DNA of 64,000 bases from Lachnospiraceae bacterium (lineage in GTDB: Bacteria; Bacillota; Clostridia; Lachnospirales; Lachnospiraceae): the NCBI GenBank assembly GCA_017431515.1, contig JAFRKV010000038.1, forward strand, positions 124,001 to 188,000, read 5' to 3'. Position 1 is the first letter of the stretch; the number at the start of each line of letters is the position of its first letter. Positions 1-64,000 of this stretch are shown piece by piece. The translations under genes and the position numbers were made by a program. A model generated the notes under the pieces. That model saw only the letters and a program-made list of their open reading frames with translations. It searched no databases and had not been told where the DNA came from.

Positions 1-5
1 ATGAA

Positions 6-317
6 ATGGGACAACTGGAAGTGACGTGGAACATCGAGGGAGAAAGCCTTTTTCTCGGCTTGAAAGGAAAACTGAATACGCTGGAAGCCATGAATCTGGA
101 CGAGAGACTGGGTCAGCTTCCGGACGAGGTGAAAAACATTTATTTTGACTTTGACGGGCTGATCTACATTGCTTCCGCAGGGCTTCGGATCCTTTACTGG
201 GCGGGGGAATACACGGCAGAACGGGACGGCAGGGTTTCTGTCAAAAATGTCTGTCCGGAGGTGCTGGAAGTGCTTGATATGACCGGTTTCGGAGAGTACC
301 TTGACATCAAATCATAA
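6..317 (+). CDS. STAS-domain protein (anti-sigma factor antagonist type)
   Basis: A 103-residue single-domain protein that fits the STAS fold of SpoIIAA/RsbV-type anti-anti-sigma factors. The segment IASAGLRILYW matches the family's conserved S-AGL(R) loop, whose serine is the usual phosphorylation site; here Ser is at about residue 58. Members bind RsbW-like serine kinases and are controlled by phosphorylation. No partner kinase lies next to it inside the window; the only HATPase-like domains here are fused to transporters at 44.7-49.5 kb. The ATG at 6 is the first in frame, but the frame is open to the left edge, so the true start may lie outside. It ends just before the LytTR gene. Family assignment is firm; the partner is unknown. 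Confidence 0.85.
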   Translation: MGQLEVTWNIEGESLFLGLKGKLNTLEAMNLDERLGQLPDEVKNIYFDFDGLIYIASAGLRILYWAGEYTAERDGRVSVKNVCPEVLEVLDMTGFGEYLDIKS

Positions 318-354
318 TCATCATAGTAAGGACGGGGAAGAGACAGTTACGGCA

Positions 355-825
355 ATGAACAACATGATTGATATTGATGTGGTTCTGGATGAGGATTACA
401 TCGAACCCAAAGTAACGATACAGACAAGAGAAAAGACAAGACAGGTGGAACATATCATTCAGGCCATCGATTATGCATCCGACCGGGATTTTCCCGTGGT
501 GATGGCCTATGCCGACGACAAAGCCATCCTGGTGTCCCAAAGGGATGTGGTCCGGGTTTTCACCCACAACAAGCGGGTGATGCTGCAGACGGAGGAGGAG
601 GTCTATCTGATGAAGAAAAGCGTCTCCGCCCTGGAACAGATCCTGAATCCGGAGCGGTTTGTCCGGATCTCCCAATCAGAGATCATTAATCTTTACAAGG
701 TGAAATGCTTTGACCTGACCACGAGGGGATCTGTGGGCGTTGAGTTTGAAGACGGAAATAAATCCTGGGTGTCACGCAACCGTCTCCATGCCATCCGGGA
801 ATTGTTGAGAAAATATCGCAGGTGA
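355..825 (+). CDS. LytTR-type DNA-binding protein
   Basis: Predicted 156-residue protein. The C-terminal 100 residues form a LytTR DNA-binding domain: a strand with VVRVFTHNKRVML, the helix-preceding segment RFVRISQSEIINL, then VKCF and the final SRNRLHAIRELL helix. The N-terminal 45 residues have no recognisable receiver domain, so this is a stand-alone LytTR regulator rather than an AgrA-like response regulator. The frame is open from 301, but ATG 355 begins at the conserved part; the Shine-Dalgarno site is weak. A tandem paralogue (844-1328) and a DUF3021 membrane protein follow, a usual partnership in Firmicutes in which the membrane protein is thought to modulate the LytTR protein. Confidence 0.85.
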   Translation: MNNMIDIDVVLDEDYIEPKVTIQTREKTRQVEHIIQAIDYASDRDFPVVMAYADDKAILVSQRDVVRVFTHNKRVMLQTEEEVYLMKKSVSALEQILNPERFVRISQSEIINLYKVKCFDLTTRGSVGVEFEDGNKSWVSRNRLHAIRELLRKYRR

Positions 826-843
826 GGAACGAATCAGGAAACC

Positions 844-1328
844 ATGTCAGAATTACTGGATATCAAACTGATCATTGATCAGGAATGGCCGAAGCTTACG
901 GTCTATATCAAGAATAAGGAGCGGAATGAGGATGTGGAGGCGCTGATCGCAGCAGTGCAGGCTTTTTCCGACAGAAAGATCCGCTGATACCGGCGTATTT
1001 TCGGGAGAGCCTGGTGATGCTGCCCCAAAGGCAGATCATCAGACTGTATATCCATAACCGGAAACTGATGGTACAGACCGCAGAACGGCTTTATGAAGTG
1101 AGAAAACCGCTCCGCGAGGTGGAGGAACTGCTGGATCAAAGCCGGTTTGTCCGGATTTCCCAATCGGAGACCATCAATCTGAGAAGGGTGAAAAGCTTTG
1201 ACTTTTCAACGGTCGGCACCATCGGGGTGGAGCTTGAGAACGGGGAGACCACATGGGTGGCGAGAAGACGGGTAAAAGATGTCAAAGAGGCTCTGGCGCG
1301 GGGGGATCACAATGAACATCAAAAATAA
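844..1328 (+). pseudogene. Frameshifted second LytTR regulator
   Basis: From ATG 844 a frame reads 47 residues that align with the start of the preceding LytTR gene (opening MSELLDIKLIIDQEW) and stops at TGA 985-987. The homologous continuation (IPAYFRESLVMLPQRQIIR, then RFVRISQSETINL and a complete LytTR domain) runs in another frame from about 984 to 1328. Restoring one C near 981-984 (atc cgc tga to atc ccg ctg ata) rejoins the two halves exactly where the paralogue continues. This looks like a one-base deletion; a sequencing error is possible. A GTG at 1014 could still initiate a bare LytTR domain. The end overlaps the DUF3021 start, implying former translational coupling. Confidence 0.8.
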
Positions 1329-1752
1329 AGCGATTTTTTTAACAATGCTGGGTTTTTCCATGGGTTTACTGATCGGGGCTGTGATTTATGTGTCGGCGGC
1401 ACCGCCGGAGGATCTTTTGAACCGGGGGAAGTTGATGGCGCAGCTGATCGGGTCCGGGATCTACGGCGCCATTGCCATGGGCGGTTCCGCCGTTTATGAG
1501 ATCGAGAAATGGAGTCTGCTGCGGGCTACATTGACGCATTATATCACCACCTTTGCGTCTTTTTTTGTCGTAAACTTTCTTCTGGGTTGGTTTGACGGCA
1601 TAGGGGTACTGATCGCGTTTCTGTGTTTTTCTGGTGCGTATTTTGTTATCTGGATCATACAGTATGCCTCCTGGAAACGGGAGATCCGTAAGATCAATGA
1701 GGACCTCTCCGAAATGATCATGAAGGACAAGATCGATCAGTCACGCATGTAA
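1312..1752 (+). CDS. DUF3021 family membrane protein
   Basis: A 146-residue integral membrane protein with four hydrophobic segments, at about residues 8-30, 45-62, 75-95 and 100-120, followed by a charged cytoplasmic tail (KREIRKINEDLSEMIMKDK). Size, topology and position directly after a LytTR gene match DUF3021 proteins, which are widely co-transcribed with LytTR regulators and probably control their activity. ATG 1312 is chosen over earlier in-frame starts because a GGGGG ribosome site lies 5-6 bases upstream and it overlaps the end of the LytTR gene. Just downstream is a 16-bp palindrome, GTAAAC-GACC-GTTTAC, without a T tract. Confidence 0.8.
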   Translation: MNIKNKAIFLTMLGFSMGLLIGAVIYVSAAPPEDLLNRGKLMAQLIGSGIYGAIAMGGSAVYEIEKWSLLRATLTHYITTFASFFVVNFLLGWFDGIGVLIAFLCFSGAYFVIWIIQYASWKREIRKINEDLSEMIMKDKIDQSRM

Positions 1753-1873
1753 ACGACCGTTTACGCATCCAAAACGACCGATTGCGCAGGATCGCTTGAA
1801 GGGAGAGGCGCAGGGAGCGTATGGTGAAGGTGGGACCAAATACACCCGGTCAGATGCATGGAGGGACGGAAGG

Positions 1874-2140
1874 ATGGAAGAAAAGCTGAACAGGAAACTG
1901 GAAGATGACATGCTGCTGCAGGCGACAGGCGGCGTGACGAAGGATGCAGACTGTCTGCCGGATTATGATGCGACAGGTGTTGTGGAAAAGCAGATGGGAA
2001 GTGGAGAAAGCCTGGTGTGCCTCGATGACGGCGCGCAGGCGATCGCATCGGCTGCAGACGGCCATGTGGTGGAAGAGGGAAAAAGGGTCGGCCTCTTTGC
2101 CCAGAGCGGCGGCTGGAGCATGCAGGAACTGCCCGGCTGA
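1874..2140 (+). CDS. Small protein with double-glycine-type leader
   Basis: An 88-residue ORF starting at ATG 1874, preceded by GGAAGG. The first 20 residues end in LEDDMLLQATGG, which fits the double-glycine leader pattern: hydrophobic residues at -12 and -7, a small residue at -4 and Gly-Gly at -2/-1. Such leaders direct cleavage and export by C39-peptidase ABC transporters or serve ribosomal-peptide maturation enzymes. The predicted 68-residue remainder has two cysteines and is acidic and Gly/Ser/Ala-rich. No C39 transporter or modification enzyme is adjacent. Function (bacteriocin, signal or remnant) is unknown; coding is supported by the ribosome site and position 35 bases before the next gene. 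Confidence 0.5.
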   Translation: MEEKLNRKLEDDMLLQATGGVTKDADCLPDYDATGVVEKQMGSGESLVCLDDGAQAIASAADGHVVEEGKRVGLFAQSGGWSMQELPG

Positions 2141-2175
2141 AGGCAGAGGAAAGCAGGAAGGATAAGGATCAACGA

Positions 2176-2985
2176 ATGACGCTCAAAGTGCTGGTAACGG
2201 GAAAAAACCGCAGGATCGCAAAGGATATCTGCGAGCATCTGGAGAATGACAGAGGGTATCTCACCATCAAGAGCAGACCGGAGAAAAAGGCGCTCTTTGA
2301 CGTGGTCTATTCGGAACTGCCCCATGTGATCATCATCTGTATGGGCGATGAGACAGCGGATGATGTGGCGAACTACGACATTTTCAGGGAGGCCTCCAAA
2401 AAAGGCGGGATCACCGTCATGGTGGTGGCGAATGAGGAAGACAGGCAGCTGTTTATGAAATATACAAAGCTGCAGAAGATGTTTTTCCTTTCCCGTCCGG
2501 TTTCGCTCTTTGCGGTTTATGAGAAGCTGATCTCGCTGGAAGCGGAGCTGGAGAAGAAGCAGCGGGACAATCTGCTTCAGATCGAGGAGTATGTGAATCC
2601 GTACGCTGCGGAAGCGGAAGGGCGGAAGCGGATCCTCGTGGTGGATGACGACACGGAGACGCTGATTACGATCAAGGATTTTTTAAGCGAATTCTATGCC
2701 GTCACGCCCGTGAAGTCGGGAGAGGCTGCCTTTCGTTATCTGATGGACCATTCTGTGGATCTGATCCTGCTGGACTATCTGATGCCCGTGATGGACGGAC
2801 CGGAGGTGCTGACCCTTCTTCGGAAAAAACAGGAGCTGGAGGATATTCCCGTGATCTTTCTGACCGGCGTGACGGAGAAGAAGACGGTGATCAAGACGCT
2901 GACAGAATTAAAGCCCCAGGGCTATATCGTGAAACCGACGAAAAAATCGGAACTGGTGGCGAAAATCATTGATGTACTGGAGTAA
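2176..2985 (+). CDS. Response regulator, pseudo-receiver plus receiver
   Basis: A 269-residue protein with no DNA-binding output. Residues 1-125 look like a receiver fold lacking the usual acidic pocket (starts MTLKVLVTGKNRR). A helical linker covers 125-148. Residues 150-269 are a canonical receiver: acidic pair in ILVVDDDT (157-159), phospho-acceptor Asp200 in LILLDYLMPVMDG, Thr230 in IFLT and Lys243 in IVKPTKK. It opens an operon with an Hpt protein (2997) and a hybrid kinase (3596), so it probably takes part in a phosphorelay, perhaps as a sink or an interaction-output regulator. The gene truncated at the window's right edge has a similar N-terminus. Confidence 0.85.
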   Translation: MTLKVLVTGKNRRIAKDICEHLENDRGYLTIKSRPEKKALFDVVYSELPHVIIICMGDETADDVANYDIFREASKKGGITVMVVANEEDRQLFMKYTKLQKMFFLSRPVSLFAVYEKLISLEAELEKKQRDNLLQIEEYVNPYAAEAEGRKRILVVDDDTETLITIKDFLSEFYAVTPVKSGEAAFRYLMDHSVDLILLDYLMPVMDGPEVLTLLRKKQELEDIPVIFLTGVTEKKTVIKTLTELKPQGYIVKPTKKSELVAKIIDVLE

Positions 2986-2996
2986 GGAGAGCGTTT

Positions 2997-3599
2997 ATGG
3001 AGCATGATTTTACCTGGCTTTCGAGGATCGGGATCAATACAGAGGACGGCATTGCATATACTGGGGGAAAAGAGAAATACCTCTCCGCGCTGCAGCGTTT
3101 TTACAAGGGATATGAGAAGAACCGCGCCAAAGTAGAGGATTTTTTCCGGAGTAAAGATGATGAAAACTATATGATCACTGTGCATGCCTTAAAAAGCAAC
3201 GCGAAGATGATCGGGGCCTCAGAACTCAGCGCGCAGTTTGAACGGCTGGAGAGCGCGGCCAGAGACGGGGACAGCGATGTGATCGCTGCGCAGACGGAGC
3301 CGACGCTGAAGGCTTATGAAGACCTGGTGAAGCAGCTGTCTCCCATCGGAGAGATGGAAAAGATCACGGCGGCCGGTGAGATCTCGGCGGAAGAAGCAAG
3401 AGAGACCGCCCGTTTACTCCTTGCCGCGTTGGATGATTTTGATGATGAGGCGTCTTTATCTCTTGTGAAAAAGCTTTCCGGTTATCCCTTCCGCCTGACC
3501 CAGAAAGAATTGCTGAAGAAAGCGGAAGGACTCATCGGCGATTTTTTGTATGATGATGCAGCAGCGGTGATTCAGGAGATTTCCGGAGCGATCGAATGA
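2997..3599 (+). CDS. Hpt domain phosphotransfer protein
   Basis: A 200-residue cytoplasmic protein. Residues 20-115 form an Hpt four-helix bundle with the signature HALKSNAKMIGA; His63 is the predicted phospho-accepting residue. Hpt proteins shuttle phosphate from the receiver of a hybrid kinase to a downstream receiver. Residues 120-200 form a second acidic helical region resembling the tail of the large kinase at 60.7 kb, where an Hpt domain is fused. It lies 11 bases after the receiver gene behind an AAGGAG site, and its stop overlaps the kinase start as ATGA. Together the three genes supply all parts of a multistep phosphorelay. Confidence 0.87.
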   Translation: MEHDFTWLSRIGINTEDGIAYTGGKEKYLSALQRFYKGYEKNRAKVEDFFRSKDDENYMITVHALKSNAKMIGASELSAQFERLESAARDGDSDVIAAQTEPTLKAYEDLVKQLSPIGEMEKITAAGEISAEEARETARLLLAALDDFDDEASLSLVKKLSGYPFRLTQKELLKKAEGLIGDFLYDDAAAVIQEISGAIE

Positions 3600-6091
3600 A
3601 GGTAATTCAGTATATTCTTTCCGTCATGGTCGTGCTTGTGTTCGGCTATATTGTGATCGGACAGTTCGTCTTTCCGGCGAACTCTCCCCGAAACGGTGAT
3701 ATCTGTGAAGTTTTGCCGGGAGATCAATGGGTCGAGGTCTTAGAGGACGGTTCCACCGTCCCGTTTCCGGTGCCCGGCAGGACGGATTCGGACATCACGC
3801 TGCAGACCACCTTGCCGGCTCCTTTGGATAAGGATATGGCGGTGCTGTGTTTCCGCGGCATGGACATGGAGATCTACATCGACGGGGATCTGCGGGAAGC
3901 ATACAGTGTAGAGGATTACGCCTATTTCGGGGATCGTTCCGCGGAATGCTATGTGATGGCATCCATCTATCCGGAGGATGCCGGGAAAACGTTGAACGTG
4001 CACTACGCCTACAATGCCGGCGTGATCTATGAGGTCTATATCGGCACGAGGATCGGGATCCTGTCGTACCTTTTCTCCCAATTTGGCGCGGAGCTCTTTG
4101 TGGGGCTTGCGTTGCTTTTGCTGGCCACGATCTGCTTCGTTGCATCCATCTGTTACCGGATCGTTCACCGGCGTTATCTGGAAATGCAGCACCTCTCCCT
4201 CGGCGTCATCATCGGCGCATGCTGGGTGCTTTCCAACTCCATCTTCCGGCAGCTATACTGCAGAAATATCTCCGTGATCTCGGACACACCCTTTCTCATG
4301 GTGATCCTGATGCCGCTGCCCTTTTTGGTCTTTATCAATTCCCTGCAGGAAAACCGCTATCAGAAACTCATTACCACAGCGGCCATCATAGAGGTGGCGG
4401 ATTTTGTGCTCTGCATTGCCTTGTTTGTTTCCGGGAAAATGAGCCTGATCAAAAGCTTCCCCATTGCTGCGCTCTGCGCGTTATTCAGCATCATAGTGAT
4501 GTTTGTGACGTTGATTTTGGATATCAGAGCCCGTCTTGTAAAATCCTATATCTTCGTGGCCATCGGGTTTGTGTTTCTGGCGATCGCGGCGTGCTTTCAG
4601 ATCGTCATGTATCAGTTCGCGCATAACGGCGTGTTTTCCGGATTCTTCATGGCCATCGGGCTCTTCGCTTTCATGCTGTGTTCCATCATCCATACGATCA
4701 AACAGCTCATCAGCATCCGCCTTGTGGCCAATGAAGCGGTAATGGCCAACAAGGCCAAGGATGATTTTCTGGCCAAGATGTCCCACGAGATCCGCACGCC
4801 TTTGAACGGCATCCTGGGGATGGATGAGATGATCCTGAAGGATGCGAAGGACAGCACCATCAGAAAATACGCGATGGACATCAAAAGCGCGGGCAACACC
4901 CTGCTTTCCCTGATCAACGATATCCTGGACCTGAGCAAGATCGAGGCAGGGAGTTTTGAGATCGTGCCCCAGGAATATCATGTGGCATCGGTGCTGAATG
5001 ACGTTTTGAACATCACAAGGCAGCGGGCGGTGGCAAAGGACCTGGTCTACCGGTTTGAAGTCGCCGAAGAGATTCCGGCCATCCTTTATGGGGACGAGAT
5101 CCGGATTCGTCAGGTGATGCTGAATATCATCAACAATGCCGTGAAGTACACCGGACAGGGCAGCGTGTCCGTGGAGGTGTGGTCGGAGAAACTTCTGGTG
5201 GAGGAGATGACCTGTCTTGTGGTCCGTGTTTCCGACACCGGCATCGGGATCCGGGAGGAGGATAAGGAGAAGCTTTTTCAGAGCTTCCAAAGGCTGGATG
5301 AGCGAAAGAACCACAAGATCGAGGGAACGGGCCTTGGCCTGCACATTACCGAAAAACTGGTGGAGATGATGGAGGGGCGGATTTCCGTGGAGAGCGAATA
5401 CGGGAAGGGTTCCGTCTTTACGGTCTACATTCCCCAGAAGGTGGTATCATGGGAGCCCATCGGGGATTTCGGCAAAGCGGTCTCTGCCTTCGTCAACGAA
5501 ATGGCGTTGGAGGAGGGCACCTTGTATGCGCCTGAGGCGCGGATTCTGGTGGTAGACGATAACGAAATGAATCTGGATGTCATGGAAGGGCTGCTGCGCG
5601 ATACCGGTGCAAAAGTGGAGACGGCATTGTCCGGCGCGGGTTGCATCGAGATGATGCAGAAGCAGCAGTACGACTGCGTCCTTCTGGATCAGATGATGCC
5701 GGAAATGAACGGTGAAATGACGCTGCAGGAGCTTGTACGCCGTGATCTGAAGCATCATACGCCCATCATCGCATTGACGGCGGACGCCATCGTGGGCGCA
5801 AAGGAAAACTATCTGGCCATGGGCTTTACGGATTACCTCAGCAAGCCCGTGAAGTACGAAAACCTGGAGCAGGTCCTGAAATTGCACCTGCCGAAGGAGA
5901 AGCAGATCGCGAGAGCAGAGACGGAAGAGACCCTGCCCGTGATGCTGCTTTGGGGGACGGATGCGGATCGCCTCCGGGATGAAAAGGAACGCCTGCAGGA
6001 CGTCTACAAGTGTGTCTGCGTGGTCGGCAGTGCCGCGAAGGAGAAGTATCTTTCGAAGCATAAGCCGGACGGCATCATGCAGGTTTTTTAG
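3596..6091 (+). CDS. Hybrid sensor histidine kinase (7TM sensor, HisKA, HATPase, REC)
   Basis: An 831-residue membrane kinase. It has an N-terminal membrane anchor (residues 5-25), an extracytoplasmic sensor of about 140 residues, then about seven membrane segments between residues 165 and 375, resembling 7TMR-DISM sensors. The kinase core follows: H-box MSHEIRTPLNGILGMDE near residue 400, an N-box around IINNAVKY, G-boxes DTGIGI and GTGLGLHI. A complete receiver covers about 640-765 (ILVVDDNEMN, VLLDQMMPEMNG, LTADA, SKPVK). The last 50 residues start like a second receiver (PVMLLWGTDADRL) but end early. The signal is unknown. The start overlaps the Hpt stop. Confidence 0.92.
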   Translation: MKVIQYILSVMVVLVFGYIVIGQFVFPANSPRNGDICEVLPGDQWVEVLEDGSTVPFPVPGRTDSDITLQTTLPAPLDKDMAVLCFRGMDMEIYIDGDLREAYSVEDYAYFGDRSAECYVMASIYPEDAGKTLNVHYAYNAGVIYEVYIGTRIGILSYLFSQFGAELFVGLALLLLATICFVASICYRIVHRRYLEMQHLSLGVIIGACWVLSNSIFRQLYCRNISVISDTPFLMVILMPLPFLVFINSLQENRYQKLITTAAIIEVADFVLCIALFVSGKMSLIKSFPIAALCALFSIIVMFVTLILDIRARLVKSYIFVAIGFVFLAIAACFQIVMYQFAHNGVFSGFFMAIGLFAFMLCSIIHTIKQLISIRLVANEAVMANKAKDDFLAKMSHEIRTPLNGILGMDEMILKDAKDSTIRKYAMDIKSAGNTLLSLINDILDLSKIEAGSFEIVPQEYHVASVLNDVLNITRQRAVAKDLVYRFEVAEEIPAILYGDEIRIRQVMLNIINNAVKYTGQGSVSVEVWSEKLLVEEMTCLVVRVSDTGIGIREEDKEKLFQSFQRLDERKNHKIEGTGLGLHITEKLVEMMEGRISVESEYGKGSVFTVYIPQKVVSWEPIGDFGKAVSAFVNEMALEEGTLYAPEARILVVDDNEMNLDVMEGLLRDTGAKVETALSGAGCIEMMQKQQYDCVLLDQMMPEMNGEMTLQELVRRDLKHHTPIIALTADAIVGAKENYLAMGFTDYLSKPVKYENLEQVLKLHLPKEKQIARAETEETLPVMLLWGTDADRLRDEKERLQDVYKCVCVVGSAAKEKYLSKHKPDGIMQVF

Positions 6092-6128
6092 GAAACGTCG
6101 ATTTATCCATATCTTTTCAAAACTGTGT

Positions 6129-6134
6129 TATAAT
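6129..6134 (+). promoter_or_regulatory. -10 element immediately before hydF
   Basis: TATAAT lies only seven bases before the hydF ATG at 6142, and no Shine-Dalgarno sequence separates them. If this -10 is used, transcription would begin at or next to the start codon, giving a leaderless mRNA. No good -35 is visible at the usual distance, so the element may instead be a chance match and hydF could be read from upstream. Confidence 0.45.
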
Positions 6135-6141
6135 AGAACAC

Positions 6142-7338
6142 ATGAGTCTGACAGATACACCCTTGGGAGAAAGAATCCACATCGCGTTTTTCGGCTGCCG
6201 GAATGCCGGTAAGTCCTCGCTGGTCAATGCCTTTACGAACCAGCCGGTCTCCATTGTATCGGAGGTAGCGGGGACGACGACGGATCCTGTGACGAAAAGC
6301 ATGGAGCTCCTGCCCATCGGTCCGGTGGCGATCATTGATACGCCCGGGATCGACGATACGGGAGCCCTTGGTGAGATGCGCGTGATAAGGACACAGAAAG
6401 TGCTGCAGAAAACGGATCTTGCGGTGCTTGTGGTTGCGGCGGATACGGGGATGCAGGATGCGGACCGGCAATTTTTGGAAGTCCTTCGTGAGAGAGACAT
6501 CCCGACACTGGTGGTGCACAGCAAGGCGGATCTGCTGCTGGAGCACGGCGCGGATCGGGAAGGACTGTATGTCAGCGCTAAGGACGGATACCAGATGGAT
6601 CTGCTGCGGGAAAAAGTGGCATCGCTCCGGGATCCGGAGAGAGAGTCGGCGACGCTGACGGGGGATCTGGTCAGCGCCGGAGATAAGGTGCTTCTCGTGG
6701 TGCCCATTGATCAAGCGGCGCCGAAAGGCCGTCTGATCCTGCCGCAGCAGCAGGTGATCCGGGATCTTTTGGATCATGGCGCGATCCCTGTGATCTGCAG
6801 GGATACGGAGCTGGAAGAGACGCTTTCTGCGGGCGGCTTTTCCCCGAAACTCGTGATCACCGATTCCCAGGCATTTCAGAAGGTGCATGAGCTGCTGCCC
6901 GCAGAGACGCCGTTGACCTCGTTTTCTATCTTGATGGCGCGGTATAAAGGGATCCTGACATCCGCGGTGCAAGGCGCCGGTGTGATCGGGGGCCTTTCTG
7001 CGGGGGATAAAGTTTTGATCAGTGAAGGCTGCACGCATCGCAGACAATGCGGAGACATCGGGACAGTAAAGCTTCCGGCGCTGCTGCGGAAGAAAACGGG
7101 ACAAGAGCTGACGTTTGCGTTCTCTTCCGGGACGGATTTTCCGGAGGATCTGACAACCTTCCGTCTGATCATCCATTGCGGCGGCTGCATGCTGAATGAG
7201 GCGGAAATGAAAGCCAGGGAGCGCGCTGCAGCGAAGGCCGGAATGCCCATGACCAACTACGGGATCGCCATCGCCTGGTGTAACGGCATTCTGGAACGGA
7301 GCATTGCGATGCTGCCGGAGTTTGGAGCAGAAGAATAA
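6142..7338 (+). CDS. hydF: [FeFe]-hydrogenase H-cluster maturation GTPase HydF
   Basis: A 398-residue protein. The N-terminal GTPase domain has a P-loop in GCRNAGKSSLVNA (18-30), switch motif GTTTDP, G3 DTPGIDDTG and an SKAD-type G4. A middle dimerisation region is followed by a C-terminal Fe-S domain with the family's ligand pattern: a Cys-x-His motif (GCTHRR) and the later HCGGC cluster motif. HydF is the scaffold on which the 2Fe subcluster of [FeFe]-hydrogenase is assembled with HydE and HydG, neither of which is in this window. It precedes a SufC/SufB-like pair, consistent with Fe-S supply. ATG 6142 matches the typical HydF N-terminus although it lacks a ribosome site. Confidence 0.96.
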   Translation: MSLTDTPLGERIHIAFFGCRNAGKSSLVNAFTNQPVSIVSEVAGTTTDPVTKSMELLPIGPVAIIDTPGIDDTGALGEMRVIRTQKVLQKTDLAVLVVAADTGMQDADRQFLEVLRERDIPTLVVHSKADLLLEHGADREGLYVSAKDGYQMDLLREKVASLRDPERESATLTGDLVSAGDKVLLVVPIDQAAPKGRLILPQQQVIRDLLDHGAIPVICRDTELEETLSAGGFSPKLVITDSQAFQKVHELLPAETPLTSFSILMARYKGILTSAVQGAGVIGGLSAGDKVLISEGCTHRRQCGDIGTVKLPALLRKKTGQELTFAFSSGTDFPEDLTTFRLIIHCGGCMLNEAEMKARERAAAKAGMPMTNYGIAIAWCNGILERSIAMLPEFGAEE

Positions 7339-7353
7339 GGAGGGGCAAGGGAT

Positions 7354-8094
7354 ATGCTGGAATTGAAAAATGTTTCCTTTTCCGTCGAGGACGGGGGACA
7401 GCTGGAGATTGTGAGAGATGTGAGCCTTACCATCGAAAAGAATAAGTTCGTGGTGATCACGGGACCCAACGGCAGCGGAAAATCGACGCTGGCGAAGCTG
7501 ATCGCGGGGATCCTGACACCCACGGGAGGACAGATCTTTTTTGACGGGGAGGATATCACGGGGCTTTCCATCACGGAACGGGCAAAACGGGGCATCGGCT
7601 TCGCCTTTCAGGCGCCGGTGCGGTTCAAAGGCCTGACGGTGCATGATCTCTTAAAGATCGCGGCGGGACAGGAGATCTCGGTTTCCAACGCCTGCACCTA
7701 TCTTTCCGAGGTGGGACTCTGCGCGAAGGATTATATCGACCGGGAGATCAACGCGTCGCTTTCGGGGGGCGAGCTGAAGCGGATCGAGATTGCGACGGTG
7801 CTTGCCAGGAAAACGAAACTCACGGTATTTGACGAGCCGGAGGCGGGAATTGACCTCTGGAGCTTTCAGAATCTGATCCGGATCTTTGAAGACATGCGCC
7901 GGGATATCAAGGACAGTTCGATCCTGATCATTTCCCATCAGGAGCGGATCTTAAACATCGCGGATGAGATTGTGGTGCTGGAGGCGGGGCAGATCCGCTC
8001 TGTCGGAACAAAGGACGAGGTATATCCGCAGGTGCTCGGTACCGAGGCGGGAGAACGCATGTGCTTCGGACAGGCAGCGAGAAAGGAGTGCTAG
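7354..8094 (+). CDS. sufC: SufC-like Fe-S assembly ATPase
   Basis: A 246-residue ABC-type ATPase: Walker A GPNGSGKST (37-45), Q-loop FAFQAPVRF, signature LSGGE (136-140) and Walker B VFDEPEAGID ending in the catalytic Glu161. Length, the SGGELKRIE signature and the paired downstream SufB-like gene identify the Fe-S assembly branch rather than a transporter. SufC hydrolyses ATP to drive conformational change in the SufB/D scaffold in the cytoplasm. It follows hydF by 15 bases behind a GGAGGGG site and ends four bases before the SufB-like start, so these genes are one operon. Confidence 0.9.
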   Translation: MLELKNVSFSVEDGGQLEIVRDVSLTIEKNKFVVITGPNGSGKSTLAKLIAGILTPTGGQIFFDGEDITGLSITERAKRGIGFAFQAPVRFKGLTVHDLLKIAAGQEISVSNACTYLSEVGLCAKDYIDREINASLSGGELKRIEIATVLARKTKLTVFDEPEAGIDLWSFQNLIRIFEDMRRDIKDSSILIISHQERILNIADEIVVLEAGQIRSVGTKDEVYPQVLGTEAGERMCFGQAARKEC

Positions 8095-8098
8095 CAGG

Positions 8099-9025
8099 AT
8101 GGAAAAGCTGGACGGGATACAAAAACGACTGATTGCGGAGGTGGCGGATCTGCATGAGGTGCCGATGGGTGCCTATAATTTCCGCGCCAACAGCAAGCTG
8201 GCCGGACGTCAGACCACGGCAAACATTGACATTCAGTCAAAGGAAAACGGAACGGGGATTGATATCAAAATCAAACCCGGCACCAAAAAGGAAAGCGTGC
8301 ATATCCCTGTGGTGCTTTCCGAGAGCGGCCTGAAAGAGACGGTCTATAATGATTTTTACGTCGGAGAGGACAGCGATGTGGTGATTGTGGCAGGCTGCGG
8401 GATCGACAACTGCGGATCCCAGGACTCCGAGCATGACGGGATCCATCGCTTTTTTGTCGGAAAAGGCGCTCATGTGAAATACGTGGAGAAGCACTATGGC
8501 TCCGGCGACGGCAACGGAAAACGGATTCTGAATCCGGTGACGGAAGTCTACCTGGAGGAAGGCAGTTCCATGGAAATGGAGATGGTGCAGATCAAGGGTG
8601 TGGACTCCACAGAACGGACCACCGTGGCAGAATTGAAAAAGGACGCCTCCCTGGTGATCAGAGAGCGCCTTATGACCCACGGAGAACAGACCGCAAACAG
8701 CATCATCAAGGCGACGATCCTGGAGGAAGGCGCCAGTGCGGATGTGGTGTCCCGTTCGGTGGCCAGAGACCATTCCTATCAGAAGTTCGACGCCTGCATC
8801 ATCGGCAATGCGCCCTGCCACGGACATACGGAGTGTGACTCCATCATCATGGATCAGGGACGGATCCTTGCAGTACCGTCGCTGGAAGCAAATGACGTGG
8901 ACGCGGAGCTCTTTCATGAGGCCGCCATCGGCAAGATCGCCGGAGAGCAGCTGATCAAGCTGATGACGCTGGGCCTGACCGAGGCAGAGGCGGAGGAGCA
9001 GATCATCAACGGATTTTTAAAGTAG
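8099..9025 (+). CDS. SufB/SufD-family scaffold (short, SmsB-like)
   Basis: A 308-residue SufB/D beta-helix protein, much shorter than the about 470-residue SufB of full SUF operons and close to archaeal/clostridial minimal scaffolds. The conserved end is present: PCHGHTECDSIIMD, then AELFHEAAIGKIAGEQ, with the family's conserved His-Glu and candidate Cys ligands. It probably forms a two-component Fe-S scaffold with the SufC-like ATPase. Start ATG 8099 is chosen because it lies four bases after the sufC stop behind AGGAGTG. No cysteine desulfurase or SufU is adjacent, so the sulfur donor is not visible here. Confidence 0.88.
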   Translation: MEKLDGIQKRLIAEVADLHEVPMGAYNFRANSKLAGRQTTANIDIQSKENGTGIDIKIKPGTKKESVHIPVVLSESGLKETVYNDFYVGEDSDVVIVAGCGIDNCGSQDSEHDGIHRFFVGKGAHVKYVEKHYGSGDGNGKRILNPVTEVYLEEGSSMEMEMVQIKGVDSTERTTVAELKKDASLVIRERLMTHGEQTANSIIKATILEEGASADVVSRSVARDHSYQKFDACIIGNAPCHGHTECDSIIMDQGRILAVPSLEANDVDAELFHEAAIGKIAGEQLIKLMTLGLTEAEAEEQIINGFLK

Positions 9026-9030
9026 CGGGC

Positions 9031-9579
9031 ATGGATGATTTTGACATTACCTTTCATCGAGGGAAGGTGAAGCATTACAGCATCAGGATTGATGGAAACG
9101 GCACCGTCCGCGTTACGGTGCCGTTTTCCGGTACTATGAGGGAAGCGGAGCGCTTTGTAAAAAGCAAGGCGGACTGGATCGTGAAAAAACGGCAGGAGAG
9201 CCTGCGGCGGATCCCGCTGGATCCTGGGTTGCTGAAGTTCGGGGAGGGAGATGAGGAATGCCTGACCTATCTGACGGAGCAGATCTTTCCGCGGTTTTCT
9301 GCTTACGCGATTCCTTTTCCCGTGCTCAAATTCCGCTTGATGAAAGGCCGCTGGGGGAGCTGCGTCAAGAAAAAGCGGGAGATCACGCTGAATAAGATGC
9401 TGAAGCTCCTGCCGAAAGACTGCCAGGAATATGTGATCGCCCATGAACTGTCGCATCTGGTGGAAGCAAACCACAGCAGGGCCTTTTATGAGGTATTGTC
9501 TTCCGTGCTTCCGGATTATCGAGACAGAGAGCGAAAACTCGACCATTTCCGGATCCTGCGGGGAGAAGAAAAGGAATAG
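9031..9579 (+). CDS. YgjP-like (DUF45) metallopeptidase
   Basis: A 182-residue protein of the YgjP/DUF45 family. The zinc motif HELSHLVEANHSRAFY is intact: His128, Glu129, His132 and the third ligand His138. The upstream family signature GRWGSCVKKKREITLN is also present. Members are predicted cytoplasmic zinc-dependent peptidases; their physiological substrates are not settled. It starts five bases after the SufB-like gene and is followed closely by an acyltransferase, so it appears to be in the hydF-suf operon. Family assignment is secure, while any role in Fe-S metabolism is only suggested by position. Confidence 0.88.
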   Translation: MDDFDITFHRGKVKHYSIRIDGNGTVRVTVPFSGTMREAERFVKSKADWIVKKRQESLRRIPLDPGLLKFGEGDEECLTYLTEQIFPRFSAYAIPFPVLKFRLMKGRWGSCVKKKREITLNKMLKLLPKDCQEYVIAHELSHLVEANHSRAFYEVLSSVLPDYRDRERKLDHFRILRGEEKE

Positions 9580-9585
9580 CATGGT

Positions 9586-11487
9586 ATGGAAAAAAATCTG
9601 CTGCTGATCTATCCGGCGCTGCTTTTGGTTTTGACTTTTTTCGGATCGAAACGCGTCGGAAAACAGGAAATATCAGGGGAGTTTTTGTCTTTGAAGCAGG
9701 CGAAGCTGATCCAGGCTTCGGCCTGCCTTGGCATTGTGTTGCATCACTTGACCCAATCTGTGACAAACTATGCCTTTCTCCCGCAGATGCCCATCTCCAT
9801 TCTTAATTTTTGCGGTCTGCTGTTTACGGCCATCTTCTTTTTCTTTTCCGGATATGGGCTTTTGACCAGCCTGCAGAACAAGCCCGGGTATTTGAGCACC
9901 TTCCTGCAAAAGCGTCTGGTGGCGGTCCTAGTGCCTTTCTGGATCATCAACGCGCTGGGGGTCCTTCTTCTTGCGGCCGGATACGGGATCAGTTATACCG
10001 TAAAGGATGCATTGTCCGATATCTTCGGCTTCACGCTGGTGAACAGCAACGGATGGTTTATCATCGAGATTGTCGTGCTTTACCTCGCGTTTTTTGTGCT
10101 GTTTTCCTTGCTCAAAAACAGGGATCTGGCGCTTGCCCTCCTTTGCGTTTTTACGGTTCTTTTGATTGTGTTTGCTTCCCTCAGAGGCCATGATGTGAAC
10201 GGGGTGAAATCAAGCTGGTTTAAGGGGGAGTGGTGGTACAATTCCACCATTGCTTTCCCGCTTGGCCTGCTGTTTGCCCGGTATCGGGAAAAACTGACGG
10301 CCTTTTTCAACAGACGTTATCCGGTGAAGCTTTTGATCGTTCTGGCGCTTTTTGCCGTTATGTTTGTGTTGTCTGTCTATACCGTCACCAGGTATGGCTA
10401 CTATCACACCACGTCCATGCACGCAAAACGCGACGAAACCATCACCCTGATTTCACAGTCGGCCGCGGCAATCTGCTTTGTGCTGTTTGTTGTGCTCCTG
10501 AACATGAAGATTGCGCTGGGAAACAAGGTGCTTTCTTATCTTGGGGGCATCAGCATGGAACTGTTTTTGGTGCACGGTTATTTTGTGAATCAGGTTTTCG
10601 GCGAAGTCAGAATGAATGCGATGCTGCGGTTTGCCTGCGTGATTGCTGCCAGTATCGCCTGCGCTGCCATCCTGTCGCCGTTGACAAAGCTTCTCGTGAA
10701 AAAGATCACAGGGGTTTTGACGAAGAATCGGGTGGTCCATGATACGCTTGAGGGCAGGATCGCGGAAAAGAAGAGGGAAAAGGTACGAAAGGTGATCCGC
10801 ACAGGCGCGGCGGTGGCCGCGTTGGCAGCCTGTGGGTTTGCCCTGATCTCCGCTTTTGTATGGTTTTTCAGAATCCGTTTTGAATTCAGGGAAGAGATGG
10901 AGGCATTGCAAACGGCGGAGGTGGGAGATCAGGTCTGCTTCGGTTATTTCAACACGGACCTCATCAAACCGGGGAAAGAGAGGCTGACGTGGATCGTCGC
11001 CGAAAAAGACGGAAACCGGGTCTGCCTCCTGTGTGAGAAAGGCATTTCCGGAAGTGCCTATCATAAAAAGCATGAGGAGATCACATGGGAGGATTCGGAC
11101 ATCCGTTCTCTCATCAACTCCGGAGAATTTGCCGAGATCTTCAGCGCCTATGAAATGGATGCCGTCATGGAAAAAGATGGCGATATGCTGACACTGCTTA
11201 CGCCGGAGGAGGCAGAGCGGATGTTCCCTTCGGACACGGAACGGGAGGCTTCCATCACGGATGTGGCCATGGTGCGGGGGACGAACGCAAATTCCTTCAG
11301 CAAGGACGGGCATTGGGACATGAAAGGGTATCGCTCCTCCTGGTGGTGGCTCAAGGGGGAGGAGCAGTCTTTCTACGCCCCGTATGTATCGATCGACGGG
11401 GAGATCATTCTTGATGAAAAAGAAGTAAACCGCCCCAACGGCGCCATCCGGCCTGTGGTGTGGGTGGATCTGTCGCAAGGCGAGTGA
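9586..11487 (+). CDS. Acyltransferase-3 membrane protein with C-terminal DUF6273-like domain
   Basis: A 633-residue protein. Residues 1-390 contain about ten membrane segments and the acyltransferase-3 layout, including an early histidine (IVLHHLTQS) and late LFLVHGYFV. This family O-acylates cell-surface sugars or lipids. After another membrane segment near residue 410, residues 440-633 form a soluble domain rich in Trp and charged residues, with SSWWWLKGEEQSFYAPYVS and the closing RPVVWVDLS, typical of DUF6273-like domains found on surface proteins. The fusion suggests an enzyme with an extracellular binding part. It starts six bases after the peptidase gene. The acyl acceptor is unknown. 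Confidence 0.8.
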   Translation: MEKNLLLIYPALLLVLTFFGSKRVGKQEISGEFLSLKQAKLIQASACLGIVLHHLTQSVTNYAFLPQMPISILNFCGLLFTAIFFFFSGYGLLTSLQNKPGYLSTFLQKRLVAVLVPFWIINALGVLLLAAGYGISYTVKDALSDIFGFTLVNSNGWFIIEIVVLYLAFFVLFSLLKNRDLALALLCVFTVLLIVFASLRGHDVNGVKSSWFKGEWWYNSTIAFPLGLLFARYREKLTAFFNRRYPVKLLIVLALFAVMFVLSVYTVTRYGYYHTTSMHAKRDETITLISQSAAAICFVLFVVLLNMKIALGNKVLSYLGGISMELFLVHGYFVNQVFGEVRMNAMLRFACVIAASIACAAILSPLTKLLVKKITGVLTKNRVVHDTLEGRIAEKKREKVRKVIRTGAAVAALAACGFALISAFVWFFRIRFEFREEMEALQTAEVGDQVCFGYFNTDLIKPGKERLTWIVAEKDGNRVCLLCEKGISGSAYHKKHEEITWEDSDIRSLINSGEFAEIFSAYEMDAVMEKDGDMLTLLTPEEAERMFPSDTEREASITDVAMVRGTNANSFSKDGHWDMKGYRSSWWWLKGEEQSFYAPYVSIDGEIILDEKEVNRPNGAIRPVVWVDLSQGE

Positions 11488-11504
11488 GAGGCACGGAAAT
11501 TTTG

Positions 11505-11927
11505 ATGACTGTCAGTGTTAAGGATCGAAGAAAATTATATGAGAAAGCCGGGAGATATTTTATTGATCCGGTTCAAGGTGTTATGTATTTGCCTGACGGA
11601 GTAGTAGATAGCAGCACTCCTGTGTCAGGAGAATTCAGTTTGTCACAAAAATCTGATATGGGCTATCCGAAGTACGTTGAGTATGCTTTATACAAGGATT
11701 TACCATTCTGTAAAGGGTTAGTTGGTGTGGATTCTGACTTGACTGATGAGACAGATATTGTCCGTATTCAAAAATGGAAATATGATCCGAGATTATTTTC
11801 ATGTAATGGGCAAGTTGACCCGGTCTCGCTCATTTGTACATTTGCAGATACGAAGGACGAGAGAATTCATAAGTGTCTGGAAGAGGTTAAGGAGGAAATC
11901 TGGAATTGGCGCGTTGATCAATCCTGA
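11505..11927 (+). CDS. Hypothetical protein, 140 residues
   Basis: An uninterrupted 140-residue frame from ATG 11505 (MTVSVKDRRKLYEKAGRYF), without membrane segments or recognised catalytic motifs. It has a mixed alpha/beta, acidic composition and ends in WNWRVDQS. Base composition is clearly more AT-rich than in the preceding acyltransferase, marking the left edge of an accessory island. No strong Shine-Dalgarno site is seen. A 48-residue ORF begins two bases after its stop, so the two may be translationally coupled. I do not recognise the family. Confidence 0.55.
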   Translation: MTVSVKDRRKLYEKAGRYFIDPVQGVMYLPDGVVDSSTPVSGEFSLSQKSDMGYPKYVEYALYKDLPFCKGLVGVDSDLTDETDIVRIQKWKYDPRLFSCNGQVDPVSLICTFADTKDERIHKCLEEVKEEIWNWRVDQS

Positions 11928-11928
11928 T

Positions 11929-12075
11929 ATGAAAGTTCAAACGGAAGGGAATGTCAGGGAGACTGTTCTTTCCTTCATTGAGAATATGGGATCGGAAATT
12001 ATCGCAGACGAATTTCTCACAAACGGGAGAACAAAAGAGGAATCGCTGGATATCTTCAGAAGAGTATACTTATAG
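11929..12075 (+). CDS. Small hypothetical protein, 48 residues
   Basis: A 48-residue frame starting at ATG 11929, one base past the stop of the preceding gene, with GAAAGTT-type sequence and no independent ribosome site. The product is acidic and probably helical (NVRETVLSFIENMG, ending DIFRRVYL). It may be a coupled partner of the 11505 gene or a decayed fragment. The sequence after its stop (12077-12160) still reads like protein in the next frame, which favours a patchwork of remnants. Confidence 0.35.
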   Translation: MKVQTEGNVRETVLSFIENMGSEIIADEFLTNGRTKEESLDIFRRVYL

Positions 12076-12210
12076 GTCACGCCATACTTCAGCAACTACA
12101 TCAACTCCGACATGGAGCCTTATCTTCATATCTTTCAGACCGAGCCATATGTTACTATAAATGGAGCATGCAAGTGTTGGATACAGAACAACAAAAATGA
12201 GGGTTTTGTG

Positions 12211-12876
12211 ATGTCTAAAATTGATGCAATCAAAAAACGCCATTCCGTACGTAATTACAAACAGGAAAAGATTCATAAGGATAGGGTGGATCTGATTCAG
12301 GAAAAGATTCTGGAACTGAATCTGGATGGCAATCTCAATCTGCAGTTTATTGAAGATGCGGGTAATACCTATAACAAGCTTTTAAACAAAATGGCGGGAC
12401 TCGGCTCTGCCCCCAGCGTGATCGCCTGTGTAGGACCGGATGACAAGACTCTGGAACAAAGAGTGGGATATTACGGCGAACAACTGGTGCTTTATGCGCA
12501 GGAGATCGGTCTGAATACCTGCTGGGCAGGAACGTTTAACAAAAAGATGATTCCCGCCAAGGTGAATGCTGACGAGCGGCTCGTTATTACCATTGCGATC
12601 GGCTACGGATCAGATCAGGGAAAACCACACAAGTCAAAGAGCATGGAACAGGTCATTGATGTAAAAGGAGAACGCCCGCTCTGGTTCAACAAAGGCGTTG
12701 AAATGGTGCTTCTGGCACCGACCGCCATCAATCAGCAGAAGTTCCTGATCCGGCTCAATGACGATGAAAGTGTAGAGTTCATCGACAAAGGTGGTTTCTT
12801 CAGTCAGGTGGATTTGGGCATTGTCCGGTGTCATTTTGAGATCGGGTCAGGGCGTACCCTGCCTGCGATTCGATAA
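12211..12876 (+). CDS. Nitroreductase-family flavoprotein
   Basis: A 221-residue protein of the FMN-dependent nitroreductase family. The N-terminus MSKIDAIKKRHSVRNYKQ has the family's RxSxRxY phosphate-binding signature; the middle GYYGEQLVLYAQEIGLNTCWAG and the later LAPTAINQQKF match the FMN and dimer-interface blocks. Members reduce nitro compounds, quinones or flavins with NAD(P)H; the natural substrate here is not evident. ATG 12211 is preferred to an upstream in-frame ATG because of a GAGGG site and alignment with the family start. It is a single gene, followed by an imperfect hairpin at 12920-12953. Confidence 0.88.
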   Translation: MSKIDAIKKRHSVRNYKQEKIHKDRVDLIQEKILELNLDGNLNLQFIEDAGNTYNKLLNKMAGLGSAPSVIACVGPDDKTLEQRVGYYGEQLVLYAQEIGLNTCWAGTFNKKMIPAKVNADERLVITIAIGYGSDQGKPHKSKSMEQVIDVKGERPLWFNKGVEMVLLAPTAINQQKFLIRLNDDESVEFIDKGGFFSQVDLGIVRCHFEIGSGRTLPAIR

Positions 12877-13030
12877 GTTATCTCTTGCATTCCTGATTAT
12901 CATTTAACAGAGTTCGCGATGGAGTCGATCTTCCCCCTAATTGATCGGCTCCACTTCTCTTTAAGGGCATGCTCTGCCATCAATCCCATTCATTTGGATT
13001 TGGATTTATTTGCCGGGTTAGCTTGGTTGT

Positions 13031-13059
13031 TTGACAATTCCTACTGAGTAGGGCATGAT
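13031..13059 (+). promoter_or_regulatory. Promoter with 13-bp operator palindrome between -35 and -10
   Basis: TTGACA at 13031-13036 and CATGAT at 13054-13059 are 17 bases apart. CCTACTGAGTAGG at 13040-13052 is a palindrome, mismatched only at its central base, and fills most of the spacer. A protein bound there would block polymerase. Which regulator recognises it is unknown. Confidence 0.55.
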
Positions 13060-13182
13060 GGTGATGAGAGGTAACTATGCACGATTACAAATTAATCCGG
13101 GGTTTTATAGAATCACCGAGGTTTCACAGACGACTGTTGCAAACAAGTTTGTCAGGAACTAATTAAAGCAGAAAAGCAGAAG

Positions 13183-13215
13183 GAAAAGAGCGTAGCCAAT
13201 GGCTGCGCTCTTTTC
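13183..13215 (+). terminator. Intrinsic terminator
   Basis: The arms AAAAGAGCGTAGCC and GGCTGCGCTCTTTT pair around an AAT loop with one G-T wobble, and the right arm ends in CTTTTCTTTTG. With the promoter at 13031 it bounds a transcript of about 150 nt. Confidence 0.75.
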
Positions 13216-13439
13216 TTTTGTCCATTGTCGAAGCCTCCAATCTGGTGGGAGACTGCCCTGCAGATCTGGTGAACTACCGGCTGAAACCATTTCAACCTTT
13301 ATTTTAGAAAAATGCCGAAACCGCCAAAAAACTAAGGCAGAACATTGACGCAGATGCTTGTAATATGGTATACCTATTTTAGATAATTGACGGAAACGGA
13401 ACGAATCTAAAATATATTGGATGATACTTGGAGAATAGC

Positions 13440-14723
13440 ATGGAAATCAAAAGAAACCGATATCTTGAGCGACTGATCAGCCGGATAAACAATGGAATGA
13501 TAAAGGTGGTTACGGGAATCAGAAGATGTGGAAAGACATATCTTTTGTTTCATCTATTCTATGATTATCTTATTAAGTCCGGTGTGCCGGTAGAGAACAT
13601 CATCACAGTTTCCTTGGATGATAAAGATTATGCTGAATATATGGATCCTGGGAAACTCTATGATTATATCAAGAGCAGACTGACTGATCCGAGGCAGAAA
13701 TACTATGTGTTCATAGATGAGGCACAGTATGCAATCACCAGAGAGGAAATGAAGAATCCGGACATCCCGATCAGACTGTACGGTGTCTTGAATGGTCTGT
13801 TGCAGAAAGAAAATGTGGATGTCTATGTGACCGGCAGTAATTCAAAATTCTTATCTACGGACATCATGACAGAGTTCAGAGGACGCGGTGATGAAGTGCA
13901 CATTGCTCCGTTGTCGTTTTCTGAGTTTGTTCCTGCCTTCGATGGAGACAGGATGGAAGCGTGGAGAGACTATACCTATTATGGCGGAATGCCCCGCATC
14001 CTAACGGAAAGGGGTGATCAGGCAAAGACTGCCTATCTGGACAGACTGAATAAGGAAATCTATGTGAAGGATATCACTGAAAGATATGACATCCGCAATG
14101 GTGGGGGGATGGAGGAGTTGATGAAAGTTCTTGCTTCGGCCATCGGTTCACTTACTAATGCTCAGAAGATATCAGATACCTTTAACAGTAATGGGATAAA
14201 AGGGATTACAATGCCCACCATCGCAAATTATCTTGTATATCTTCAAGAGAGTTTTATTGTCCAAAAGGCAGAAAGATATGACATAAAGGGACGTAGGTAT
14301 ATCAGTACACCATCGAAATATTATTATTCGGATATGGGTCTGAGGAATGCATTCCTAAATTTCAGACAATATGAAGAGACACATATCATGGAAAACGTCA
14401 TATATAATGAGTTGATCTTTCGGGGCTACAACGTGGATGTGGGAGTGGTAGAAGTCCGATCAGTTGATGGAAACAAAAAAAAGCAGCTGGAAGTTGACTT
14501 TGTGGCGAATCAAGGTAATAAGAGGTACTATATCCAGTCAGCCTTTGCAATACCGGATCAGAAAAAGATGGATCAGGAGCAGGCATCTCTCATAAAGATA
14601 CCTGATTCCTTTAAAAAGATCATAGTGGTTAATTCCAATACACCCATATGGAGAAATGATCAAGGGATCCTTGTTATGAACCTGTATGATTTCCTTCTAA
14701 ATGAAAATAGTCTTGATATCTAA
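13440..14723 (+). CDS. AAA ATPase with C-terminal DUF4143 domain
   Basis: A 427-residue protein. The N-terminal ATPase domain has Walker A GIRRCGKT (26-33) and Walker B VFIDEAQ near residue 100, with a sensor-like YVTGSNSKFL. The C-terminal part (about 200-427) fits DUF4143, a winged-helix/nuclease-like region containing VDFVANQGNKRYYIQSA. These proteins are common on mobile and accessory segments; their function is not established. Start ATG 13440 is chosen over TTG 13428 because GGAG lies nine bases upstream. It is a monocistronic gene in the AT-rich island. The next feature downstream is a ybaK remnant. Confidence 0.85.
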   Translation: MEIKRNRYLERLISRINNGMIKVVTGIRRCGKTYLLFHLFYDYLIKSGVPVENIITVSLDDKDYAEYMDPGKLYDYIKSRLTDPRQKYYVFIDEAQYAITREEMKNPDIPIRLYGVLNGLLQKENVDVYVTGSNSKFLSTDIMTEFRGRGDEVHIAPLSFSEFVPAFDGDRMEAWRDYTYYGGMPRILTERGDQAKTAYLDRLNKEIYVKDITERYDIRNGGGMEELMKVLASAIGSLTNAQKISDTFNSNGIKGITMPTIANYLVYLQESFIVQKAERYDIKGRRYISTPSKYYYSDMGLRNAFLNFRQYEETHIMENVIYNELIFRGYNVDVGVVEVRSVDGNKKKQLEVDFVANQGNKRYYIQSAFAIPDQKKMDQEQASLIKIPDSFKKIIVVNSNTPIWRNDQGILVMNLYDFLLNENSLDI

Positions 14724-14787
14724 GATAGCGGATCGTTAGAATTTCCAGTTACATAAAGGATAAGCAACAACGTTTACGGAGTCTCCC

Positions 14788-14877
14788 TTGCAATATGAGA
14801 AGATGTATGTCAGTGCGGGCAAGGTCGGCTTCCAGGCGGAACTGACGCCTCATGATCTGATCGAAGTAGTTCACTTC
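14788..14877 (+). pseudogene. Remnant of a YbaK/EbsC-type Cys-tRNA deacylase gene
   Basis: Thirty codons read LQYEKMYVSAGKVGFQAELT then PHDLIEVVHF, matching the C-terminal block of YbaK/EbsC prolyl-tRNA editing proteins (typical form YVSAGxxGxxxxLxPxDLI). A stop lies in frame at 14761 and the family's N-terminal 110-120 residues are absent. The remnant is more GC-rich than the flanking AbiE region. I read it as the scar of a chromosomal gene that the AbiE island replaced. Confidence 0.6.
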
Positions 14878-14950
14878 CAGTCAGGTAATTTGACGTGTGC
14901 GAAAATGAAAAAAGTAAAAATGCATGCGTTAACAATGCTGTGTTTGACGT

Positions 14951-15007
14951 GTTTCATATTTATAGACGTTTTCACCAACACAGTGAAAACATCTATAAAT
15001 ATGAAAC
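14951..15007 (+). promoter_or_regulatory. Large operator palindrome upstream of the AbiE promoter
   Basis: Two 25-base arms (14951-14975 and 14983-15007) are reverse complements with one mismatch, separated by seven bases. The inner core is TTTCAC-CAACACA-GTGAAA, the same core as the second palindrome at 15046-15064. It ends six bases before the -35 element, placing it as an upstream operator for the AbiEi-like autorepressor. Confidence 0.8.
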
Positions 15008-15013
15008 TAATAG

Positions 15014-15042
15014 TTGATTTTATACAGTTTCATTGTTATAAT
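15014..15042 (+). promoter_or_regulatory. Promoter of the AbiE-type operon
   Basis: TTGATT (15014-15019) and TATAAT (15037-15042) are separated by exactly 17 bases. Transcription would start near 15049, inside the second palindrome. Both operators flank this promoter, a layout that fits autoregulation by the first gene product. Confidence 0.8.
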
Positions 15043-15045
15043 TAG

Positions 15046-15064
15046 TTTCACCAATATAGTGAAA
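15046..15064 (+). promoter_or_regulatory. Second operator palindrome of the AbiE operon
   Basis: TTTCAC and GTGAAA flank CAATATA, giving a 19-bp site that overlaps the expected transcription start. It matches the core of the larger palindrome at 14951-15007 except in two spacer bases. Confidence 0.78.
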
Positions 15065-15076
15065 GCGAGGGTAAAA

Positions 15077-16081
15077 ATGAAACAAGCGATATCACCGGAT
15101 TTATTTCAGTCATTTGCTGTCGGTTTACCAATCATTCGCGAGTGTAAATTGGACTCCGATAAAGTGGCAACATTAAAACTTCAAAACGATGATGAAATAA
15201 AAATACGACTTGTAATATCTGCTGATGGGTACCCCAAGCAGATCAAGGAGGCTATTTTAGGAATGGTTTCCGATATGTATTGTGTGATTTTGGCACCTTA
15301 TATCACAGAACAGACAGCCGAAATATGCAAAAATGCGGATGTTGGGTTTCTTGATATGGCAGGAAATTGTTACATAGCATATGAATCATTGTATGTGGAA
15401 ATTAAGGGCAACAAAAATGAGAACAAACCCGGCAGGGGAATGAAGTCGATATATGAACGTTCTTCGGTGGTATCTTCTGTTATACTGCGTACTTTGCTTG
15501 AAAACCCGGGGAGGAAATGGAAACTGAAGGAATTGGCACAGGCAGTCGGATGCAGTATAGGTCAGGTTTCAAAAGTAAAGGATTTTCTAGTTAGGCAGAC
15601 ATATGTCGATCAAGGCAGCGAAGGTATTTCTGTCATAAATCCTAAGGCAATAATGAATGACTGGGCAAAGGTGTATTCAGATAGCACTGAAGAAAAAATA
15701 CAATGCTATTCGCTGTCCGGAATAACGGATATAGAAGCAAAGATTTCAAAAATGAAGGAAGATATGGGAATAGACTGCCTTCTTACCGGATTTTCAGGAG
15801 GCGTCAGGTATCAGCCGGTTGTCAGATATCAAAAAGTACACGCATTGATAGATGCAGTTGATCTTGAAAATGCTATTAATTTTCTGGGTTTGAAAAAAGT
15901 AGATTCGGGTGCTAACGTTATATTCATTGTAAAGTACGATAGTTGCGTGGGTTTAAATTCGCGGATGATAAAAAATTGCCCGGTAGCATCACCGGTACAG
16001 GTATTTCTGGATTGTATGAGCCTTAAAGGGAGAGGCGAAGAAATAGCGGAAGCAATACTCGATAAGGAGATATGCAAATGA
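15077..16081 (+). CDS. AbiEi-like antitoxin/transcriptional regulator (type IV TA)
   Basis: A 334-residue protein. A winged helix-turn-helix occupies about residues 125-195 (RTLLENPGRKWKLKELAQAV, SIGQVSKVKDFL), followed by NPKAIMNDWAKVY and a C-terminal domain, as in AbiEi_2-type antitoxins. AbiEi proteins neutralise a nucleotidyltransferase toxin and repress their own promoter by binding inverted repeats. Start ATG 15077 follows GCGAGGG; earlier in-frame TTG 15014 is the -35 box itself. The stop overlaps the toxin start as ATGA. The proteins of this operon could serve phage defence or element maintenance. Family match is from motif and context, without a database search. Confidence 0.78.
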   Translation: MKQAISPDLFQSFAVGLPIIRECKLDSDKVATLKLQNDDEIKIRLVISADGYPKQIKEAILGMVSDMYCVILAPYITEQTAEICKNADVGFLDMAGNCYIAYESLYVEIKGNKNENKPGRGMKSIYERSSVVSSVILRTLLENPGRKWKLKELAQAVGCSIGQVSKVKDFLVRQTYVDQGSEGISVINPKAIMNDWAKVYSDSTEEKIQCYSLSGITDIEAKISKMKEDMGIDCLLTGFSGGVRYQPVVRYQKVHALIDAVDLENAINFLGLKKVDSGANVIFIVKYDSCVGLNSRMIKNCPVASPVQVFLDCMSLKGRGEEIAEAILDKEICK

Positions 16082-16908
16082 TACATGATGAGGAATTAAG
16101 AAACAGTACTGATTATTCTGAAGGACAAAAGCAGGCTGCGCACAGGGTATTAGTTGAACTGGTGAATCTGTTTAATGAATATCGTGATGATATACGTATC
16201 GGTGGGGGATGGGTTCCGGATCTGATGTTTCCTGAGCAGGAACATGTGGGAAGCGTGGACGTGGATGTACTGATAAATCATCTTACATTAAAAGATTCGG
16301 GATATCAGACAATGTCAAAAATTCTTTTAAAAAACGGATATACAGAGCATCCGGAGAAATATTTTTCGTTTGTCAAAACGGTAGAAATTGATGGGGAGAA
16401 ATACGACGTTGATGTTGATATCCTGGCAGGAATCTATGGTGGCACTGCATCTAAGAAAAGGAGTCAGCATGTTCAGGGAATTAAGGCGTTAAAGGCTACA
16501 GGAGGAAATTTTGCCTTTGAATTTCCACCACAGCAGGTAAAGATTGAGGCCGAAAGGGTGGATGGTGCTATTGATTCTGCCGTAATAAATGTAATTGCGG
16601 TTGTTCCGTATATGATCATGAAGACTGCGGCTATGGGAAGAGGAAAGGCAAAAGATGCATATGATATTTACTTTGTGGTAAAACATTATGCTGGCGGAGT
16701 AGAGGCTTTAGCTAATGAATTTGATGCTGTAAGAGACAGGCCAATGGTAAAAGAAATGAAAGAAAAGCTTTCGGAGAAATTTGCATCAGAGAATCATGCG
16801 GGGGCTAAAGATGTATCTGATTTTATGGATTTGATGGATGATGAAGAAATAGCTCTTATAAAGAGGGATGCATATGAGCAGATACAAGCTCTTATAGAAA
16901 GAATATAG
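16078..16908 (+). CDS. AbiEii-like nucleotidyltransferase toxin
   Basis: A 276-residue protein of the nucleotidyltransferase superfamily. The strand-loop RIGGGWVPDLMF and acidic pair SVDVDVLI correspond to the GG(W) and DxD catalytic motifs, and KYDVDVDIL supplies a third acidic cluster. AbiEii toxins transfer nucleotides, some of them onto tRNA, and stop growth; the target here is unknown. ATG 16078 is favoured over 16072 because AGGAG lies eight bases upstream and it gives an ATGA overlap with the antitoxin stop. A perfect terminator follows. Together with the preceding gene it forms a complete type IV toxin-antitoxin pair. Confidence 0.78.
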   Translation: MIHDEELRNSTDYSEGQKQAAHRVLVELVNLFNEYRDDIRIGGGWVPDLMFPEQEHVGSVDVDVLINHLTLKDSGYQTMSKILLKNGYTEHPEKYFSFVKTVEIDGEKYDVDVDILAGIYGGTASKKRSQHVQGIKALKATGGNFAFEFPPQQVKIEAERVDGAIDSAVINVIAVVPYMIMKTAAMGRGKAKDAYDIYFVVKHYAGGVEALANEFDAVRDRPMVKEMKEKLSEKFASENHAGAKDVSDFMDLMDDEEIALIKRDAYEQIQALIERI

Positions 16909-16952
16909 ATTTACGCTGGATCAGAGGATTTGAAACCTGAAACGGCGGTTAT

Positions 16953-16981
16953 AAAAAGTGTCACCGCTGGTGACACTTTTT
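16953..16981 (+). terminator. Terminator of the AbiE operon
   Basis: A perfect 13-bp stem, AAAAAGTGTCACC with GGTGACACTTTTT, and a GCT loop, running into a T tract. Being symmetrical, it could also work in the other direction. Confidence 0.9.
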
Positions 16982-17004
16982 TACAGGAACTTAATAATGC
17001 CGTG

Positions 17005-17088
17005 ATGTTTGAGGAAGATTTTAATACGATTTTGGAGCGAGAGATCAAAGGAGAAGAAAGAGACCGCCTGGACATGGCGAAATCTTGA
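17005..17088 (+). pseudogene. Short 3' gene remnant
   Basis: Twenty-seven codons (MFEEDFNTILEREIKGEERD and onward to LDMAKS) read like the charged C-terminus of a lost protein, with open frame but no start signals upstream. The relA promoter overlaps its end. I cannot assign the family; it may simply be chance coding potential. Confidence 0.25.
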
Positions 17089-17113
17089 AATCGTTTTCGT
17101 AATTGATTATAAT
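17085..17113 (+). promoter_or_regulatory. Promoter of the rel operon
   Basis: TTGAAA (17085-17090), a 17-base spacer and TATAAT (17108-17113). The predicted leader to the TTG start at 17179 is about 60 nt. Confidence 0.7.
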
Positions 17114-17178
17114 ATGTTTTTAAGCTTGATTTCTGATGCTGTCAGGGTCAAAAATGTCATGCAGAGGAGGTGAGGATT

Positions 17179-19500
17179 TTGTCTGATTTTTCAACGGAAA
17201 AACTGGAAGAGTTGGAAAGCCGCGTCATGTCAAAGTCCGCCACCCTGCCGAAGCAGAGTGATTTCACCGATCCGGCGGATCTTTACGGGCATCTCATCGA
17301 CAACGTCCGTCGCTATCACCCGTCAGACGATATTTCCATGATTGAAAAAGCATACAGCGTCGCCGAAAAGGCCCATCAGGGGCAGACCAGAAAGTCCGGC
17401 GAAGCATATATCATCCACCCCTTAAGCGTTTCCATCATCCTGGCAGAGCTGGAGATGGACAAGGAAACCATCGTGGCGGGACTTTTGCATGACGTGGTGG
17501 AAGATACCGTCATGACCGTTGCGGATGTGGAAAAGAATTTCGGCCCGGAAGTGGCGCTGCTCGTGGACGGGATGACAAAGCTGCAAAACCTGCAGCTCCA
17601 TACGGACATTACGGATAAACGGCAGGAGCGTCTGGAACTCCAGGCGGAGAACCTGCGGAAGATGTTCCTTGCCATGGCAAAGGATATCCGGGTCATCATC
17701 ATCAAACTGGCGGATCGCCTTCATAATATGCGCACCCTGAAGTATCAGCCGCGGGAGTCCCAGGTGCGGATCGCCCGGGAGACGCAGGAGATCTATGCGC
17801 CCATCGCCCAGCGCCTTGGTATCAGCAAGATCAAGATCGAGCTGGATGATCTGGCATTGAAATACCTGGAGCCGGAGGCATATTACGATCTGGTGGAAAA
17901 GGTGGTGCTCCGGAAGGACGCCAGAGAGGAATATATCGGGAATCTGGCGAAGGAAGTGCGGGAAGCGATTGAGGAAGCGCATATTGAGGCAGAGGTTTAC
18001 GGCCGCGCCAAGCATTTCTTCAGCGTGTATAAAAAAATGGTCAATCAGGGCAAGACCATCGACCAGATCTACGACCTGTTTGCGATCCGGATCATTGTGA
18101 ATTCGGTGAAGGACTGCTATGCGGCGCTGGGGATCATCCATGAGATGTACAAGCCCGTACCGGGGCGGTTTAAGGATTATATCGCCATGCCGAAGCCGAA
18201 TATGTACCAGTCGCTCCATACGACGCTGATCGGTCATGACGGCCGGCCCTTTGAGATCCAGATTCGTACGGCGGAGATGCACAGGACTGCGGAATACGGT
18301 ATCGCGGCGCACTGGAAGTATAAGGAAGGGTCTGACGGCAAGGATACTGCCGGACAGGAAGAGGAAAAGCTTTCCTGGCTGCGGCAGATTCTGGAATGGC
18401 AGCAGGACATGGCGGACAACCGGGAGTTCATGAGCCTGTTAAAGAGCGACCTAAACCTGTTTTCGGATACTGTGTTTTGTTTTACCCCCACAGGGGATGT
18501 GAAAAATCTTCCGGCAGGATCGACGCCGGTGGACTTTGCCTACAGTATCCATTCTGCCGTTGGCAATAAAATGGTGGGCGCCAAGGTCAACGGCAAGCTG
18601 GTGACCATCGACTATGAGATCCAAAACGGCGACCGGATCGAGATCCTGACTTCTCAGAACTCCAAAGGGCCGAGCCGCGACTGGCTTTCGGTCGTGAAGA
18701 GCACGCAGGCGAAAAACAAGATCAACCAATGGTTCCGAAGCGAACTGAAAGAAGAGAATATCGCCAAAGGTAAGGAAATGATCCTTGCTTATTGCAAGGC
18801 GAAATCCATTGATACGGCGATCCTCAGCAAGCCGGAATACCAGCAGAAGGTCGTACGGAAATACGGCTATCATGACTGGGAAGCGCTGCTCGCATCCGTC
18901 GGACGCGGTGGCTTAAAGGAAGGCCAGATCGTCAATAAAATGGTGGAGGAGTACGAAAAGGACCATCCGATCCATGTGACCGACGCCGAACTGATCGAGG
19001 AGCTCAACGAGGGACAGCAGAAACGGGAGGTCTTGCACAGCAAGAGCGGGATCATTGTGCGCGGGCTTTACGATGTGGCGGTGCATTTTTCGAAATGCTG
19101 CAGCCCTGTACCGGGGGATGAGATCGTCGGTTTTGTGACGAGAGGCCGTGGTGTTTCCATCCATCGTACGGATTGTGTCAACATCATCCATCTGACGGAT
19201 GACGAGAAGGGACGCCTTATCGAGGCTGAGTGGCAGCAGGATGCGTCGGCGGTGAGCGGCGAGTATCTGGCGGAGATCAGGATCTTCTGCCATGACAGGA
19301 CAGGCCTCCTTGTGGACATCAGTAAGGTTTTCACAAGCCAGGAGATCAGCATTCACGGCATCAATTCCTCGGTCAACAAGCAGGGGACAGCCACGATCGC
19401 CGTTTCCTTCACTGTAAAGAACAAAGACCAGCTGGCGGCGTTGGTCGCGAAGATCCGCCAGATTGAAAGTGTCATAGATATCGAACGGACAAGCGGGTAA
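17179..19500 (+). CDS. relA: Bifunctional (p)ppGpp synthetase/hydrolase Rel
   Basis: A 773-residue long RSH enzyme that makes and degrades (p)ppGpp. It has an HD hydrolase domain at about 50-200 (HDVVEDT intact, so hydrolase active), a synthetase domain at about 230-370 (AKHFFSVYKKM, and GRFKDYIAMPKPNMYQSLH with the RxKD motif of bifunctional Gram-positive enzymes), TGS near 420-480, a Zn-finger-like CCSPVPGD region and a C-terminal ACT domain (EIRIFCHDRTGLLVDISKVF). Start TTG 17179 is preferred because AGGAGG lies eight bases upstream; the in-frame GTG 17170 is inside that site. It leads an operon with an MBL hydrolase and hemZ. Confidence 0.96.
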   Translation: MSDFSTEKLEELESRVMSKSATLPKQSDFTDPADLYGHLIDNVRRYHPSDDISMIEKAYSVAEKAHQGQTRKSGEAYIIHPLSVSIILAELEMDKETIVAGLLHDVVEDTVMTVADVEKNFGPEVALLVDGMTKLQNLQLHTDITDKRQERLELQAENLRKMFLAMAKDIRVIIIKLADRLHNMRTLKYQPRESQVRIARETQEIYAPIAQRLGISKIKIELDDLALKYLEPEAYYDLVEKVVLRKDAREEYIGNLAKEVREAIEEAHIEAEVYGRAKHFFSVYKKMVNQGKTIDQIYDLFAIRIIVNSVKDCYAALGIIHEMYKPVPGRFKDYIAMPKPNMYQSLHTTLIGHDGRPFEIQIRTAEMHRTAEYGIAAHWKYKEGSDGKDTAGQEEEKLSWLRQILEWQQDMADNREFMSLLKSDLNLFSDTVFCFTPTGDVKNLPAGSTPVDFAYSIHSAVGNKMVGAKVNGKLVTIDYEIQNGDRIEILTSQNSKGPSRDWLSVVKSTQAKNKINQWFRSELKEENIAKGKEMILAYCKAKSIDTAILSKPEYQQKVVRKYGYHDWEALLASVGRGGLKEGQIVNKMVEEYEKDHPIHVTDAELIEELNEGQQKREVLHSKSGIIVRGLYDVAVHFSKCCSPVPGDEIVGFVTRGRGVSIHRTDCVNIIHLTDDEKGRLIEAEWQQDASAVSGEYLAEIRIFCHDRTGLLVDISKVFTSQEISIHGINSSVNKQGTATIAVSFTVKNKDQLAALVAKIRQIESVIDIERTSG

Positions 19501-19515
19501 GCGGAGAGGAGATTT

Positions 19516-20139
19516 ATGCTGGAAGTCAAACATCTGACTGTCGGAATGGTCGGTACCAACTGCTATGTGGCAGCAAATCAGATGTCAAAGGAAGCGGTGA
19601 TCATTGATCCCGGTGATGAAGCAAAGCGGATCGACCGTCTGATCAAAGAAAACGGTTATGAGCCCCAGGCGATCCTTTTGACGCACGGGCATTTTGACCA
19701 TGTGATGGCGGTAGACGCACTTTCCGCGGAGTACGGGCTGAAGGTCTTTGCGCATGAGCTGGAGCGGGAGACCCTGGAGGATCCGGAGATGAATGTCAGC
19801 GGGATGATGGGAAGGACCATGACATTTCATGCGACGGATTATGTGAGAGACGGAGAACTTCTGAATCTGGCGGGCTATACCTTTCAGGTGCTGCTGACGC
19901 CCGGACATACGAGAGGCGGCGTCTGCTATTATCTGGCTTCGGAGAACGTGCTCTTTTCCGGAGATACGCTGTTTGCCGGCTCTGTCGGGCGGACGGACTT
20001 TCCGGGCGGCAGTATGGGTGTTCTGGTCGGCAGTATCCGGGAAAAACTGCTTACGCTGCCGGACGAGACGATCGTGTATCCGGGCCATATGGAGAGCACG
20101 ACGATCGGCGCCGAAAGAACCGGAAATATGTTTCTCTGA
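19516..20139 (+). CDS. MBL-fold hydrolase (glyoxalase II-like)
   Basis: A 207-residue metallo-beta-lactamase-fold protein with the metal motif THGHFDHV near residue 57, a second ligand in TPGHTRGGVCYY and Asp in FSGDTLF, plus a C-terminal PGHMEST. The size matches the short glyoxalase II-like hydrolases that commonly sit next to rel and hemZ in Firmicutes. The substrate is not proven; hydroxyacylglutathione is unlikely in this lineage and a bacillithiol- or cysteine-linked thioester is possible. It starts 15 bases after rel with a GGAGAGGAG site and is co-transcribed. Confidence 0.88.
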   Translation: MLEVKHLTVGMVGTNCYVAANQMSKEAVIIDPGDEAKRIDRLIKENGYEPQAILLTHGHFDHVMAVDALSAEYGLKVFAHELERETLEDPEMNVSGMMGRTMTFHATDYVRDGELLNLAGYTFQVLLTPGHTRGGVCYYLASENVLFSGDTLFAGSVGRTDFPGGSMGVLVGSIREKLLTLPDETIVYPGHMESTTIGAERTGNMFL

Positions 20140-20152
20140 AAGTGAACGGACC

Positions 20153-21565
20153 ATGATCATTGTCAGAACAGATCAAGATGATTTTACCTATGACATCCAC
20201 TCGCTGGTGAAGGCGTTTTATCCGGCGGAGGATGTCATTGTTTTACCGCCGGGAAAGGAAGCGCCTGTGCGGCAGCGGCAGACGGAAAGCGGCTTAGAGG
20301 CATCTCGCATCATGGAAGTGTCGATACCGCAAGGATTTTCCAACCGGAAGCAGACCAAGGACGCGCTGAAGCAGGGATTGTATCAGAGACTGGTGGCGGA
20401 GACCGGGCGGGAACTGCCCTGGGGGTCGCTGACCGGGATCCGGCCGGTGCGTATCCCTATGATGATGCTGGCTGAGGGGAGAACGCATGCCGAGATCTTG
20501 GATCACATGCGCCAAACCTACTTCTGCTCCGAGAAAAAGGCGCGTCTCGCGATCGAGATTGCGGAGCGGGAACGCAGTATTTTGCAGGAAGTCGATTATA
20601 CCGCGGGTTACAGCCTTTATGTCGGGATACCTTTTTGCCCGACCACCTGCCTTTATTGTTCGTTCGCTTCATATCCTGTCAAAGCATACCGGGATCAAAT
20701 CCCTCCTTATCTGGATGCCCTTTTTCTGGAAATGACGGAAACGGCGGCACTTTTCGAAGGGAAAAAGCTCTACACGGTTTATCTGGGCGGTGGCACGCCG
20801 ACTTCTCTGGAAACTCCCGAATTAGAGAGAGTTATATCAAAAATAAAATCAACATTTGACTTATCCTCCTGCCGTGAATTTACCGTGGAAGCCGGTCGTC
20901 CGGACAGCATCACGGAGGAAAAGCTTGCGGTTTTACGGGAGTACGGGGTGAACCGGATCTCCGTCAATCCCCAGACCTTTTCCCAGAAGACGCTGGATCT
21001 CATCGGTCGTCATCACACCGTGGCACAGACGGAGGAGGCCTATGCCTGCGCACGTCGCATGGGTTTTTCCAATATCAATATGGATCTGATCCTCGGACTT
21101 CCCGGAGAAAACAGAGAGGACGTTTCCCATACCATGGAGCGTATACGCGCCCTTTCCCCTGACGATATTACGGTGCACTCCCTTGCCATCAAACGTGCTT
21201 CCCGTCTCAGGATGGAGATGGAGCATTACCGGCAGTACCAGATGGAAAATACGGCAGAGCAGATGGAAATCGCAGAGACGGTCTGCCGCGAGATCGGGCG
21301 GACGCCGTACTATCTCTACCGTCAGAAGAATATGGCGGGTAATTTTGAAAATGTGGGTTATGCTGCGCCGGGAAAAGCCGGTATCTATAACATCCTGATG
21401 ATGGAGGAGGTACAGGACATCCTGGCCTGCGGCGCCGGGACGGTATCGAAAAGAGTGTTTCCGGACGGACGGATCGAGCGGTGCGACACGGTGAAGGATT
21501 TAGACCAGTATATCAGCAGGATCGGGGAGATGATCGAGCGGAAGAAACGGCTGTTTGAGTCATAA
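20153..21565 (+). CDS. hemZ: HemZ-type radical SAM protein (coproporphyrinogen dehydrogenase-like)
   Basis: A 470-residue radical SAM protein. The cluster motif is CPTTCLYC near residue 175, followed by the HemN-family GGGTPT motif and EAGRPDSI. The N-terminal 160 residues before the cluster are the extension that separates HemZ from HemN/HemW. Proteins of this group are annotated as oxygen-independent coproporphyrinogen III dehydrogenases, though in anaerobic Clostridia a heme-related role is not shown. Start ATG 20153 lies 13 bases after the MBL stop. In relatives hisS and aspS usually come next; here they are 31 kb away. Confidence 0.92.
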   Translation: MIIVRTDQDDFTYDIHSLVKAFYPAEDVIVLPPGKEAPVRQRQTESGLEASRIMEVSIPQGFSNRKQTKDALKQGLYQRLVAETGRELPWGSLTGIRPVRIPMMMLAEGRTHAEILDHMRQTYFCSEKKARLAIEIAERERSILQEVDYTAGYSLYVGIPFCPTTCLYCSFASYPVKAYRDQIPPYLDALFLEMTETAALFEGKKLYTVYLGGGTPTSLETPELERVISKIKSTFDLSSCREFTVEAGRPDSITEEKLAVLREYGVNRISVNPQTFSQKTLDLIGRHHTVAQTEEAYACARRMGFSNINMDLILGLPGENREDVSHTMERIRALSPDDITVHSLAIKRASRLRMEMEHYRQYQMENTAEQMEIAETVCREIGRTPYYLYRQKNMAGNFENVGYAAPGKAGIYNILMMEEVQDILACGAGTVSKRVFPDGRIERCDTVKDLDQYISRIGEMIERKKRLFES

Positions 21566-21680
21566 ATCGGACAGTAAAAGGATCAGATCAGGAGTTTATG
21601 GCATAGGGAAAAATACTCTGAAAATGGGCTAGTACAGCAAAAGTATTAGAGAACCCAGTAAATTCAAGGAGGTAAAGAAA

Positions 21681-22005
21681 TTGTCAGAAAATACAGCGAG
21701 AAGAGCACTGCAATTTGAAGAGGTCTATGACGACACTCTGGACATGTTTTTTTTTGATGAAGAACACAGAGATTTCTTTTTTATGTCTCTTGGAAGGATG
21801 AAATCGATCGATGAGCGTCACCTTGCGCTTGCGTATTGTCTCGGTATTAACGAGAAAGTCAGACAGAGAGCGGACAAGATGGATGCTGGAAGAAAAGGAC
21901 GGAACCCGGCAGGATCTTTTCACCGAGACAGCCTTTTATCAGATCGGCTGCAGTTCTCCGGAGGTGCAGCTGGTACGGATGATCTATGCCGGGGTCATGA
22001 AATAA
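21681..22005 (+). pseudogene. Frameshifted DUF6075-like small protein
   Basis: A TTG start at 21681 with AAGGAGG seven bases upstream begins a frame reading FFFDEEHRDFFFMSLGRMK and HLALAYCLGINEKVRQRADK. At about 21884-21891 the sequence GATGGATG contains a four-base tandem duplication; removing one copy joins the frame to MLEEKDGTRQDLF through FYQIGCSSPEVQLVRMIYAG and a stop at 22005. The repaired product of about 107 residues resembles DUF6075-type proteins: a first block on partner length and age (LGINEKVR) and a second ending in a short conserved tail. The family call is from memory and moderate; the frameshift is clear. Confidence 0.65.
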
Positions 22006-22084
22006 AAAAATGGCGCAGCCCCCACACATATCCAATGCAGGTCTACGCCTTGTACTATTATAATAGTTTGGCTACTTGGAAAAG

Positions 22085-22588
22085 TCAAGCTTTCCGCGGT
22101 AACAGAGTGCTATGTGTCTCGGAAAGCCCTTGGTATGCCATGACAAGGTTCTCCGACAGATCGGCAAATCTTTGATAAGCAGGATCTCCGGAAGCTCGGA
22201 TCGGAACCGGTGCGATCAGAAGAATCTTTGTCTTCCCGTTTTCGATTCCCGGGACAGAAGAGAGGAACTGCAGAAAATCTCCCATACTCTGAACCGGCAG
22301 GCTGATCCCTGTCTGGCTCCCGAACAGGATATCGTTTGTACCGAGCATGATGGCGAAGATATGCAGCGGCTTATGCGCGTCGATCATCCGTTGGACATCC
22401 GAAAATTCCGGTGCTGTCGGGATCATCCTTCCGTTCCGTCCTTCAGCGTACACATCCCATGTATCTCGCAGATCCTCCGTTAGAATACCCGTCCAACGAT
22501 CTTTCTCCGCATACCGTCCGCCGAAGAATCCCCTTGGATCATAGCCGTAGGTGTTGGAATCGCCGTAGAACAGGATTTGTTTATCCAT
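22085..22588 (-). pseudogene. SGNH/GDSL hydrolase lacking its C-terminal catalytic block
   Basis: A 167-residue reverse-strand frame of the SGNH esterase family. Block I (FYGDSNTYGYDPRG) with the nucleophile Ser, a Gly in EGRNGR and block III GTNDILFG are present. The C-terminal block V with the catalytic Asp-x-x-His, normally about 40 residues further on, is missing: the frame ends in THSTLLPRKA. The gene is therefore truncated at 22085 and probably inactive. Start 22588 is chosen because GGAG lies upstream. It is convergent with the frameshifted gene at 21681, so both neighbours are decayed. Confidence 0.7.
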
Positions 22589-22750
22589 TTCGGCTCCAAT
22601 CTCCAGAAAACACTTTTGCATATCCTCCTGATGATGTTATGATAAAAAATGATAACAGTATGGATTACCTGTTGCAAGGAAACGGGAGCCATAGAATAGA
22701 TGAAATTGTCCCAAGGGGTCCGGAGATTTGACATCTTGCTTTCCTGGAAT

Positions 22751-22820
22751 TAGAATAAAGGAAAATAAAAAAGAATAAAGAAGAATAAAAGTAAATAAAG
22801 AAGAATAAAAGAGAGTAAAA
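22751..22820 (+). repeat. Seven 10-bp phased AT-rich units
   Basis: Seven consecutive ten-base units share the pattern nnrAATAAAr (for example TAGAATAAAG, AAGAATAAAA, GTAAATAAAG, GAGAGTAAAA), ending 28 bases before the AAA ATPase start. Spacing equals one DNA helical turn, so the A-tracts all face the same side, as in curved DNA or UP-like promoter elements. Confidence 0.7.
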
Positions 22821-22848
22821 ATCAAATCATTTCAGCGAGGATGTCCAC

Positions 22849-23964
22849 ATGAGCAACTTTTTCCAGCCGACATTCGGCAACCGACCGGAACAGATTGTAG
22901 GGCGGGACGGTGAAATTAACGCGTTTATCAGTGGGTTAAAAGAACCCATTGGAGCGAGAGAGCGTTGCACTCTTTTCCTTGGTCAGCGGGGAATGGGTAA
23001 AACGGCGCTTTTATTGGAAATTGCAGATCGTGCTGCTGCCGCTGGCTTTATCGTTGCAAGAGTGACTGCATTTGAAGGCATGCCCTCCGCTATTATCGAG
23101 CAAATTCAGCTCAATGGTTCCCGCTATTTTAAAGATGAGAAAAAAAGTTTATCCGGCGTTACAGTTGGAGCAATGGGTTTTTCGTTCGGATTGGCCTTTT
23201 CGGAGGCGGCTAATCAACAATACGGATTCCGCGCAAAAATGTCCCTTCTTTGCGAGAGGTTGGAGGAAAAAAAGAAAGGTGTGCTGATTTTGATCGATGA
23301 GGTCCAGACATCAGCGGCTATGCGGGAAGTCGCAACTGCCTATCAGGAACTTGTTGGAGATCATCGAAACATTGCGATCGGAATGGCCGGACTTCCTTAT
23401 GCAGTATCCGGTGTTTTGAATGATGAGGTATTGACTTTTTTAAACCGTGCATGCAAGGTGAATCTCGGATCCATCTCGATTGCATCCATAAGGGCGTATT
23501 TTGAACATGCTTTCCGATCCATGAATATCAGCTGTCCTGAGCCGATACTCGATCTTGCTGCTGAGAAGAGTAGAGGATTGCCTTATTTTATGCAGCTTTT
23601 GGGATATTATTTGACGCTTTATGCAAAAGATACATCCGCTATAGATAAAGAAACCCTGAAAAAAGCGGAGTCCTCGGCAATTCGTGATTTGGAGGATAAC
23701 GTTTTTAAACCAACCTTAGCGCCACTTTCTGACAATGACAGATTTTTCTTGATGGCAATGGCAAGATGCAAGGATCCGATTACTACTAACGAACTACAAG
23801 AACAGCTTGGTTCCCAGGCTTCTTCACTTCAACCTTACAGAAAAAGACTTTTGGATACCGGGATTATTGAGGCGCCGCGAAGGGGAGAACTGGTCTTTGC
23901 AGTTCCTTATCTGCGGGAATACTTGCTGGATGAAGAGGAGAGCGGGTTTCATGTAAGGAGATAA
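22849..23964 (+). CDS. AAA-family ATPase with duplicated 3' end
   Basis: A 371-residue ATPase: Walker A GQRGMGKT (45-52), Walker B GVLILIDEVQ near 142-150, an arginine-rich lid and a C-terminal winged-helix region around ITTNELQEQLGSQASSL. The class is a general AAA_16-like accessory ATPase; function is not known. The last 13 residues, from LLDEEE to SGFHVRR, are identical to the C-terminus of the acylphosphatase at 25177, because 48 bp of DNA are duplicated (23925-23972 and 25419-25466). The native C-terminus has probably been replaced. ATG 22849 lacks a strong ribosome site (AGCGAGG). Confidence 0.8.
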   Translation: MSNFFQPTFGNRPEQIVGRDGEINAFISGLKEPIGARERCTLFLGQRGMGKTALLLEIADRAAAAGFIVARVTAFEGMPSAIIEQIQLNGSRYFKDEKKSLSGVTVGAMGFSFGLAFSEAANQQYGFRAKMSLLCERLEEKKKGVLILIDEVQTSAAMREVATAYQELVGDHRNIAIGMAGLPYAVSGVLNDEVLTFLNRACKVNLGSISIASIRAYFEHAFRSMNISCPEPILDLAAEKSRGLPYFMQLLGYYLTLYAKDTSAIDKETLKKAESSAIRDLEDNVFKPTLAPLSDNDRFFLMAMARCKDPITTNELQEQLGSQASSLQPYRKRLLDTGIIEAPRRGELVFAVPYLREYLLDEEESGFHVRR

Positions 23965-23972
23965 TTCTGGCG
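23925..23972 (+). repeat. 48-bp direct repeat, copy 1
   Basis: The 3' end of the AAA ATPase gene plus eight bases past the stop. It matches copy 2 (25419-25466) at 46 of 48 positions; the two differences are A/G at 23955 and T/C near 23968. Both copies encode the same terminal peptide in the same frame. Confidence 0.9.
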
Positions 23973-24009
23973 AATAGAATTACTTCATCAGACATCAAAT
24001 AGAGGGAAT

Positions 24010-24648
24010 ATGAAACGAAGCAATACAGCAGCCATCACTTTTAATGCAGCCATTTTCGGAATGACTGTTTTCGGATATCTGATATCTGTCTTTTTTCCGC
24101 AGCAGAACCGGCTTCCGGCTACAGGAGCGTTGGGACTGAGGTATTTTACTACCCTTTCCAACTTCTTTGCCGGCGCAGTGGCATTGATTACGCTCATCTA
24201 CCTGATCAGACATCGGGAGAAAACAGGACTTCCGGTTGCGCTTGCCAGGCTGAAACTGATATCCGCGTCGTCGGTCATGGTGACTTTTTTCGTTGTGGTT
24301 GCATTCCTGGGACCGGTGTACGGGTTCGAAAAACTGTATGCAGGATCCAACTTCTTCTTTCATCTGGTGATTCCGCTGGCGGCGATGGCAGATTACTGCT
24401 TTGCGGAGAAGGTGGAAAACAATCCGTTCCGGGATACTGCCTTTGCCACGATTCCGGTGCTTTTGTACGGGGCGGGATACCTGACGAATATCGCGATCAA
24501 TGGGGTTGGCGTATGGCCGGACACCAATGACTGGTATGGATTTACCACCTGGGGAATGCCTATGGCCTTTGTAATCTTTGGCGGAATCACCTTCATCTCC
24601 TGGATCATGGCGGTCATCATGCGGGGGATCCATAGGATCATACCATGA
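24010..24648 (+). CDS. Pr6Pr-like integral membrane protein
   Basis: A 212-residue protein with about six membrane helices. The first block, GLRYFTTLSNFFAGAVALI, resembles the F-T-xLSN motif of Pr6Pr/FAR-17a-like membrane proteins, and the later FFFHLVIPLAAMADY and WGMPMAFVIFGG fit the same group. No enzymatic role is established for these bacterial proteins. It begins 45 bases after the ATPase stop with AGAGGGAAT. It may be transcribed with the GNAT and acylphosphatase genes that follow. Confidence 0.6.
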   Translation: MKRSNTAAITFNAAIFGMTVFGYLISVFFPQQNRLPATGALGLRYFTTLSNFFAGAVALITLIYLIRHREKTGLPVALARLKLISASSVMVTFFVVVAFLGPVYGFEKLYAGSNFFFHLVIPLAAMADYCFAEKVENNPFRDTAFATIPVLLYGAGYLTNIAINGVGVWPDTNDWYGFTTWGMPMAFVIFGGITFISWIMAVIMRGIHRIIP

Positions 24649-24727
24649 TGTTCATCTTCGGAAAGGCTTTCCGTCATATGGATAGCATGATAGAATCTGC
24701 TCAATCGAAGCCGAAAGGGGAATACTC

Positions 24728-25180
24728 ATGGATGCAATCCTGATCAAAGAGATGTCATCAAAGGATCTGGTGGAAATGAAGACACTGTTCCGATCTGTTT
24801 TCAGCAGTCCGCCATGGAATGAGGACTGGAGCGACGAGCAACAACTGGAGGAATACCTGAAAGATCTGACAGAGGTACGGGGTTCCCTCCTGTTTGGTCT
24901 GTATGAAGCAGAACAGCTTATAGGGATTTCCATCGGGAAGATCAAACACTGGTATGGCGGGACGGAGTATTACATTGAGGAGTTGTGCATCCGGAATGAT
25001 TATCAGGGAAAAGGCTATGGGAAAGCGTTCTTTACGCTCATAGAAGGAAAGATCAAAGAACGGGGTCTCCATGTCATCTATCTGATGACGGACAGAAACC
25101 AGCCTGCATACGAGTTCTATCAAAAGATCGGATTCCGGGAGTTGCCGGAACTTACTTCGTTTTTTAAGGAATTGCCATGA
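24728..25180 (+). CDS. GNAT family N-acetyltransferase
   Basis: A 150-residue protein with the GNAT fold. The acetyl-CoA binding motif is NDYQGKGYGKAFFTLIE, preceded by the strand YIEELCIR and followed by YLMTDRNQPAYEFYQKIGFRE, the family's C-terminal motif. The acceptor is unknown: a small molecule or a protein amine. ATG 24728 follows GAAAGGGG. The stop overlaps the acylphosphatase start as ATGA, so the two are coupled. Confidence 0.9.
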   Translation: MDAILIKEMSSKDLVEMKTLFRSVFSSPPWNEDWSDEQQLEEYLKDLTEVRGSLLFGLYEAEQLIGISIGKIKHWYGGTEYYIEELCIRNDYQGKGYGKAFFTLIEGKIKERGLHVIYLMTDRNQPAYEFYQKIGFRELPELTSFFKELP

Positions 25181-25458
25181 GGGGACGGATTGTAAGAAAA
25201 CGGATTGTGGTATCCGGCCGTGTTCAAGGGGTTGGATTCCGATATACGGCTTCCCATGCTGCGCAGATGCTCGGACTGACAGGCTGGGTCAGAAATGATT
25301 TCAGCGGGACAGTAACCATGGAACTACAGGGAGAGGAAGAACTGATCAGCCGGATGGCGCCCCTCCTGGAACAGGGCTCCTGGATCAGGATCACGGAGTG
25401 GAGCGAAAAAGTGATCCCGCTGGATGAAGAGGAGAGCGGGTTTCATGTGAGGAGATAA
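25177..25458 (+). CDS. acyP: Acylphosphatase
   Basis: A 93-residue acylphosphatase that hydrolyses carboxyl-phosphate bonds such as acetyl phosphate or 1,3-bisphosphoglycerate. The active-site loop GRVQGVGFRYT supplies the phosphate-binding Arg22, and GWVRND supplies Asn40. The C-terminus (LDEEESGFHVRR) is standard for the family, which marks this gene as the origin of the 48-bp segment also found at the end of the AAA ATPase gene. Coupled to the GNAT gene by an ATGA overlap. Confidence 0.93.
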   Translation: MRGRIVRKRIVVSGRVQGVGFRYTASHAAQMLGLTGWVRNDFSGTVTMELQGEEELISRMAPLLEQGSWIRITEWSEKVIPLDEEESGFHVRR

Positions 25459-25466
25459 TTCCGGCG
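25419..25466 (+). repeat. 48-bp direct repeat, copy 2
   Basis: The 3' end of the acylphosphatase gene plus eight bases after its stop, 46/48 identical to copy 1 at 23925-23972. This copy lies in the gene where the encoded peptide belongs. Confidence 0.9.
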
Positions 25467-25506
25467 GCCTTAGCTGCGGAAAAGATGACAATACGGGAGA
25501 TGGATG

Positions 25507-25677
25507 ATGCTTTGTGACCACTGTGCGAATTACGAATATGATGAGGACGACGAGGCCTGGTACTGCGGGGTGAACATGGATGAGGATGATTATTATCGCT
25601 TTTTGTCCGGAGGAAATAAGAATTGTCCGTTTTACCGGACCGATGACGAGTATGAGGTTGTAAGGCATCAAATGTGA
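25507..25677 (+). CDS. DUF6472-like small cysteine protein
   Basis: A 56-residue protein (MLCDHCANYEYDEDDEAWYC at the start) with four cysteines, at residues 3, 6, 20 and about 40 (KNCPFYRTDDEY), in a strongly acidic context; the pattern suggests a small metal-binding fold. This layout matches DUF6472 proteins, which are abundant in Lachnospiraceae and have no assigned role. GGGAGA precedes the start; ATG 25504 is an alternative one codon upstream. It lies 48 bases after the acylphosphatase stop. Confidence 0.8.
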   Translation: MLCDHCANYEYDEDDEAWYCGVNMDEDDYYRFLSGGNKNCPFYRTDDEYEVVRHQM

Positions 25678-25716
25678 AGAACTGGATGATGAAGCGCTGC
25701 CATCGACCTAGAAATC

Positions 25717-25745
25717 TTGACGACAAGATATTCTTTTGCTATTCT
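25717..25745 (+). promoter_or_regulatory. Promoter of the type III antitoxin RNA
   Basis: TTGACG (25717-25722), a 17-base spacer and TATTCT (25740-25745). Transcription would start near 25752, about 23 bases before the first 36-nt repeat. Confidence 0.75.
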
Positions 25746-25774
25746 ATGGTTGAAAAGATGCGGTTACACATCTG

Positions 25775-25882
25775 TTGGGGTTCCGCCTCCACAAAGAGCG
25801 GTCGAGGTTATTGGGGTTCCGCCTCCACAAAGAGCGGCCGAGGTTATTGGAGTTCCGCCTCCATCAAGAGCGGCAAGATGTA
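25775..25882 (+). repeat. 36-bp tandem repeat array (3 units)
   Basis: Period 36, starting TTGGGG, TTGGGG and TTGGAG, with common core TTCCGCCTCCA. There are no spacers between units. Short reading frames across it encode 12-residue repeats (GVPPPQRAAEVI in one frame), but they lack ribosome sites. Confidence 0.92.
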
Positions 25883-25890
25883 ACCTATTA

Positions 25891-25920
25891 CAAGGACAGG
25901 GCAACCTGTCCTTGTGGATT
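25891..25920 (+). terminator. Terminator between antitoxin repeats and toxin gene
   Basis: A perfect 10-bp stem, CAAGGACAGG with CCTGTCCTTG, loop GCAA, followed by TGGATTTTAT. Partial read-through at this position sets the antitoxin-to-toxin ratio in characterised type III systems. Confidence 0.85.
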
Positions 25921-25937
25921 TTATAGGAGATTAATCG

Positions 25938-26516
25938 ATGAAAAAGGGTTTTTATTTTGTAGATGACGATTATATCAGCTATTTAAAGAGCAAAGAGATT
26001 GAAGCAAGAGGTTTTACAACCGTTCCTAACGTGGATTATACATCCCGCAAGAAGTTTTTATATGGAACAGTACTTGAAATTGATGGACTCACCTATTTTG
26101 TCCCGGTGAGTTCTTATAGCAAAAAGCAGCAGGACAACATTTTAATCATGATCAAATCGAGAGGGAAGATGGAAAGGGAGGGATCGCTGCGATTTAATTA
26201 CATGATTCCGGTTCCGATAAAATGCCTGCGATATTTTGATTTTAATAAGGACCCAGACGTGGATGAAGGACGAAAGCGTCTTCTTGATAAGGAATACCGT
26301 TTCTGTAAAAGCAAAACGGCTGCTATTCAACGTCAGGCCAAGCGGACATATGATAGGGTAATATTTGCAAAGGACATGGTTCGAGATTCGCACACAAGAC
26401 TGATTGCAGCAAGCATCCCCGATGCAAGCCTCGTTCTGTTACATGGCAACCATTTCATCGCGGCGAAAAAACCGGCGGAATTCAACTGTGCGGTGATGGA
26501 GTTTCTGGAGAAATAA
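25938..26516 (+). CDS. ToxN/AbiQ-like endoribonuclease toxin with foreign C-terminus
   Basis: A 192-residue protein. Residues 1-140 follow the ToxN/AbiQ family: FYFVDDDYISYLKSKE, KFLYGTVLEIDGLTYFVPVS, NYMIPVP and the late helix KSKTAAIQRQAKRTYDRV. Known ToxN enzymes cut mRNA and their own antitoxin. From about residue 141 the family's usual ending is missing and is replaced by roughly 50 residues resembling the C-terminus of an alpha/beta hydrolase: KDMVRDSHTRLIAASIPDA, then HGNHFIAAKKP, holding the hydrolase's catalytic-His position. So the toxin appears chimeric, and activity is uncertain. AGGAG precedes the ATG by nine bases; 17 bases separate the start from the terminator. Confidence 0.8.
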   Translation: MKKGFYFVDDDYISYLKSKEIEARGFTTVPNVDYTSRKKFLYGTVLEIDGLTYFVPVSSYSKKQQDNILIMIKSRGKMEREGSLRFNYMIPVPIKCLRYFDFNKDPDVDEGRKRLLDKEYRFCKSKTAAIQRQAKRTYDRVIFAKDMVRDSHTRLIAASIPDASLVLLHGNHFIAAKKPAEFNCAVMEFLEK

Positions 26517-26550
26517 TCATCTTTCCGGTGTTGCAGGACACATGCATGGA

Positions 26551-26580
26551 AAAAGAGCGGTACTATTCGCCGCTCTTTTA
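26551..26580 (+). terminator. Bidirectional terminator
   Basis: AAAAGAGCGG pairs perfectly with CCGCTCTTTT around a nine-base loop. It serves the toxin gene (stop 26516) and, read on the reverse strand, the methyltransferase ending at 26615. Confidence 0.88.
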
Positions 26581-26614
26581 ATATCCCGAAAACGCATCTC
26601 GATTGTGATGATGG

Positions 26615-27418
26615 TTACTTGCCGAAAGCCTCTTTCTTCACTCTCAACTCCGCAAAGGAGATATAATGCTTCACCATGAAGTTCTCCGGGGCGGAGGTTT
26701 CCAGCATAGCCTTGTGCTCCTGATCCCATGCCGCGAGTGCCTCGGCGGACATGGAAGCTCCGACGCCTCTGCAGGCGCGCATCCGGCCGTGCCAGCCATC
26801 TCTGGAAAAGGGAATGTCTACCCGAAATTCCTTTTGCGTCTGTATCACAAATTGATCCTTGTACTGATCCGGAACCCAGACGGGGTGCACAGTATCGCCG
26901 TAGGAGGTCCAGTCCGGATTATGTTTTAGGATGATCTCCTCGCTTTTTCCTGCGATTGGATCTTCGTAGGGAAGCCAGCCCATATATAAGATCAAAAACG
27001 TTCCACCGGGTTTCAGCATGTTTGCAAACTTCGGCGCGGTGACATCGTGGTTGAAATACCAAATGCATTGACAGGCTGTGAGCACGTCAAAGGTATTGTC
27101 AGGGAAAGACAGGCCTTCTGCGCCTGACGCAAAGAATGTGATGTCCATTCCCGCTTCGTTCGCAAGCTTTTTTGCCTGTTCGATCTGATTTTCAGCCACA
27201 TCCGTGCCGGTCCATTTCGCACCGTATCGATACATGTTTCGCGGAAGCACGCCCGTCCCCGTGCCGATATCCAGGACGTTCTGTCCGTCCCTGCACAGCC
27301 CGAGATTCAGAATGCAGTCATAGAACTCCTGCGGGTAGATGTCCCTGTATTTTGCATAGTCCGAAGAGGTTTTTCCCCAATCAAAAGACTTCCCTCTGTC
27401 AATATCTCGAATGACCAT
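26615..27418 (-). CDS. Class I SAM-dependent methyltransferase
   Basis: A 267-residue enzyme with the Rossmann-type SAM fold: motif I VLDIGTGTGVLPRNM near residues 48-62, acidic motif II TGTDVAENQIEQA, motif III FDVLTACQC and LKPGGTFLILY. The N-terminal block (DWGKTSSDYAKYRDIYP) and the C-terminal region typify the UbiE/COQ5-like small-molecule methyltransferases. The acceptor is unknown. Transcribed alone on the reverse strand, ending in the shared terminator with the toxin gene. Confidence 0.9.
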   Translation of the reverse strand: MVIRDIDRGKSFDWGKTSSDYAKYRDIYPQEFYDCILNLGLCRDGQNVLDIGTGTGVLPRNMYRYGAKWTGTDVAENQIEQAKKLANEAGMDITFFASGAEGLSFPDNTFDVLTACQCIWYFNHDVTAPKFANMLKPGGTFLILYMGWLPYEDPIAGKSEEIILKHNPDWTSYGDTVHPVWVPDQYKDQFVIQTQKEFRVDIPFSRDGWHGRMRACRGVGASMSAEALAAWDQEHKAMLETSAPENFMVKHYISFAELRVKKEAFGK

Positions 27419-27564
27419 ATCCGTTTGTTCCTTCCTTCAGAGAATACTATACAAAAATCCGCGGGAGAATACAAACGTCGATGACCGGAGCGGGGCTTCT
27501 ATCTCTTTTGATGAAACTGTTGTATACTACTGATCATGAAAGCCTTTTTTGGAAAGGAGTTTTT

Positions 27565-28044
27565 ATGACGCGAAGAGAAGAAGCCATGGAAAATTTCAGG
27601 AAAGGATACAACTGTTCCCAGTCGGTCGTGCTTGCCTTTGCAGACATGCTTCCCATCCATCAAGAGCAGCTTTTGAAGATGGCATCCTCTTTCGGAGGCG
27701 GCATGGGAAGGCTTCGCGAGGTATGTGGCTCAGTTAGCGGTATGTTCATGGTGATTGGTCTTCTTTACGGATATGATGGCCCAGAAACCGGTCAGATCAA
27801 AGCGGAACACTATGCCAGAGTCCAGGAACTGGCCCGCAGGTTCGAAGAAAGACACGGATCGATTGTTTGCCGCGAGCTGCTTGGCTTGAGCAGGCATCGG
27901 GATGATCCCACGCCGGAAGCGCGTACGAAGGAATACTATGAAAAGCGTCCCTGCCCGGTGATCATCGGAGATGCCGCAGAGATACTGGAACAGTATCTTT
28001 TCGAGTGCAAAGGGAATTCTGATACAAGGGAAAAACAGGAGTAA
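27565..28044 (+). CDS. C_GCAxxG_C_C family redox protein
   Basis: A 159-residue member of the C_GCAxxG_C_C family. N-terminal NFRKGYNCSQSVV has the first Cys; the characteristic SSFGGGMGRLREVCGSVSGM block follows, and a later Cys pair in IVCRELLG and RPCPVII completes the motif. Family proteins are thought to be redox-active or metal-binding in anaerobes; no specific reaction is established. ATG 27565 is chosen because GGAAAGGAG lies nine bases upstream, although the frame is open from 27481. A HAD phosphatase follows after 11 bases. Confidence 0.88.
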   Translation: MTRREEAMENFRKGYNCSQSVVLAFADMLPIHQEQLLKMASSFGGGMGRLREVCGSVSGMFMVIGLLYGYDGPETGQIKAEHYARVQELARRFEERHGSIVCRELLGLSRHRDDPTPEARTKEYYEKRPCPVIIGDAAEILEQYLFECKGNSDTREKQE

Positions 28045-28055
28045 ATGACAGCGCG

Positions 28056-28712
28056 ATGAACAAGGTAAACACAGTGATCTTTGATATGGACGGAACGGTG
28101 TTGAATACACTGGAGGATCTGACGGCTTCTGTCAACTACGTTATGGAGCAGTATGGCATGCCAAAACGCAGGGAAGCAGAGTACCGTCGGTTTTTCGGCA
28201 GCGGGATTCGCTATGCGCTTCAGTGTGCCGTCCCGGACGGAACGCCGGAAGAACTCATAGACCAGATGCTCCCGGTATTTAAAGCCCATTACGGGGAACA
28301 TTGTCTTGATAAGACACGACCCTATGAGGGGATACCAGAACTGATGAAACGCCTGAAAGAGCACGGATACCGGATGGCAATTGTGTCCAACAAGATCGAT
28401 CCTGCCGTGAAGGAACTGAATGAGAGGTTTTTTTCGGAATACGTGGATGTGGCCATCGGAGAAAGAGAGGGGATCAAAAGGAAACCCGCGCCGGACACCG
28501 TGGAGCAGGCCTTAAGGGAACTGGGCAGCACAAAGGAAGAAGCTGTTTATATCGGTGACTCCGAGGTGGATCTCCAAACGGCAAAAAATGCCGGGATGCC
28601 CTGCATCGCTGTACTATGGGGCTTCCGGGACAGAGCGTTTCTTATGGAAAACGGGGCAGTGTATTTTGCGGAAAAACCGGAGGATATTTTTGAGGCGCTG
28701 AAAAAAAGATAG
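28056..28712 (+). CDS. HAD hydrolase (phosphoglycolate phosphatase-like)
   Basis: A 218-residue HAD-superfamily phosphatase. Motif I is IFDMDGTVLNT, motif II lies in IVSNKIDP, motif III includes the Lys in KRKPAPDTV, and motif IV is IGDSEVDLQTAKNAG. A four-helix cap sits between motifs I and II, as in phosphoglycolate phosphatase (Gph)-type enzymes. The real substrate is uncertain. It is coupled to the C_GCAxxG gene (start 28056) and ends before a strong terminator at 28726-28787. Confidence 0.92.
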   Translation: MNKVNTVIFDMDGTVLNTLEDLTASVNYVMEQYGMPKRREAEYRRFFGSGIRYALQCAVPDGTPEELIDQMLPVFKAHYGEHCLDKTRPYEGIPELMKRLKEHGYRMAIVSNKIDPAVKELNERFFSEYVDVAIGEREGIKRKPAPDTVEQALRELGSTKEEAVYIGDSEVDLQTAKNAGMPCIAVLWGFRDRAFLMENGAVYFAEKPEDIFEALKKR

Positions 28713-28725
28713 ACATCCATACAGG

Positions 28726-28787
28726 TAGGTGTTATCATTGATTAGGTTGTGCTAACCAAAAAAGAAATGATAACACCTATTTTTTTT
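28726..28787 (+). terminator. Strong terminator with nested hairpin
   Basis: Fourteen-base arms (TAGGTGTTATCATT and AATGATAACACCTA) pair perfectly around a loop that contains a second small hairpin (GGTT...AACC); eight T residues follow. Confidence 0.9.
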
Positions 28788-28850
28788 ATGCGCAGATTAG
28801 CGTAAACTAACCGCATGCGTCTGTAGTGATCGAAACTGAGAGGATCGGTT

Positions 28851-29747
28851 ATGTCAAGAAAAGCATCGAATTTTCAGAAGGTGGTGATGTCCCTCGGATA
28901 TCGGGGGAAGGAGATTTTTAAGCCGCTTAATACGGGATGGATCGACGACCAAGTAGCCTGTGTCCGGGAATGGATCGCAAATATCTTTTTTTACAAAAAG
29001 AACGGCACGACGATTATGATCGATGCCGGCTATAACTATGAGCGTCTTGCGGAGAAAATGAAGTGGCTGGATATTGCACCTTCAAGCCTTCAGGACATTC
29101 TGATCACCCATCAGGACACGGACCATGTGGGAGCCGTGGAACGGGATTCGGACGGGCTGTTCAGACATGCGAAACTGCATCTCAGTGAGATCGAGAATCA
29201 ATACATGACAGGAGAGCGGCGCAGAAAGGTCATCTTCGGATTATACAAACTGCCGATGGTAAAAAGCGATAATGAACGAAATCTGCTGCGGGATGGAGAT
29301 GTATTTCATATCGACGACATTCAGGTGGAGGCGATCCTTGTGCCCGGACATACTTGGGGACACATGGTTTATCTGATCGATGATGCCTATCTCTTTACGG
29401 GAGATACCATCTGGTTCGGACCAGATGGGGGTTACAGTTTTATCAATTCGCTGGCGGAGGATAATGAACTGTCTAAGCGGTCTCTCGTCAAGCTGGAACA
29501 GCTTTTGCGCAAAAGAGGGATCAGGCCGAAAGTGATCACAGGACATACGGGTTGGTCGGATGACCTGGATTTTGTTTTCAGGCATAAAGATCAGGTCTGC
29601 AACAGCATGAAAAAACAGAAGCCCCACGATCCGTCCGCGCCATACGATGGTTATGATGAGCATGAGGATACGGAGGAAAATGCAAGAAACGTCAGGCTGG
29701 AGAAGGCTGGTTTACACCGCCCTTTCCCACGCAGGGGCAGCTGCTGA
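28851..29747 (+). CDS. MBL-fold hydrolase (lactonase-like)
   Basis: A 298-residue metallo-beta-lactamase-fold enzyme. The metal site is THQDTDHVGA, with the first His replaced by Gln (usual form HxHxDH), then VPGHTWGHMVYL and LFTGDTIWFG. The loss of one canonical His ligand is also seen in some family branches. The last 45 residues (after PHDPSAPYDGYDEHED) are charged and do not look like the fold, possibly from read-through into another frame. No strong ribosome site precedes ATG 28851 except GAGAGG. Substrate unknown; an N-acyl homoserine lactonase label would be speculative. Confidence 0.8.
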   Translation: MSRKASNFQKVVMSLGYRGKEIFKPLNTGWIDDQVACVREWIANIFFYKKNGTTIMIDAGYNYERLAEKMKWLDIAPSSLQDILITHQDTDHVGAVERDSDGLFRHAKLHLSEIENQYMTGERRRKVIFGLYKLPMVKSDNERNLLRDGDVFHIDDIQVEAILVPGHTWGHMVYLIDDAYLFTGDTIWFGPDGGYSFINSLAEDNELSKRSLVKLEQLLRKRGIRPKVITGHTGWSDDLDFVFRHKDQVCNSMKKQKPHDPSAPYDGYDEHEDTEENARNVRLEKAGLHRPFPRRGSC

Positions 29748-29837
29748 AGATCCTTCATGGATTGTATTTCGGGGTGGAATGTCATGTAGACGGATTAATG
29801 TCGTATTTCAGGTGTGTGAAATGAAAGGATGTGAATG

Positions 29838-30638
29838 ATGGAATTGCAATTAGGAGATGTTCAGACAACGGCGCTGATCCCGCTTGTGGTGAAGGCCAAT
29901 GAGACACAGAGAAAGAATCCTCGTATCTCTGACCCGAAGGCAGTCGAGATCATAAGAAAGTTGGACATTGACACCCGGCAATACGATAAGTTCATGTCGC
30001 ATGAAGGTGTGGTGGCACGAACGATTATGCTTGACCGGCAGCTGAAAGGGATTATCAGGGAATCACCGGACACTGTAGTAGTAAACATCGGAGCCGGTTT
30101 TGATGATCGGTTTTCAAGAGTAGATAACGGAACAATCCTCTGGTTTGATCTGGACTTGCCTGATGCCATAGCGGCAAGGAAAAAGGCATTTGCAGAGCGT
30201 GACAGGGTGACCATGATCGCCGGAAGTGTATTGGAAGAAGGCTGGTGCGTCCCGGTTGTAAAAGCAGTGGAAGGACGAAAGACGAAACCTGTCTTTATAG
30301 CAGAAGGGTTGTTCATGTATTTTACGCTGGATCAGATCAGAACCCTTCTTGAGATGCTGAAGAATAATTTCCCGGATGGAGGCACGCTGATCGCGGAGCA
30401 GAATTGCAAGCTCATGCAAAAGAATGAGAAGCACCACGATACGGTAAAAAACACGAATGCTCGCTTTATGTCGGGCACCGATTCCGGACAGGAAATCGCG
30501 GATCTGTCAGACGGGATCCGGCTGATTGACGAGCATAGTTTCAATGAAGAAATGAAAAAATACAGCATCCGGGGAAAACTCTTTGCACTCCTGCTGCCGA
30601 AAATGAACGACCGATGGGCGACCTTTGTGTGGGGATGA
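29838..30638 (+). CDS. Leucine-carboxyl-methyltransferase-like SAM enzyme
   Basis: A 266-residue class I methyltransferase of the LCM/PPM1 type: VVNIGAGFDDRFSRV is the SAM-binding motif, WFDLDLPDAIAARKK the acidic loop, and AEGLFMYFTLDQIRTLL the characteristic post-motif. In bacteria such enzymes methylate carboxyl groups or small metabolites. The two neighbouring genes encode an ABC exporter, which would fit modification and export of a compound. ATG 29838 is preferred; 29835 lies one codon earlier. AAAGGATG precedes it. Confidence 0.87.
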   Translation: MELQLGDVQTTALIPLVVKANETQRKNPRISDPKAVEIIRKLDIDTRQYDKFMSHEGVVARTIMLDRQLKGIIRESPDTVVVNIGAGFDDRFSRVDNGTILWFDLDLPDAIAARKKAFAERDRVTMIAGSVLEEGWCVPVVKAVEGRKTKPVFIAEGLFMYFTLDQIRTLLEMLKNNFPDGGTLIAEQNCKLMQKNEKHHDTVKNTNARFMSGTDSGQEIADLSDGIRLIDEHSFNEEMKKYSIRGKLFALLLPKMNDRWATFVWG

Positions 30639-30659
30639 AACTGGAGAGGAATGAACAGA

Positions 30660-32423
30660 ATGGGCAAGACGGAAAAATATGACCACATGAAACTGATTCG
30701 AGAGTACGCGGGAGGACATAAAAAACTGATTACTGCAGGCAGATGTCTCGCCGCGATCAGCGCAGTGCTGACACTAATCCCTTACTATGAGCTCTGGAAG
30801 ATCATCAGAACGGCAGTCAATGGAGAAGATCCGGGCAGGATTACAGTTTATGCCTGGTCCGCAGTGGCTATGATCGTTGGAGCTCTGCTTGTATACATAC
30901 TGGCGCTTTTTTGCACTCATATAGCGGCGTTTCGAGTGCAGGCAAATATGAGAAGCTCTCTGATGCGAAGGATCATCACATTACCTCTCGGGGTGTTCGA
31001 TGAAGACGGAACAGGCAAGATCCGCAGGATCGTGAATGATTCCACTGCAGCCACAGAAACCTATATCGCGCATACTCTTTGTGATAAGACCGTTGCGTTT
31101 GTTACGCCGATCGGACTGCTCGTTCTTGTGTTCGCCTTTAACTGGAAAATCGGTCTGATCTGTATGATACCGGCGGCGGTCGGTTTTCTTTGCATGATGT
31201 CCATGATGGGAAAAGGCATGCAGGAGAAAATGAAGGAATATCAGGATGCACTCGAGACCATGAGCAGCGAGGCAACAGAGTATGTCAGGGGTATTCCCGT
31301 AGTAAAGACTTTCGGGCAGACGGTCCATTCCTTTAAACGCTTTAAGGCTTGCATTGACGGCTTCGGAGAATGGGCGACCAGATATACGATGATGCTCCGG
31401 TTTCCGATGACGGGATTTATGACCTGCATCAACGCGATCTTTGCCTTTATCGTGATTGCGGCGTTTGTGGTAACGAAAAACGGCGTGGATCAAGCCGCTA
31501 TCCTGAATATTATGTACTACATCATAATCATGCCGCTTGTTACTGTGGCGCTCACAAAGATCGCTTATTCCGGTGAGGCGGAGATGACTCTGATCGATGC
31601 GCTGAAACGTGTGGATAAGATCATGGAGATCGAACCGCTTGAAGATGGAAAAGTAGATAAGACGCCTGCTGATTACGGAATTGAGCTAAAGAATGTATCC
31701 TACCGTTATCAGGATGCGACAAGAGACGCGGTCAGCAGAGTATCTCTTTCGATCGGTTCCGGAGAACATGTTGCATTTGTAGGACCTTCCGGTTCCGGAA
31801 AGACAACGCTTGCAGAGCTTATGGTTAGGTTTTTTGATGTCAGCGGAGGAGAGATCCTGATCGGCGGGGTGAATGTGAAAGATATGTCGCAAAGTACGCT
31901 CATGGAGTGGGTTTCCTTTGTGTTTCAGGACAGCAGGCTGATCAAAAAATCCATTCTGGAAAATGTTCGCATGGCAAAACCGGATGCAACAGAGAAAGAA
32001 GTCCTTGAAGCACTTGAAAAAGCCCAGTGCATGGATATCATTGAGAAACTGCCCGGCGGTATACATACGGTGATAGGAGAAAAAGGAACTTATCTTTCCG
32101 GCGGTGAACAGCAAAGGATCACCATTGCGAGGGCAGTGTTGAAGAACGCTCCGATTTTGATTCTGGACGAAGCCACGGCTTTTGCGGATCCGGATAACGA
32201 AAGCAAGGTGCAGGCGGCGTTTGAGGAGATGTCGAAGAATAAGACACTGATCATGATTGCGCACAGGCTCAGCACCGTGATGAATGCGGACAGGATCTTT
32301 GTGATGGAGGATGGCAGATGTGCTGAAGCCGGCAGTCACAGTGAACTGATGAATAAGAACGGTTTGTACAGACGTATGTTTGATGAATATACAAGATCCG
32401 TCGAATGGAAGGTAGGTGCTTAA
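30660..32423 (+). CDS. ABC exporter half (heterodimer subunit 1)
   Basis: A 587-residue half-transporter: six membrane helices in residues 20-320, then an ATPase domain with Walker A GPSGSGKTT, signature LSGGEQQR, Walker B ILILDEAT and His-loop AHRLS. All catalytic motifs are intact. It pairs with the next gene, which starts one base after its stop; the two domains form one full exporter of the type used for peptides or siderophores. ATG 30660 is preferred over 30651 because the GGAGAGGA site sits right against the earlier ATG. Substrate unknown; the LCM-type methyltransferase just upstream may act on it. Confidence 0.9.
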   Translation: MGKTEKYDHMKLIREYAGGHKKLITAGRCLAAISAVLTLIPYYELWKIIRTAVNGEDPGRITVYAWSAVAMIVGALLVYILALFCTHIAAFRVQANMRSSLMRRIITLPLGVFDEDGTGKIRRIVNDSTAATETYIAHTLCDKTVAFVTPIGLLVLVFAFNWKIGLICMIPAAVGFLCMMSMMGKGMQEKMKEYQDALETMSSEATEYVRGIPVVKTFGQTVHSFKRFKACIDGFGEWATRYTMMLRFPMTGFMTCINAIFAFIVIAAFVVTKNGVDQAAILNIMYYIIIMPLVTVALTKIAYSGEAEMTLIDALKRVDKIMEIEPLEDGKVDKTPADYGIELKNVSYRYQDATRDAVSRVSLSIGSGEHVAFVGPSGSGKTTLAELMVRFFDVSGGEILIGGVNVKDMSQSTLMEWVSFVFQDSRLIKKSILENVRMAKPDATEKEVLEALEKAQCMDIIEKLPGGIHTVIGEKGTYLSGGEQQRITIARAVLKNAPILILDEATAFADPDNESKVQAAFEEMSKNKTLIMIAHRLSTVMNADRIFVMEDGRCAEAGSHSELMNKNGLYRRMFDEYTRSVEWKVGA

Positions 32424-32424
32424 G

Positions 32425-34158
32425 ATGACAGAGAAGCTTCAGCATAAATATGCACTTTCCAGACAGGGCGCCATAGACATGATAAAGGCATGTATCAGCG
32501 TGACCATCACAAATATTGTGCTTATGATGTCTGCAGGTATTCTGTATATGCTGATAAAAGATCTTCTGAACGACAGTCTGAGTAAAGACAGGGTTCCTTT
32601 TTATGTGGCCGGATCGATCATCATTCTGTTTGCCGTCGCGATCACCAACTTCATACAATACAATGCCACTTTCCTGACGACGTATCGGGAAAGTGGGGTG
32701 AGAAGAACCACGATCGCGGAAAAACTGAGGAAGCTTCCCCTTTCATATTTCGGGAAAAAGAATATTGCCGATCTGACAACGAACATCATGGGCGACTGTG
32801 CGATGATCGAGACAGCATCGAGCCACTGGATCCCGGAACTGATCGGTGCCGTGGCATCGGTCAGTCTCGTCGGCATCAGCCTGTTTTTCTTTTTTGATTG
32901 GAGAATGGTGCTTGCCAGTTTCTGGGTGATCCCCGTTGCCTTTATCATCATAATTACATGCTCCGGGGCGGAGAAAAGAGCGGTCCGAAAAAATCAGGCA
33001 GTAAAGCTTGCGATGGCAGACGGTATTCAGGAGTGTCTGGAGTCCATAAGAGATCTGCGGGCCAATAATGCCCAGGATCGCTATATGGAGGAACTGGACG
33101 GCAAGATCAAAAATGTGGAGAAGCTTGCCTTGTTCACGGAATTAAAGATGGCCGTATATGTGAATTCTGCAGCGATCATTCTGAAATTCGGTATCGGAAC
33201 AACTGCGGTAGTGGGAGGAATCCTTTTTGCTGCCGGCGAGATCGATCTTCTTACATTCTTTATGTTTCTCATGCTGGTGTCCAGATTATATGATCCTATG
33301 GAGATCACGCTGCAAAATTTTGCGGCGATCATTGCTACGGGTATCCAGTGCGAGCGTCTGGATGAAGTCCTGTCCCATGAGATCCAAACCGGCTCGGAAG
33401 AACTTAAGAATGAGGGTTATGATATCGAATTTGATCATGTGAACTTCAAGTATGCGGATGATACCGATGTATTGAAAGATATCAGTTTCACGGCAAAACA
33501 GGGACAGGTAACGGCTCTCATTGGCCCCTCCGGCGGAGGGAAGACCACGATATCAAGGCTTGCTGCGAGATTCTGGGATGTTAACGGTGGCAGGATTACT
33601 CTTGGAGGGGAGGATATATCAAAGATTGATCCGGAGACCCTTTTATCCAGATATTCCATTGTGTTTCAGGACGTAACGCTGTTTAACAATTCCGTTATGG
33701 AGAATATTCGGATTGGTAAGAGCGGAGCTTCTGATGAAGAGGTTATGGAGGCTGCAAGGCTCGCCAATTGTGAAGAGTTTGTAAATCTTCTTCCGGAGAA
33801 ATACAACACAAGTATCGGAGAAAACGGAAGTGAGCTTTCAGGCGGTGAGAGGCAGAGAATATCCATAGCAAGAGCCTTCCTTAAGGATGCACCGGTGATA
33901 TTGCTGGACGAAGCAACGGCGTCCCTTGATGCCGAAAATGAGACTGCGATTCAGGAGGCTCTGACCAGACTGATAAAGAACAAGACTGTCTTGATCATTG
34001 CACATCGCATGAGAACCATTGCGAATGCGGATCTTATCGTTGTGCTGAAGGACGGTATTGTCGCTGAACAGGGAAGTCCTGCATTTTTGTCAGAATTTGA
34101 CAGCATTTACAGCCGCATGACAAAACAGCAGATGATCTCGCAGGACTGGAAAATGTGA
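32425..34158 (+). CDS. ABC exporter half (heterodimer subunit 2)
   Basis: A 577-residue partner of the preceding half-transporter, with its own six-helix membrane domain and a full ATPase domain: Walker A GPSGGGKTT, signature LSGGERQR, Walker B VILLDEATASLD. Both ATP sites therefore appear competent. The start at ATG 32425 lies one base after the upstream stop, consistent with coupled expression. After its stop comes a short gap before the DUF6110 metal operon, which has its own AAAGGAG site. Confidence 0.9.
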   Translation: MTEKLQHKYALSRQGAIDMIKACISVTITNIVLMMSAGILYMLIKDLLNDSLSKDRVPFYVAGSIIILFAVAITNFIQYNATFLTTYRESGVRRTTIAEKLRKLPLSYFGKKNIADLTTNIMGDCAMIETASSHWIPELIGAVASVSLVGISLFFFFDWRMVLASFWVIPVAFIIIITCSGAEKRAVRKNQAVKLAMADGIQECLESIRDLRANNAQDRYMEELDGKIKNVEKLALFTELKMAVYVNSAAIILKFGIGTTAVVGGILFAAGEIDLLTFFMFLMLVSRLYDPMEITLQNFAAIIATGIQCERLDEVLSHEIQTGSEELKNEGYDIEFDHVNFKYADDTDVLKDISFTAKQGQVTALIGPSGGGKTTISRLAARFWDVNGGRITLGGEDISKIDPETLLSRYSIVFQDVTLFNNSVMENIRIGKSGASDEEVMEAARLANCEEFVNLLPEKYNTSIGENGSELSGGERQRISIARAFLKDAPVILLDEATASLDAENETAIQEALTRLIKNKTVLIIAHRMRTIANADLIVVLKDGIVAEQGSPAFLSEFDSIYSRMTKQQMISQDWKM

Positions 34159-34203
34159 GAGTAATTTTTATGAAATAGATAATTTAAGAAAGGAGAAATC
34201 AAA

Positions 34204-34467
34204 ATGGGTTGGAGTAAGTTTGGAATTTTCTTAGGAGGCGTGTTGTTTGGAACAGCGGGGATCAGAATCCTGTCCAGCAGAGATGCGAAAAAAGTTTACA
34301 CACATTGCACTGCGGCGGCGCTCAGAGCGAAGGACGAGATCGTGGATAAAGCAACGGTTCTGAAGGAAAACTGTGAGGATATCTACGAGGGAGCAAAGCA
34401 GATCAATGAGGAAAGGGCGGCCCGAGATCGGGAAGCGGAGATTGCGGAGAGTGCGGAAAAGGCCTGA
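34204..34467 (+). CDS. DUF6110 family membrane-associated protein
   Basis: An 87-residue protein: an N-terminal hydrophobic/glycine segment (FGIFLGGVLFGTAGIRIL, residues 6-23) and then a charged helical part ending in EIAESAEKA. This is the pattern of DUF6110 proteins, which regularly precede heavy-metal P-type ATPases in Clostridia. The N-terminal helix probably anchors it to the membrane, where it might contact the transporter encoded 12 bases downstream. A good AAAGGAG site precedes the ATG. Function unassigned. Confidence 0.85.
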   Translation: MGWSKFGIFLGGVLFGTAGIRILSSRDAKKVYTHCTAAALRAKDEIVDKATVLKENCEDIYEGAKQINEERAARDREAEIAESAEKA

Positions 34468-34479
34468 ACGGAGAGTTTT

Positions 34480-36570
34480 ATGAAAGCGGTGATTAAGCAT
34501 GAGATTTCCGGCAGGATTCGTGTTCATTTTAAACGTTCCCGTTTCAGCTTTCGAGAAGCCGATACTCTGCAATATTATCTTCAAAGTTTTCCCTGCATCA
34601 AAAAAGCAGAAGTCTATGAACGCACGGCAGACGCGGTGGTGTTCTTTTCCGGAAACAGGGATGAGATTATCAAAATCCTCGGAGATTACGATCCTGAGAG
34701 GTGCGATGTGCCGGAAAGTTTCTATGAAAGTTCTTCCCGGGAACTGAATGCAACGTATTTTGAAAGGATCGTCGTTTCGATCGTGTGGCATTACGGGAAG
34801 CGACTGTTCCTGCCGATGCCGGTACGGATCGTTCTGACCTGTCTGAATGCCGTGCGATATCTTTGGCGCGGCCTGAAGACGGTCCGGTCGAAAAAATTGA
34901 AAGTAGAGCTTCTGGATGCTGCGGCGATCGGTGCTTCCATTCTTGTGAAGGACTATGCTACAGCTTCTTCCGTCATGTTTCTTTTGGGTATCGGAGATAC
35001 GTTGGAGGATTGGACGCATAAGAAATGCACAAGTGACCTTGCCAGACAGATGTCTCTGAACATCAGACGCGTGTGGAGGACAGACGGAAAGAATGAGGTC
35101 CAGGTTGATGCGGATCAGATTGAGACCGGGGATTTTGTTGTGGTGCGGATGGGGAACATCATCCCCTTTGACGGCGTGGTCAAAAAAGGAGATGCACTGA
35201 TCAATCAGGCATCTATGACGGGAGAAGCCATCCCCGTGAGGAAAGCAGAAGGAGGAAGTGTGTTCGCTGGCACGGTTGTGGAAGAAGGGGAGATCACGAT
35301 CCGTGTCACGGCTGTAAGCGGAAGCGGAAAATACGACAAGATCGTCCGGATGATCGAGGAGTCTGAAAAGTTGAAGTCGGCGCTTGAGAGCAGGGCGGAA
35401 GGGCTTGCGGATCGGCTTGTTCCTTATACGCTTGCCGGAGCAGCCCTGACACTTCTTCTGAGCAGAAATATCATGAAAGCCGTATCGGTTCTGATGGTTG
35501 ATTTTTCCTGTGCATTAAAACTCGCCATGCCGCTTTCTGTGCTTTCGGCGATCCGGGAAGCGGGCGATTATGGGATTACTGTGAAAGGCGGTAAGTTCCT
35601 GGAAGCGGTTTCCGAGGCGGATGTGCTCGTATTTGACAAAACGGGCACGCTGACAAAGGCAGAGCCCACCGTAAAAGACGTGATATCCTTTAACGGAGAG
35701 GACAAAGAGGAGCTTCTTCGCGAAGCGGCGTGCCTCGAAGAGCATTTTCCGCACTCCATCGCGAATGCGGTGGTAAAAGCGGCTCTTGATAAAGGACTGA
35801 CCCATGAAGAACTTCATACAAAAGTGGAGTATGTGGTGGCGCATGGAATTTCCTCGTCCATTAACGGCAGCCGGGCGCTGATCGGGAGCTGGCATTTTAT
35901 CTTTGAAGATGAGGACGTAAGCATACCGGAAGGGAAAAAAGAACTGTTTGACGCCCTCCCTGATGAGTATTCCCACCTGTATTATGCCAAAGACGGGATG
36001 CTGGCGGCGGTAATTCTGATCGAGGATCCAATACGGGAGGATGCGCGTCGCGTCATCAGATCATTGAGAGAACGGGGCATCCGGCATATCGTGATGATGA
36101 CCGGCGACAGTGAGCGCACAGCGAAGAGGATCGCCTCTGAAGTGGGAGTAGATGAATATTATGCCGAAGTCCTGCCGGAGGATAAGGCGGGATTTGTGGA
36201 AGAACGAAAAAAAACCGGATCGAAAGTGATCATGATCGGCGACGGCATCAACGATTCGCCTGCCCTGTCGGCGGCTGATGCGGGCATTGCAGTCGATGAC
36301 GGTGCGGAGATCGCCAGACAGATTGCGGACATCACCATAGGTGCGGAGGACCTGTCCAGGATCGTGATCCTGAAGGATCTGAGTGACAGTTTGATGAAAC
36401 GGATCCGGTCTCATTACAGGACGATCGTCTGGTTTAATTCCGGTCTGATTCTGTTTGGACTGTTGGGAATCCTGCCGCCTTCCCTGTCCGCGCTCCTGCA
36501 CAATGCTTCCACGATTGCGCTGGGCTTGAAGAGTACGACGAAGCTGCTGGAGCGAAAGCAGGATCGTTGA
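34480..36570 (+). CDS. Heavy-metal P1B-type ATPase with HMA_2-like N-terminus
   Basis: A 696-residue metal-transport ATPase. Residues 1-75 form a ferredoxin-like domain without a CxxC motif (SGRIRVHFKRSRF), resembling the HMA_2 domain. The actuator loop carries MTGEAIPV, and the phosphorylation motif is DKTGTLT with Asp386; GDGINDSPAL supplies the hinge. The membrane metal site reads DFSCALKLAMP (Cys344), that is Ser-Cys-Ala where Cys-Pro-Cys is usual, so the ion is probably not copper; Mn, Zn or Fe are candidates. Part of an operon with DUF6110 and a ZIP transporter. Confidence 0.9.
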   Translation: MKAVIKHEISGRIRVHFKRSRFSFREADTLQYYLQSFPCIKKAEVYERTADAVVFFSGNRDEIIKILGDYDPERCDVPESFYESSSRELNATYFERIVVSIVWHYGKRLFLPMPVRIVLTCLNAVRYLWRGLKTVRSKKLKVELLDAAAIGASILVKDYATASSVMFLLGIGDTLEDWTHKKCTSDLARQMSLNIRRVWRTDGKNEVQVDADQIETGDFVVVRMGNIIPFDGVVKKGDALINQASMTGEAIPVRKAEGGSVFAGTVVEEGEITIRVTAVSGSGKYDKIVRMIEESEKLKSALESRAEGLADRLVPYTLAGAALTLLLSRNIMKAVSVLMVDFSCALKLAMPLSVLSAIREAGDYGITVKGGKFLEAVSEADVLVFDKTGTLTKAEPTVKDVISFNGEDKEELLREAACLEEHFPHSIANAVVKAALDKGLTHEELHTKVEYVVAHGISSSINGSRALIGSWHFIFEDEDVSIPEGKKELFDALPDEYSHLYYAKDGMLAAVILIEDPIREDARRVIRSLRERGIRHIVMMTGDSERTAKRIASEVGVDEYYAEVLPEDKAGFVEERKKTGSKVIMIGDGINDSPALSAADAGIAVDDGAEIARQIADITIGAEDLSRIVILKDLSDSLMKRIRSHYRTIVWFNSGLILFGLLGILPPSLSALLHNASTIALGLKSTTKLLERKQDR

Positions 36571-36585
36571 ATCAGGGAGGATAGT

Positions 36586-37365
36586 TTGGAAGATGTCTTA
36601 ATGGGTGTTTTGATCCCGTTCGCCGGGACGGCGCTCGGATCAGCCTGCGTATTCTTTATGAAAAAAGGATTGGGAGCAAAGGTTCAAAGAGCTCTCACGG
36701 GGTTTGCAAGCGGCGTGATGGTGGCTGCGTCGATCTGGAGCCTCATCATTCCGGCAATGGAGCAGACAGAGGGCATTGGAAAACTGGGTTTCCTTCCCGC
36801 ATTGATCGGATTCTGGCTGGGAATCCTTTTTTTACTATTGCTCGATACGGTCATCCCTCATCTGCATATGAACGCTGACAAGGCAGAAGGCCCCAGATCG
36901 AGGCTGAAAAAGACAACCATGATGGTGCTTGCCGTAACGCTTCACAATATTCCGGAAGGGATGGCGGTGGGCGTTGTTTATGCCGGATTTGTGTCGGGGC
37001 ATACAACGATCACTGCGGGCGGAGCATTGGCGCTGGCACTTGGAATTGCGATACAGAATTTTCCGGAGGGGGCTATCATTTCGATGCCTCTTTGCGCAGA
37101 AGGGAAAAGCAAAGGAAAAGCGTTTCTGGACGGTGTGCTCTCGGGAGCGGTAGAGCCGGCCGGAGCGGTGTTGACGATCCTGGCAGCAGAGATGATCCTG
37201 CCTGCTATGCCTTATCTTCTTAGTTTTGCAGCAGGAGCGATGATGTATGTAGTAGTAGAGGAACTGATCCCGGAGATGTCTTCCGGAGAACATTCCAACA
37301 TCGGAGTGGTCATGTTTGCAGCCGGTTTTACGTTAATGATGGCGCTTGATGTGGCGCTGGGATGA
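36586..37365 (+). CDS. ZIP family metal transporter
   Basis: A 259-residue eight-helix ZIP protein. Helix IV carries VTLHNIPEGMAVGV and helix V NFPEGAIIS, the two HNxPEG-type signatures that form the binuclear metal site, and a His-containing loop (HLHMNADKA) lies between helices III and IV. ZIP proteins usually import Zn, Fe or Mn into the cytoplasm. It starts with TTG 36586 behind GGGAGG, 15 bases after the P-type ATPase, so uptake and ATP-driven transport of the same metal may be balanced in one operon. Specificity is not determinable here. Confidence 0.92.
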   Translation: MEDVLMGVLIPFAGTALGSACVFFMKKGLGAKVQRALTGFASGVMVAASIWSLIIPAMEQTEGIGKLGFLPALIGFWLGILFLLLLDTVIPHLHMNADKAEGPRSRLKKTTMMVLAVTLHNIPEGMAVGVVYAGFVSGHTTITAGGALALALGIAIQNFPEGAIISMPLCAEGKSKGKAFLDGVLSGAVEPAGAVLTILAAEMILPAMPYLLSFAAGAMMYVVVEELIPEMSSGEHSNIGVVMFAAGFTLMMALDVALG

Positions 37366-37367
37366 AT

Positions 37368-37523
37368 TTATTGAAACCCTTTTGCCAATTCTGCTGCTTC
37401 TGCCTCGCTGTCAGCTTCGGCAAGCGGCTCATATTCTGCGTAATTATCGGCAAAATCCGAGGTCTTCATGACCTGGATCGTATTTGTTTTGATAACACTG
37501 ACGACTAAAAATGCTTTATCCAC
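37368..37523 (-). CDS. Small hypothetical protein, 51 residues
   Basis: A reverse-strand gene with GTG start at 37523, preceded by an excellent AGGAGG site seven bases away. The product opens MDKAFLVVSVIKTNTIQVMK and is acidic and Ala/Glu-rich at the end (EADSEAEAAELAKGFQ). A minus-strand promoter lies at 37625-37653. A 33-codon frame (MRTGNYLEALEKVMSE...) lies between promoter and start and overlaps the GTG, possibly as a coupling leader. Family unknown. Confidence 0.6.
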   Translation of the reverse strand: MDKAFLVVSVIKTNTIQVMKTSDFADNYAEYEPLAEADSEAEAAELAKGFQ

Positions 37524-37624
37524 GTTTATTCCTCCTGTCATTGCATCTTAAACATCCGGAAGACTGTCTTTCTGACATCACTTTTTCCAATGCTTCCAAA
37601 TAGTTCCCTGTCCTCATCATGATT

Positions 37625-37653
37625 ATTATAATTCCCATAAGATCATAATACAA
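37625..37653 (-). promoter_or_regulatory. Promoter of the small reverse-strand gene
   Basis: On the reverse strand TTGTAT (37653-37648), 17 bases and TATAAT (37630-37625). The start near 37618 gives a leader of about 95 nt before the GTG at 37523. Confidence 0.6.
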
Positions 37654-37749
37654 CAAAAAATGCCAAAAGACCGGCGTGTTCCGAAAGGGAGACGCGGATA
37701 CCATGGCAAGATGCTTTTGGGCCTCCGTTCAGGGGAATACGATGCGGCT

Positions 37750-38916
37750 TTACCCCTTCCTTTTTTTCAACACCACATAAGTTCTTTCCAGCAGAGCGAT
37801 GTTCAGGATTGCAAAGAGCAGCAGGTAGAAGGGCATGATCCCGATTCCGGTCTGTTGCTGCAGGATTCCGAAGACCATCGGCATGAAGGTGCTGCCTACA
37901 TAGGCGGATGCCATCTGCAGTCCGATGATCGCCGCGCTGTTTCTTTTGCCGAAGTTTACAGGCGCCATATGCTGGATCGCCGGATAGACGGGGCCCATCC
38001 CCGCTCCGATAATCACGAAACCGATGGCCGCGGGGAGATAATACCGGATCGGCAGCATCACCAGCAGGATCCCCGCCAACTCCACCCCGATCCCGATCCT
38101 GATGAGGAGCCGATCTCCCAGCTTATTGGAAACAAATCCGGAGATGAGTCTCCCGAGCATCAGGCCCCCGAAGATCAGCGACCCAAAGGAGGCGATCAGT
38201 TCATCGGAAAGCCCCTCCTTCACTCCGGCAAAATAACTGGAGGTCCAGAGAAAACAGGTTGCTTCCCCCGCACAGTATGCAAAAAAAGCGATCAGTGTCA
38301 GGATCACGCCCGGCACCTTCAGCGCTTCTTTGATACCGGCATCTTCATTAGTTTCATCTTCTGCGTCACCCTCGTTCTTTTTCCATAACGGCAGCGACAG
38401 AATGCAGATGAGCAGGATCCCCATCTGGATATACGCGGTCCACCGATACCCCTCATTCCACCTTGCTTTGCTGAGCGCCAGCGCCATGATGTTGGGACTG
38501 ATCACTGCGCCCACACCATAGAAGCAGTGCAGAAAATTCATCACGGAGCCGGAGTAATGGTTTGCCACATAGTGATTCACGGATGCATCGATGGCGCCTG
38601 CGCCGAGGCCGTAGGGAATCACGAACAGAAACAGCATCCCGTAGGATGCGGAAAAGGAAAACCCCAGAAGCCCCAGGATGGTCAGAAGAATGGAAATGAT
38701 CACGATCCATTTCGTGTGAAACCGTCTGATCATGCGGGGGCTGAGCAACGCAGAGATGATGGTCATAAAGGAGATCGCCATGGAGACATAGCCGGCGTAT
38801 GAGGAAGGCACGCCAAAGGCCGTCTGCATGGTGGGCCAGCCGGAGCCGAGAAGCGAATCCGGAAGACCGAGACTGATGAAGATCAAATAGATTACTGCCA
38901 ATAATAAAGATACCAT
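37750..38916 (-). CDS. MFS transporter
   Basis: A 388-residue major facilitator protein with about 12 membrane helices and a central cytoplasmic loop (LPLWKKNEGDAEDETNEDAG). The first half includes FISLGLPDSLLGSGWPTMQ and RFHTKWIVI, the second GAGMGPVYPAIQ. This fits the FucP/sugar-type subgroup often used for uptake of mono- or disaccharides. It starts 12 bases after the GH3 gene on the same strand and is probably co-transcribed, so it is a good candidate importer for the sugar that GH3 releases outside the cell. Confidence 0.85.
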   Translation of the reverse strand: MVSLLLAVIYLIFISLGLPDSLLGSGWPTMQTAFGVPSSYAGYVSMAISFMTIISALLSPRMIRRFHTKWIVIISILLTILGLLGFSFSASYGMLFLFVIPYGLGAGAIDASVNHYVANHYSGSVMNFLHCFYGVGAVISPNIMALALSKARWNEGYRWTAYIQMGILLICILSLPLWKKNEGDAEDETNEDAGIKEALKVPGVILTLIAFFAYCAGEATCFLWTSSYFAGVKEGLSDELIASFGSLIFGGLMLGRLISGFVSNKLGDRLLIRIGIGVELAGILLVMLPIRYYLPAAIGFVIIGAGMGPVYPAIQHMAPVNFGKRNSAAIIGLQMASAYVGSTFMPMVFGILQQQTGIGIMPFYLLLFAILNIALLERTYVVLKKRKG

Positions 38917-38928
38917 TTCTTTCAGTCC

Positions 38929-40788
38929 TTACTGTAATGCGTTCCAGCCGGCTTCGTGCCAGCACTCTCCGGTGCCGATCTGGGAAACAGAGGAATAATA
39001 CGGCATGGGGAGCGTGCCCGTAAGAGGTGCCTTCCCGGTCAGCACGTCCGTGACGGCATTTCCGCCCTCTGACCCCGGCAGATAGCACATGATGCAGGAG
39101 TCCCAGTTGTCGAGATACTCGTCAATGATCACATTGCGCCCGGCGATGAGCAGGGTCAGGGTGGGTTTCCCGGAAGCTGCCGCCTCTTCGATCGCCTGTT
39201 TATTTCCGTCCAGCGCCATATCTCCCACGATGGAAAGGTCCCTGGTATCCCCCTCCCACTCCGCATAGGGATGTTCGCCTATACACAGCAGCACCATGTC
39301 ACATTCGCCGATTTTCTTCGGATCCGTGATGATCTCAAAACCGTTTTCCTCTCCGGCGGCGTTCAGCGCTTCCAGGATCGTGGGATCATTCGGCAGAATC
39401 CGCTCGTCGTAGAGAGTATCGCTGGCCCCCTGCCAAAGGTAGGTCCAGCCGCCGCACAGGGCGCCGGTGTCCGTGGCAGCGGGTCCGGTCACATAGATCT
39501 TCATGCCTTTTTCGATCGTCAGATGGGATCCGGCTTTCAACGGCACAAAGGATTTTGCCGCCAGTTCCCTTGCAACCTGATGGGACTTTTCGCTGCCGTA
39601 ATCGTAAGCAGGGGCAAAGTCCTTCATAAAGGGATCCTGGAAAAGACCTGCATCCATCTTCACCTGAATGATCCGTCTGACGGCGTCATCGACGCGCTCC
39701 TCGCTGATAGAGCCTTCTTTGACGGCCTCGACGATGATCTGCCTGCACTCCTCATAATGCTCTGCTTCCATCAGCATATCGATCCCGGCATTGACGCAGA
39801 GAATCACATTTTCCTTCAGATCCGCACCGGAACAGTTTTCGATGGAATCCCAGTCCGACAGGATAAACCCGTCAAATCCCAGATCGTCTTTCAGATAGCG
39901 GATATATGCCGCATTTTCATGCATCTTCGTCCCGTTGAGGGAGGAATGGGAGATCATGATGGACTGCACGCCGGCTTTGACAAGAGCCTCGTAGACGGAA
40001 AGCTGCGCATCGATCTGATCCTGCGTCATGGGTGCGTCGCCGCGGTCGATGATCCTTTCCGTCATATTGGAATATTCGCCGGTTCCGTACGCCGTATAAC
40101 CGCCGCCGAAGAAATGCTTGGCACAGACCACCACCCCTTCGGACAAAAGGCCCTCGGCATAGGGTACGGAAAGGTTCTTCACGATCTCATTGTCATCGGA
40201 AAAACATTCGTAAGTTCTGCCCCATCGGGGATCCTGGGCGGCATCCACGCAGGGGGAAAAATTCAAAAGCATTCCCGTGTGGACGATATCCGATCCCACA
40301 AGGGCGCCGTACTCCTTCATCAGCGCCGGATCGTTGGCGGCCCCCATATTAATATTCTGCGGAAAGATCACGGAGCCGGAGGCATAGTTGACACCGTGGA
40401 CGCTGTCCTGACCGTAAAGAAACGGGATTGCCGCTTCGGACGAGAGCGCGTCGCGCTGATAGGCGTCGACGATCTCGTGCCACTCCAGATCCGTGGGATT
40501 CGGCAGCTCATCGAACTTGGAAAGGACGGAACCATAGTCGTATTGCTGCATCTGCGCATCGCTGATACAGTAAATCGCCCCCTCCACCATCTGAGCTGCC
40601 TTCTGATCCAGAGTCAGCCCAGCGACGATCTCTTCCGCCGTCATGCCGTCATACTTGGTGATGCTCTCTGCAGCCGCTTCCTGTGAAACGGATGCCTGTG
40701 TCGCGGGTGTGCCCTGTGCTGCCGGTGCGCAGGAAGCAAGCAGGAGAGACAGGGGAAGCAGCAGAGCGATCATTTTCCGATGGTTCAT
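38929..40788 (-). CDS. GH3 family glycoside hydrolase lipoprotein
   Basis: A 619-residue lipoprotein. The signal ends in LLLASC (Cys20), so it is anchored on the outer face of the membrane. The rest is a two-domain GH3 enzyme: GYTAYGTGEYSNM and ISHSSLNGTKMH in the first domain, the nucleophile Asp in GFDGFILSDWDSI, and a second alpha/beta domain with LCIGEHPYAEWEGD. The likely reaction is removal of beta-linked glucose or xylose from oligosaccharides; the exact linkage is not decided by sequence. Start 40788 follows GGGAGG. Its promoter is at 40850-40879. Confidence 0.9.
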   Translation of the reverse strand: MNHRKMIALLLPLSLLLASCAPAAQGTPATQASVSQEAAAESITKYDGMTAEEIVAGLTLDQKAAQMVEGAIYCISDAQMQQYDYGSVLSKFDELPNPTDLEWHEIVDAYQRDALSSEAAIPFLYGQDSVHGVNYASGSVIFPQNINMGAANDPALMKEYGALVGSDIVHTGMLLNFSPCVDAAQDPRWGRTYECFSDDNEIVKNLSVPYAEGLLSEGVVVCAKHFFGGGYTAYGTGEYSNMTERIIDRGDAPMTQDQIDAQLSVYEALVKAGVQSIMISHSSLNGTKMHENAAYIRYLKDDLGFDGFILSDWDSIENCSGADLKENVILCVNAGIDMLMEAEHYEECRQIIVEAVKEGSISEERVDDAVRRIIQVKMDAGLFQDPFMKDFAPAYDYGSEKSHQVARELAAKSFVPLKAGSHLTIEKGMKIYVTGPAATDTGALCGGWTYLWQGASDTLYDERILPNDPTILEALNAAGEENGFEIITDPKKIGECDMVLLCIGEHPYAEWEGDTRDLSIVGDMALDGNKQAIEEAAASGKPTLTLLIAGRNVIIDEYLDNWDSCIMCYLPGSEGGNAVTDVLTGKAPLTGTLPMPYYSSVSQIGTGECWHEAGWNALQ

Positions 40789-40849
40789 AAAAAAATCCTC
40801 CCGTATGAAAGAGTCTGCAGCCACGTTGTGTGTCTGCGGGTTTATCTGA

Positions 40850-40879
40850 AAAATAGCAAATCTGCGAAGGGCTTGTCAA
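40850..40879 (-). promoter_or_regulatory. Promoter of GH3-MFS operon
   Basis: Reverse strand: TTGACA (40879-40874), 18 bases, TATTTT (40855-40850). The start would lie near 40843, giving a leader of about 55 nt to the GH3 ATG. Confidence 0.65.
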
Positions 40880-40932
40880 TACGGGGGTCGAGCTGTCCAT
40901 AGCAGGAAGCAGAAATTATTTAAAAAAAGGTG

Positions 40933-40961
40933 TTGACATCCGGAAACAGGAGTTGTATATT
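40933..40961 (+). promoter_or_regulatory. Promoter of the padR operon
   Basis: TTGACA (40933-40938), 17 bases, TATATT (40956-40961), a near-consensus promoter. Transcription would start near 40968, two bases before the repeat array at 40970. Confidence 0.8.
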
Positions 40962-40969
40962 TACCACAT

Positions 40970-41039
40970 CAGACATAGTACGACAGACGTAGTACGCCAG
41001 ACATAGCACGGTAAACGTAGTACGGCAAACGTGGTACGA
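40970..41039 (+). repeat. Five 14-bp tandem units, candidate operator array
   Basis: Five consecutive 14-base units (40970, 40984, 40998, 41012, 41026) follow the pattern CAGACRTAGTACGN, with variants TAAACGTAGTACGG and CAAACGTGGTACGA. Each contains the near-palindrome CGTAGTACG (only the centre base fails to pair). The array lies directly after the expected transcription start, where bound protein would block polymerase. Confidence 0.8.
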
Positions 41040-41123
41040 CTGTCATAGGAAACCGGAATGCATCTCTTGAAAGGAGAGCAGGACGGGGCAAAAGAAAAGG
41101 GCCAAAGGCCCGGGAGGGAACGT

Positions 41124-41474
41124 ATGGTAGAAATCAGCAGCGATGTGATCCGCGGATACAATGATACCATCATCCTGAGCATTCTCATGAAAGAGCCGTC
41201 GTATGGCTATGGCATTTCCCGGCAGATCAAGGAGATCTCCGACGGGAAATACGCCATCAAGGAAACGACCCTCTACTCGGCGTTTACGAGGATGGAGAAG
41301 AACAGGTACATCGAATCATTTACTGCGGATGAGGACCCGAAAGGCAACGGAAAGAAACGCACCTATTACCGCATCACAGACGAAGGCAGAACCTATTACG
41401 GCACCAAATGTGAAGAGTGGGACGTGACAAGAGAAGTGATCGAGAAGTTCATTGCGCAGAAAGAAGGAGAATGA
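41124..41474 (+). CDS. PadR family transcriptional regulator
   Basis: A 116-residue winged-helix protein of the PadR family. The N-terminal ILSILMKEPSYGYGISRQI and TTLYSAFTRMEKNRYIE contain the family's recognition helix, followed by the wing (KRTYYRITDEGRTYYG) and a short dimerisation helix. PadR proteins are usually autorepressors that respond to small molecules or drugs. Start ATG 41124 follows GGGAGGG. It is coupled to a membrane protein (41477) and a DUF4097 protein, a conserved Clostridia operon. The 14-bp array at 40970-41039 is the natural candidate target. Confidence 0.9.
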   Translation: MVEISSDVIRGYNDTIILSILMKEPSYGYGISRQIKEISDGKYAIKETTLYSAFTRMEKNRYIESFTADEDPKGNGKKRTYYRITDEGRTYYGTKCEEWDVTREVIEKFIAQKEGE

Positions 41475-41476
41475 AA

Positions 41477-42442
41477 ATGGAAACCATCAAAAATTACCTT
41501 GAGACAATGTTTGCCTCACTGCCCAACACCGCGGAAGTGCGGAAAGCCAAGGCGGAACTGCTCCAAATGATGGAGGACAAATACAACGAGCTGATCAGTG
41601 AAGGTCAGAGCGAAAATACGGCCGTCGGAACCGTCATCTCCGAATTCGGAAACCTGGATGAGCTGGCGGAGGATCTCGGCCTTTCCAAAGAGGTGGAGGA
41701 AACCCGGACGAAAGAAAGCGAGGTGCCGCGCAGACTGATCACACAGGATGATGCCATGGCTTACCTTTCGAATAATACGAAGAAGTCCCTGTTTCGTGCC
41801 ATCGGCGTGATGTGCTGCATCATTGCTGTGGCGTGGACGATCATGCTTTCCAGCATCAACCCTATCGGCGGCGTGTGCCTGATGTTTGCCACCATCGCTG
41901 CCGGCGTCGGTTTCATCATTTACAGCAACTTTGTGGATGCCGAGTGGAAATTCATGAATACGGAACTTTGCAGGGTCGATATGGCGACAGCCGCAGCAGT
42001 AAAAGAAAGAAAGCGCAGCTTCGAACCGGTACGCGCACTCTGCGTGACGATCGGCGTGGTGCTCTGCATCATCTGCTGGGTGCCGAACCTTTTTTCGGGA
42101 AACATTCATGTATACGCTCCTGCGCTGATGTTTTTCCTGATCGGATTCGGGGTGCTGCTGATGGTTTATGCTTCCAATGTATACGGCGGATTTGAGAGAC
42201 TCTTGCAGTTGAATGACATCGATACTGTCAGCGGAACGTATGATATGACCGGAAAAGCTCCTGTGAAGTATATAAACAAGGCTGCAGAGACCATCGTGGC
42301 GATCTACTGGCCGGTGGTGACCTGCATTTATCTGATCGTCAGCTTCCTGACATTTCATTGGGAACTGACCTGGATCATCTGGCCGATTGCAGCAGTATTA
42401 CGTACCGTGGTAGTGATCAACTGCCGCGCGGATGAAGAGTAA
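41477..42442 (+). CDS. Permease-prefix-domain (HAAS-like) membrane protein
   Basis: A 321-residue protein. Residues 1-75 form a helical cytosolic domain (TIKNYLETMFASLPNTAEVR, then LLQMMEDKYNELISEGQSEN and VISEFGNLDELAEDLGL), the permease prefix or HAAS-type domain that mediates contact with PadR regulators. Six hydrophobic segments follow, at about 107-320. Such proteins are regularly encoded between PadR and DUF4097 genes and presumably sense envelope state. ATG 41477 is preferred over 41471 (AAGGAG, seven bases). It overlaps the end of padR. Mechanism not known. Confidence 0.82.
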   Translation: METIKNYLETMFASLPNTAEVRKAKAELLQMMEDKYNELISEGQSENTAVGTVISEFGNLDELAEDLGLSKEVEETRTKESEVPRRLITQDDAMAYLSNNTKKSLFRAIGVMCCIIAVAWTIMLSSINPIGGVCLMFATIAAGVGFIIYSNFVDAEWKFMNTELCRVDMATAAAVKERKRSFEPVRALCVTIGVVLCIICWVPNLFSGNIHVYAPALMFFLIGFGVLLMVYASNVYGGFERLLQLNDIDTVSGTYDMTGKAPVKYINKAAETIVAIYWPVVTCIYLIVSFLTFHWELTWIIWPIAAVLRTVVVINCRADEE

Positions 42443-42454
42443 GAGGAGGAGATT

Positions 42455-43210
42455 ATGAACGCAGCAGCTAAGATCATTATTACCCTGCTTTCCATTGCGA
42501 CAGTGATCGCGATTATCGCAGGTGTGTACATGCATGTATGGAAGGGCCGCGGCTTTTCCGTTAGTTCCAAGATGGTGGAGGACAAGGTGACGCTGGAGGG
42601 GGAGGTCAAAAATCTGACCGTGAACATGGACCTTACGGATCTGACGGTCGAGCCGGGCAAGGAACTGTCCGTGGCATATCACCTGCCGGAAAGCATGGTG
42701 CCGGAGGTAAGTCTCCAAAACGGTACCCTGGAGATCAAAAGCCCGCAGGGTATGGTGACACTTCCTTTAAATACCGGGAACTTCTATGTGACAGTGACGA
42801 TCCCTGAGAAAACCGATCTGGAAGAGGTGACACTAAAGGTAGATGCCGGCAATCAGTTGGTCAAAGACCTGAAATGCGGGAAACTGGAGGCTCACGGAGA
42901 CGCCGGAAATGTCGATCTGACAAATGTGGAGTGCACGGAGATCTCGACGCATGTGGATGCGGGCAATGTGGAATTGAAGGGGTGCCATACGGACACCCTG
43001 AAGGCGAGAGCAGACGCAGGAAACCTTGACCTGACAGATTGCGTGGTCTCCCAGATCGATGCAGAAGTGGATGCCGGCAATATCGAGGCAAAAGACAGTT
43101 CCATCGAAACAGGTATCTGCAAGACGGATCTCGGTAACATCTCCCTCTCCGGAAATATCGGGGATGTCAAGACGAAAACGTCAGTTGGGGATGTGTCAAT
43201 AAATAAATGA
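42455..43210 (+). CDS. DUF4097 beta-helix envelope protein
   Basis: A 251-residue protein with an N-terminal membrane anchor (IIITLLSIATVIAIIAGVYM) and a repetitive outer domain in which the motif xVDAGNxxLxxC recurs (VDAGNQLVKDLKCGK, GDAGNVDLTNVEC, VDAGNVELKGC, ADAGNLDLTDC). This is the DUF4097 right-handed beta-helix pattern, used by secreted or surface adhesin-like proteins. It closes the padR operon, starting 12 bases after the membrane protein. Role in envelope or stress response is a family-level inference. Confidence 0.87.
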   Translation: MNAAAKIIITLLSIATVIAIIAGVYMHVWKGRGFSVSSKMVEDKVTLEGEVKNLTVNMDLTDLTVEPGKELSVAYHLPESMVPEVSLQNGTLEIKSPQGMVTLPLNTGNFYVTVTIPEKTDLEEVTLKVDAGNQLVKDLKCGKLEAHGDAGNVDLTNVECTEISTHVDAGNVELKGCHTDTLKARADAGNLDLTDCVVSQIDAEVDAGNIEAKDSSIETGICKTDLGNISLSGNIGDVKTKTSVGDVSINK

Positions 43211-43217
43211 AAGACAA

Positions 43218-43351
43218 TGAGGTCAAAAGTCACATGCCGCTTGCGGCATTGTGACCTTTGCACAAGGAATCGCTCTGACCTGCTAGCATGTCAGAGCGAT
43301 TCTTCGTGCAAAGTGCACATGCGATTTCATCGCATGGCACTTTTGACCTCA
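43218..43351 (+). repeat. 134-bp four-way-junction element (three hairpins within an outer stem)
   Basis: Outer 13-base arms (43218-43230, TGAGGTCAAAAGT, and 43339-43351) are perfect reverse complements. Inside lie hairpin A (43231-43253, CACATGCCGC with a bulged GCGGCATTGTG), hairpin B (43257-43279 pairing with 43290-43312, 21 of 23 bases) and hairpin C (about 43313-43340, core ATGCGAT-TTC-ATCGCAT). Arms can also pair locally in an alternative fold (AAAGTCACA...TGTGACCTTT). It lies just after the DUF4097 stop and could act as a terminator or mobile repeat. I do not recognise a named family. Confidence 0.8.
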
Positions 43352-43493
43352 ACATCATGAAAGATGAAATCATACGCTGTTCATGTATAGGATACCAAAA
43401 TGATCTCCGATATGCTATATTTTTCTTGCAACCTCCCGTATGCAGTTGTCGCTGTTAAGAGTGAACGGGAAACGAAGAGGACGGGGATACGCT

Positions 43494-44054
43494 TTGACGG
43501 ATACGGAAATCATTGATCTTTATCTGGAACGTGATCAGAACGCAGTACAGCGCACATCGGAAAAATACGGGACGCGGCTGCGGAGGATCGCGGAGGGAAT
43601 CACGAGAGATGCCGGTTCGGCGGAGGAGTGTGAGAATGACACCTACCTGAAAACATGGGAGGCCATTCCCCCGAACGAACCAAGGGATTATTTTTTTGCG
43701 TTTCTCGCCAGGATCACAAGACATCTTTCCCTGGATGTGTGCAAGGAGCGAAACCGGTTGAAACGCAAGGCAGAACTGAGTGAATTTACAAAAGAACTGG
43801 AGGAATGCATTGCCGGGACGGATGATACGGTCGGGGAAGTGGAAGGAAAGCTCCTGGGAGAACTCATCAGCAAGTGGCTGCATTCCCAGCCGGAGGAACA
43901 GCGGAATATCTTTCTGCGCAGATACTGGTACATGGACACTGTGGAAGAAATCATGCGGCGCTTCGGATACAGCGAAAGCAAGGTGAAATCGGTGTTGTTT
44001 CGTTCCAGAAACAGCCTCAGGGACTATTTGCGGAAGGAGGGGTATGCAGCATGA
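43494..44054 (+). CDS. ECF-type RNA polymerase sigma factor
   Basis: A 186-residue sigma-70 family protein with region 2 (DRAEECENDTYLKTWEAIPP-type block, here ECENDTYLKTWEAIPP) and region 4 (RNIFLRRYWYMDTVEEIMRR then YSESKVKSVLFRSRNSLRDY, a helix-turn-helix). Clostridial ECF sigma factors are sequestered by membrane anti-sigma factors; the following gene fits that role. The start is uncertain: TTG 43494 preserves the usual N-terminus (TDTEIIDLYLERD); ATG 43440 would add 18 residues. It overlaps the anti-sigma gene by ATGA. Confidence 0.87.
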   Translation: MTDTEIIDLYLERDQNAVQRTSEKYGTRLRRIAEGITRDAGSAEECENDTYLKTWEAIPPNEPRDYFFAFLARITRHLSLDVCKERNRLKRKAELSEFTKELEECIAGTDDTVGEVEGKLLGELISKWLHSQPEEQRNIFLRRYWYMDTVEEIMRRFGYSESKVKSVLFRSRNSLRDYLRKEGYAA

Positions 44055-44650
44055 CAGGGATGGATCTATTGGATGCGATGGAACATGTGGATCCGGAGTT
44101 GATCGAGGCGGCAGAGCATCCTCCTGTGAAAAAGAAAAAAGTGACGCCCTTTGTCTGGACAGGGGCAGCAGCGGCAGCCTGTGTTGCCGTGATCGCAGGC
44201 GTTTCCTTTATGGTCGTGCAGAGCAGATCTTTGGGCAGCGCTGCCGCCACTGCCGAGATGGCGGCAGAAGGCGCGAAGAGAGAGGCCGCTGACACGGCTG
44301 AAAACGCGGCGGAGATTCATACGCCGGCGCAGGTCATCGCGCAGCTGAACCAAGAATTGCAGGAGCTTGCTGCAGATGAGACGGGATTCCAAAGCATAGA
44401 ACTTGTCATGCTTGAAGGAAAGCCTGTCATCAATGTGACGATTACGAAGGACCAGGCGGCGCTTTATGATACAGATCAAACAGCATCTGACGCGTTTGAC
44501 GGGGTCTTGACAGCTCTTGCGGGTCAGATCAGCAAGCGTCTGCATGACGACTCCTTCATGGGTGGCCCGGAGGGCTATGTCTACATCGACGGACAAACAG
44601 AGCCATACAGATTCTTTGATGAAGAACATGCGTGGAACACGCTGGAATAA
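44051..44650 (+). CDS. Probable membrane anti-sigma factor
   Basis: A 199-residue single-pass membrane protein. A short cytosolic segment (residues 1-30, including LLDAMEHVDPELIEAAEHPP) precedes one membrane helix (FVWTGAAAAACVAVIAGVSF, about 35-55) and an extracytoplasmic domain with an Ala/Glu-rich linker and a folded end. Position directly after an ECF sigma factor with an ATGA overlap indicates that it holds that sigma factor at the membrane and senses envelope signals. No obvious protease site or known sensor domain is seen. Confidence 0.78.
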   Translation: MTGMDLLDAMEHVDPELIEAAEHPPVKKKKVTPFVWTGAAAAACVAVIAGVSFMVVQSRSLGSAAATAEMAAEGAKREAADTAENAAEIHTPAQVIAQLNQELQELAADETGFQSIELVMLEGKPVINVTITKDQAALYDTDQTASDAFDGVLTALAGQISKRLHDDSFMGGPEGYVYIDGQTEPYRFFDEEHAWNTLE

Positions 44651-44666
44651 TGGAAAGGAACATACC

Positions 44667-46451
44667 ATGATCGTTGCGGAACAGGATTCCTCCAATCGGA
44701 CCAGAATGACCATGAAGCTTCTGTTCATGCTGCTTCCGGTACAGGTGCTGCTGGCCTCCATCGGCGCGGTAAACGGCATCGTTTCCAGTTTTTTTGCGAG
44801 CAACTTCATCGGTGATGATGCCATGAGCGCAGTGGGGTACTATTCACCGATCAATCAGTTGATTTCCGCCATCAGCATTATGTTTGTGACGGGGTCCACC
44901 ATTTTATGCGGGAAATATATCGGGGGAAACCAGGTGCGGAAAATGCGGAATGTATTCACGCTGGACATGCTCCTTTCCGGTATCGTATCAGGGATATTGA
45001 CGCTGATTGTCACCCTGATGCCGCTGCTTGGGGCAACGCGGCTGATGACTCCGGATCCGGATGCGATAGCAGCGCTGGATCCTTTCATGCTGGGCCAGGC
45101 CCTCGGCATCATCCCGTTTATGCTGGGTTCCCAGCTTTCCTCTTTCCTGTCTCTGGAAAACAGGATGAAGAGAACGATGGTGGCCAGCCTTTCGTATATC
45201 GTGATCAATCTTGCATTGTGTTTCCTGTTCGTGCAGGTCCTTTCCTTTGGCCCCCTGGGTCTTGCGCTGGCAAATTCCATCGGGATGTGGGCCTTTTTCC
45301 TGATCCCTGCAGCCTATTTTCTGTCCGGGAAGTCGGAACTTCGCCTGGTCAGAAAAGGGCTGGAATGGAGAGAGAGTCTTGATATCGTCAAGATCGGGGC
45401 AGCCGGGGCGATCACCAATGCCTATGTGGCCATTCGCGGGTTCATCGTAAACGGCATTATTTCTGCATACGTCGGAAGCGCGGGGATTTCCGCCTTCGCG
45501 GCTTCCGGCGCCATGCTGGCGCTTTTCTGGGCGATTCCGACCGGGATGCAGGCGGTTTCCCGCATGATGATCAGTATCGGTGTCGGAGAAGAAGACAAAA
45601 ACACGCTGACGGACGTGATGAAAACAGCGCTGTTCCGCTTTGTCCCGTTGATGTGCGCAGTGTCCGCAATGCTGATCCTCGCAGCGGTGCCCCTCACCAT
45701 GGTCTTTTTCAGAAATCCGGCGGATCCGGTCTATGACATGACGGTCTGGGCCTATCGGATTCTTCCGTTATGCATGCCCCTTTCGGTGATCTGCATGCAT
45801 TTCGTCTGCTATGGAATGGCTTCCAACAAGCAGGGATTCGTGCATGTGATGGCGCTTTTGGACGGCGTGATCTGTGTGTCTTCTTTTTCGGCGCTGCTGG
45901 TTCCGCAGATCGGGATGAACGGGGTTTATATCGCAAACGTCCTGAACGGCGTCGTGACCACCATTGTTATTGTCCTTTATGCGATGCTGAAAAAAAGAGG
46001 GGTGCCAAAGAACAAGGAAGAGCTGATGGTCATCCCGGCGGATTTCGGCGTGAAAGAGGAGGAAAGGCTGGATTTTGCCGTGAGCGGCATGGAGGATGTG
46101 ATCGGGATCTCAGAGCAGGTGCAGAGCTTTTGTCTGGACAGAGGGATTGATAAACGACGCTCTATGTATGCCAGCCTGTCGTTGGAGGAAATGGCGGGGA
46201 ATGTGGTGAAGCACGGATTTGAGAAGGAGGAAAAGCCCCGTCACGCGTTTGTGCGGGCAATCCATAAGAACGATGATGTGATCCTCTGCATCAAGGACGA
46301 CTGCAGGGCATTTGACCCGGTGGCCAGATACAGGCTGGCGGATCAAAACGACAGAACGGCCAATATCGGCTTGCGGATCGTGACCGGTATGGCAAAGGAT
46401 GTGAATTACCAGAACATTCTGGGGCTGAATGTGCTGAATATCAAAATTTGA
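44667..46451 (+). CDS. MATE family efflux transporter fused to C-terminal HATPase domain
   Basis: A 594-residue fusion. Residues 1-455 are a 12-helix MATE exporter (LPVQVLLASIGAVNGIVSSF, AFAASGAMLALFWAIPTGMQ, FVCYGMASNKQGFVHVM). After a linker comes a RsbW/HATPase_c-type domain (about 475-594): N-box LEEMAGNVVKHGF, nucleotide motif IKDDCRAFDP, and NIGLRIVTGMA with an intact lid. This domain type is a serine kinase or ATP-binding switch in partner-switching systems. A membrane-tethered switch attached to an exporter is unusual. ATG 44667 follows GGAAAGGAAC. No partner STAS gene is adjacent. Confidence 0.88.
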   Translation: MIVAEQDSSNRTRMTMKLLFMLLPVQVLLASIGAVNGIVSSFFASNFIGDDAMSAVGYYSPINQLISAISIMFVTGSTILCGKYIGGNQVRKMRNVFTLDMLLSGIVSGILTLIVTLMPLLGATRLMTPDPDAIAALDPFMLGQALGIIPFMLGSQLSSFLSLENRMKRTMVASLSYIVINLALCFLFVQVLSFGPLGLALANSIGMWAFFLIPAAYFLSGKSELRLVRKGLEWRESLDIVKIGAAGAITNAYVAIRGFIVNGIISAYVGSAGISAFAASGAMLALFWAIPTGMQAVSRMMISIGVGEEDKNTLTDVMKTALFRFVPLMCAVSAMLILAAVPLTMVFFRNPADPVYDMTVWAYRILPLCMPLSVICMHFVCYGMASNKQGFVHVMALLDGVICVSSFSALLVPQIGMNGVYIANVLNGVVTTIVIVLYAMLKKRGVPKNKEELMVIPADFGVKEEERLDFAVSGMEDVIGISEQVQSFCLDRGIDKRRSMYASLSLEEMAGNVVKHGFEKEEKPRHAFVRAIHKNDDVILCIKDDCRAFDPVARYRLADQNDRTANIGLRIVTGMAKDVNYQNILGLNVLNIKI

Positions 46452-46511
46452 GATTCAGATTCGTTTCGGGTATCATAGAGGGTAGAGTAAAGCCGAGAGA
46501 GGAAATACAAT

Positions 46512-47705
46512 ATGAGGAAAAGAATGATTGCGGCGCTCCTGGTGGCGGCGCTTGGAATGGGGATGCTGTCCGGCTGCGGCGAAGGCGCAGCTGCCAAAGA
46601 GACGGCGCAGAGCACGGAGCAGCAGACAGAGGAAATGCCAAAACAACCGGATCCGGCGGATGAACCGGAGATTCCGTTAAAATACGATCCGACACAGGTG
46701 GGGGCGAGGGTTTCCAAGATCGGGATGCTGTCGATGCTGAATATGACACCGGAAGGGATGGGCACCTACAGCCTGACCAGGGCCACGGCGCTTTCGCTCC
46801 TTGCAAAGGAGGGCTATGTCTGGTTTCCGTTCCAGTTTGACGTGATGGGCAGCATGCAGAGCGGTCAGGTGGAGATCAAGTTTTATGACTCCCTGACGGA
46901 AATGCAGATGGCATTGAATGCCGGTGAGATCGATTACATGAACTGCTACAAGAGTGTGGGGGATTACCTGTGCTCGCTGGATAAAAATCTGGTGACCCTT
47001 TACATGTATGATACGAACAAAGAGCGCAACATTTTTGCGGATCTGATGTTCCGCGGCATCTTGGGGAATGACTTTTCCTTCCTCATGATGGAGGATCGGA
47101 CGGAGCTCAGGGATCTTTTCAATGCCGCGATCTCGGACATGAAGGTGGACGGCACAATGGACCGTCTGATTGAGGAGCAGATCACGAATGTCATCAACGG
47201 GCAGACGCCGCAGCCTGTGGAGATGGAAAAAATCGACGGCGCGGACACGATCCGCGTGGCCGTGACCGGCGCGCTGCCGCCGATGGATTACGTGTCAGCG
47301 GACGGTAAACCGGCAGGCTTTAATACAGCGGTGCTTGCGGAGATCGGGAAGCGGATCGGGAAAAACATAGAGCTTGTGGTGGTGGACAGCATCGGCCGCG
47401 CGACTGCCCTTTCCAGCGGAAATGTGGATGCGGTTTTCTGGACCAGAACCTCCGCCGCGGCGGAGGAATTGGCCAATGCCACAGAGGAAGAGGCAAAGCA
47501 GCAGAAGGAAGCGCTTCAGCAGAGCATGACGGAGGAGGAACTGGCGTGCATGAGCTACATTGACAGCATCCTGGATTTTGCAAATTACGGCAAGCTGGAT
47601 ATTCCGGATCGTACCATCACCACCCAGTCCTATTATTCCGATTTGATCACAAACGTGCTGACAAAAGAGAAGCAGCAGGAGATCATGGAGGAAGCCGCAA
47701 ATTAA
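46512..47705 (+). CDS. Amino-acid-type substrate-binding lipoprotein (double SBP-like)
   Basis: A 397-residue lipoprotein (lipobox LSGCG, Cys22). Two consecutive substrate-binding-like halves follow: residues 60-235 (KIGMLSMLNMTPEGM, VEIKFYDSLTEMQMALNAGE, IDYMNCYK) and 240-397 (TIRVAVTGALPPMDYVSADG, AGFNTAVLAEIGKRIGKNIE, FWTRTSAAA). The second half matches the bacterial extracellular solute-binding family 3. It probably captures polar amino acids or related molecules for the ABC permease and ATPase that follow. A -10-like TATCAT lies just upstream of its GAGAGG ribosome site, so it may have its own promoter. Confidence 0.82.
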   Translation: MRKRMIAALLVAALGMGMLSGCGEGAAAKETAQSTEQQTEEMPKQPDPADEPEIPLKYDPTQVGARVSKIGMLSMLNMTPEGMGTYSLTRATALSLLAKEGYVWFPFQFDVMGSMQSGQVEIKFYDSLTEMQMALNAGEIDYMNCYKSVGDYLCSLDKNLVTLYMYDTNKERNIFADLMFRGILGNDFSFLMMEDRTELRDLFNAAISDMKVDGTMDRLIEEQITNVINGQTPQPVEMEKIDGADTIRVAVTGALPPMDYVSADGKPAGFNTAVLAEIGKRIGKNIELVVVDSIGRATALSSGNVDAVFWTRTSAAAEELANATEEEAKQQKEALQQSMTEEELACMSYIDSILDFANYGKLDIPDRTITTQSYYSDLITNVLTKEKQQEIMEEAAN

Positions 47706-47764
47706 TGACGGTCGGGATGCGCCTCGTTTGACGGGTGCATCCGGATGCCACGCGGGAGAAACAG

Positions 47765-48442
47765 ATGTCTTTTCAGGAACAACTATACAAGGTGTTGATA
47801 GAGGGGGATTCCTATCGGACAATCTTAAGCGGCCTTCTGGTGACGTTGCAGATTACGGCGGTCTCCCTCCTTTTCGGGACGCTGCTGGGTGCGGGCGTCT
47901 GTTTTTTGTGTACGCGGAAAAATAAAGCGGTCAGCGTGATCGCGGGCGTCTATATCGCGGTTCTCCGCGGGACACCGGTGCTCATGCTGCTTCTGCTGTT
48001 ATATTACGGGGTATTTGCCCGCGCGGGATTTGCGCCGGTGGTGGTGGCGATCATGACATTTTCGCTGAATCTTTCTGCCCACGTGGCGGAGCTTTTGCGC
48101 GCTTCCGCGCAGGCCATCGACACGGGTCAGGTGGAGGCGGCGCGGACCCTTGGGCTCGGCAGAAGGGATGCGTTTCGTCTGGTGGCGCTTCCCCAGATCC
48201 TCAGGATCGCAAAGCCGGTCTACCAGTCGCTGATCGTGAATCTGATCCAGTGGACAAGTGTGGTGGGCTACATTTCCATCACGGATCTGACGCGGGTGAT
48301 CAATAATACGGCTGCGCGCACGATGCAGCCGTTTCTGACGATCACGGTGGGGATGCTGTTGTACCTGGGCCTCTCATATCTGGTATACGGGATTTTTGCC
48401 CTGATCGACCGGAGGAAAGGAGTCCGCCATGCCGCTGATTGA
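47765..48442 (+). CDS. Amino-acid-type ABC transporter permease
   Basis: A 225-residue permease with five to six membrane helices and the EAA-loop motif for ATPase contact (QVEAARTLGLGRRDAFRLVALPQ). The N-terminal LSGLLVTLQITAVSLLFGTL resembles polar amino acid permeases of the HisM/GlnP type. It follows the SBP gene by 59 bases, with ATG 47765 after GCGGGAGAAACAG. Its stop overlaps the ATPase start at 48429. A single permease gene implies a homodimer. Confidence 0.9.
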   Translation: MSFQEQLYKVLIEGDSYRTILSGLLVTLQITAVSLLFGTLLGAGVCFLCTRKNKAVSVIAGVYIAVLRGTPVLMLLLLLYYGVFARAGFAPVVVAIMTFSLNLSAHVAELLRASAQAIDTGQVEAARTLGLGRRDAFRLVALPQILRIAKPVYQSLIVNLIQWTSVVGYISITDLTRVINNTAARTMQPFLTITVGMLLYLGLSYLVYGIFALIDRRKGVRHAAD

Positions 48443-49520
48443 AGTCAAAGGACTTTGCAAGTCCTTCGGGGAGCGCGTTGTGCTGGAAGACGTCAATCTG
48501 GAGGTCTCAGACGGGGAACGGATCGCGATCATCGGGGAATCCGGCTGCGGAAAGAGCGTATTTCTGCGGTGCTTAGAGCTTCTTACGGTTCCGGACCGCG
48601 GACAGATCCTCATCGACGGACAGGAGATCACGGCAAAAGGTGCGGATGTGGACAGGATCCGCCGCAGTATGGGCATGGTATATCAGAAATTCCACCTGTT
48701 TTCCCATATGAACGTGATGGACAATCTGTGCCTGGCACCGGTGCGGCTGCTGGGCATGACACGGGAAGCGGCAGAAGAAAAGGCGATGGATCTGCTGTCA
48801 CAGGTCGGCCTTTCCACCAGAGCCAATGATTTCCCGGAGGTACTCTCCGGCGGACAGCAGCAGCGCATTGCCATCTGCAGGAGTCTGATGATGGATCCGA
48901 AGGTGCTGCTTTTTGACGAGCCGACGAGCGCCCTGGATCCGACGATGGTCGGAGAGGTGCTGGCCGTGATCAGAATGCTGTCCAAACGGCATCTGGCAAT
49001 GCTGATCGTGACCCATGAGATGAGCTTCGCGAGGGAACTTGCGGATCGGGTGCTGTTTTTTGCGGAACACGGCATCTATGAGCAGGGACCGCCTGCAGAG
49101 GTGTTTGAACATCCCAAGCGGGCAAAAACCGTTGCGTTTATCCAGAAGATCAAGTATTTCTCCTTTGAGATCACAAGCCGCAAGTTTGACCTGATGAAGA
49201 TGCAGGGAGGATTGCTGGTTTTCGGGGAAAAATACGGCATGCGGCATAAGCGGATCGGCAGATTGCAGCTTTGCTGCGAAGAACTGGTCTATGAGATGAT
49301 GGCGCAGTGCTACGCACCGGAGGAACCGGTTTCGATGCAGCTTGCGGTTTCCTACGCGGAAGCGGACGGGAGATGTGAGATCGAGCTGACCTGCAGCGGG
49401 AAGGAATACAATCCGTTTGCCCAGGAGGAGGACGAACTGGGCGTCACGATCTTAAAAAAGATGGCGGCCAGACTGGAATACACTTATGACGGCAGAAGCC
49501 GGATCTCAATCTTGCTATAG
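48429..49520 (+). CDS. Amino-acid-type ABC ATPase with C-terminal HATPase-like domain
   Basis: A 363-residue protein. Residues 1-245 are a GlnQ/HisP-type ATPase: Walker A GESGCGKSV, signature LSGGQQQR, Walker B VLLFDEPTSALDP and the D-loop. Residues 245-363 are an added domain in the style of RsbW/HATPase_c: LQLCCEELVYEMMAQCY, IELTCSGKEYNPF and LGVTILKKMAARLEY. The expected N-box Asn is absent and the DxG motif reads CSG, so this copy may bind nucleotide poorly or not at all. A typical GlnQ ends near residue 245. AAAGGAG precedes ATG 48429. Confidence 0.87.
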   Translation: MPLIEVKGLCKSFGERVVLEDVNLEVSDGERIAIIGESGCGKSVFLRCLELLTVPDRGQILIDGQEITAKGADVDRIRRSMGMVYQKFHLFSHMNVMDNLCLAPVRLLGMTREAAEEKAMDLLSQVGLSTRANDFPEVLSGGQQQRIAICRSLMMDPKVLLFDEPTSALDPTMVGEVLAVIRMLSKRHLAMLIVTHEMSFARELADRVLFFAEHGIYEQGPPAEVFEHPKRAKTVAFIQKIKYFSFEITSRKFDLMKMQGGLLVFGEKYGMRHKRIGRLQLCCEELVYEMMAQCYAPEEPVSMQLAVSYAEADGRCEIELTCSGKEYNPFAQEEDELGVTILKKMAARLEYTYDGRSRISILL

Positions 49521-49613
49521 AGAGGCGGTTTGTACAGCGTATGCTGCCGGCTGTCTTCGTTGACGGAAAGCCAAAAATCCGCTAAAATAAAGACTGTTTT
49601 AGGGGGAATCAAA

Positions 49614-50603
49614 ATGGAGGAGAAAACATTGAAGAAACCGGAGGAGATTACGACAGAATCACTCTACCGCATCACGGGGAAAAGCTTTGCGGATTATCTT
49701 GGGTATCCGTCTTTTCCGGAGTACCAGCGCAGAGTGAGTTATTTTATCGCGAATCTGACCAACGGAAAAGTGGGACATTCCCATCTGGGGGAGCGGCTTC
49801 GCACCGCAGCCCGTGAGACCGAATATGATGCGTTTGCCGAAAAACTGCTGGAACTGATGGCGCCGAAGGAGAAAACCGGTGAATTATGCGGGATTTTCCG
49901 ACGCGCGGATCTTTTGGAAAGTTATCGCAACGGCGAGACATTTCTTTGCGCGGACGGAGACTGCGGTGAGGAAGGGAATACCAAACGGATGCTGGTATCC
50001 TGTGAATTGTCGGAGGAAGAGGAAGTTGTCAGCGCCCTGTTTCTCATGAACGATATCTCAGAGCTCTATGATCCCCATTCCCTGGCCAGACGTTATGCGG
50101 AGTATGATCCGCTGACAAAGCTTTTCAGCCGTCATGCGGGGGATGCTTATGCGAAGGACTATTTCAACCACCATTCGGATGAGCCGGCAGCGCTGGCTCT
50201 GATCGAAGTGGACCGGTTTAAGGATTTTAACGAGCGTTACGGACATCATACAGGAGATATGGTGCTGAAGACGATTGCGGAGGAGCTGCGCTCCTATTTC
50301 GGCATGGATTCCGTGATCAGCAGGAACGCGGGACAGGAGTTCCTGGTGCTCATCAAGAACCGGAAGCCGGAGGAGGTGCGGGAGCTGGTCAGCAAATACT
50401 CCGATGCGACGCATGAGATGGAGTACGACGGCGCGAAATACAATTACACCCTTTCCATCGGTTACAGCATTTATCCGGAGCAGGGGATTCTGTACTTTGA
50501 TCTGGCGCGGAAAGCGGATAAGGCGAAGTACAATGTACGCCTGGGTGGCGGCAATGGTTTCTGCCGGTTTGAGTCGGAAATGATCGAATTGAATAATTAT
50601 TAA
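49614..50603 (+). CDS. GGDEF domain protein with degenerate motif
   Basis: A 329-residue protein. The N-terminal 150 residues are an unassigned sensor-like region (IANLTNGKVGHSHLGERL). The C-terminal diguanylate-cyclase fold starts at YDPLTKLFSRHAGDAY, with the metal-site Asp in LIEVDRFKDFNERYGHHTGD. The signature that should read GGDEF reads AGQEF (RNAGQEFLVLI), so catalysis is doubtful; GTP- or c-di-GMP-binding without turnover is possible. No RxxD inhibitory site is evident. It begins behind AGGGGG and is followed by the EAL protein, which could bind the same ligand. Confidence 0.85.
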   Translation: MEEKTLKKPEEITTESLYRITGKSFADYLGYPSFPEYQRRVSYFIANLTNGKVGHSHLGERLRTAARETEYDAFAEKLLELMAPKEKTGELCGIFRRADLLESYRNGETFLCADGDCGEEGNTKRMLVSCELSEEEEVVSALFLMNDISELYDPHSLARRYAEYDPLTKLFSRHAGDAYAKDYFNHHSDEPAALALIEVDRFKDFNERYGHHTGDMVLKTIAEELRSYFGMDSVISRNAGQEFLVLIKNRKPEEVRELVSKYSDATHEMEYDGAKYNYTLSIGYSIYPEQGILYFDLARKADKAKYNVRLGGGNGFCRFESEMIELNNY

Positions 50604-50650
50604 ACGTCGTTTTAATAATTGCATCTGTGTCTTGCGAAGAGGGAATCACA

Positions 50651-52369
50651 ATGGAAGAAATGCAGATACCAAAAGGTCTGCCGGGCGGCTTTTTTATCTA
50701 TAACGCAAAAGAGGACGAAGAACTCCTGTATGCGGATGAGAATGTGATCCGTCTTTTCGGCTGCCGGTCGATGGAAGAGTTTCGGGACTATGTCGGCAAC
50801 AGCTTCAAGGGGATGGTTTACGAAGAGGATCTGCAGAAGATTGAGGACGATATTGCCAAGCAGACGATGTTTGGCGAGAAACGGCACGATTACGTCCGTT
50901 ACCGGATCCGCTCGAAAACCGGTGAGATCCGTTATATAGAAGATTTCGGCCATCTTCTCCACGGAGAGGGCGGCACGAGCTTTTTTTATGTATTCATCAT
51001 CGATGTGGACAGGGACGAGTACCTAAACCACAGCCGCAACAGCCTTGCGGAGGCGCAGATTCTGTCCATGAACCATGAGACGGACATGCTGACCGGATTG
51101 TGGAATATGGCACATTTTTACCAGATCATACAGGAAAAGATCATGGATCCTGCGGTATCGGCAAAACGAGTCTCGTTCCTGTACTTTGACATCCGCAATT
51201 TCAAGCTGTTTAATGAACGCTATGGCTTCCAGCGCGGCGATGAGCTTTTGTACAGGATCGCGCGCCTTCTGTGGGAAAAGTTTCCGGAGCATATGGTGGC
51301 GCGGTTTTCCGATGACCATTTTGCAGTCTGCACCTATCAGGAAAATGTGGGGGCGATCTTAGAGGATCTCCATGAGACTGTGCGGAATCTGGAGGACGGT
51401 GTCCGCGTGGAACTGAAGGCCGGTGTCTATGAGCTGGAGGAAGGATGCCATGATGTGGGGCTTGCCTGTGACCATGCCAGACTCACCTGCACCAGCATCA
51501 AAAACCGTTATGATGTCAGTTACGGGACGTACAGCGAGGGCCTGCGCGCCAAACTGAAAAAGCAGCAGTATGTGATCGACCATCTGGACGAAGCCATCGA
51601 GGAGGATTATATCAAGGTGTTTTACCAGCCTGTTATCCGGGTGGCGACAGGCGAGATTTGCGGATACGAGGCCTTGGCGCGTTGGGAGGATCCGGAGCAC
51701 GGGATGTTTTCGCCTGCGGATTTTATCGGCACGCTGGAGGAGTACCACCTGATCCACAAGCTGGACGGGTACATCGTGCGGCAGGTATGCCGTGATCTCA
51801 GGGAAAGCCTGGATGACGGGAAACCGGTGGTGCCGGTGTCATTAAACCTTTCCCGCCTTGATTTTGAACTTAGTGATGTCTTTTCGAAGGTGGAGGCGTA
51901 TCGCGAGGACCAGCGTCTTCCGAGACGTCTTTTGGATATCGAGATCACGGAGAGCGCATTGAATGAAAATGATGAGCATATCCGGGATGAGGCGCTTCGT
52001 TTTCATGACGCGGGCTATCAGATCTGGATCGATGACTTCGGCAGCGGCTACTCCTCTCTGAATACATTGGTGGAGTACACGTTTGATGTATTGAAGATGG
52101 ATATGCAGTTTATGCGCAGCTTCGATAAAAATCCGAAAACAAAGCTTCTGTTGCATTACATTGTGGATTCCGCGAACCGCATGGGCTTTCAGACATTGCA
52201 GGAGGGCGTGGAGACCGAGGAACACTATCAGTTTTTGAAAGCAGTGGACTGCGTGAAAGCGCAGGGCTATTATTTCGGGAAGCCGCAGCCTCTGGCCGAG
52301 ACCAGGGCATTCACAGAGGGGAAAGGCATGAAATGGGAGAAAATGGAGGAAACGGATGGGATACTCTAA
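50651..52369 (+). CDS. PAS-GGDEF-EAL cyclic-di-GMP phosphodiesterase
   Basis: A 572-residue three-domain protein. A PAS-like sensor (residues 10-125) comes first, then a degenerate GGDEF (ARFSDDHFAV, no GGDEF), then an EAL domain with the full catalytic set: YEALARW, NLSRLDF, DIEITES, IDDFGSGYSSL, LKMD and EGVETEE. It is therefore expected to hydrolyse c-di-GMP to pGpG. ATG 50651 starts well after a GAAGAGGG site. Its 3' end overlaps the start of hisS by 14 bases, a curious coupling of a signalling gene to a housekeeping one. Confidence 0.9.
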   Translation: MEEMQIPKGLPGGFFIYNAKEDEELLYADENVIRLFGCRSMEEFRDYVGNSFKGMVYEEDLQKIEDDIAKQTMFGEKRHDYVRYRIRSKTGEIRYIEDFGHLLHGEGGTSFFYVFIIDVDRDEYLNHSRNSLAEAQILSMNHETDMLTGLWNMAHFYQIIQEKIMDPAVSAKRVSFLYFDIRNFKLFNERYGFQRGDELLYRIARLLWEKFPEHMVARFSDDHFAVCTYQENVGAILEDLHETVRNLEDGVRVELKAGVYELEEGCHDVGLACDHARLTCTSIKNRYDVSYGTYSEGLRAKLKKQQYVIDHLDEAIEEDYIKVFYQPVIRVATGEICGYEALARWEDPEHGMFSPADFIGTLEEYHLIHKLDGYIVRQVCRDLRESLDDGKPVVPVSLNLSRLDFELSDVFSKVEAYREDQRLPRRLLDIEITESALNENDEHIRDEALRFHDAGYQIWIDDFGSGYSSLNTLVEYTFDVLKMDMQFMRSFDKNPKTKLLLHYIVDSANRMGFQTLQEGVETEEHYQFLKAVDCVKAQGYYFGKPQPLAETRAFTEGKGMKWEKMEETDGIL

Positions 52370-53615
52370 GAAACCCGTAAACGGCATGAAGGACATTCTG
52401 CCGCAGGAAATGGAAATCCGGGACTATGTCACCGGCGTGATCAAGGATACTTATCGGCAGTTCGGCTTTACGCCGATCGAGACCCCCTGCATGGAAAATA
52501 TTGAAAATCTGTCCAACCGGCAGGGCGGTGAGAATGAAAAACTGATCTTTCAGGTGCTGAAGCGCGGAGAAAAGCTGAATCTGGCGGAGGCAAAAGAGGA
52601 GCGGGATGTGGTGGATTATGGCATGCGCTACGATCTGACGGTGCCGCTGTCCCGGTTTTACGCCAACCACGCCAACGAGTTGCCGAATCCTTTCAAGGCG
52701 CTGCAGATCGGCAATGTCTGGCGCGCGGATCGGCCCCAGCGCGGGCGCTACCGCCAGTTTACCCAGTGCGATATCGATATTCTCGGAGAAAGCGGGAATC
52801 TCGCGGAGATCGAGCTGATCCTTGCGACGACCACGACTCTGGGCAGACTTGGGTTCAAAGGATTTGAGATCCGGATCAACGAACGCCGGATCCTAAAAGC
52901 GATGGCAGGTTACAGCGGCTTTCCGGAGGAAGCATACGACAGTATTTTTATCGTTCTGGATAAGCTGGACAAGATCGGGCTTTCCGGGGTATCGGAGGAA
53001 CTGATCGGGGCAGGATACGAAAAAGAAGCCGTGGAGACCTACACAGGGCTTTTTCAGGCCCTTGCCGATAAAAAAGAGGTTGCGTCGGGAGTGGACTTTT
53101 TGCTGACGGAGTTGGGAGAGCGTCTGGATCCTGCGATCGCCTCCAATCTGAAGGAGATTGCCGCTGCCGTGGAAAGCGCGAAAGAAGCGGACTTTGCGCT
53201 GGTGTTCGACCCAACCTTGGTACGCGGCATGAGTTATTACACCGGCACGATCTTTGAGATCGCAATCCCGGAGTTTGGCGGGAGCTGTGGCGGCGGAGGC
53301 CGGTATGATGAAATGATCGGAAAATTTACCGGGACGAATGTACCGGCCTGCGGCTTTTCCATCGGATTTGAGCGGATCATTCTGTTGCTTCTGGAAAGCG
53401 GATTCACGGTGCCGACAAGAGGGAAAAAGACGGCATATCTCGTGGAAAAAGGTTATCCGGCGGAGAAACTGCCGGCTGTATTTGCCGAGGCGAAGGCGGC
53501 CAGGGCGAATGGAGACCAGGTGCTGATCGTGCGGATGAATAAGAACAAAAAGTTCCAGAAGGAACAACTGACAGCACAGGGATATGAAGAGATCAAGGAA
53601 ATATTCAATAATTAA
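52356..53615 (+). CDS. hisS: Histidyl-tRNA synthetase
   Basis: A 419-residue class II synthetase. Motif 1 lies around GMKDILPQEM, motif 2 in FKALQIGNVWRADRPQRGRYRQFTQ-type sequence, and motif 3 near ACGFSIGFERI. His-binding loop residues in GMSYYTGTIFEI are present. It charges tRNA-His in the cytoplasm. The start overlaps the 3' end of the EAL gene; aspS follows, the usual hisS-aspS pair of Firmicutes. In related genomes this pair normally follows hemZ, which here is 31 kb upstream. Confidence 0.96.
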   Translation: MGYSKKPVNGMKDILPQEMEIRDYVTGVIKDTYRQFGFTPIETPCMENIENLSNRQGGENEKLIFQVLKRGEKLNLAEAKEERDVVDYGMRYDLTVPLSRFYANHANELPNPFKALQIGNVWRADRPQRGRYRQFTQCDIDILGESGNLAEIELILATTTTLGRLGFKGFEIRINERRILKAMAGYSGFPEEAYDSIFIVLDKLDKIGLSGVSEELIGAGYEKEAVETYTGLFQALADKKEVASGVDFLLTELGERLDPAIASNLKEIAAAVESAKEADFALVFDPTLVRGMSYYTGTIFEIAIPEFGGSCGGGGRYDEMIGKFTGTNVPACGFSIGFERIILLLLESGFTVPTRGKKTAYLVEKGYPAEKLPAVFAEAKAARANGDQVLIVRMNKNKKFQKEQLTAQGYEEIKEIFNN

Positions 53616-53656
53616 GTAGTGATTTAACAAAATGGAACAGAGGAGAGTAAGAAAAG

Positions 53657-55444
53657 ATGACACAGTCAAGGACGCATACCTGTAACGACCTGCGGCTTTC
53701 GGACGTGGGGGCGCAGGTGAAGCTTTCGGGATGGATGGAAAATTTCCGGGAGGTGGGAGCATCTCTCGGATTTGTTGTGCTGAGAGATTTTTACGGCACC
53801 ACCCAGATCGTGGCGGAGACCGAGGATATGGTGAAGCTCTTTCGGGAGATTACGAAAGAGTCCACGATTTCCGTGGAAGGAACGGTCAGGGAGCGCAGTG
53901 CGAAAAATAAGAATCTTCCCACAGGAGAGATCGAGATCGTGCCGGAAAAGGTGGAAGTCCTCGGCAGATGCCGCTTCAGGGAGCTTCCTTTTGAGATTAA
54001 CCACAGCCGGGAAGCGGATGAGACCGCAAGGCTCCGTTACCGGTATCTGGACCTTCGCAACCCCGCGGTCAAGGCGAATATGGTGCTCCGCTCCAAGGTG
54101 ATCGCGGCGCTGAGGCACTCTATGACAGAACACGGGTTTCTGGAAATTACGACCCCGATCCTGACTGCTTCCTCTCCGGAAGGCGCCAGGGACTATCTGG
54201 TGCCGAGCCGCAAACATCCGGGAAAGTTTTATGCGCTGCCCCAGGCGCCGCAGCAGTTCAAGCAGCTGCTGATGACGGCAGGGTTTGACCGGTATTTCCA
54301 GATCGCGCCCTGCTTCCGTGATGAGGATGCCAGAGGCGACCGGAGCCCGGGGGAATTTTATCAGCTGGATATGGAGATGGCCTTTGCGACACAGGAAGAC
54401 GTGTTTGCGGTTTGCGAGGATGTGCTTCCGCCCATTTTTGCGGAGTATGGGCTTTATGACAGGGCGAGTGCTTCGCCTTTCCTGCGGATTCCGTATCTGG
54501 AGGCGATGGAACGCTATGGCACCGACAAACCGGATCTGCGGATCGATCTCACGGTGACGGACGCGACTGAGGTTCTTTCCGGCTGCGGATTTGAGCCTTT
54601 TTCCGGGAACACGGTGAAAGCCGTGGTGATCTCTGATTTTAAGGAGAGCCGCAAAGTGATTGAAAAGACACTGGCGGAGGTGGAGGTCGTCGCCGGGAAC
54701 AAGGCCTATTGGTTCCGCGTGGATGAGAACCAGGAGATTGTCGGCGGGATTGCGAAGTTTGTGACGCCGACAAAGGAAAAAGTGATCGAAGCGTTGTCTC
54801 TGAAGAGCGGGGATCTGGTGGTATTGTCAGCAGGCACCCTTTCGGCAGCGCAGAAGACAGCAGGCGTCGCGATCAAGACCTTCGGGCCTGTGGTACCCGG
54901 ACATATGGAGAAAGAACAGTATACCTTCTGCTGGATCGTGGATTTCCCCATGTACGAGATCGGGGAAGAGTCCGGCGAGCTGGAGTTTTGTCACAACCCG
55001 TTTTCCATGCCGTCCGGCGGGATGGACACCTTACTGAAAGCCGAGCGCGGGGAGATCGACCCCTTGGAGATCAAGGCGGATCAGTATGATCTCGTCTGCA
55101 ACGGCATCGAACTGTCCTCCGGGGCGGTACGGAACCATGATCCCGAGATCATGGTGAAAGCCTTTGAAATGGTGCGGCTCGGTGAGGAAGACGTGAAGGC
55201 GAAATTCCCGGCCATGTATCATGCATTCTGCTATGGAGCGCCGCCGCATGCGGGGATCGCTCCCGGCGTTGACCGGATGGTGATGCTGCTGGCGGGAGAA
55301 GAGTCCATTCGCGAGATCATTCCGTTCCCCATGAACAAGAATGCCCAGGATGTGATGATGGGCGCGCCCGGTCCTGTGGAGGACAGGCAGCTGAAAGAAC
55401 TGAATATCGCAGTGACGAAGACGGAGGAGGAAGCCTCCGAGTAA
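53657..55444 (+). CDS. aspS: Aspartyl-tRNA synthetase
   Basis: A 595-residue class IIb synthetase: an N-terminal OB-fold anticodon-binding domain (VGAQVKLSGWMENFREVG), the catalytic core with motif 2 (IAPCFRDEDARGDRSPGEF) and motif 3 (GIAPGVDRMVMLLAG), and the bacterial GAD insertion between them (about 280-420). Length matches bacterial AspRS. It charges tRNA-Asp, possibly also tRNA-Asn in organisms with the amidotransferase route. ATG 53657 follows GGAGAG. It is convergent with metH, whose stop is nine bases away. Confidence 0.96.
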   Translation: MTQSRTHTCNDLRLSDVGAQVKLSGWMENFREVGASLGFVVLRDFYGTTQIVAETEDMVKLFREITKESTISVEGTVRERSAKNKNLPTGEIEIVPEKVEVLGRCRFRELPFEINHSREADETARLRYRYLDLRNPAVKANMVLRSKVIAALRHSMTEHGFLEITTPILTASSPEGARDYLVPSRKHPGKFYALPQAPQQFKQLLMTAGFDRYFQIAPCFRDEDARGDRSPGEFYQLDMEMAFATQEDVFAVCEDVLPPIFAEYGLYDRASASPFLRIPYLEAMERYGTDKPDLRIDLTVTDATEVLSGCGFEPFSGNTVKAVVISDFKESRKVIEKTLAEVEVVAGNKAYWFRVDENQEIVGGIAKFVTPTKEKVIEALSLKSGDLVVLSAGTLSAAQKTAGVAIKTFGPVVPGHMEKEQYTFCWIVDFPMYEIGEESGELEFCHNPFSMPSGGMDTLLKAERGEIDPLEIKADQYDLVCNGIELSSGAVRNHDPEIMVKAFEMVRLGEEDVKAKFPAMYHAFCYGAPPHAGIAPGVDRMVMLLAGEESIREIIPFPMNKNAQDVMMGAPGPVEDRQLKELNIAVTKTEEEASE

Positions 55445-55453
55445 AAGGGATGG

Positions 55454-57883
55454 TTATCCCAGCAATCGTTGCACCACTTTGACACAATCAGCGGCGTCGG
55501 CGGCATATCCGTCGGCGCCGATTTCGTCTGCGAAGCTTTCCGTGATGCAGGCGCCGCCGATGATGATCTTGCCGGGATAATGCCGCTCCTTTGCAAGGGT
55601 CACCACATCCTTCATCCGCATCATCGTCGTGGTCATCAGAGCAGAAAGGCCGATGAACTCGGCATTTTCCGCAAGGGCGCGGTCCACGATCTCTTCCGCG
55701 GCAATATCCTTTCCGAGATCAATGACCCGGTAGCCGTAGTTTTTCAGCATCAGTACCACGAGGTTCTTGCCGATATCGTGAATGTCGCCCTCCACGGTGG
55801 CGATCACAATGGTGGCAGGTGCTTCCGCCGCGCTGTCTCCGCCAAGGAAGGGCTCCAAATGATCCATGGCTGCTTTCATGGCATTTGCACTGGAAATCAA
55901 CTGGGGCAAAAAATAAATTTGCTTTTCATATCTGTCCCCAACCTCGTTAATTCCAGGGATCAGAAACTCATTAATGATTTCTCCGGCGGCTTTCCCTTCG
56001 GAAAGCAACACCTTCACATCTTCCACGATTTCCTGCTTTTCCCCGTTTAACACATCCTGATACACCTTCTCACCGGGAGTGAGGCTTTTCGTCTCCGACG
56101 ATGCCGGCGCCTTCGCGCCGGATTGCTCTGTGGGCGGATAGAGCGCATTCATCCGGTTGATATAGGCGAGACTGCTGTCCTCTTTATTCAGCAGCAGGTC
56201 TGTGGCATAGGCGACATTGAGCAGAAGCTCCTGGGAGGGATTTGCGATGGCAAGGGTGAGCCCTTTGCTGATGGCCATGGAAAGGAAGGCCGTATTGACA
56301 TACAGCCGCTGCGGCAGCCCGAAGCTGATATTGGAAAGCCCGCAGATCGTCGCAAGACGCAGTTCTTCTTTGCAGTAGCGGATCGTCTCCAGGCATTCCA
56401 GCGCGGCGGTCGGTTCCGCGCCGACCGTGGCGACGAGGCCGTCCACGACAATATCCGTTTCCGCCATGCCGAGCGCTTTCGCTTTTTCCATGACAGCATG
56501 AATAATGCCGCGCTTTGTTTCCTGATCCTTCGGGAGTCCTTCATCCGAAACAGGCAGGAGAATGAACATGGCGCCGTATTTTTTTGCCAGCGGGAGGATC
56601 TTTGTGATCTTTTCCGATTCCAGGGAGACAGAGTTCAACAGTGCGCGACCCGGATAGAGGCGCAGCGCGCTTTCGATCACTTCCGGCGAACTGGAGTCGA
56701 TACAAAGCGGCGTGTCGACGGTATAAGCGACCTCATCAATCGCGTCGAGCATCATCTGCCGTTCATCAATGCCGTTGACCCCCATGTTGACATCGAGGAT
56801 CGCGGCGCCAAGGGCATCCTGTTCCTTTGCCATCTGTTTGACCATGGAAAGGGATCCCGCCCGCAGCTGCTCCTGCAGTTTTTTCTTGCCGGTGGGGTTG
56901 ATCCGTTCTCCGACGACTCCGAAAGTCCCGTCAAGGGTGATCTCGTAAAAACGACGTTCGGAGGTGACGACCCGTCTCCTGATTTGACGGGGGGAGGGCG
57001 TCGGGAGATCTTTCACGGCATCTGCGAGGGCCTTGATATGGGAAGGCTCCGTGCCGCAGCAGCCGCCGAGAATGGAAGCGCCGGCATCGATGAGCTTTGA
57101 CCCGTAGGAAGCAAAGGTTTCCGGTGTCATGCGGTAGATCGTGTTTCCGTTGTCGTCCAGCTCCGGCAGCCCGGCATTCGGCTTCGCGAGAAGCGGGACG
57201 GTGGCGTATTCCTTCATTCGGCCGATCAGGGGCAGCATGTCCTCCGGACCGGTGGAGCAGTTCATGCCGACGGCATCCGCGCCGAGGGACTGCAATACCA
57301 CAACAGATGTCACGGGATCGGATCCGAACAGGGTTTTGCCGTTTTCGTCGAAGGTCAGGCTGGTCATGATCGGGATTTCTTCGGAGAGTTCCCGGATTGC
57401 GATGACGGCGGCTCTTGTCTCCTGCAGGCTCATCATGGTCTCCACCACAAAGAGATCGCAGCCGGCGGCGAGCAGCGCTTCTGCCTGCTCCCGGTAAACC
57501 TCCATCAGCTCTTCAAACGGCAGATCGCCGAGGGGAAAAAGCTGCCGTCCGGTCATGGTCATGTCTCCGGCCACATAGGCAGTGTCGCCGGCGGCCTGCC
57601 GGCAGAGCCTGATCAACTCCGTGTTGATCTCTTTTAATCGGTCCGCAAGGCCGTACTCTGCAAGTTTGATCCGGTTTCCGGTAAAGGTCGGCGCATAAAG
57701 GATCTTTGTTCCCGCTGCGACAAAGGATTTTTGCAGATCCAGAGCCTTTTCCGGGTGGTCTAGGATCCATTGCTCCGGGCAGACGCCCACAGGCATGCCA
57801 GCCTTTTGCAGATTTGTCCCGGTGGCACCGTCCAGCAGCAGGGGGTGTGATTTCGTCAGGGATTGAAAGAAATCTCTTGTCAT
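55454..57883 (-). CDS. metH: Cobalamin-dependent methionine synthase MetH (no activation domain)
   Basis: An 809-residue enzyme that methylates homocysteine to methionine using a corrinoid. Residues 1-300 form the homocysteine/zinc domain (Cys in GMNCSTGPEDM, CysCys in GGCCGTEPSHI), 310-600 the pterin-binding domain, and 600-809 the cobalamin-binding domain with EGDIHDIGKNLV, whose His is the lower corrinoid ligand. The usual C-terminal SAM-dependent reactivation domain of about 330 residues is missing, as in other anaerobe MetH enzymes. Start 57883 is the ORF start. The 93-bp gap upstream contains no recognisable B12 or SAM riboswitch. Confidence 0.95.
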   Translation of the reverse strand: MTRDFFQSLTKSHPLLLDGATGTNLQKAGMPVGVCPEQWILDHPEKALDLQKSFVAAGTKILYAPTFTGNRIKLAEYGLADRLKEINTELIRLCRQAAGDTAYVAGDMTMTGRQLFPLGDLPFEELMEVYREQAEALLAAGCDLFVVETMMSLQETRAAVIAIRELSEEIPIMTSLTFDENGKTLFGSDPVTSVVVLQSLGADAVGMNCSTGPEDMLPLIGRMKEYATVPLLAKPNAGLPELDDNGNTIYRMTPETFASYGSKLIDAGASILGGCCGTEPSHIKALADAVKDLPTPSPRQIRRRVVTSERRFYEITLDGTFGVVGERINPTGKKKLQEQLRAGSLSMVKQMAKEQDALGAAILDVNMGVNGIDERQMMLDAIDEVAYTVDTPLCIDSSSPEVIESALRLYPGRALLNSVSLESEKITKILPLAKKYGAMFILLPVSDEGLPKDQETKRGIIHAVMEKAKALGMAETDIVVDGLVATVGAEPTAALECLETIRYCKEELRLATICGLSNISFGLPQRLYVNTAFLSMAISKGLTLAIANPSQELLLNVAYATDLLLNKEDSSLAYINRMNALYPPTEQSGAKAPASSETKSLTPGEKVYQDVLNGEKQEIVEDVKVLLSEGKAAGEIINEFLIPGINEVGDRYEKQIYFLPQLISSANAMKAAMDHLEPFLGGDSAAEAPATIVIATVEGDIHDIGKNLVVLMLKNYGYRVIDLGKDIAAEEIVDRALAENAEFIGLSALMTTTMMRMKDVVTLAKERHYPGKIIIGGACITESFADEIGADGYAADAADCVKVVQRLLG

Positions 57884-57976
57884 GATGGTTGCGCGCTCCT
57901 AAGTGTTCGTGATATAAATGAAAAAGTGCGACAAGCACAGAACTATCATATCATAAAAAGGCGTGAGGATACCAGA

Positions 57977-58822
57977 GTGAAAAAACCGAAATTGCTTGCC
58001 ATGGATCTGGACGGTACGCTCTTTAACGAGGCCAGTACCGTTTCCGAAAAAAACAGGGAGGCGATCAGCGCGGCCCAGGAGGCAGGCGTGGAGATCGCGA
58101 TCTCCACGGGACGTCCCTTTATCGGCCTGCCGCTCTCTTACATGGAAGAGGCGCAGATCCGTTATGCCATCACAACGAACGGCGCGGGAGTATACAAGTA
58201 CGACGGAGAGGGCAGACGCGCCTGCCTTTTTTCTCAATGCATGGAACGGGAAAAGATTGCGGAGATTCTGCCATTCCTTTTGGAAAGAAGAGTGCATTTT
58301 GATGTGTTTATCGACGGGGACGGGTTTTCCGACCGGAGGTGCCGCGCATATATCGATGAGCTTCCGATGCCGCTTTCCCTGCGCAACTATATCAGAAACA
58401 GCCGCAATGTGGTGGAGGATATCAGTAAGTGCGTGGAGGAATCAAGTCATCCGGTTCAGAAGATTACGATGAATTTCCCGAAGGATGAGCAGCAGGGGGC
58501 GCGGCGCGAAGTCTGGGAACGTTTCTCCGCCGACCCGTATTTTCGGATTGTGTCCGGGGGCTTTTCCAATCTGGAACTGACCAGACATGATGTGAGCAAG
58601 GCGGCGGCCCTGGAAAAACTGGCAGAGCATCTCGGCTTCACCCTTGTCGATACCATGGCCATCGGAGACAGCGGGAATGATCTGGATATGATCCGCGCCG
58701 CCGGAACCGGTGTCGCCATGGGCAACAGTGAGGAAGCAACAAAAGCCGCCGCGGACTTCGTCACCCTTTCCAATACGGAAGACGGAGTCGCGGCGGTGAT
58801 ATGGGGGTTTCTGACCTCTTGA
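57977..58822 (+). CDS. Cof-type HAD phosphatase
   Basis: A 281-residue HAD hydrolase with C2-type cap. Motif I is AMDLDGTLFNE, motif II STGRPFIG, motif III includes Lys in VSKAAALEKL, and motif IV is MAIGDSGNDLDMIRAAG. Cof-type enzymes dephosphorylate sugar phosphates or nucleotide cofactors; the substrate is not evident. GTG 57977 is chosen because GTGAGG lies ten bases upstream and the sequence MKKPKLLAMDL matches family N-termini; the frame is open from 57863. Divergent from metH, convergent with htrA. Confidence 0.9.
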   Translation: MKKPKLLAMDLDGTLFNEASTVSEKNREAISAAQEAGVEIAISTGRPFIGLPLSYMEEAQIRYAITTNGAGVYKYDGEGRRACLFSQCMEREKIAEILPFLLERRVHFDVFIDGDGFSDRRCRAYIDELPMPLSLRNYIRNSRNVVEDISKCVEESSHPVQKITMNFPKDEQQGARREVWERFSADPYFRIVSGGFSNLELTRHDVSKAAALEKLAEHLGFTLVDTMAIGDSGNDLDMIRAAGTGVAMGNSEEATKAAADFVTLSNTEDGVAAVIWGFLTS

Positions 58823-58843
58823 CACTTGTTAAATCATAATTTA

Positions 58844-60307
58844 TTATCTCATAAACTGTTGGAAGAACTGCATGATATCTTCCTCAGAGTAGCCGCCGGG
58901 CTGATCATTTCCCTGCTGTGGCATCTGCATGTCAGGTTCTTCCTGTCCGCCGTTCTGCGGAGGCATCTGCTGCCCGGATTCGCCCTGCCCGCCGGATTGT
59001 TCTCCATTCTGCGCCGGATCCTGCATCTGTTCTTCTTCTGCCGTGGGCGCTTCGCTTTGCGGTCTGTCTGCCTGGCTTTGCAGCGTAACGGTCACATCCG
59101 CTTCCGGATAGGAGCCGTTATCTGCCGTTGCAACTGTGATGGTGAGGGTGTCTCCGCCCTTATGGCTCTGTACCGTCTGAGCCAGCTGGGATGCGGTCGA
59201 GATCTCTTTTCCGTCGATCTTGGTAATGATCTGCCCCACGCGAAGCCCGGCCTGCTCTGCGGCGGAGCCGCTTTCCACCTTGGCGATGTAGACGCCCTGC
59301 GGCATGTTGTATTTTTCGGCATCCTCAGTTCCGATATCCAGTCCGCTGACACCGAGATACCCGGCTTTTAACTGCAGCTCTTCCAGATTTCCGTCGATGA
59401 TCGCTTCGATGATCTCTTTTGCCGTATTCACGGGAATGGCAAACCCCATCCCCTCCACTGCCGTATCCGAATATTTGGAGGAATTGATCCCGATGACGGC
59501 TCCTTTTGCATTCAGCAGCGCGCCCCCGGAATTGCCGGGATTGATGGCTGCATCCGTTTGCAGCAGCGTTGAGGTGACGACCTGGCCTGTTCCTGCGTCC
59601 TGCGCCGTCACTTCCCGCTCTGTGGCGGAAATGATCCCGGTTGTGACGGACTGGCCGTAGCCAAGGGCATTTCCGATGGCGATGGCGGTCTCACCCACCT
59701 GAATCTGATCCGAGTCACCCAGCGTCGCTACGCGGATGTTGTCCGACGTTCCCGCGTCCAGATCGGAAAGCGCCACCTTTACGACGGCCAGGTCGTTTTT
59801 GCTGTCGGTGCCCTGGATCTCGCCCGGGGCGGTGGAATTATCCAAAAACTGAATGGTCAGCGCCTTGGATCCGCTTACGACGTGATTGTTGGTTGCGATA
59901 TACAGATAGTCCTGATCCTGCGCGACGATGATCCCGGATCCTGCTGCCTCGCTTTCATAAGTTTGTCCCGTATGCTGCCCGAACATATTCAGATACTCGG
60001 CTTCCGAGACTGCCGTGATCGCCACGATGGAAGGCATCACTTCTTTTGCAACCGCTGCGACTGCGCCTTCCGCTGCGCTGCCGTCCACAGTGGTGGTGGT
60101 CAGCAGGCGGTTGCCTTCTTTTTCGTTTTTGTCCTCAATGGCTGCGACGGGGGGTTCGCTGATGATGCTCACATCTTTCCGGTCAAATGCGCCGGTAAGC
60201 TTTGTCACGCCGGTAAACGTGCCTCCTGCCACGAGCCCGAACACGGCCGCGCCTGACGCGACCACACCCATTCTCTGAAAAAATCTTTTTACGGTGTATT
60301 TCCTCAT
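58844..60307 (-). CDS. HtrA/DegP-type serine protease
   Basis: A 487-residue membrane-anchored S1C protease. One membrane segment (residues 12-37) precedes a trypsin-like domain with triad His142 (ATNNHVVSG), Asp172 (KNDLAVVKV) and Ser260 (NPGNSGGALL). A PDZ domain follows (about 330-420, AGYLGVSGLDIG, GLRVGQIITKID). The last 65 residues are a disordered Gln/Gly/Met/Pro tail ending in EDIMQFFQQFMR, uncommon for this family. It degrades misfolded envelope proteins outside the cell membrane. Start 60307 follows AAAGGAG. Confidence 0.93.
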   Translation of the reverse strand: MRKYTVKRFFQRMGVVASGAAVFGLVAGGTFTGVTKLTGAFDRKDVSIISEPPVAAIEDKNEKEGNRLLTTTTVDGSAAEGAVAAVAKEVMPSIVAITAVSEAEYLNMFGQHTGQTYESEAAGSGIIVAQDQDYLYIATNNHVVSGSKALTIQFLDNSTAPGEIQGTDSKNDLAVVKVALSDLDAGTSDNIRVATLGDSDQIQVGETAIAIGNALGYGQSVTTGIISATEREVTAQDAGTGQVVTSTLLQTDAAINPGNSGGALLNAKGAVIGINSSKYSDTAVEGMGFAIPVNTAKEIIEAIIDGNLEELQLKAGYLGVSGLDIGTEDAEKYNMPQGVYIAKVESGSAAEQAGLRVGQIITKIDGKEISTASQLAQTVQSHKGGDTLTITVATADNGSYPEADVTVTLQSQADRPQSEAPTAEEEQMQDPAQNGEQSGGQGESGQQMPPQNGGQEEPDMQMPQQGNDQPGGYSEEDIMQFFQQFMR

Positions 60308-60471
60308 TGTCAACTCCTTTCCGGTTTTCCTGTTGCGATACGCAACGGTCTGCGTATCTTTGATGACTGCCTTTTTCTGCATTTATCCTAGAAAAAAACT
60401 GTGAAGGAAATTGGTTGGTTTTGTGGAGGAAATTCGTTTTTTTTGTGAAGAAAGTGTGAAGGACGACATAG

Positions 60472-60508
60472 AAAAACCCGCAAATCCTTGTCAGACAAGA
60501 ATTTGCGG
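60472..60508 (-). terminator. Terminator of the tRNA-Met transcript
   Basis: On the reverse strand a 15-base stem (CCGCAAATTCTTGTC with GACAAGGATTTGCGG, one mismatch) ends in GTTTTT at 60472-60477. It lies 13 bases after the tRNA and before the htrA coding region. Confidence 0.85.
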
Positions 60509-60520
60509 ATTCTTAAAAAG

Positions 60521-60594
60521 TAGCGATGGGGAGACTTGAACTCTCGACACCACGGGTATGAACCGTGTGCTCTAGCCAGCTGAGCTACATCGCC
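60521..60594 (-). tRNA. tRNA-Met (CAU), elongator type
   Basis: A 74-nt cloverleaf on the reverse strand: acceptor GGCGATG/CATCGCT with a G1-U72 wobble, D-arm GCTC/GAGC, anticodon stem CACGG/CCGTG around TTCATAC (anticodon CAT), T-arm with TTCAAGT and A73. CCA is not encoded. The G1-U72 pair and overall sequence fit the elongator tRNA-Met of Firmicutes rather than initiator tRNA. A TTGACT...TATAAT promoter lies upstream at 60633-60662 (reverse strand). Confidence 0.93.
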
Positions 60595-60632
60595 ACAGGC
60601 ATGCGTTCGAAAACCTGAGAGAACGCTTTGGT

Positions 60633-60662
60633 ATTATACAATGACGTCAGACAGAAAGTCAA
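60633..60662 (-). promoter_or_regulatory. Promoter of tRNA-Met
   Basis: Reverse strand TTGACT (60662-60657), 18 bases, TATAAT (60638-60633), about 40 bases before the tRNA 5' end. Confidence 0.75.
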
Positions 60663-60728
60663 CATTATTTTTGTGGTTTTTTCCGTGAAAACTTGGTACA
60701 ATAGAAGCAGTGCGTGGAGGATTATTAC

Positions 60729-63700
60729 ATGGATCATTATCTGGACGAATTCAGCCTTCGTAAAAAACGACTTCATTATCTGATGGACGCGGTTGTCATC
60801 GTGTTCTGCGCGTGGTATGCGATTCTGGACATCAAGTACAACGGGACGCCGAGCCTGATGTATGTCGGGCTCATCGGTTTCTCCTTTGCCCATATGTTTG
60901 CGATGATCCTGGCAGGACTGTTCGGATATGTGCATTCCATGATCTTTATTGTCCTGATCTTTCTATATGCAGTGACCACGGATATCACACGCAGTTACAT
61001 GGTTTTTCTGTTTCTGCTGGTTACAGACCTGGCGTACTATTTTGCCAGACATCACTGGCTGAAAAGCATCTGGAAGACCCTGCTTGCCACGGTGATCTCT
61101 GCGCTGGTTCTGGGAGACGGATGGTATCTTTTGACTTGTACGCTGACAGAGATCGGGTTTTCCCAGGTGACGCTGCTGGGGCTTGTGATGCTCTTTGTCA
61201 TGATGCTGCCCCAATGCTTCATCGCTTATTTCGGACTGTATCTTTTTTACCGTCTGGCGCCGGAACGGGTGAAGGATTTCTTTTATGTCGGTTTCTTTTA
61301 TACCGGACGTTATGCGAAATATAAGGAAGAGGGCGGCGAAAAGCCTTCGATCCTCGGAAAGCGGATTCTGATCGGTCTGGTGATCGACCTTGTGATCATC
61401 ATGTTTACGGCGATCTTGCTGGCAGCGCTTCTTTTCGGCGCTGTGGTACCAAAATCTCAGGAGGAACCGGGAGAGAGAGAATCTATCGGGAAGAATGAAC
61501 AATTCGAAGAGGCGGCGGAATTCACGAAGGACGGATTTATCGGAGGCGCATCGCAGCTTGCTTTCTATGATGAATCTTTTGCGCAGACCGGAGAGATCGT
61601 TCCCGGCGCAAGCGTTTCGCGTACGGATTCCTACTACGCCTTTTGTATGGAACTTGGCATGACGCTGTCGGTGATCGTGATTCCCGTCATCGTGTTGACC
61701 TATTACGCAGTGAATACGGTTGCCGTGAATCCGATGCGAAAGATCGCTTCCTTTATGAGTTCCTATGCCGGCGCATCTGACGAGGGCAAGGAGAAGCTCC
61801 TGCAGGAAATGCCGGAGATCGAGCCGAAGGTCAGAGACGAGATCTGGGATATTTATCATTCCCTTCTCATCATGCTCGGCAATATGAACCGATACATCAC
61901 AAAGATCAAGGAAGACCAGCAGATCGAAGCGGAGCTTGAAGTGGCAAAGCAGGCAAGCGACGCGAAGACGGCGTTTCTTTCCAATATGTCCCACGAGATC
62001 CGCACGCCGATCAATGCAGTATTGGGAATGGACGAGGTGATCATCCGGGAAACCAGGGAAGAAAACACCCTTTCCTATGCCCGCGACATCCAGAGCGCAG
62101 GACGGACTCTGCTTGCGCTGATTAATGATATTCTGGATTTCTCCAAAATCGAATCCGGAAAAATGGAGATCATTCCCACAGAATACGATGTGCGGGATAT
62201 GGTGGAAGAGCTTGTGAATATGATCGGGTTCCGCGCCAGAGGAAAGGGGCTTAATCTGGAGGCGAAGGTCAGCCCGCGCCTGCCGCAGCATCTTTATGGG
62301 GATGAACTTCGGATCCGCCAGATCATCACGAATATCCTGACAAACGCCGTGAAATATACGGAAAAAGGCTATGTCACGCTGGCGTTGGATTACGAGAAAC
62401 TGGATAACAAGCATATCCTCCTCAAGGTGTCCGTCAAGGATACCGGAATCGGGATCAAGAGCGAGGATCTGGAAAAACTGTTCGCACCCTTTGAACGGAT
62501 CGATGAGAAACGTAATCTCACCGTTGAGGGAACGGGGCTTGGCATGAGCATTGTGCGCAGCCTTCTTTTCCAGATGGGATCTTCTCTGGATGTGAAGAGT
62601 ACCTACGGGCGCGGCTCGAATTTCTCCTTTGAACTGGTGCAGGAGGTTCTGGAGTGGAAAGAGATCGGCGATGTCGATATCATGTCCTCCGAACTGAAGC
62701 CGCAGAAGAAATACCATGAGAGTTTCCACGCGCCGAATGCCAAGGTGCTGGTGGTGGATGATACCACGACGAACCACATGGTCATGAAAGGACTTCTGAA
62801 AAACACCCGGGTCAAGATCGATACCGCAGACAGCGGCAGTGAAGCGCTTTATCTGATGAAGACCCATCATTATCATATGCTCTTTATCGATCACCGGATG
62901 CCGGGGATGGATGGCGTCGAGGTTCTGGAGCATCTTCGGGAGATGCCGGATAACCCGAATTATGATACGCCGGCCATTGCGCTGACAGCGAATGTGGTTT
63001 CGGGGGCGAAGGAAATGTACCTGGAGCATGGCTTCTGGGATTACCTCAGCAAACCTGTGGATGGGGCCCGGCTGGAAGAAATGATGATTACATATCTCCC
63101 GCCGGAGCTGGTGGAATTCCCTATGGGAGATGATTTCGAGGAGCAGGAAGACACGGCGGTCCGTGGAGGAGATGCGGATGCTGAAGAAGAGGATATGTCG
63201 GACCTTCAGAAGCTTCAGGGCGTGAATCTTTCCGAAGCGTTGAAAAACTGCGGCGATGCGGAGACGCTGCGCGGCATCGTCAAAGAATTTCGCGCGGTAA
63301 TCCGGGAGAAAGCGGATAAGATTGAAAAACTCTTTGAAGAGCGCGATTATGAGAATTATACGATTGAAGTCCATGCATTAAAGAGTTCGGCGAGACTGAT
63401 CGGCGCCTTGGATCTTTCCGCACAGGCGGCGCATCTGGAAGCATGCGGAAATGATAAGAATGAGGCAGAGATCAGTGAAAAGACCTCTCCGCTGCTTTCC
63501 CTGTATCGCAGCTATATTGATAATCTGGCAGCCATATCCGAAGACGACGAGGAGGACGATGCCTCCAAGCCGTTCCTGGACAGCGAGGGATTCCTGTCGG
63601 CGCTTGACGATCTGAAGGAACTTTTGCTGGTTTATGACTATGATAATGCGGATCAGATCATGGAACAGTTAAAAAATTATCAAATACCGGATGAATATCG

Positions 63701-63770
63701 GGAAAAATATGATAGAATAAAAACGTTGATGGCAGAGGTGGATCGCGACCATCTGCTGGAAATACTCTGA
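60729..63770 (+). CDS. Hybrid histidine kinase with REC and Hpt domains
   Basis: A 1013-residue membrane kinase. It has about six N-terminal membrane helices (15-185), an eighth-type helix near 215, an extracytoplasmic region of about 75 residues and a final helix near 325, followed by a coiled linker. The core has MSHEIRTPINAVLGMDE (H-box), ILTNAVKY (N-box), DTGIGI and GTGLGMSI (G-boxes). A receiver follows (VLVVDDTTTNH, LFIDHRMPGMDG, LTANV, SKPVD) and then an Hpt domain (HALKSSARLIGA). It thus contains in one chain what 2176-6091 has in three genes. Start ATG 60729 has GGAGG nine bases upstream. Confidence 0.92.
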   Translation: MDHYLDEFSLRKKRLHYLMDAVVIVFCAWYAILDIKYNGTPSLMYVGLIGFSFAHMFAMILAGLFGYVHSMIFIVLIFLYAVTTDITRSYMVFLFLLVTDLAYYFARHHWLKSIWKTLLATVISALVLGDGWYLLTCTLTEIGFSQVTLLGLVMLFVMMLPQCFIAYFGLYLFYRLAPERVKDFFYVGFFYTGRYAKYKEEGGEKPSILGKRILIGLVIDLVIIMFTAILLAALLFGAVVPKSQEEPGERESIGKNEQFEEAAEFTKDGFIGGASQLAFYDESFAQTGEIVPGASVSRTDSYYAFCMELGMTLSVIVIPVIVLTYYAVNTVAVNPMRKIASFMSSYAGASDEGKEKLLQEMPEIEPKVRDEIWDIYHSLLIMLGNMNRYITKIKEDQQIEAELEVAKQASDAKTAFLSNMSHEIRTPINAVLGMDEVIIRETREENTLSYARDIQSAGRTLLALINDILDFSKIESGKMEIIPTEYDVRDMVEELVNMIGFRARGKGLNLEAKVSPRLPQHLYGDELRIRQIITNILTNAVKYTEKGYVTLALDYEKLDNKHILLKVSVKDTGIGIKSEDLEKLFAPFERIDEKRNLTVEGTGLGMSIVRSLLFQMGSSLDVKSTYGRGSNFSFELVQEVLEWKEIGDVDIMSSELKPQKKYHESFHAPNAKVLVVDDTTTNHMVMKGLLKNTRVKIDTADSGSEALYLMKTHHYHMLFIDHRMPGMDGVEVLEHLREMPDNPNYDTPAIALTANVVSGAKEMYLEHGFWDYLSKPVDGARLEEMMITYLPPELVEFPMGDDFEEQEDTAVRGGDADAEEEDMSDLQKLQGVNLSEALKNCGDAETLRGIVKEFRAVIREKADKIEKLFEERDYENYTIEVHALKSSARLIGALDLSAQAAHLEACGNDKNEAEISEKTSPLLSLYRSYIDNLAAISEDDEEDDASKPFLDSEGFLSALDDLKELLLVYDYDNADQIMEQLKNYQIPDEYREKYDRIKTLMAEVDRDHLLEIL

Positions 63771-63784
63771 GACAGGGGGATCGG

Positions 63785-64000
63785 ATGGACAGACAAGTAC
63801 TTTTGATCGGCGATTTTAAAAGTTTTATGGTCAATGCGATTGAGTCGGATCTGGCAAAGGAAGGCTTCGACGTGTTGCATGTCCTGCCGGATGTGACTGC
63901 GATTGACCGGTTGGAAAAAAGGCCGGAGATTTATCTGATGTATCTGGACGGCGCAGCAGTCGACCGTGATCTCTGCGTATATCTCAATGACAGGATCGAT
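63785..64000 (+). CDS. Start of a receiver-like protein (cut by the window edge)
   Basis: From ATG 63785 (GGGGGA upstream), 72 codons run to the window end with no stop: MDRQVLLIGDFKSFMVNAIE and onward. The beginning resembles the pseudo-receiver N-terminus of the 2176 gene, lacking the acidic pair. By position, 14 bases after a hybrid kinase, it is probably the cognate response regulator. The rest lies outside the window. Confidence 0.7.
   Translation, partial: MDRQVLLIGDFKSFMVNAIESDLAKEGFDVLHVLPDVTAIDRLEKRPEIYLMYLDGAAVDRDLCVYLNDRID

Follow-up and report, generated by a model that had tools for sequence, protein, structure and literature searches.

The 64-kb window, meaning the whole stretch of DNA that was analysed, encodes a ToxIN-family type III toxin-antitoxin module, chromosomal and probably functional, whose toxin has been re-capped. 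Judged by its sequence, the toxin is an in-frame chimera, in which residues 1-144 of a ToxN protein are continued by the C-terminus of an alpha/beta hydrolase (residues 145-192). This exchanged end is new relative to known ToxIN systems, and for the clade to which the locus belongs the pairing between leader and trailer of the antitoxin array is new as well. Neither feature figured in the first-pass annotation, which had proposed a ToxIN relative; that proposal is supported by the ToxN match and by pseudoknots covarying in relatives. Membership of the family rests on a ToxN homologue, a terminator and repeats, the criteria for ToxIN assignment given in the available part of PMC5086642. All features of the module described below lie on the plus strand.

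The ToxN part of the toxin

The toxin gene spans 25938-26516 and encodes 192 aa, as defined by the open reading frame together with Pfam and protein matches. Its proposed kinship with ToxN/AbiQ was confirmed by a highly significant profile match (Pfam ToxN_toxin PF13958, E 8.2e-27, 94.8 bits against a cut-off of 25, residues 5-145). The PADLOC AbiQ profile matched the 192-aa toxin at E 5.2e-24, and AbiQ and three ToxN structures (B. thuringiensis, P. atrosepticum and E. coli) matched it at E values from 1.8e-7 to 0.0057. The matches to Pfam, PADLOC and the solved structures are all limited to residues 5-145 or 5-146, and the earlier description of the first 140 residues as ToxN/AbiQ-like was therefore accurate, the remainder being not ToxN. 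The ToxN/AbiQ-homologous toxin expected of a ToxIN system is thus present.

The ToxN part (25938-26369) was delimited by Pfam, the alignment and the structure model, with the junction placed within a few codons. It keeps 29/29 core columns conserved at 90% or more among 71 relatives. The RNase active site of E. coli ToxN consists of Lys33, Thr52, Ser53 and Lys55 according to the part of PMC8860590 that was available. Counted from an invariant Gly, K39 (71/71 relatives) fits Lys33, which HMMER aligned to K38, and S58/S59 fit Thr52/Ser53, with S59 found in 68/71 relatives; the exact place of Lys55 holds no Lys in the window toxin, S61 and K62 adjoining it.

None of the seven conserved C-terminal ToxN columns is present in the window toxin, and the last helix with its C-x-F..LE motif is absent, a hydrolase tail being found instead. 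This native end occurs in all four solved ToxN/AbiQ toxins. Among frames of at least 150 aa, the strict motif was found in 69/71, the other two (L131 and L132) having one inserted residue, and the Cys and Glu of the last helix are present in 71/71 aligned full-length relatives. The motif is universal among the full-length relatives compared, and it lies outside the ToxIN criteria in the available part of PMC5086642.

The captured hydrolase tail

The alpha/beta-hydrolase part, residues 145-192 plus the stop codon (26370-26516), was assigned by protein and DNA matches. Across many genomes of the bacterial family, alpha/beta hydrolases have C-termini that match residues 143-191, the best with 65% identity in genome G229, where the matching gene is Abhydrolase_1 in Pfam; the DNA match to this gene starts at 26372 and reaches 69% over 139 nt. 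In NCBIfam, residues 148-191 drew three matches to alpha/beta hydrolases, all weak (E 0.047-0.15), and the Pfam scan of the 192-aa toxin returned no hydrolase family. In a comparison with 17 good hydrolase rows (rows L021 and L022 were misread), the tail keeps 13/16 conserved columns, and the three misses, at 141, 143 and 148, fall at or before the onset of clear similarity. From their sequences, neither toxin half looks decayed. The tail residues D146 and H172 are conserved in hydrolases and are presumably the catalytic Asp and His of that enzyme. A whole hydrolase fold, active site included, is not present; the toxin has about the last 48 residues only. Cys at residue 184 occurs in 0/17 aligned hydrolases, whereas the last helix of ToxN carries a Cys in 71/71 rows, and Cys184 could be an adaptation of the captured helix to its new site.

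In the first AlphaFold model, the captured helix, residues 179-191, occupies the site of ToxN's last helix (helix 5) with moderate confidence (71-80), and residues 155-177 are disordered. A control without guiding sequences gave the same placement with low confidence (50-57), to be read with the caveat that AlphaFold may know the ToxN fold. The models suggest that the hydrolase's last helix stands in for helix 5, so that the toxin would still fold and work.

The antitoxin array and its signals

The three tandem 36-nt units seen at first pass were confirmed head to tail at 25775-25882 (unit 1, 25775-25810; unit 2, 25811-25846; unit 3, 25847-25882), each assigned from repeat, pseudoknot and covariation evidence. 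The repeat comparison gave 97% for unit 2 and 72% for unit 3, with a TRF score of 172, and the 3' end of unit 3 diverges into the trailer. The array is one of two direct-repeat families of at least 32 nt in the window (16-nt seed), and its 3 x 36 nt directly upstream of the toxin agree with the tandem repeats of ~34-36 nt of ToxIN systems.

Each unit follows the pattern U-GGRG-UU-CCGC-CUCC-A, loop, GCGG, in which the stems are interleaved to give an H-type pseudoknot. In unit 1, S1 pairs 25776-25780 with 25787-25791 and S2 pairs 25783-25786 with 25798-25801; the same pairs recur at +36 in unit 2 and at +72 in unit 3, where an A-U replaces a G-U in S1. The pseudoknot per repeat that characterises ToxIN is possible in each unit by sequence and by covariation in relatives. 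The covariation alignment comprises 12 distinct arrays (13 rows) selected by exact leader-trailer complementarity; 91.0% of its cells are paired and 15/33 pairs changed on both sides, and shifting the pairing partners cuts pairing to 25.7-53.4% of cells. Read in the window's register, every S1 cell is paired (100%), against 65-79% of S2 cells, because the L072/L079 group misfits this register. A pseudoknot scan, which also counts chance sites and terminator hairpins, including in the window, found 3.09 per upstream region versus 0.95 in shuffles.

The junction between antitoxin units reads GGUUAUUGG. Antitoxin products of other type III systems end in adenine in the available parts of PMC8860590 and PMC4627078, and by analogy one may guess that the toxin cleaves after the A of the junction. 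Rfam at gathering scores gave tRNA only in the 64-kb window, with no family covering the array; the best relaxed-limit match near it, a snoRNA model at E 0.67, was taken as chance. The repeat sequence, left as unrecognised by the first-pass annotation, has kin nonetheless, its units being members of the ToxI group found upstream of close ToxN relatives.

The putative promoter (25717-25745) was assigned by consensus match only. The letters reported earlier, TTGACG as -35 box (25717-25722), a 17-nt spacer and TATTCT as -10 box (25740-25745), are present, a similar number of sites being expected by chance (3 within 1.3 kb vs 2.2 in shuffles). Close relatives have a TTGACA/TATAAT-like pair at the equivalent place, as judged by eye. 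The -10 box places the expected RNA start near 25752. The -35 box follows the end of a DUF6472-like frame (25677) by 39 nt.

Between antitoxin and toxin lies a terminator-like hairpin (25890-25915; arms 25890-25900/25905-25915). The hairpin that had been called perfect over 10 bp does exist, its length being 11 perfect pairs, or 12 in the RNA fold and 13 when a G-T is counted in the scan. The T-tract behind it is interrupted (GGATTTTAT), and the rho-independent terminator expected between repeats and toxin in ToxIN is thus represented by a strong hairpin with a weak T-tract. The ribosome binding site AGGAG (25925-25929), recognised by sequence, is followed by the start codon 8 nt on. Behind the toxin, a 10-bp hairpin with a 9-nt loop and a T-run (26551-26579), also recognised by sequence and absent from the list of the hairpin scan, whose loop limit was 8, is probably a terminator common to the toxin and the convergent methyltransferase gene. 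It holds AAAGAGCGG and its complement; the same 9 nt occur in units 1 and 2 and 8 nt of them in unit 3, a likeness that may be chance.

Pairing between leader and trailer

A leader hairpin (25756-25773, AGAUG/CAUCU), present in the MFE and centroid folds, carries GGUUAC (25762-25767) in its loop. The complement GUAACC (25880-25885), identified by complement search, covariation and a position-anchored test, forms a trailer at the end of the third unit, past its pseudoknot, and the two could enclose the array as a long-range pseudoknot. Exact leader-trailer complements were found in 15/79 loci, all 15 inside one 20-row toxin clade; among its other five rows, L066, L069 and L124 are without the pair, L089 is without an array, and the contig of L103 begins within the gene. 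The pair classes of the clade are GAUUAC/GUAAUC and GAUUGC/GCAAUC, with GGUUAC/GUAACC in the window alone, and amount to two compensated changes. These changes are the evidence, the 100% pairing of this helix in the covariation alignment being by construction through the choice of rows. The stem of the leader hairpin also varies by compensation in relatives, with only 3 pairs given by the script for L072 and L074.

The position-anchored test, fairer than the covariation alignment but noisier, covered 20 loci: the 15, L066, L069 and L124, and the broken L078 and L137. Mean stems were 6.3-7.0 bp for loop and trailer of the same class and 3.9-5.4 bp for different classes. Own pairs reached 6 bp in 13/20, L067, L068 and L083 missing it as the script overlooked their third unit, and 117/380 cross pairs also reached 6 bp because loops are common within classes; outside the clade, 9/47 loci reached a 6-bp stem. 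The available parts of PMC8860590, PMC5086642, PMC4627078 and PMC5772629 contain no mention of such a helix, and literature listings gave none either. From these patterns we infer that the pairing would close the antitoxin precursor and shield its ends until processing. Arrays outside the clade (e.g., L104, L128, L140) seem by eye to open with a local 5' hairpin, for example GAGCAAA...TTTGCTC, standing in place of the leader-trailer pairing.

Relatives and the search for further chimeras

An alignment query scanned against named genomes returned 97 pattern matches, from which 92 relatives were obtained and 80 kept; one viral contig and a Clostridioides phage came in addition. With the window protein alone as query, a scan of both collections returned no relative; the alignment query succeeded. 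A tandem array of period 34-38 was found in 62/78 upstream regions (window included), and relatives repeat the arrangement of promoter, repeats, terminator and ToxN. Nearest among the full-length toxins are L061-L065, with 55-61% identity in the best segment, and the toxin tree groups the window with L061, L062, L064 and L065 (98/91), its end branch being long (0.58) and the bootstrap unsettled.

A foreign end was found in 0/71 toxin frames with 150 aa or more at the 81 loci (80 genome and one viral, with 10 shorter frames excluded). Likewise, in two overlapping samples no listed row takes in ToxN part and tail together: the family sample (298 genomes, the window's own not counted, 59 matching) and the order sample (391 genomes, again without the window's, 27 matching at 1e-8). 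Rows starting at residues 60-118 and ending near 190 were taken as stretched hydrolase matches, with L018, L020 and L022 as the rows checked, and the long matches in L089, L130 and L076 were rejected as chimeras since they are spurious and run through stops. In the close relatives L078 and L137 the toxin frames are broken, the first stop coming after 47 and 83 aa, and the antitoxin units are preserved; L078 is down to one unit, and the leader-trailer pair of L137 contains a mismatch.

Genomic neighbourhood

Acylphosphatase and DUF6472 genes flank the locus on one side and a convergent methyltransferase gene on the other. In G301, a genome of the same genus, the acylphosphatase and methyltransferase genes are 1.1 kb apart and enclose genes for a RelE-family toxin and an HTH protein (L045:2572-3302, minus strand), the counterpart of the window's ToxIN site, indicating that the site took different toxin-antitoxin modules. 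The DUF6472 gene lies just before ToxIN in the window and on the other side of the acylphosphatase gene in G301. PADLOC matches of the neighbours were weak or generic and gave no defence island.

The chimera and its tail are absent from the other three genomes of the genus. In the search for a donor hydrolase, the tail was unmatched elsewhere in the window's genome, whose other hydrolases are 26-35% identical, and in the three same-genus genomes, among which G299 has a 34% relative. Four elements stand in a row in G379 (L154:2336-4254): the 3' remnant of the hydrolase, a gene of 197 aa, the window's methyltransferase in a copy with an internal deletion, and a further hydrolase-like piece (39%). 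The remnant near this methyltransferase copy hints weakly that ToxIN may have displaced a resident hydrolase; nothing is left of the hydrolase 5' part at the window locus.

A second 3'-end exchange involves an AAA ATPase gene of the window (22849-23964), which finishes with the 3' end of the acylphosphatase gene (25177-25458) lying 1.5 kb downstream; the shared stretch is 48 nt at 96%, and ATPase relatives in G168 and G002 end differently. G621 has an in-frame fusion of a TOTE conflict-system primase with an internal segment from the hydrolase family of the toxin tail (L155:2819-3595, minus strand; Pfam AEP-TOTE E 9.5e-40, Abhydrolase_1 E 2.8e-5), and the remaining hydrolase follows in other frames. 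With the G621 case in view, this hydrolase family may be one in which conflict genes land repeatedly.

Proposed mechanism and alternative explanations

A single promoter would produce an RNA composed of the leader hairpin, three 36-nt pseudoknots and the trailer, and the leaky terminator would let a minority of transcripts continue into toxN. The ToxN RNase would cut the precursor between the pseudoknots and then be held inactive by the products, and antitoxin loss, for instance in phage infection, would free it. It is tentatively proposed that the arrays of the clade are closed by a long-range pseudoknot that protects the antitoxin precursor or times its processing, and that in this genome the foreign helix keeps the toxin working.

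The main rival to this proposal is a dead or weakened toxin, from which recombination removed the last helix, leaving an incidental tail and a leftover array. Invariance of the lost element's Cys and Glu in the 71 relatives and the four solved toxins speaks for it, as do the mostly disordered tail in the models and the decay nearby in the tree, where L078 and L137 are broken beside intact-looking antitoxin units. The open frame, the fully kept core columns, the tail's own retained conserved residues and the docking of the helix at the helix-5 site in the model argue against it. This rival is the less probable reading, and the toxin is judged somewhat more likely than not to be still active. 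Retention of hydrolase-conserved residues, including D146 and H172, would also fit a tail with its own job, tethering the toxin to a hydrolase partner or tuning its stability in a differently regulated ToxIN. That conservation may, however, reflect merely a recent fusion, and three quarters of the hydrolase are absent, the expected nucleophile included, for which reason no hydrolase activity is expected; such a role appears improbable.

An assembly error in this metagenome-derived genome (G000, 2.35 Mb in 62 contigs, 81.8% complete) would explain why the samples searched yielded no further copy of the chimera, but the fusion is in frame and inside a 319-kb contig, and both flanks (acylphosphatase/DUF6472 and methyltransferase) fit one same-genus neighbourhood, so that an artefact is very improbable. 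Least credible is another element, such as a CRISPR, a riboswitch or a coding repeat, merely preceding a ToxN gene: the repeats are without a covering Rfam family, as it would allow, yet their order with promoter, terminator and toxin recurs in relatives and the units vary so that the pseudoknot persists.

Significance and comparison with known systems

The locus is a natural experiment on whether ToxN tolerates the exchange of a helix that is nearly invariant, a question relevant to ToxN folding and RNA binding. The leader-trailer pairing would be a new element in the stability of type III antitoxin precursors; in the passive-turnover model, as given in the available part of PMC5772629, antitoxin stability decides abortive infection.

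The nearest toxins belong to the ToxIN loci L061-L065 of gut Clostridia, including Lachnospiraceae bacterium C6A11 (L063) and Clostridia bacterium ABMPRH_312_1 (L062). These loci have units similar to those of the window and the leader-trailer helix too, but the toxin end is native in 5/5. Different from the window toxin with its hydrolase C-terminus, the ToxIN toxins of Pectobacterium atrosepticum, Bacillus thuringiensis and E. coli (2xd0, 4ato, 7d8o) retain the native final helix and its C-x-F..LE motif. AbiQ/antiQ of Lactococcus lactis (4glk) shows low identity to the window toxin (20%), another repeat sequence and a native toxin end, and CptIN of Eubacterium rectale (4rmo), whose antitoxin units are longer according to the available part of PMC5086642, is more distant from the window than ToxN.
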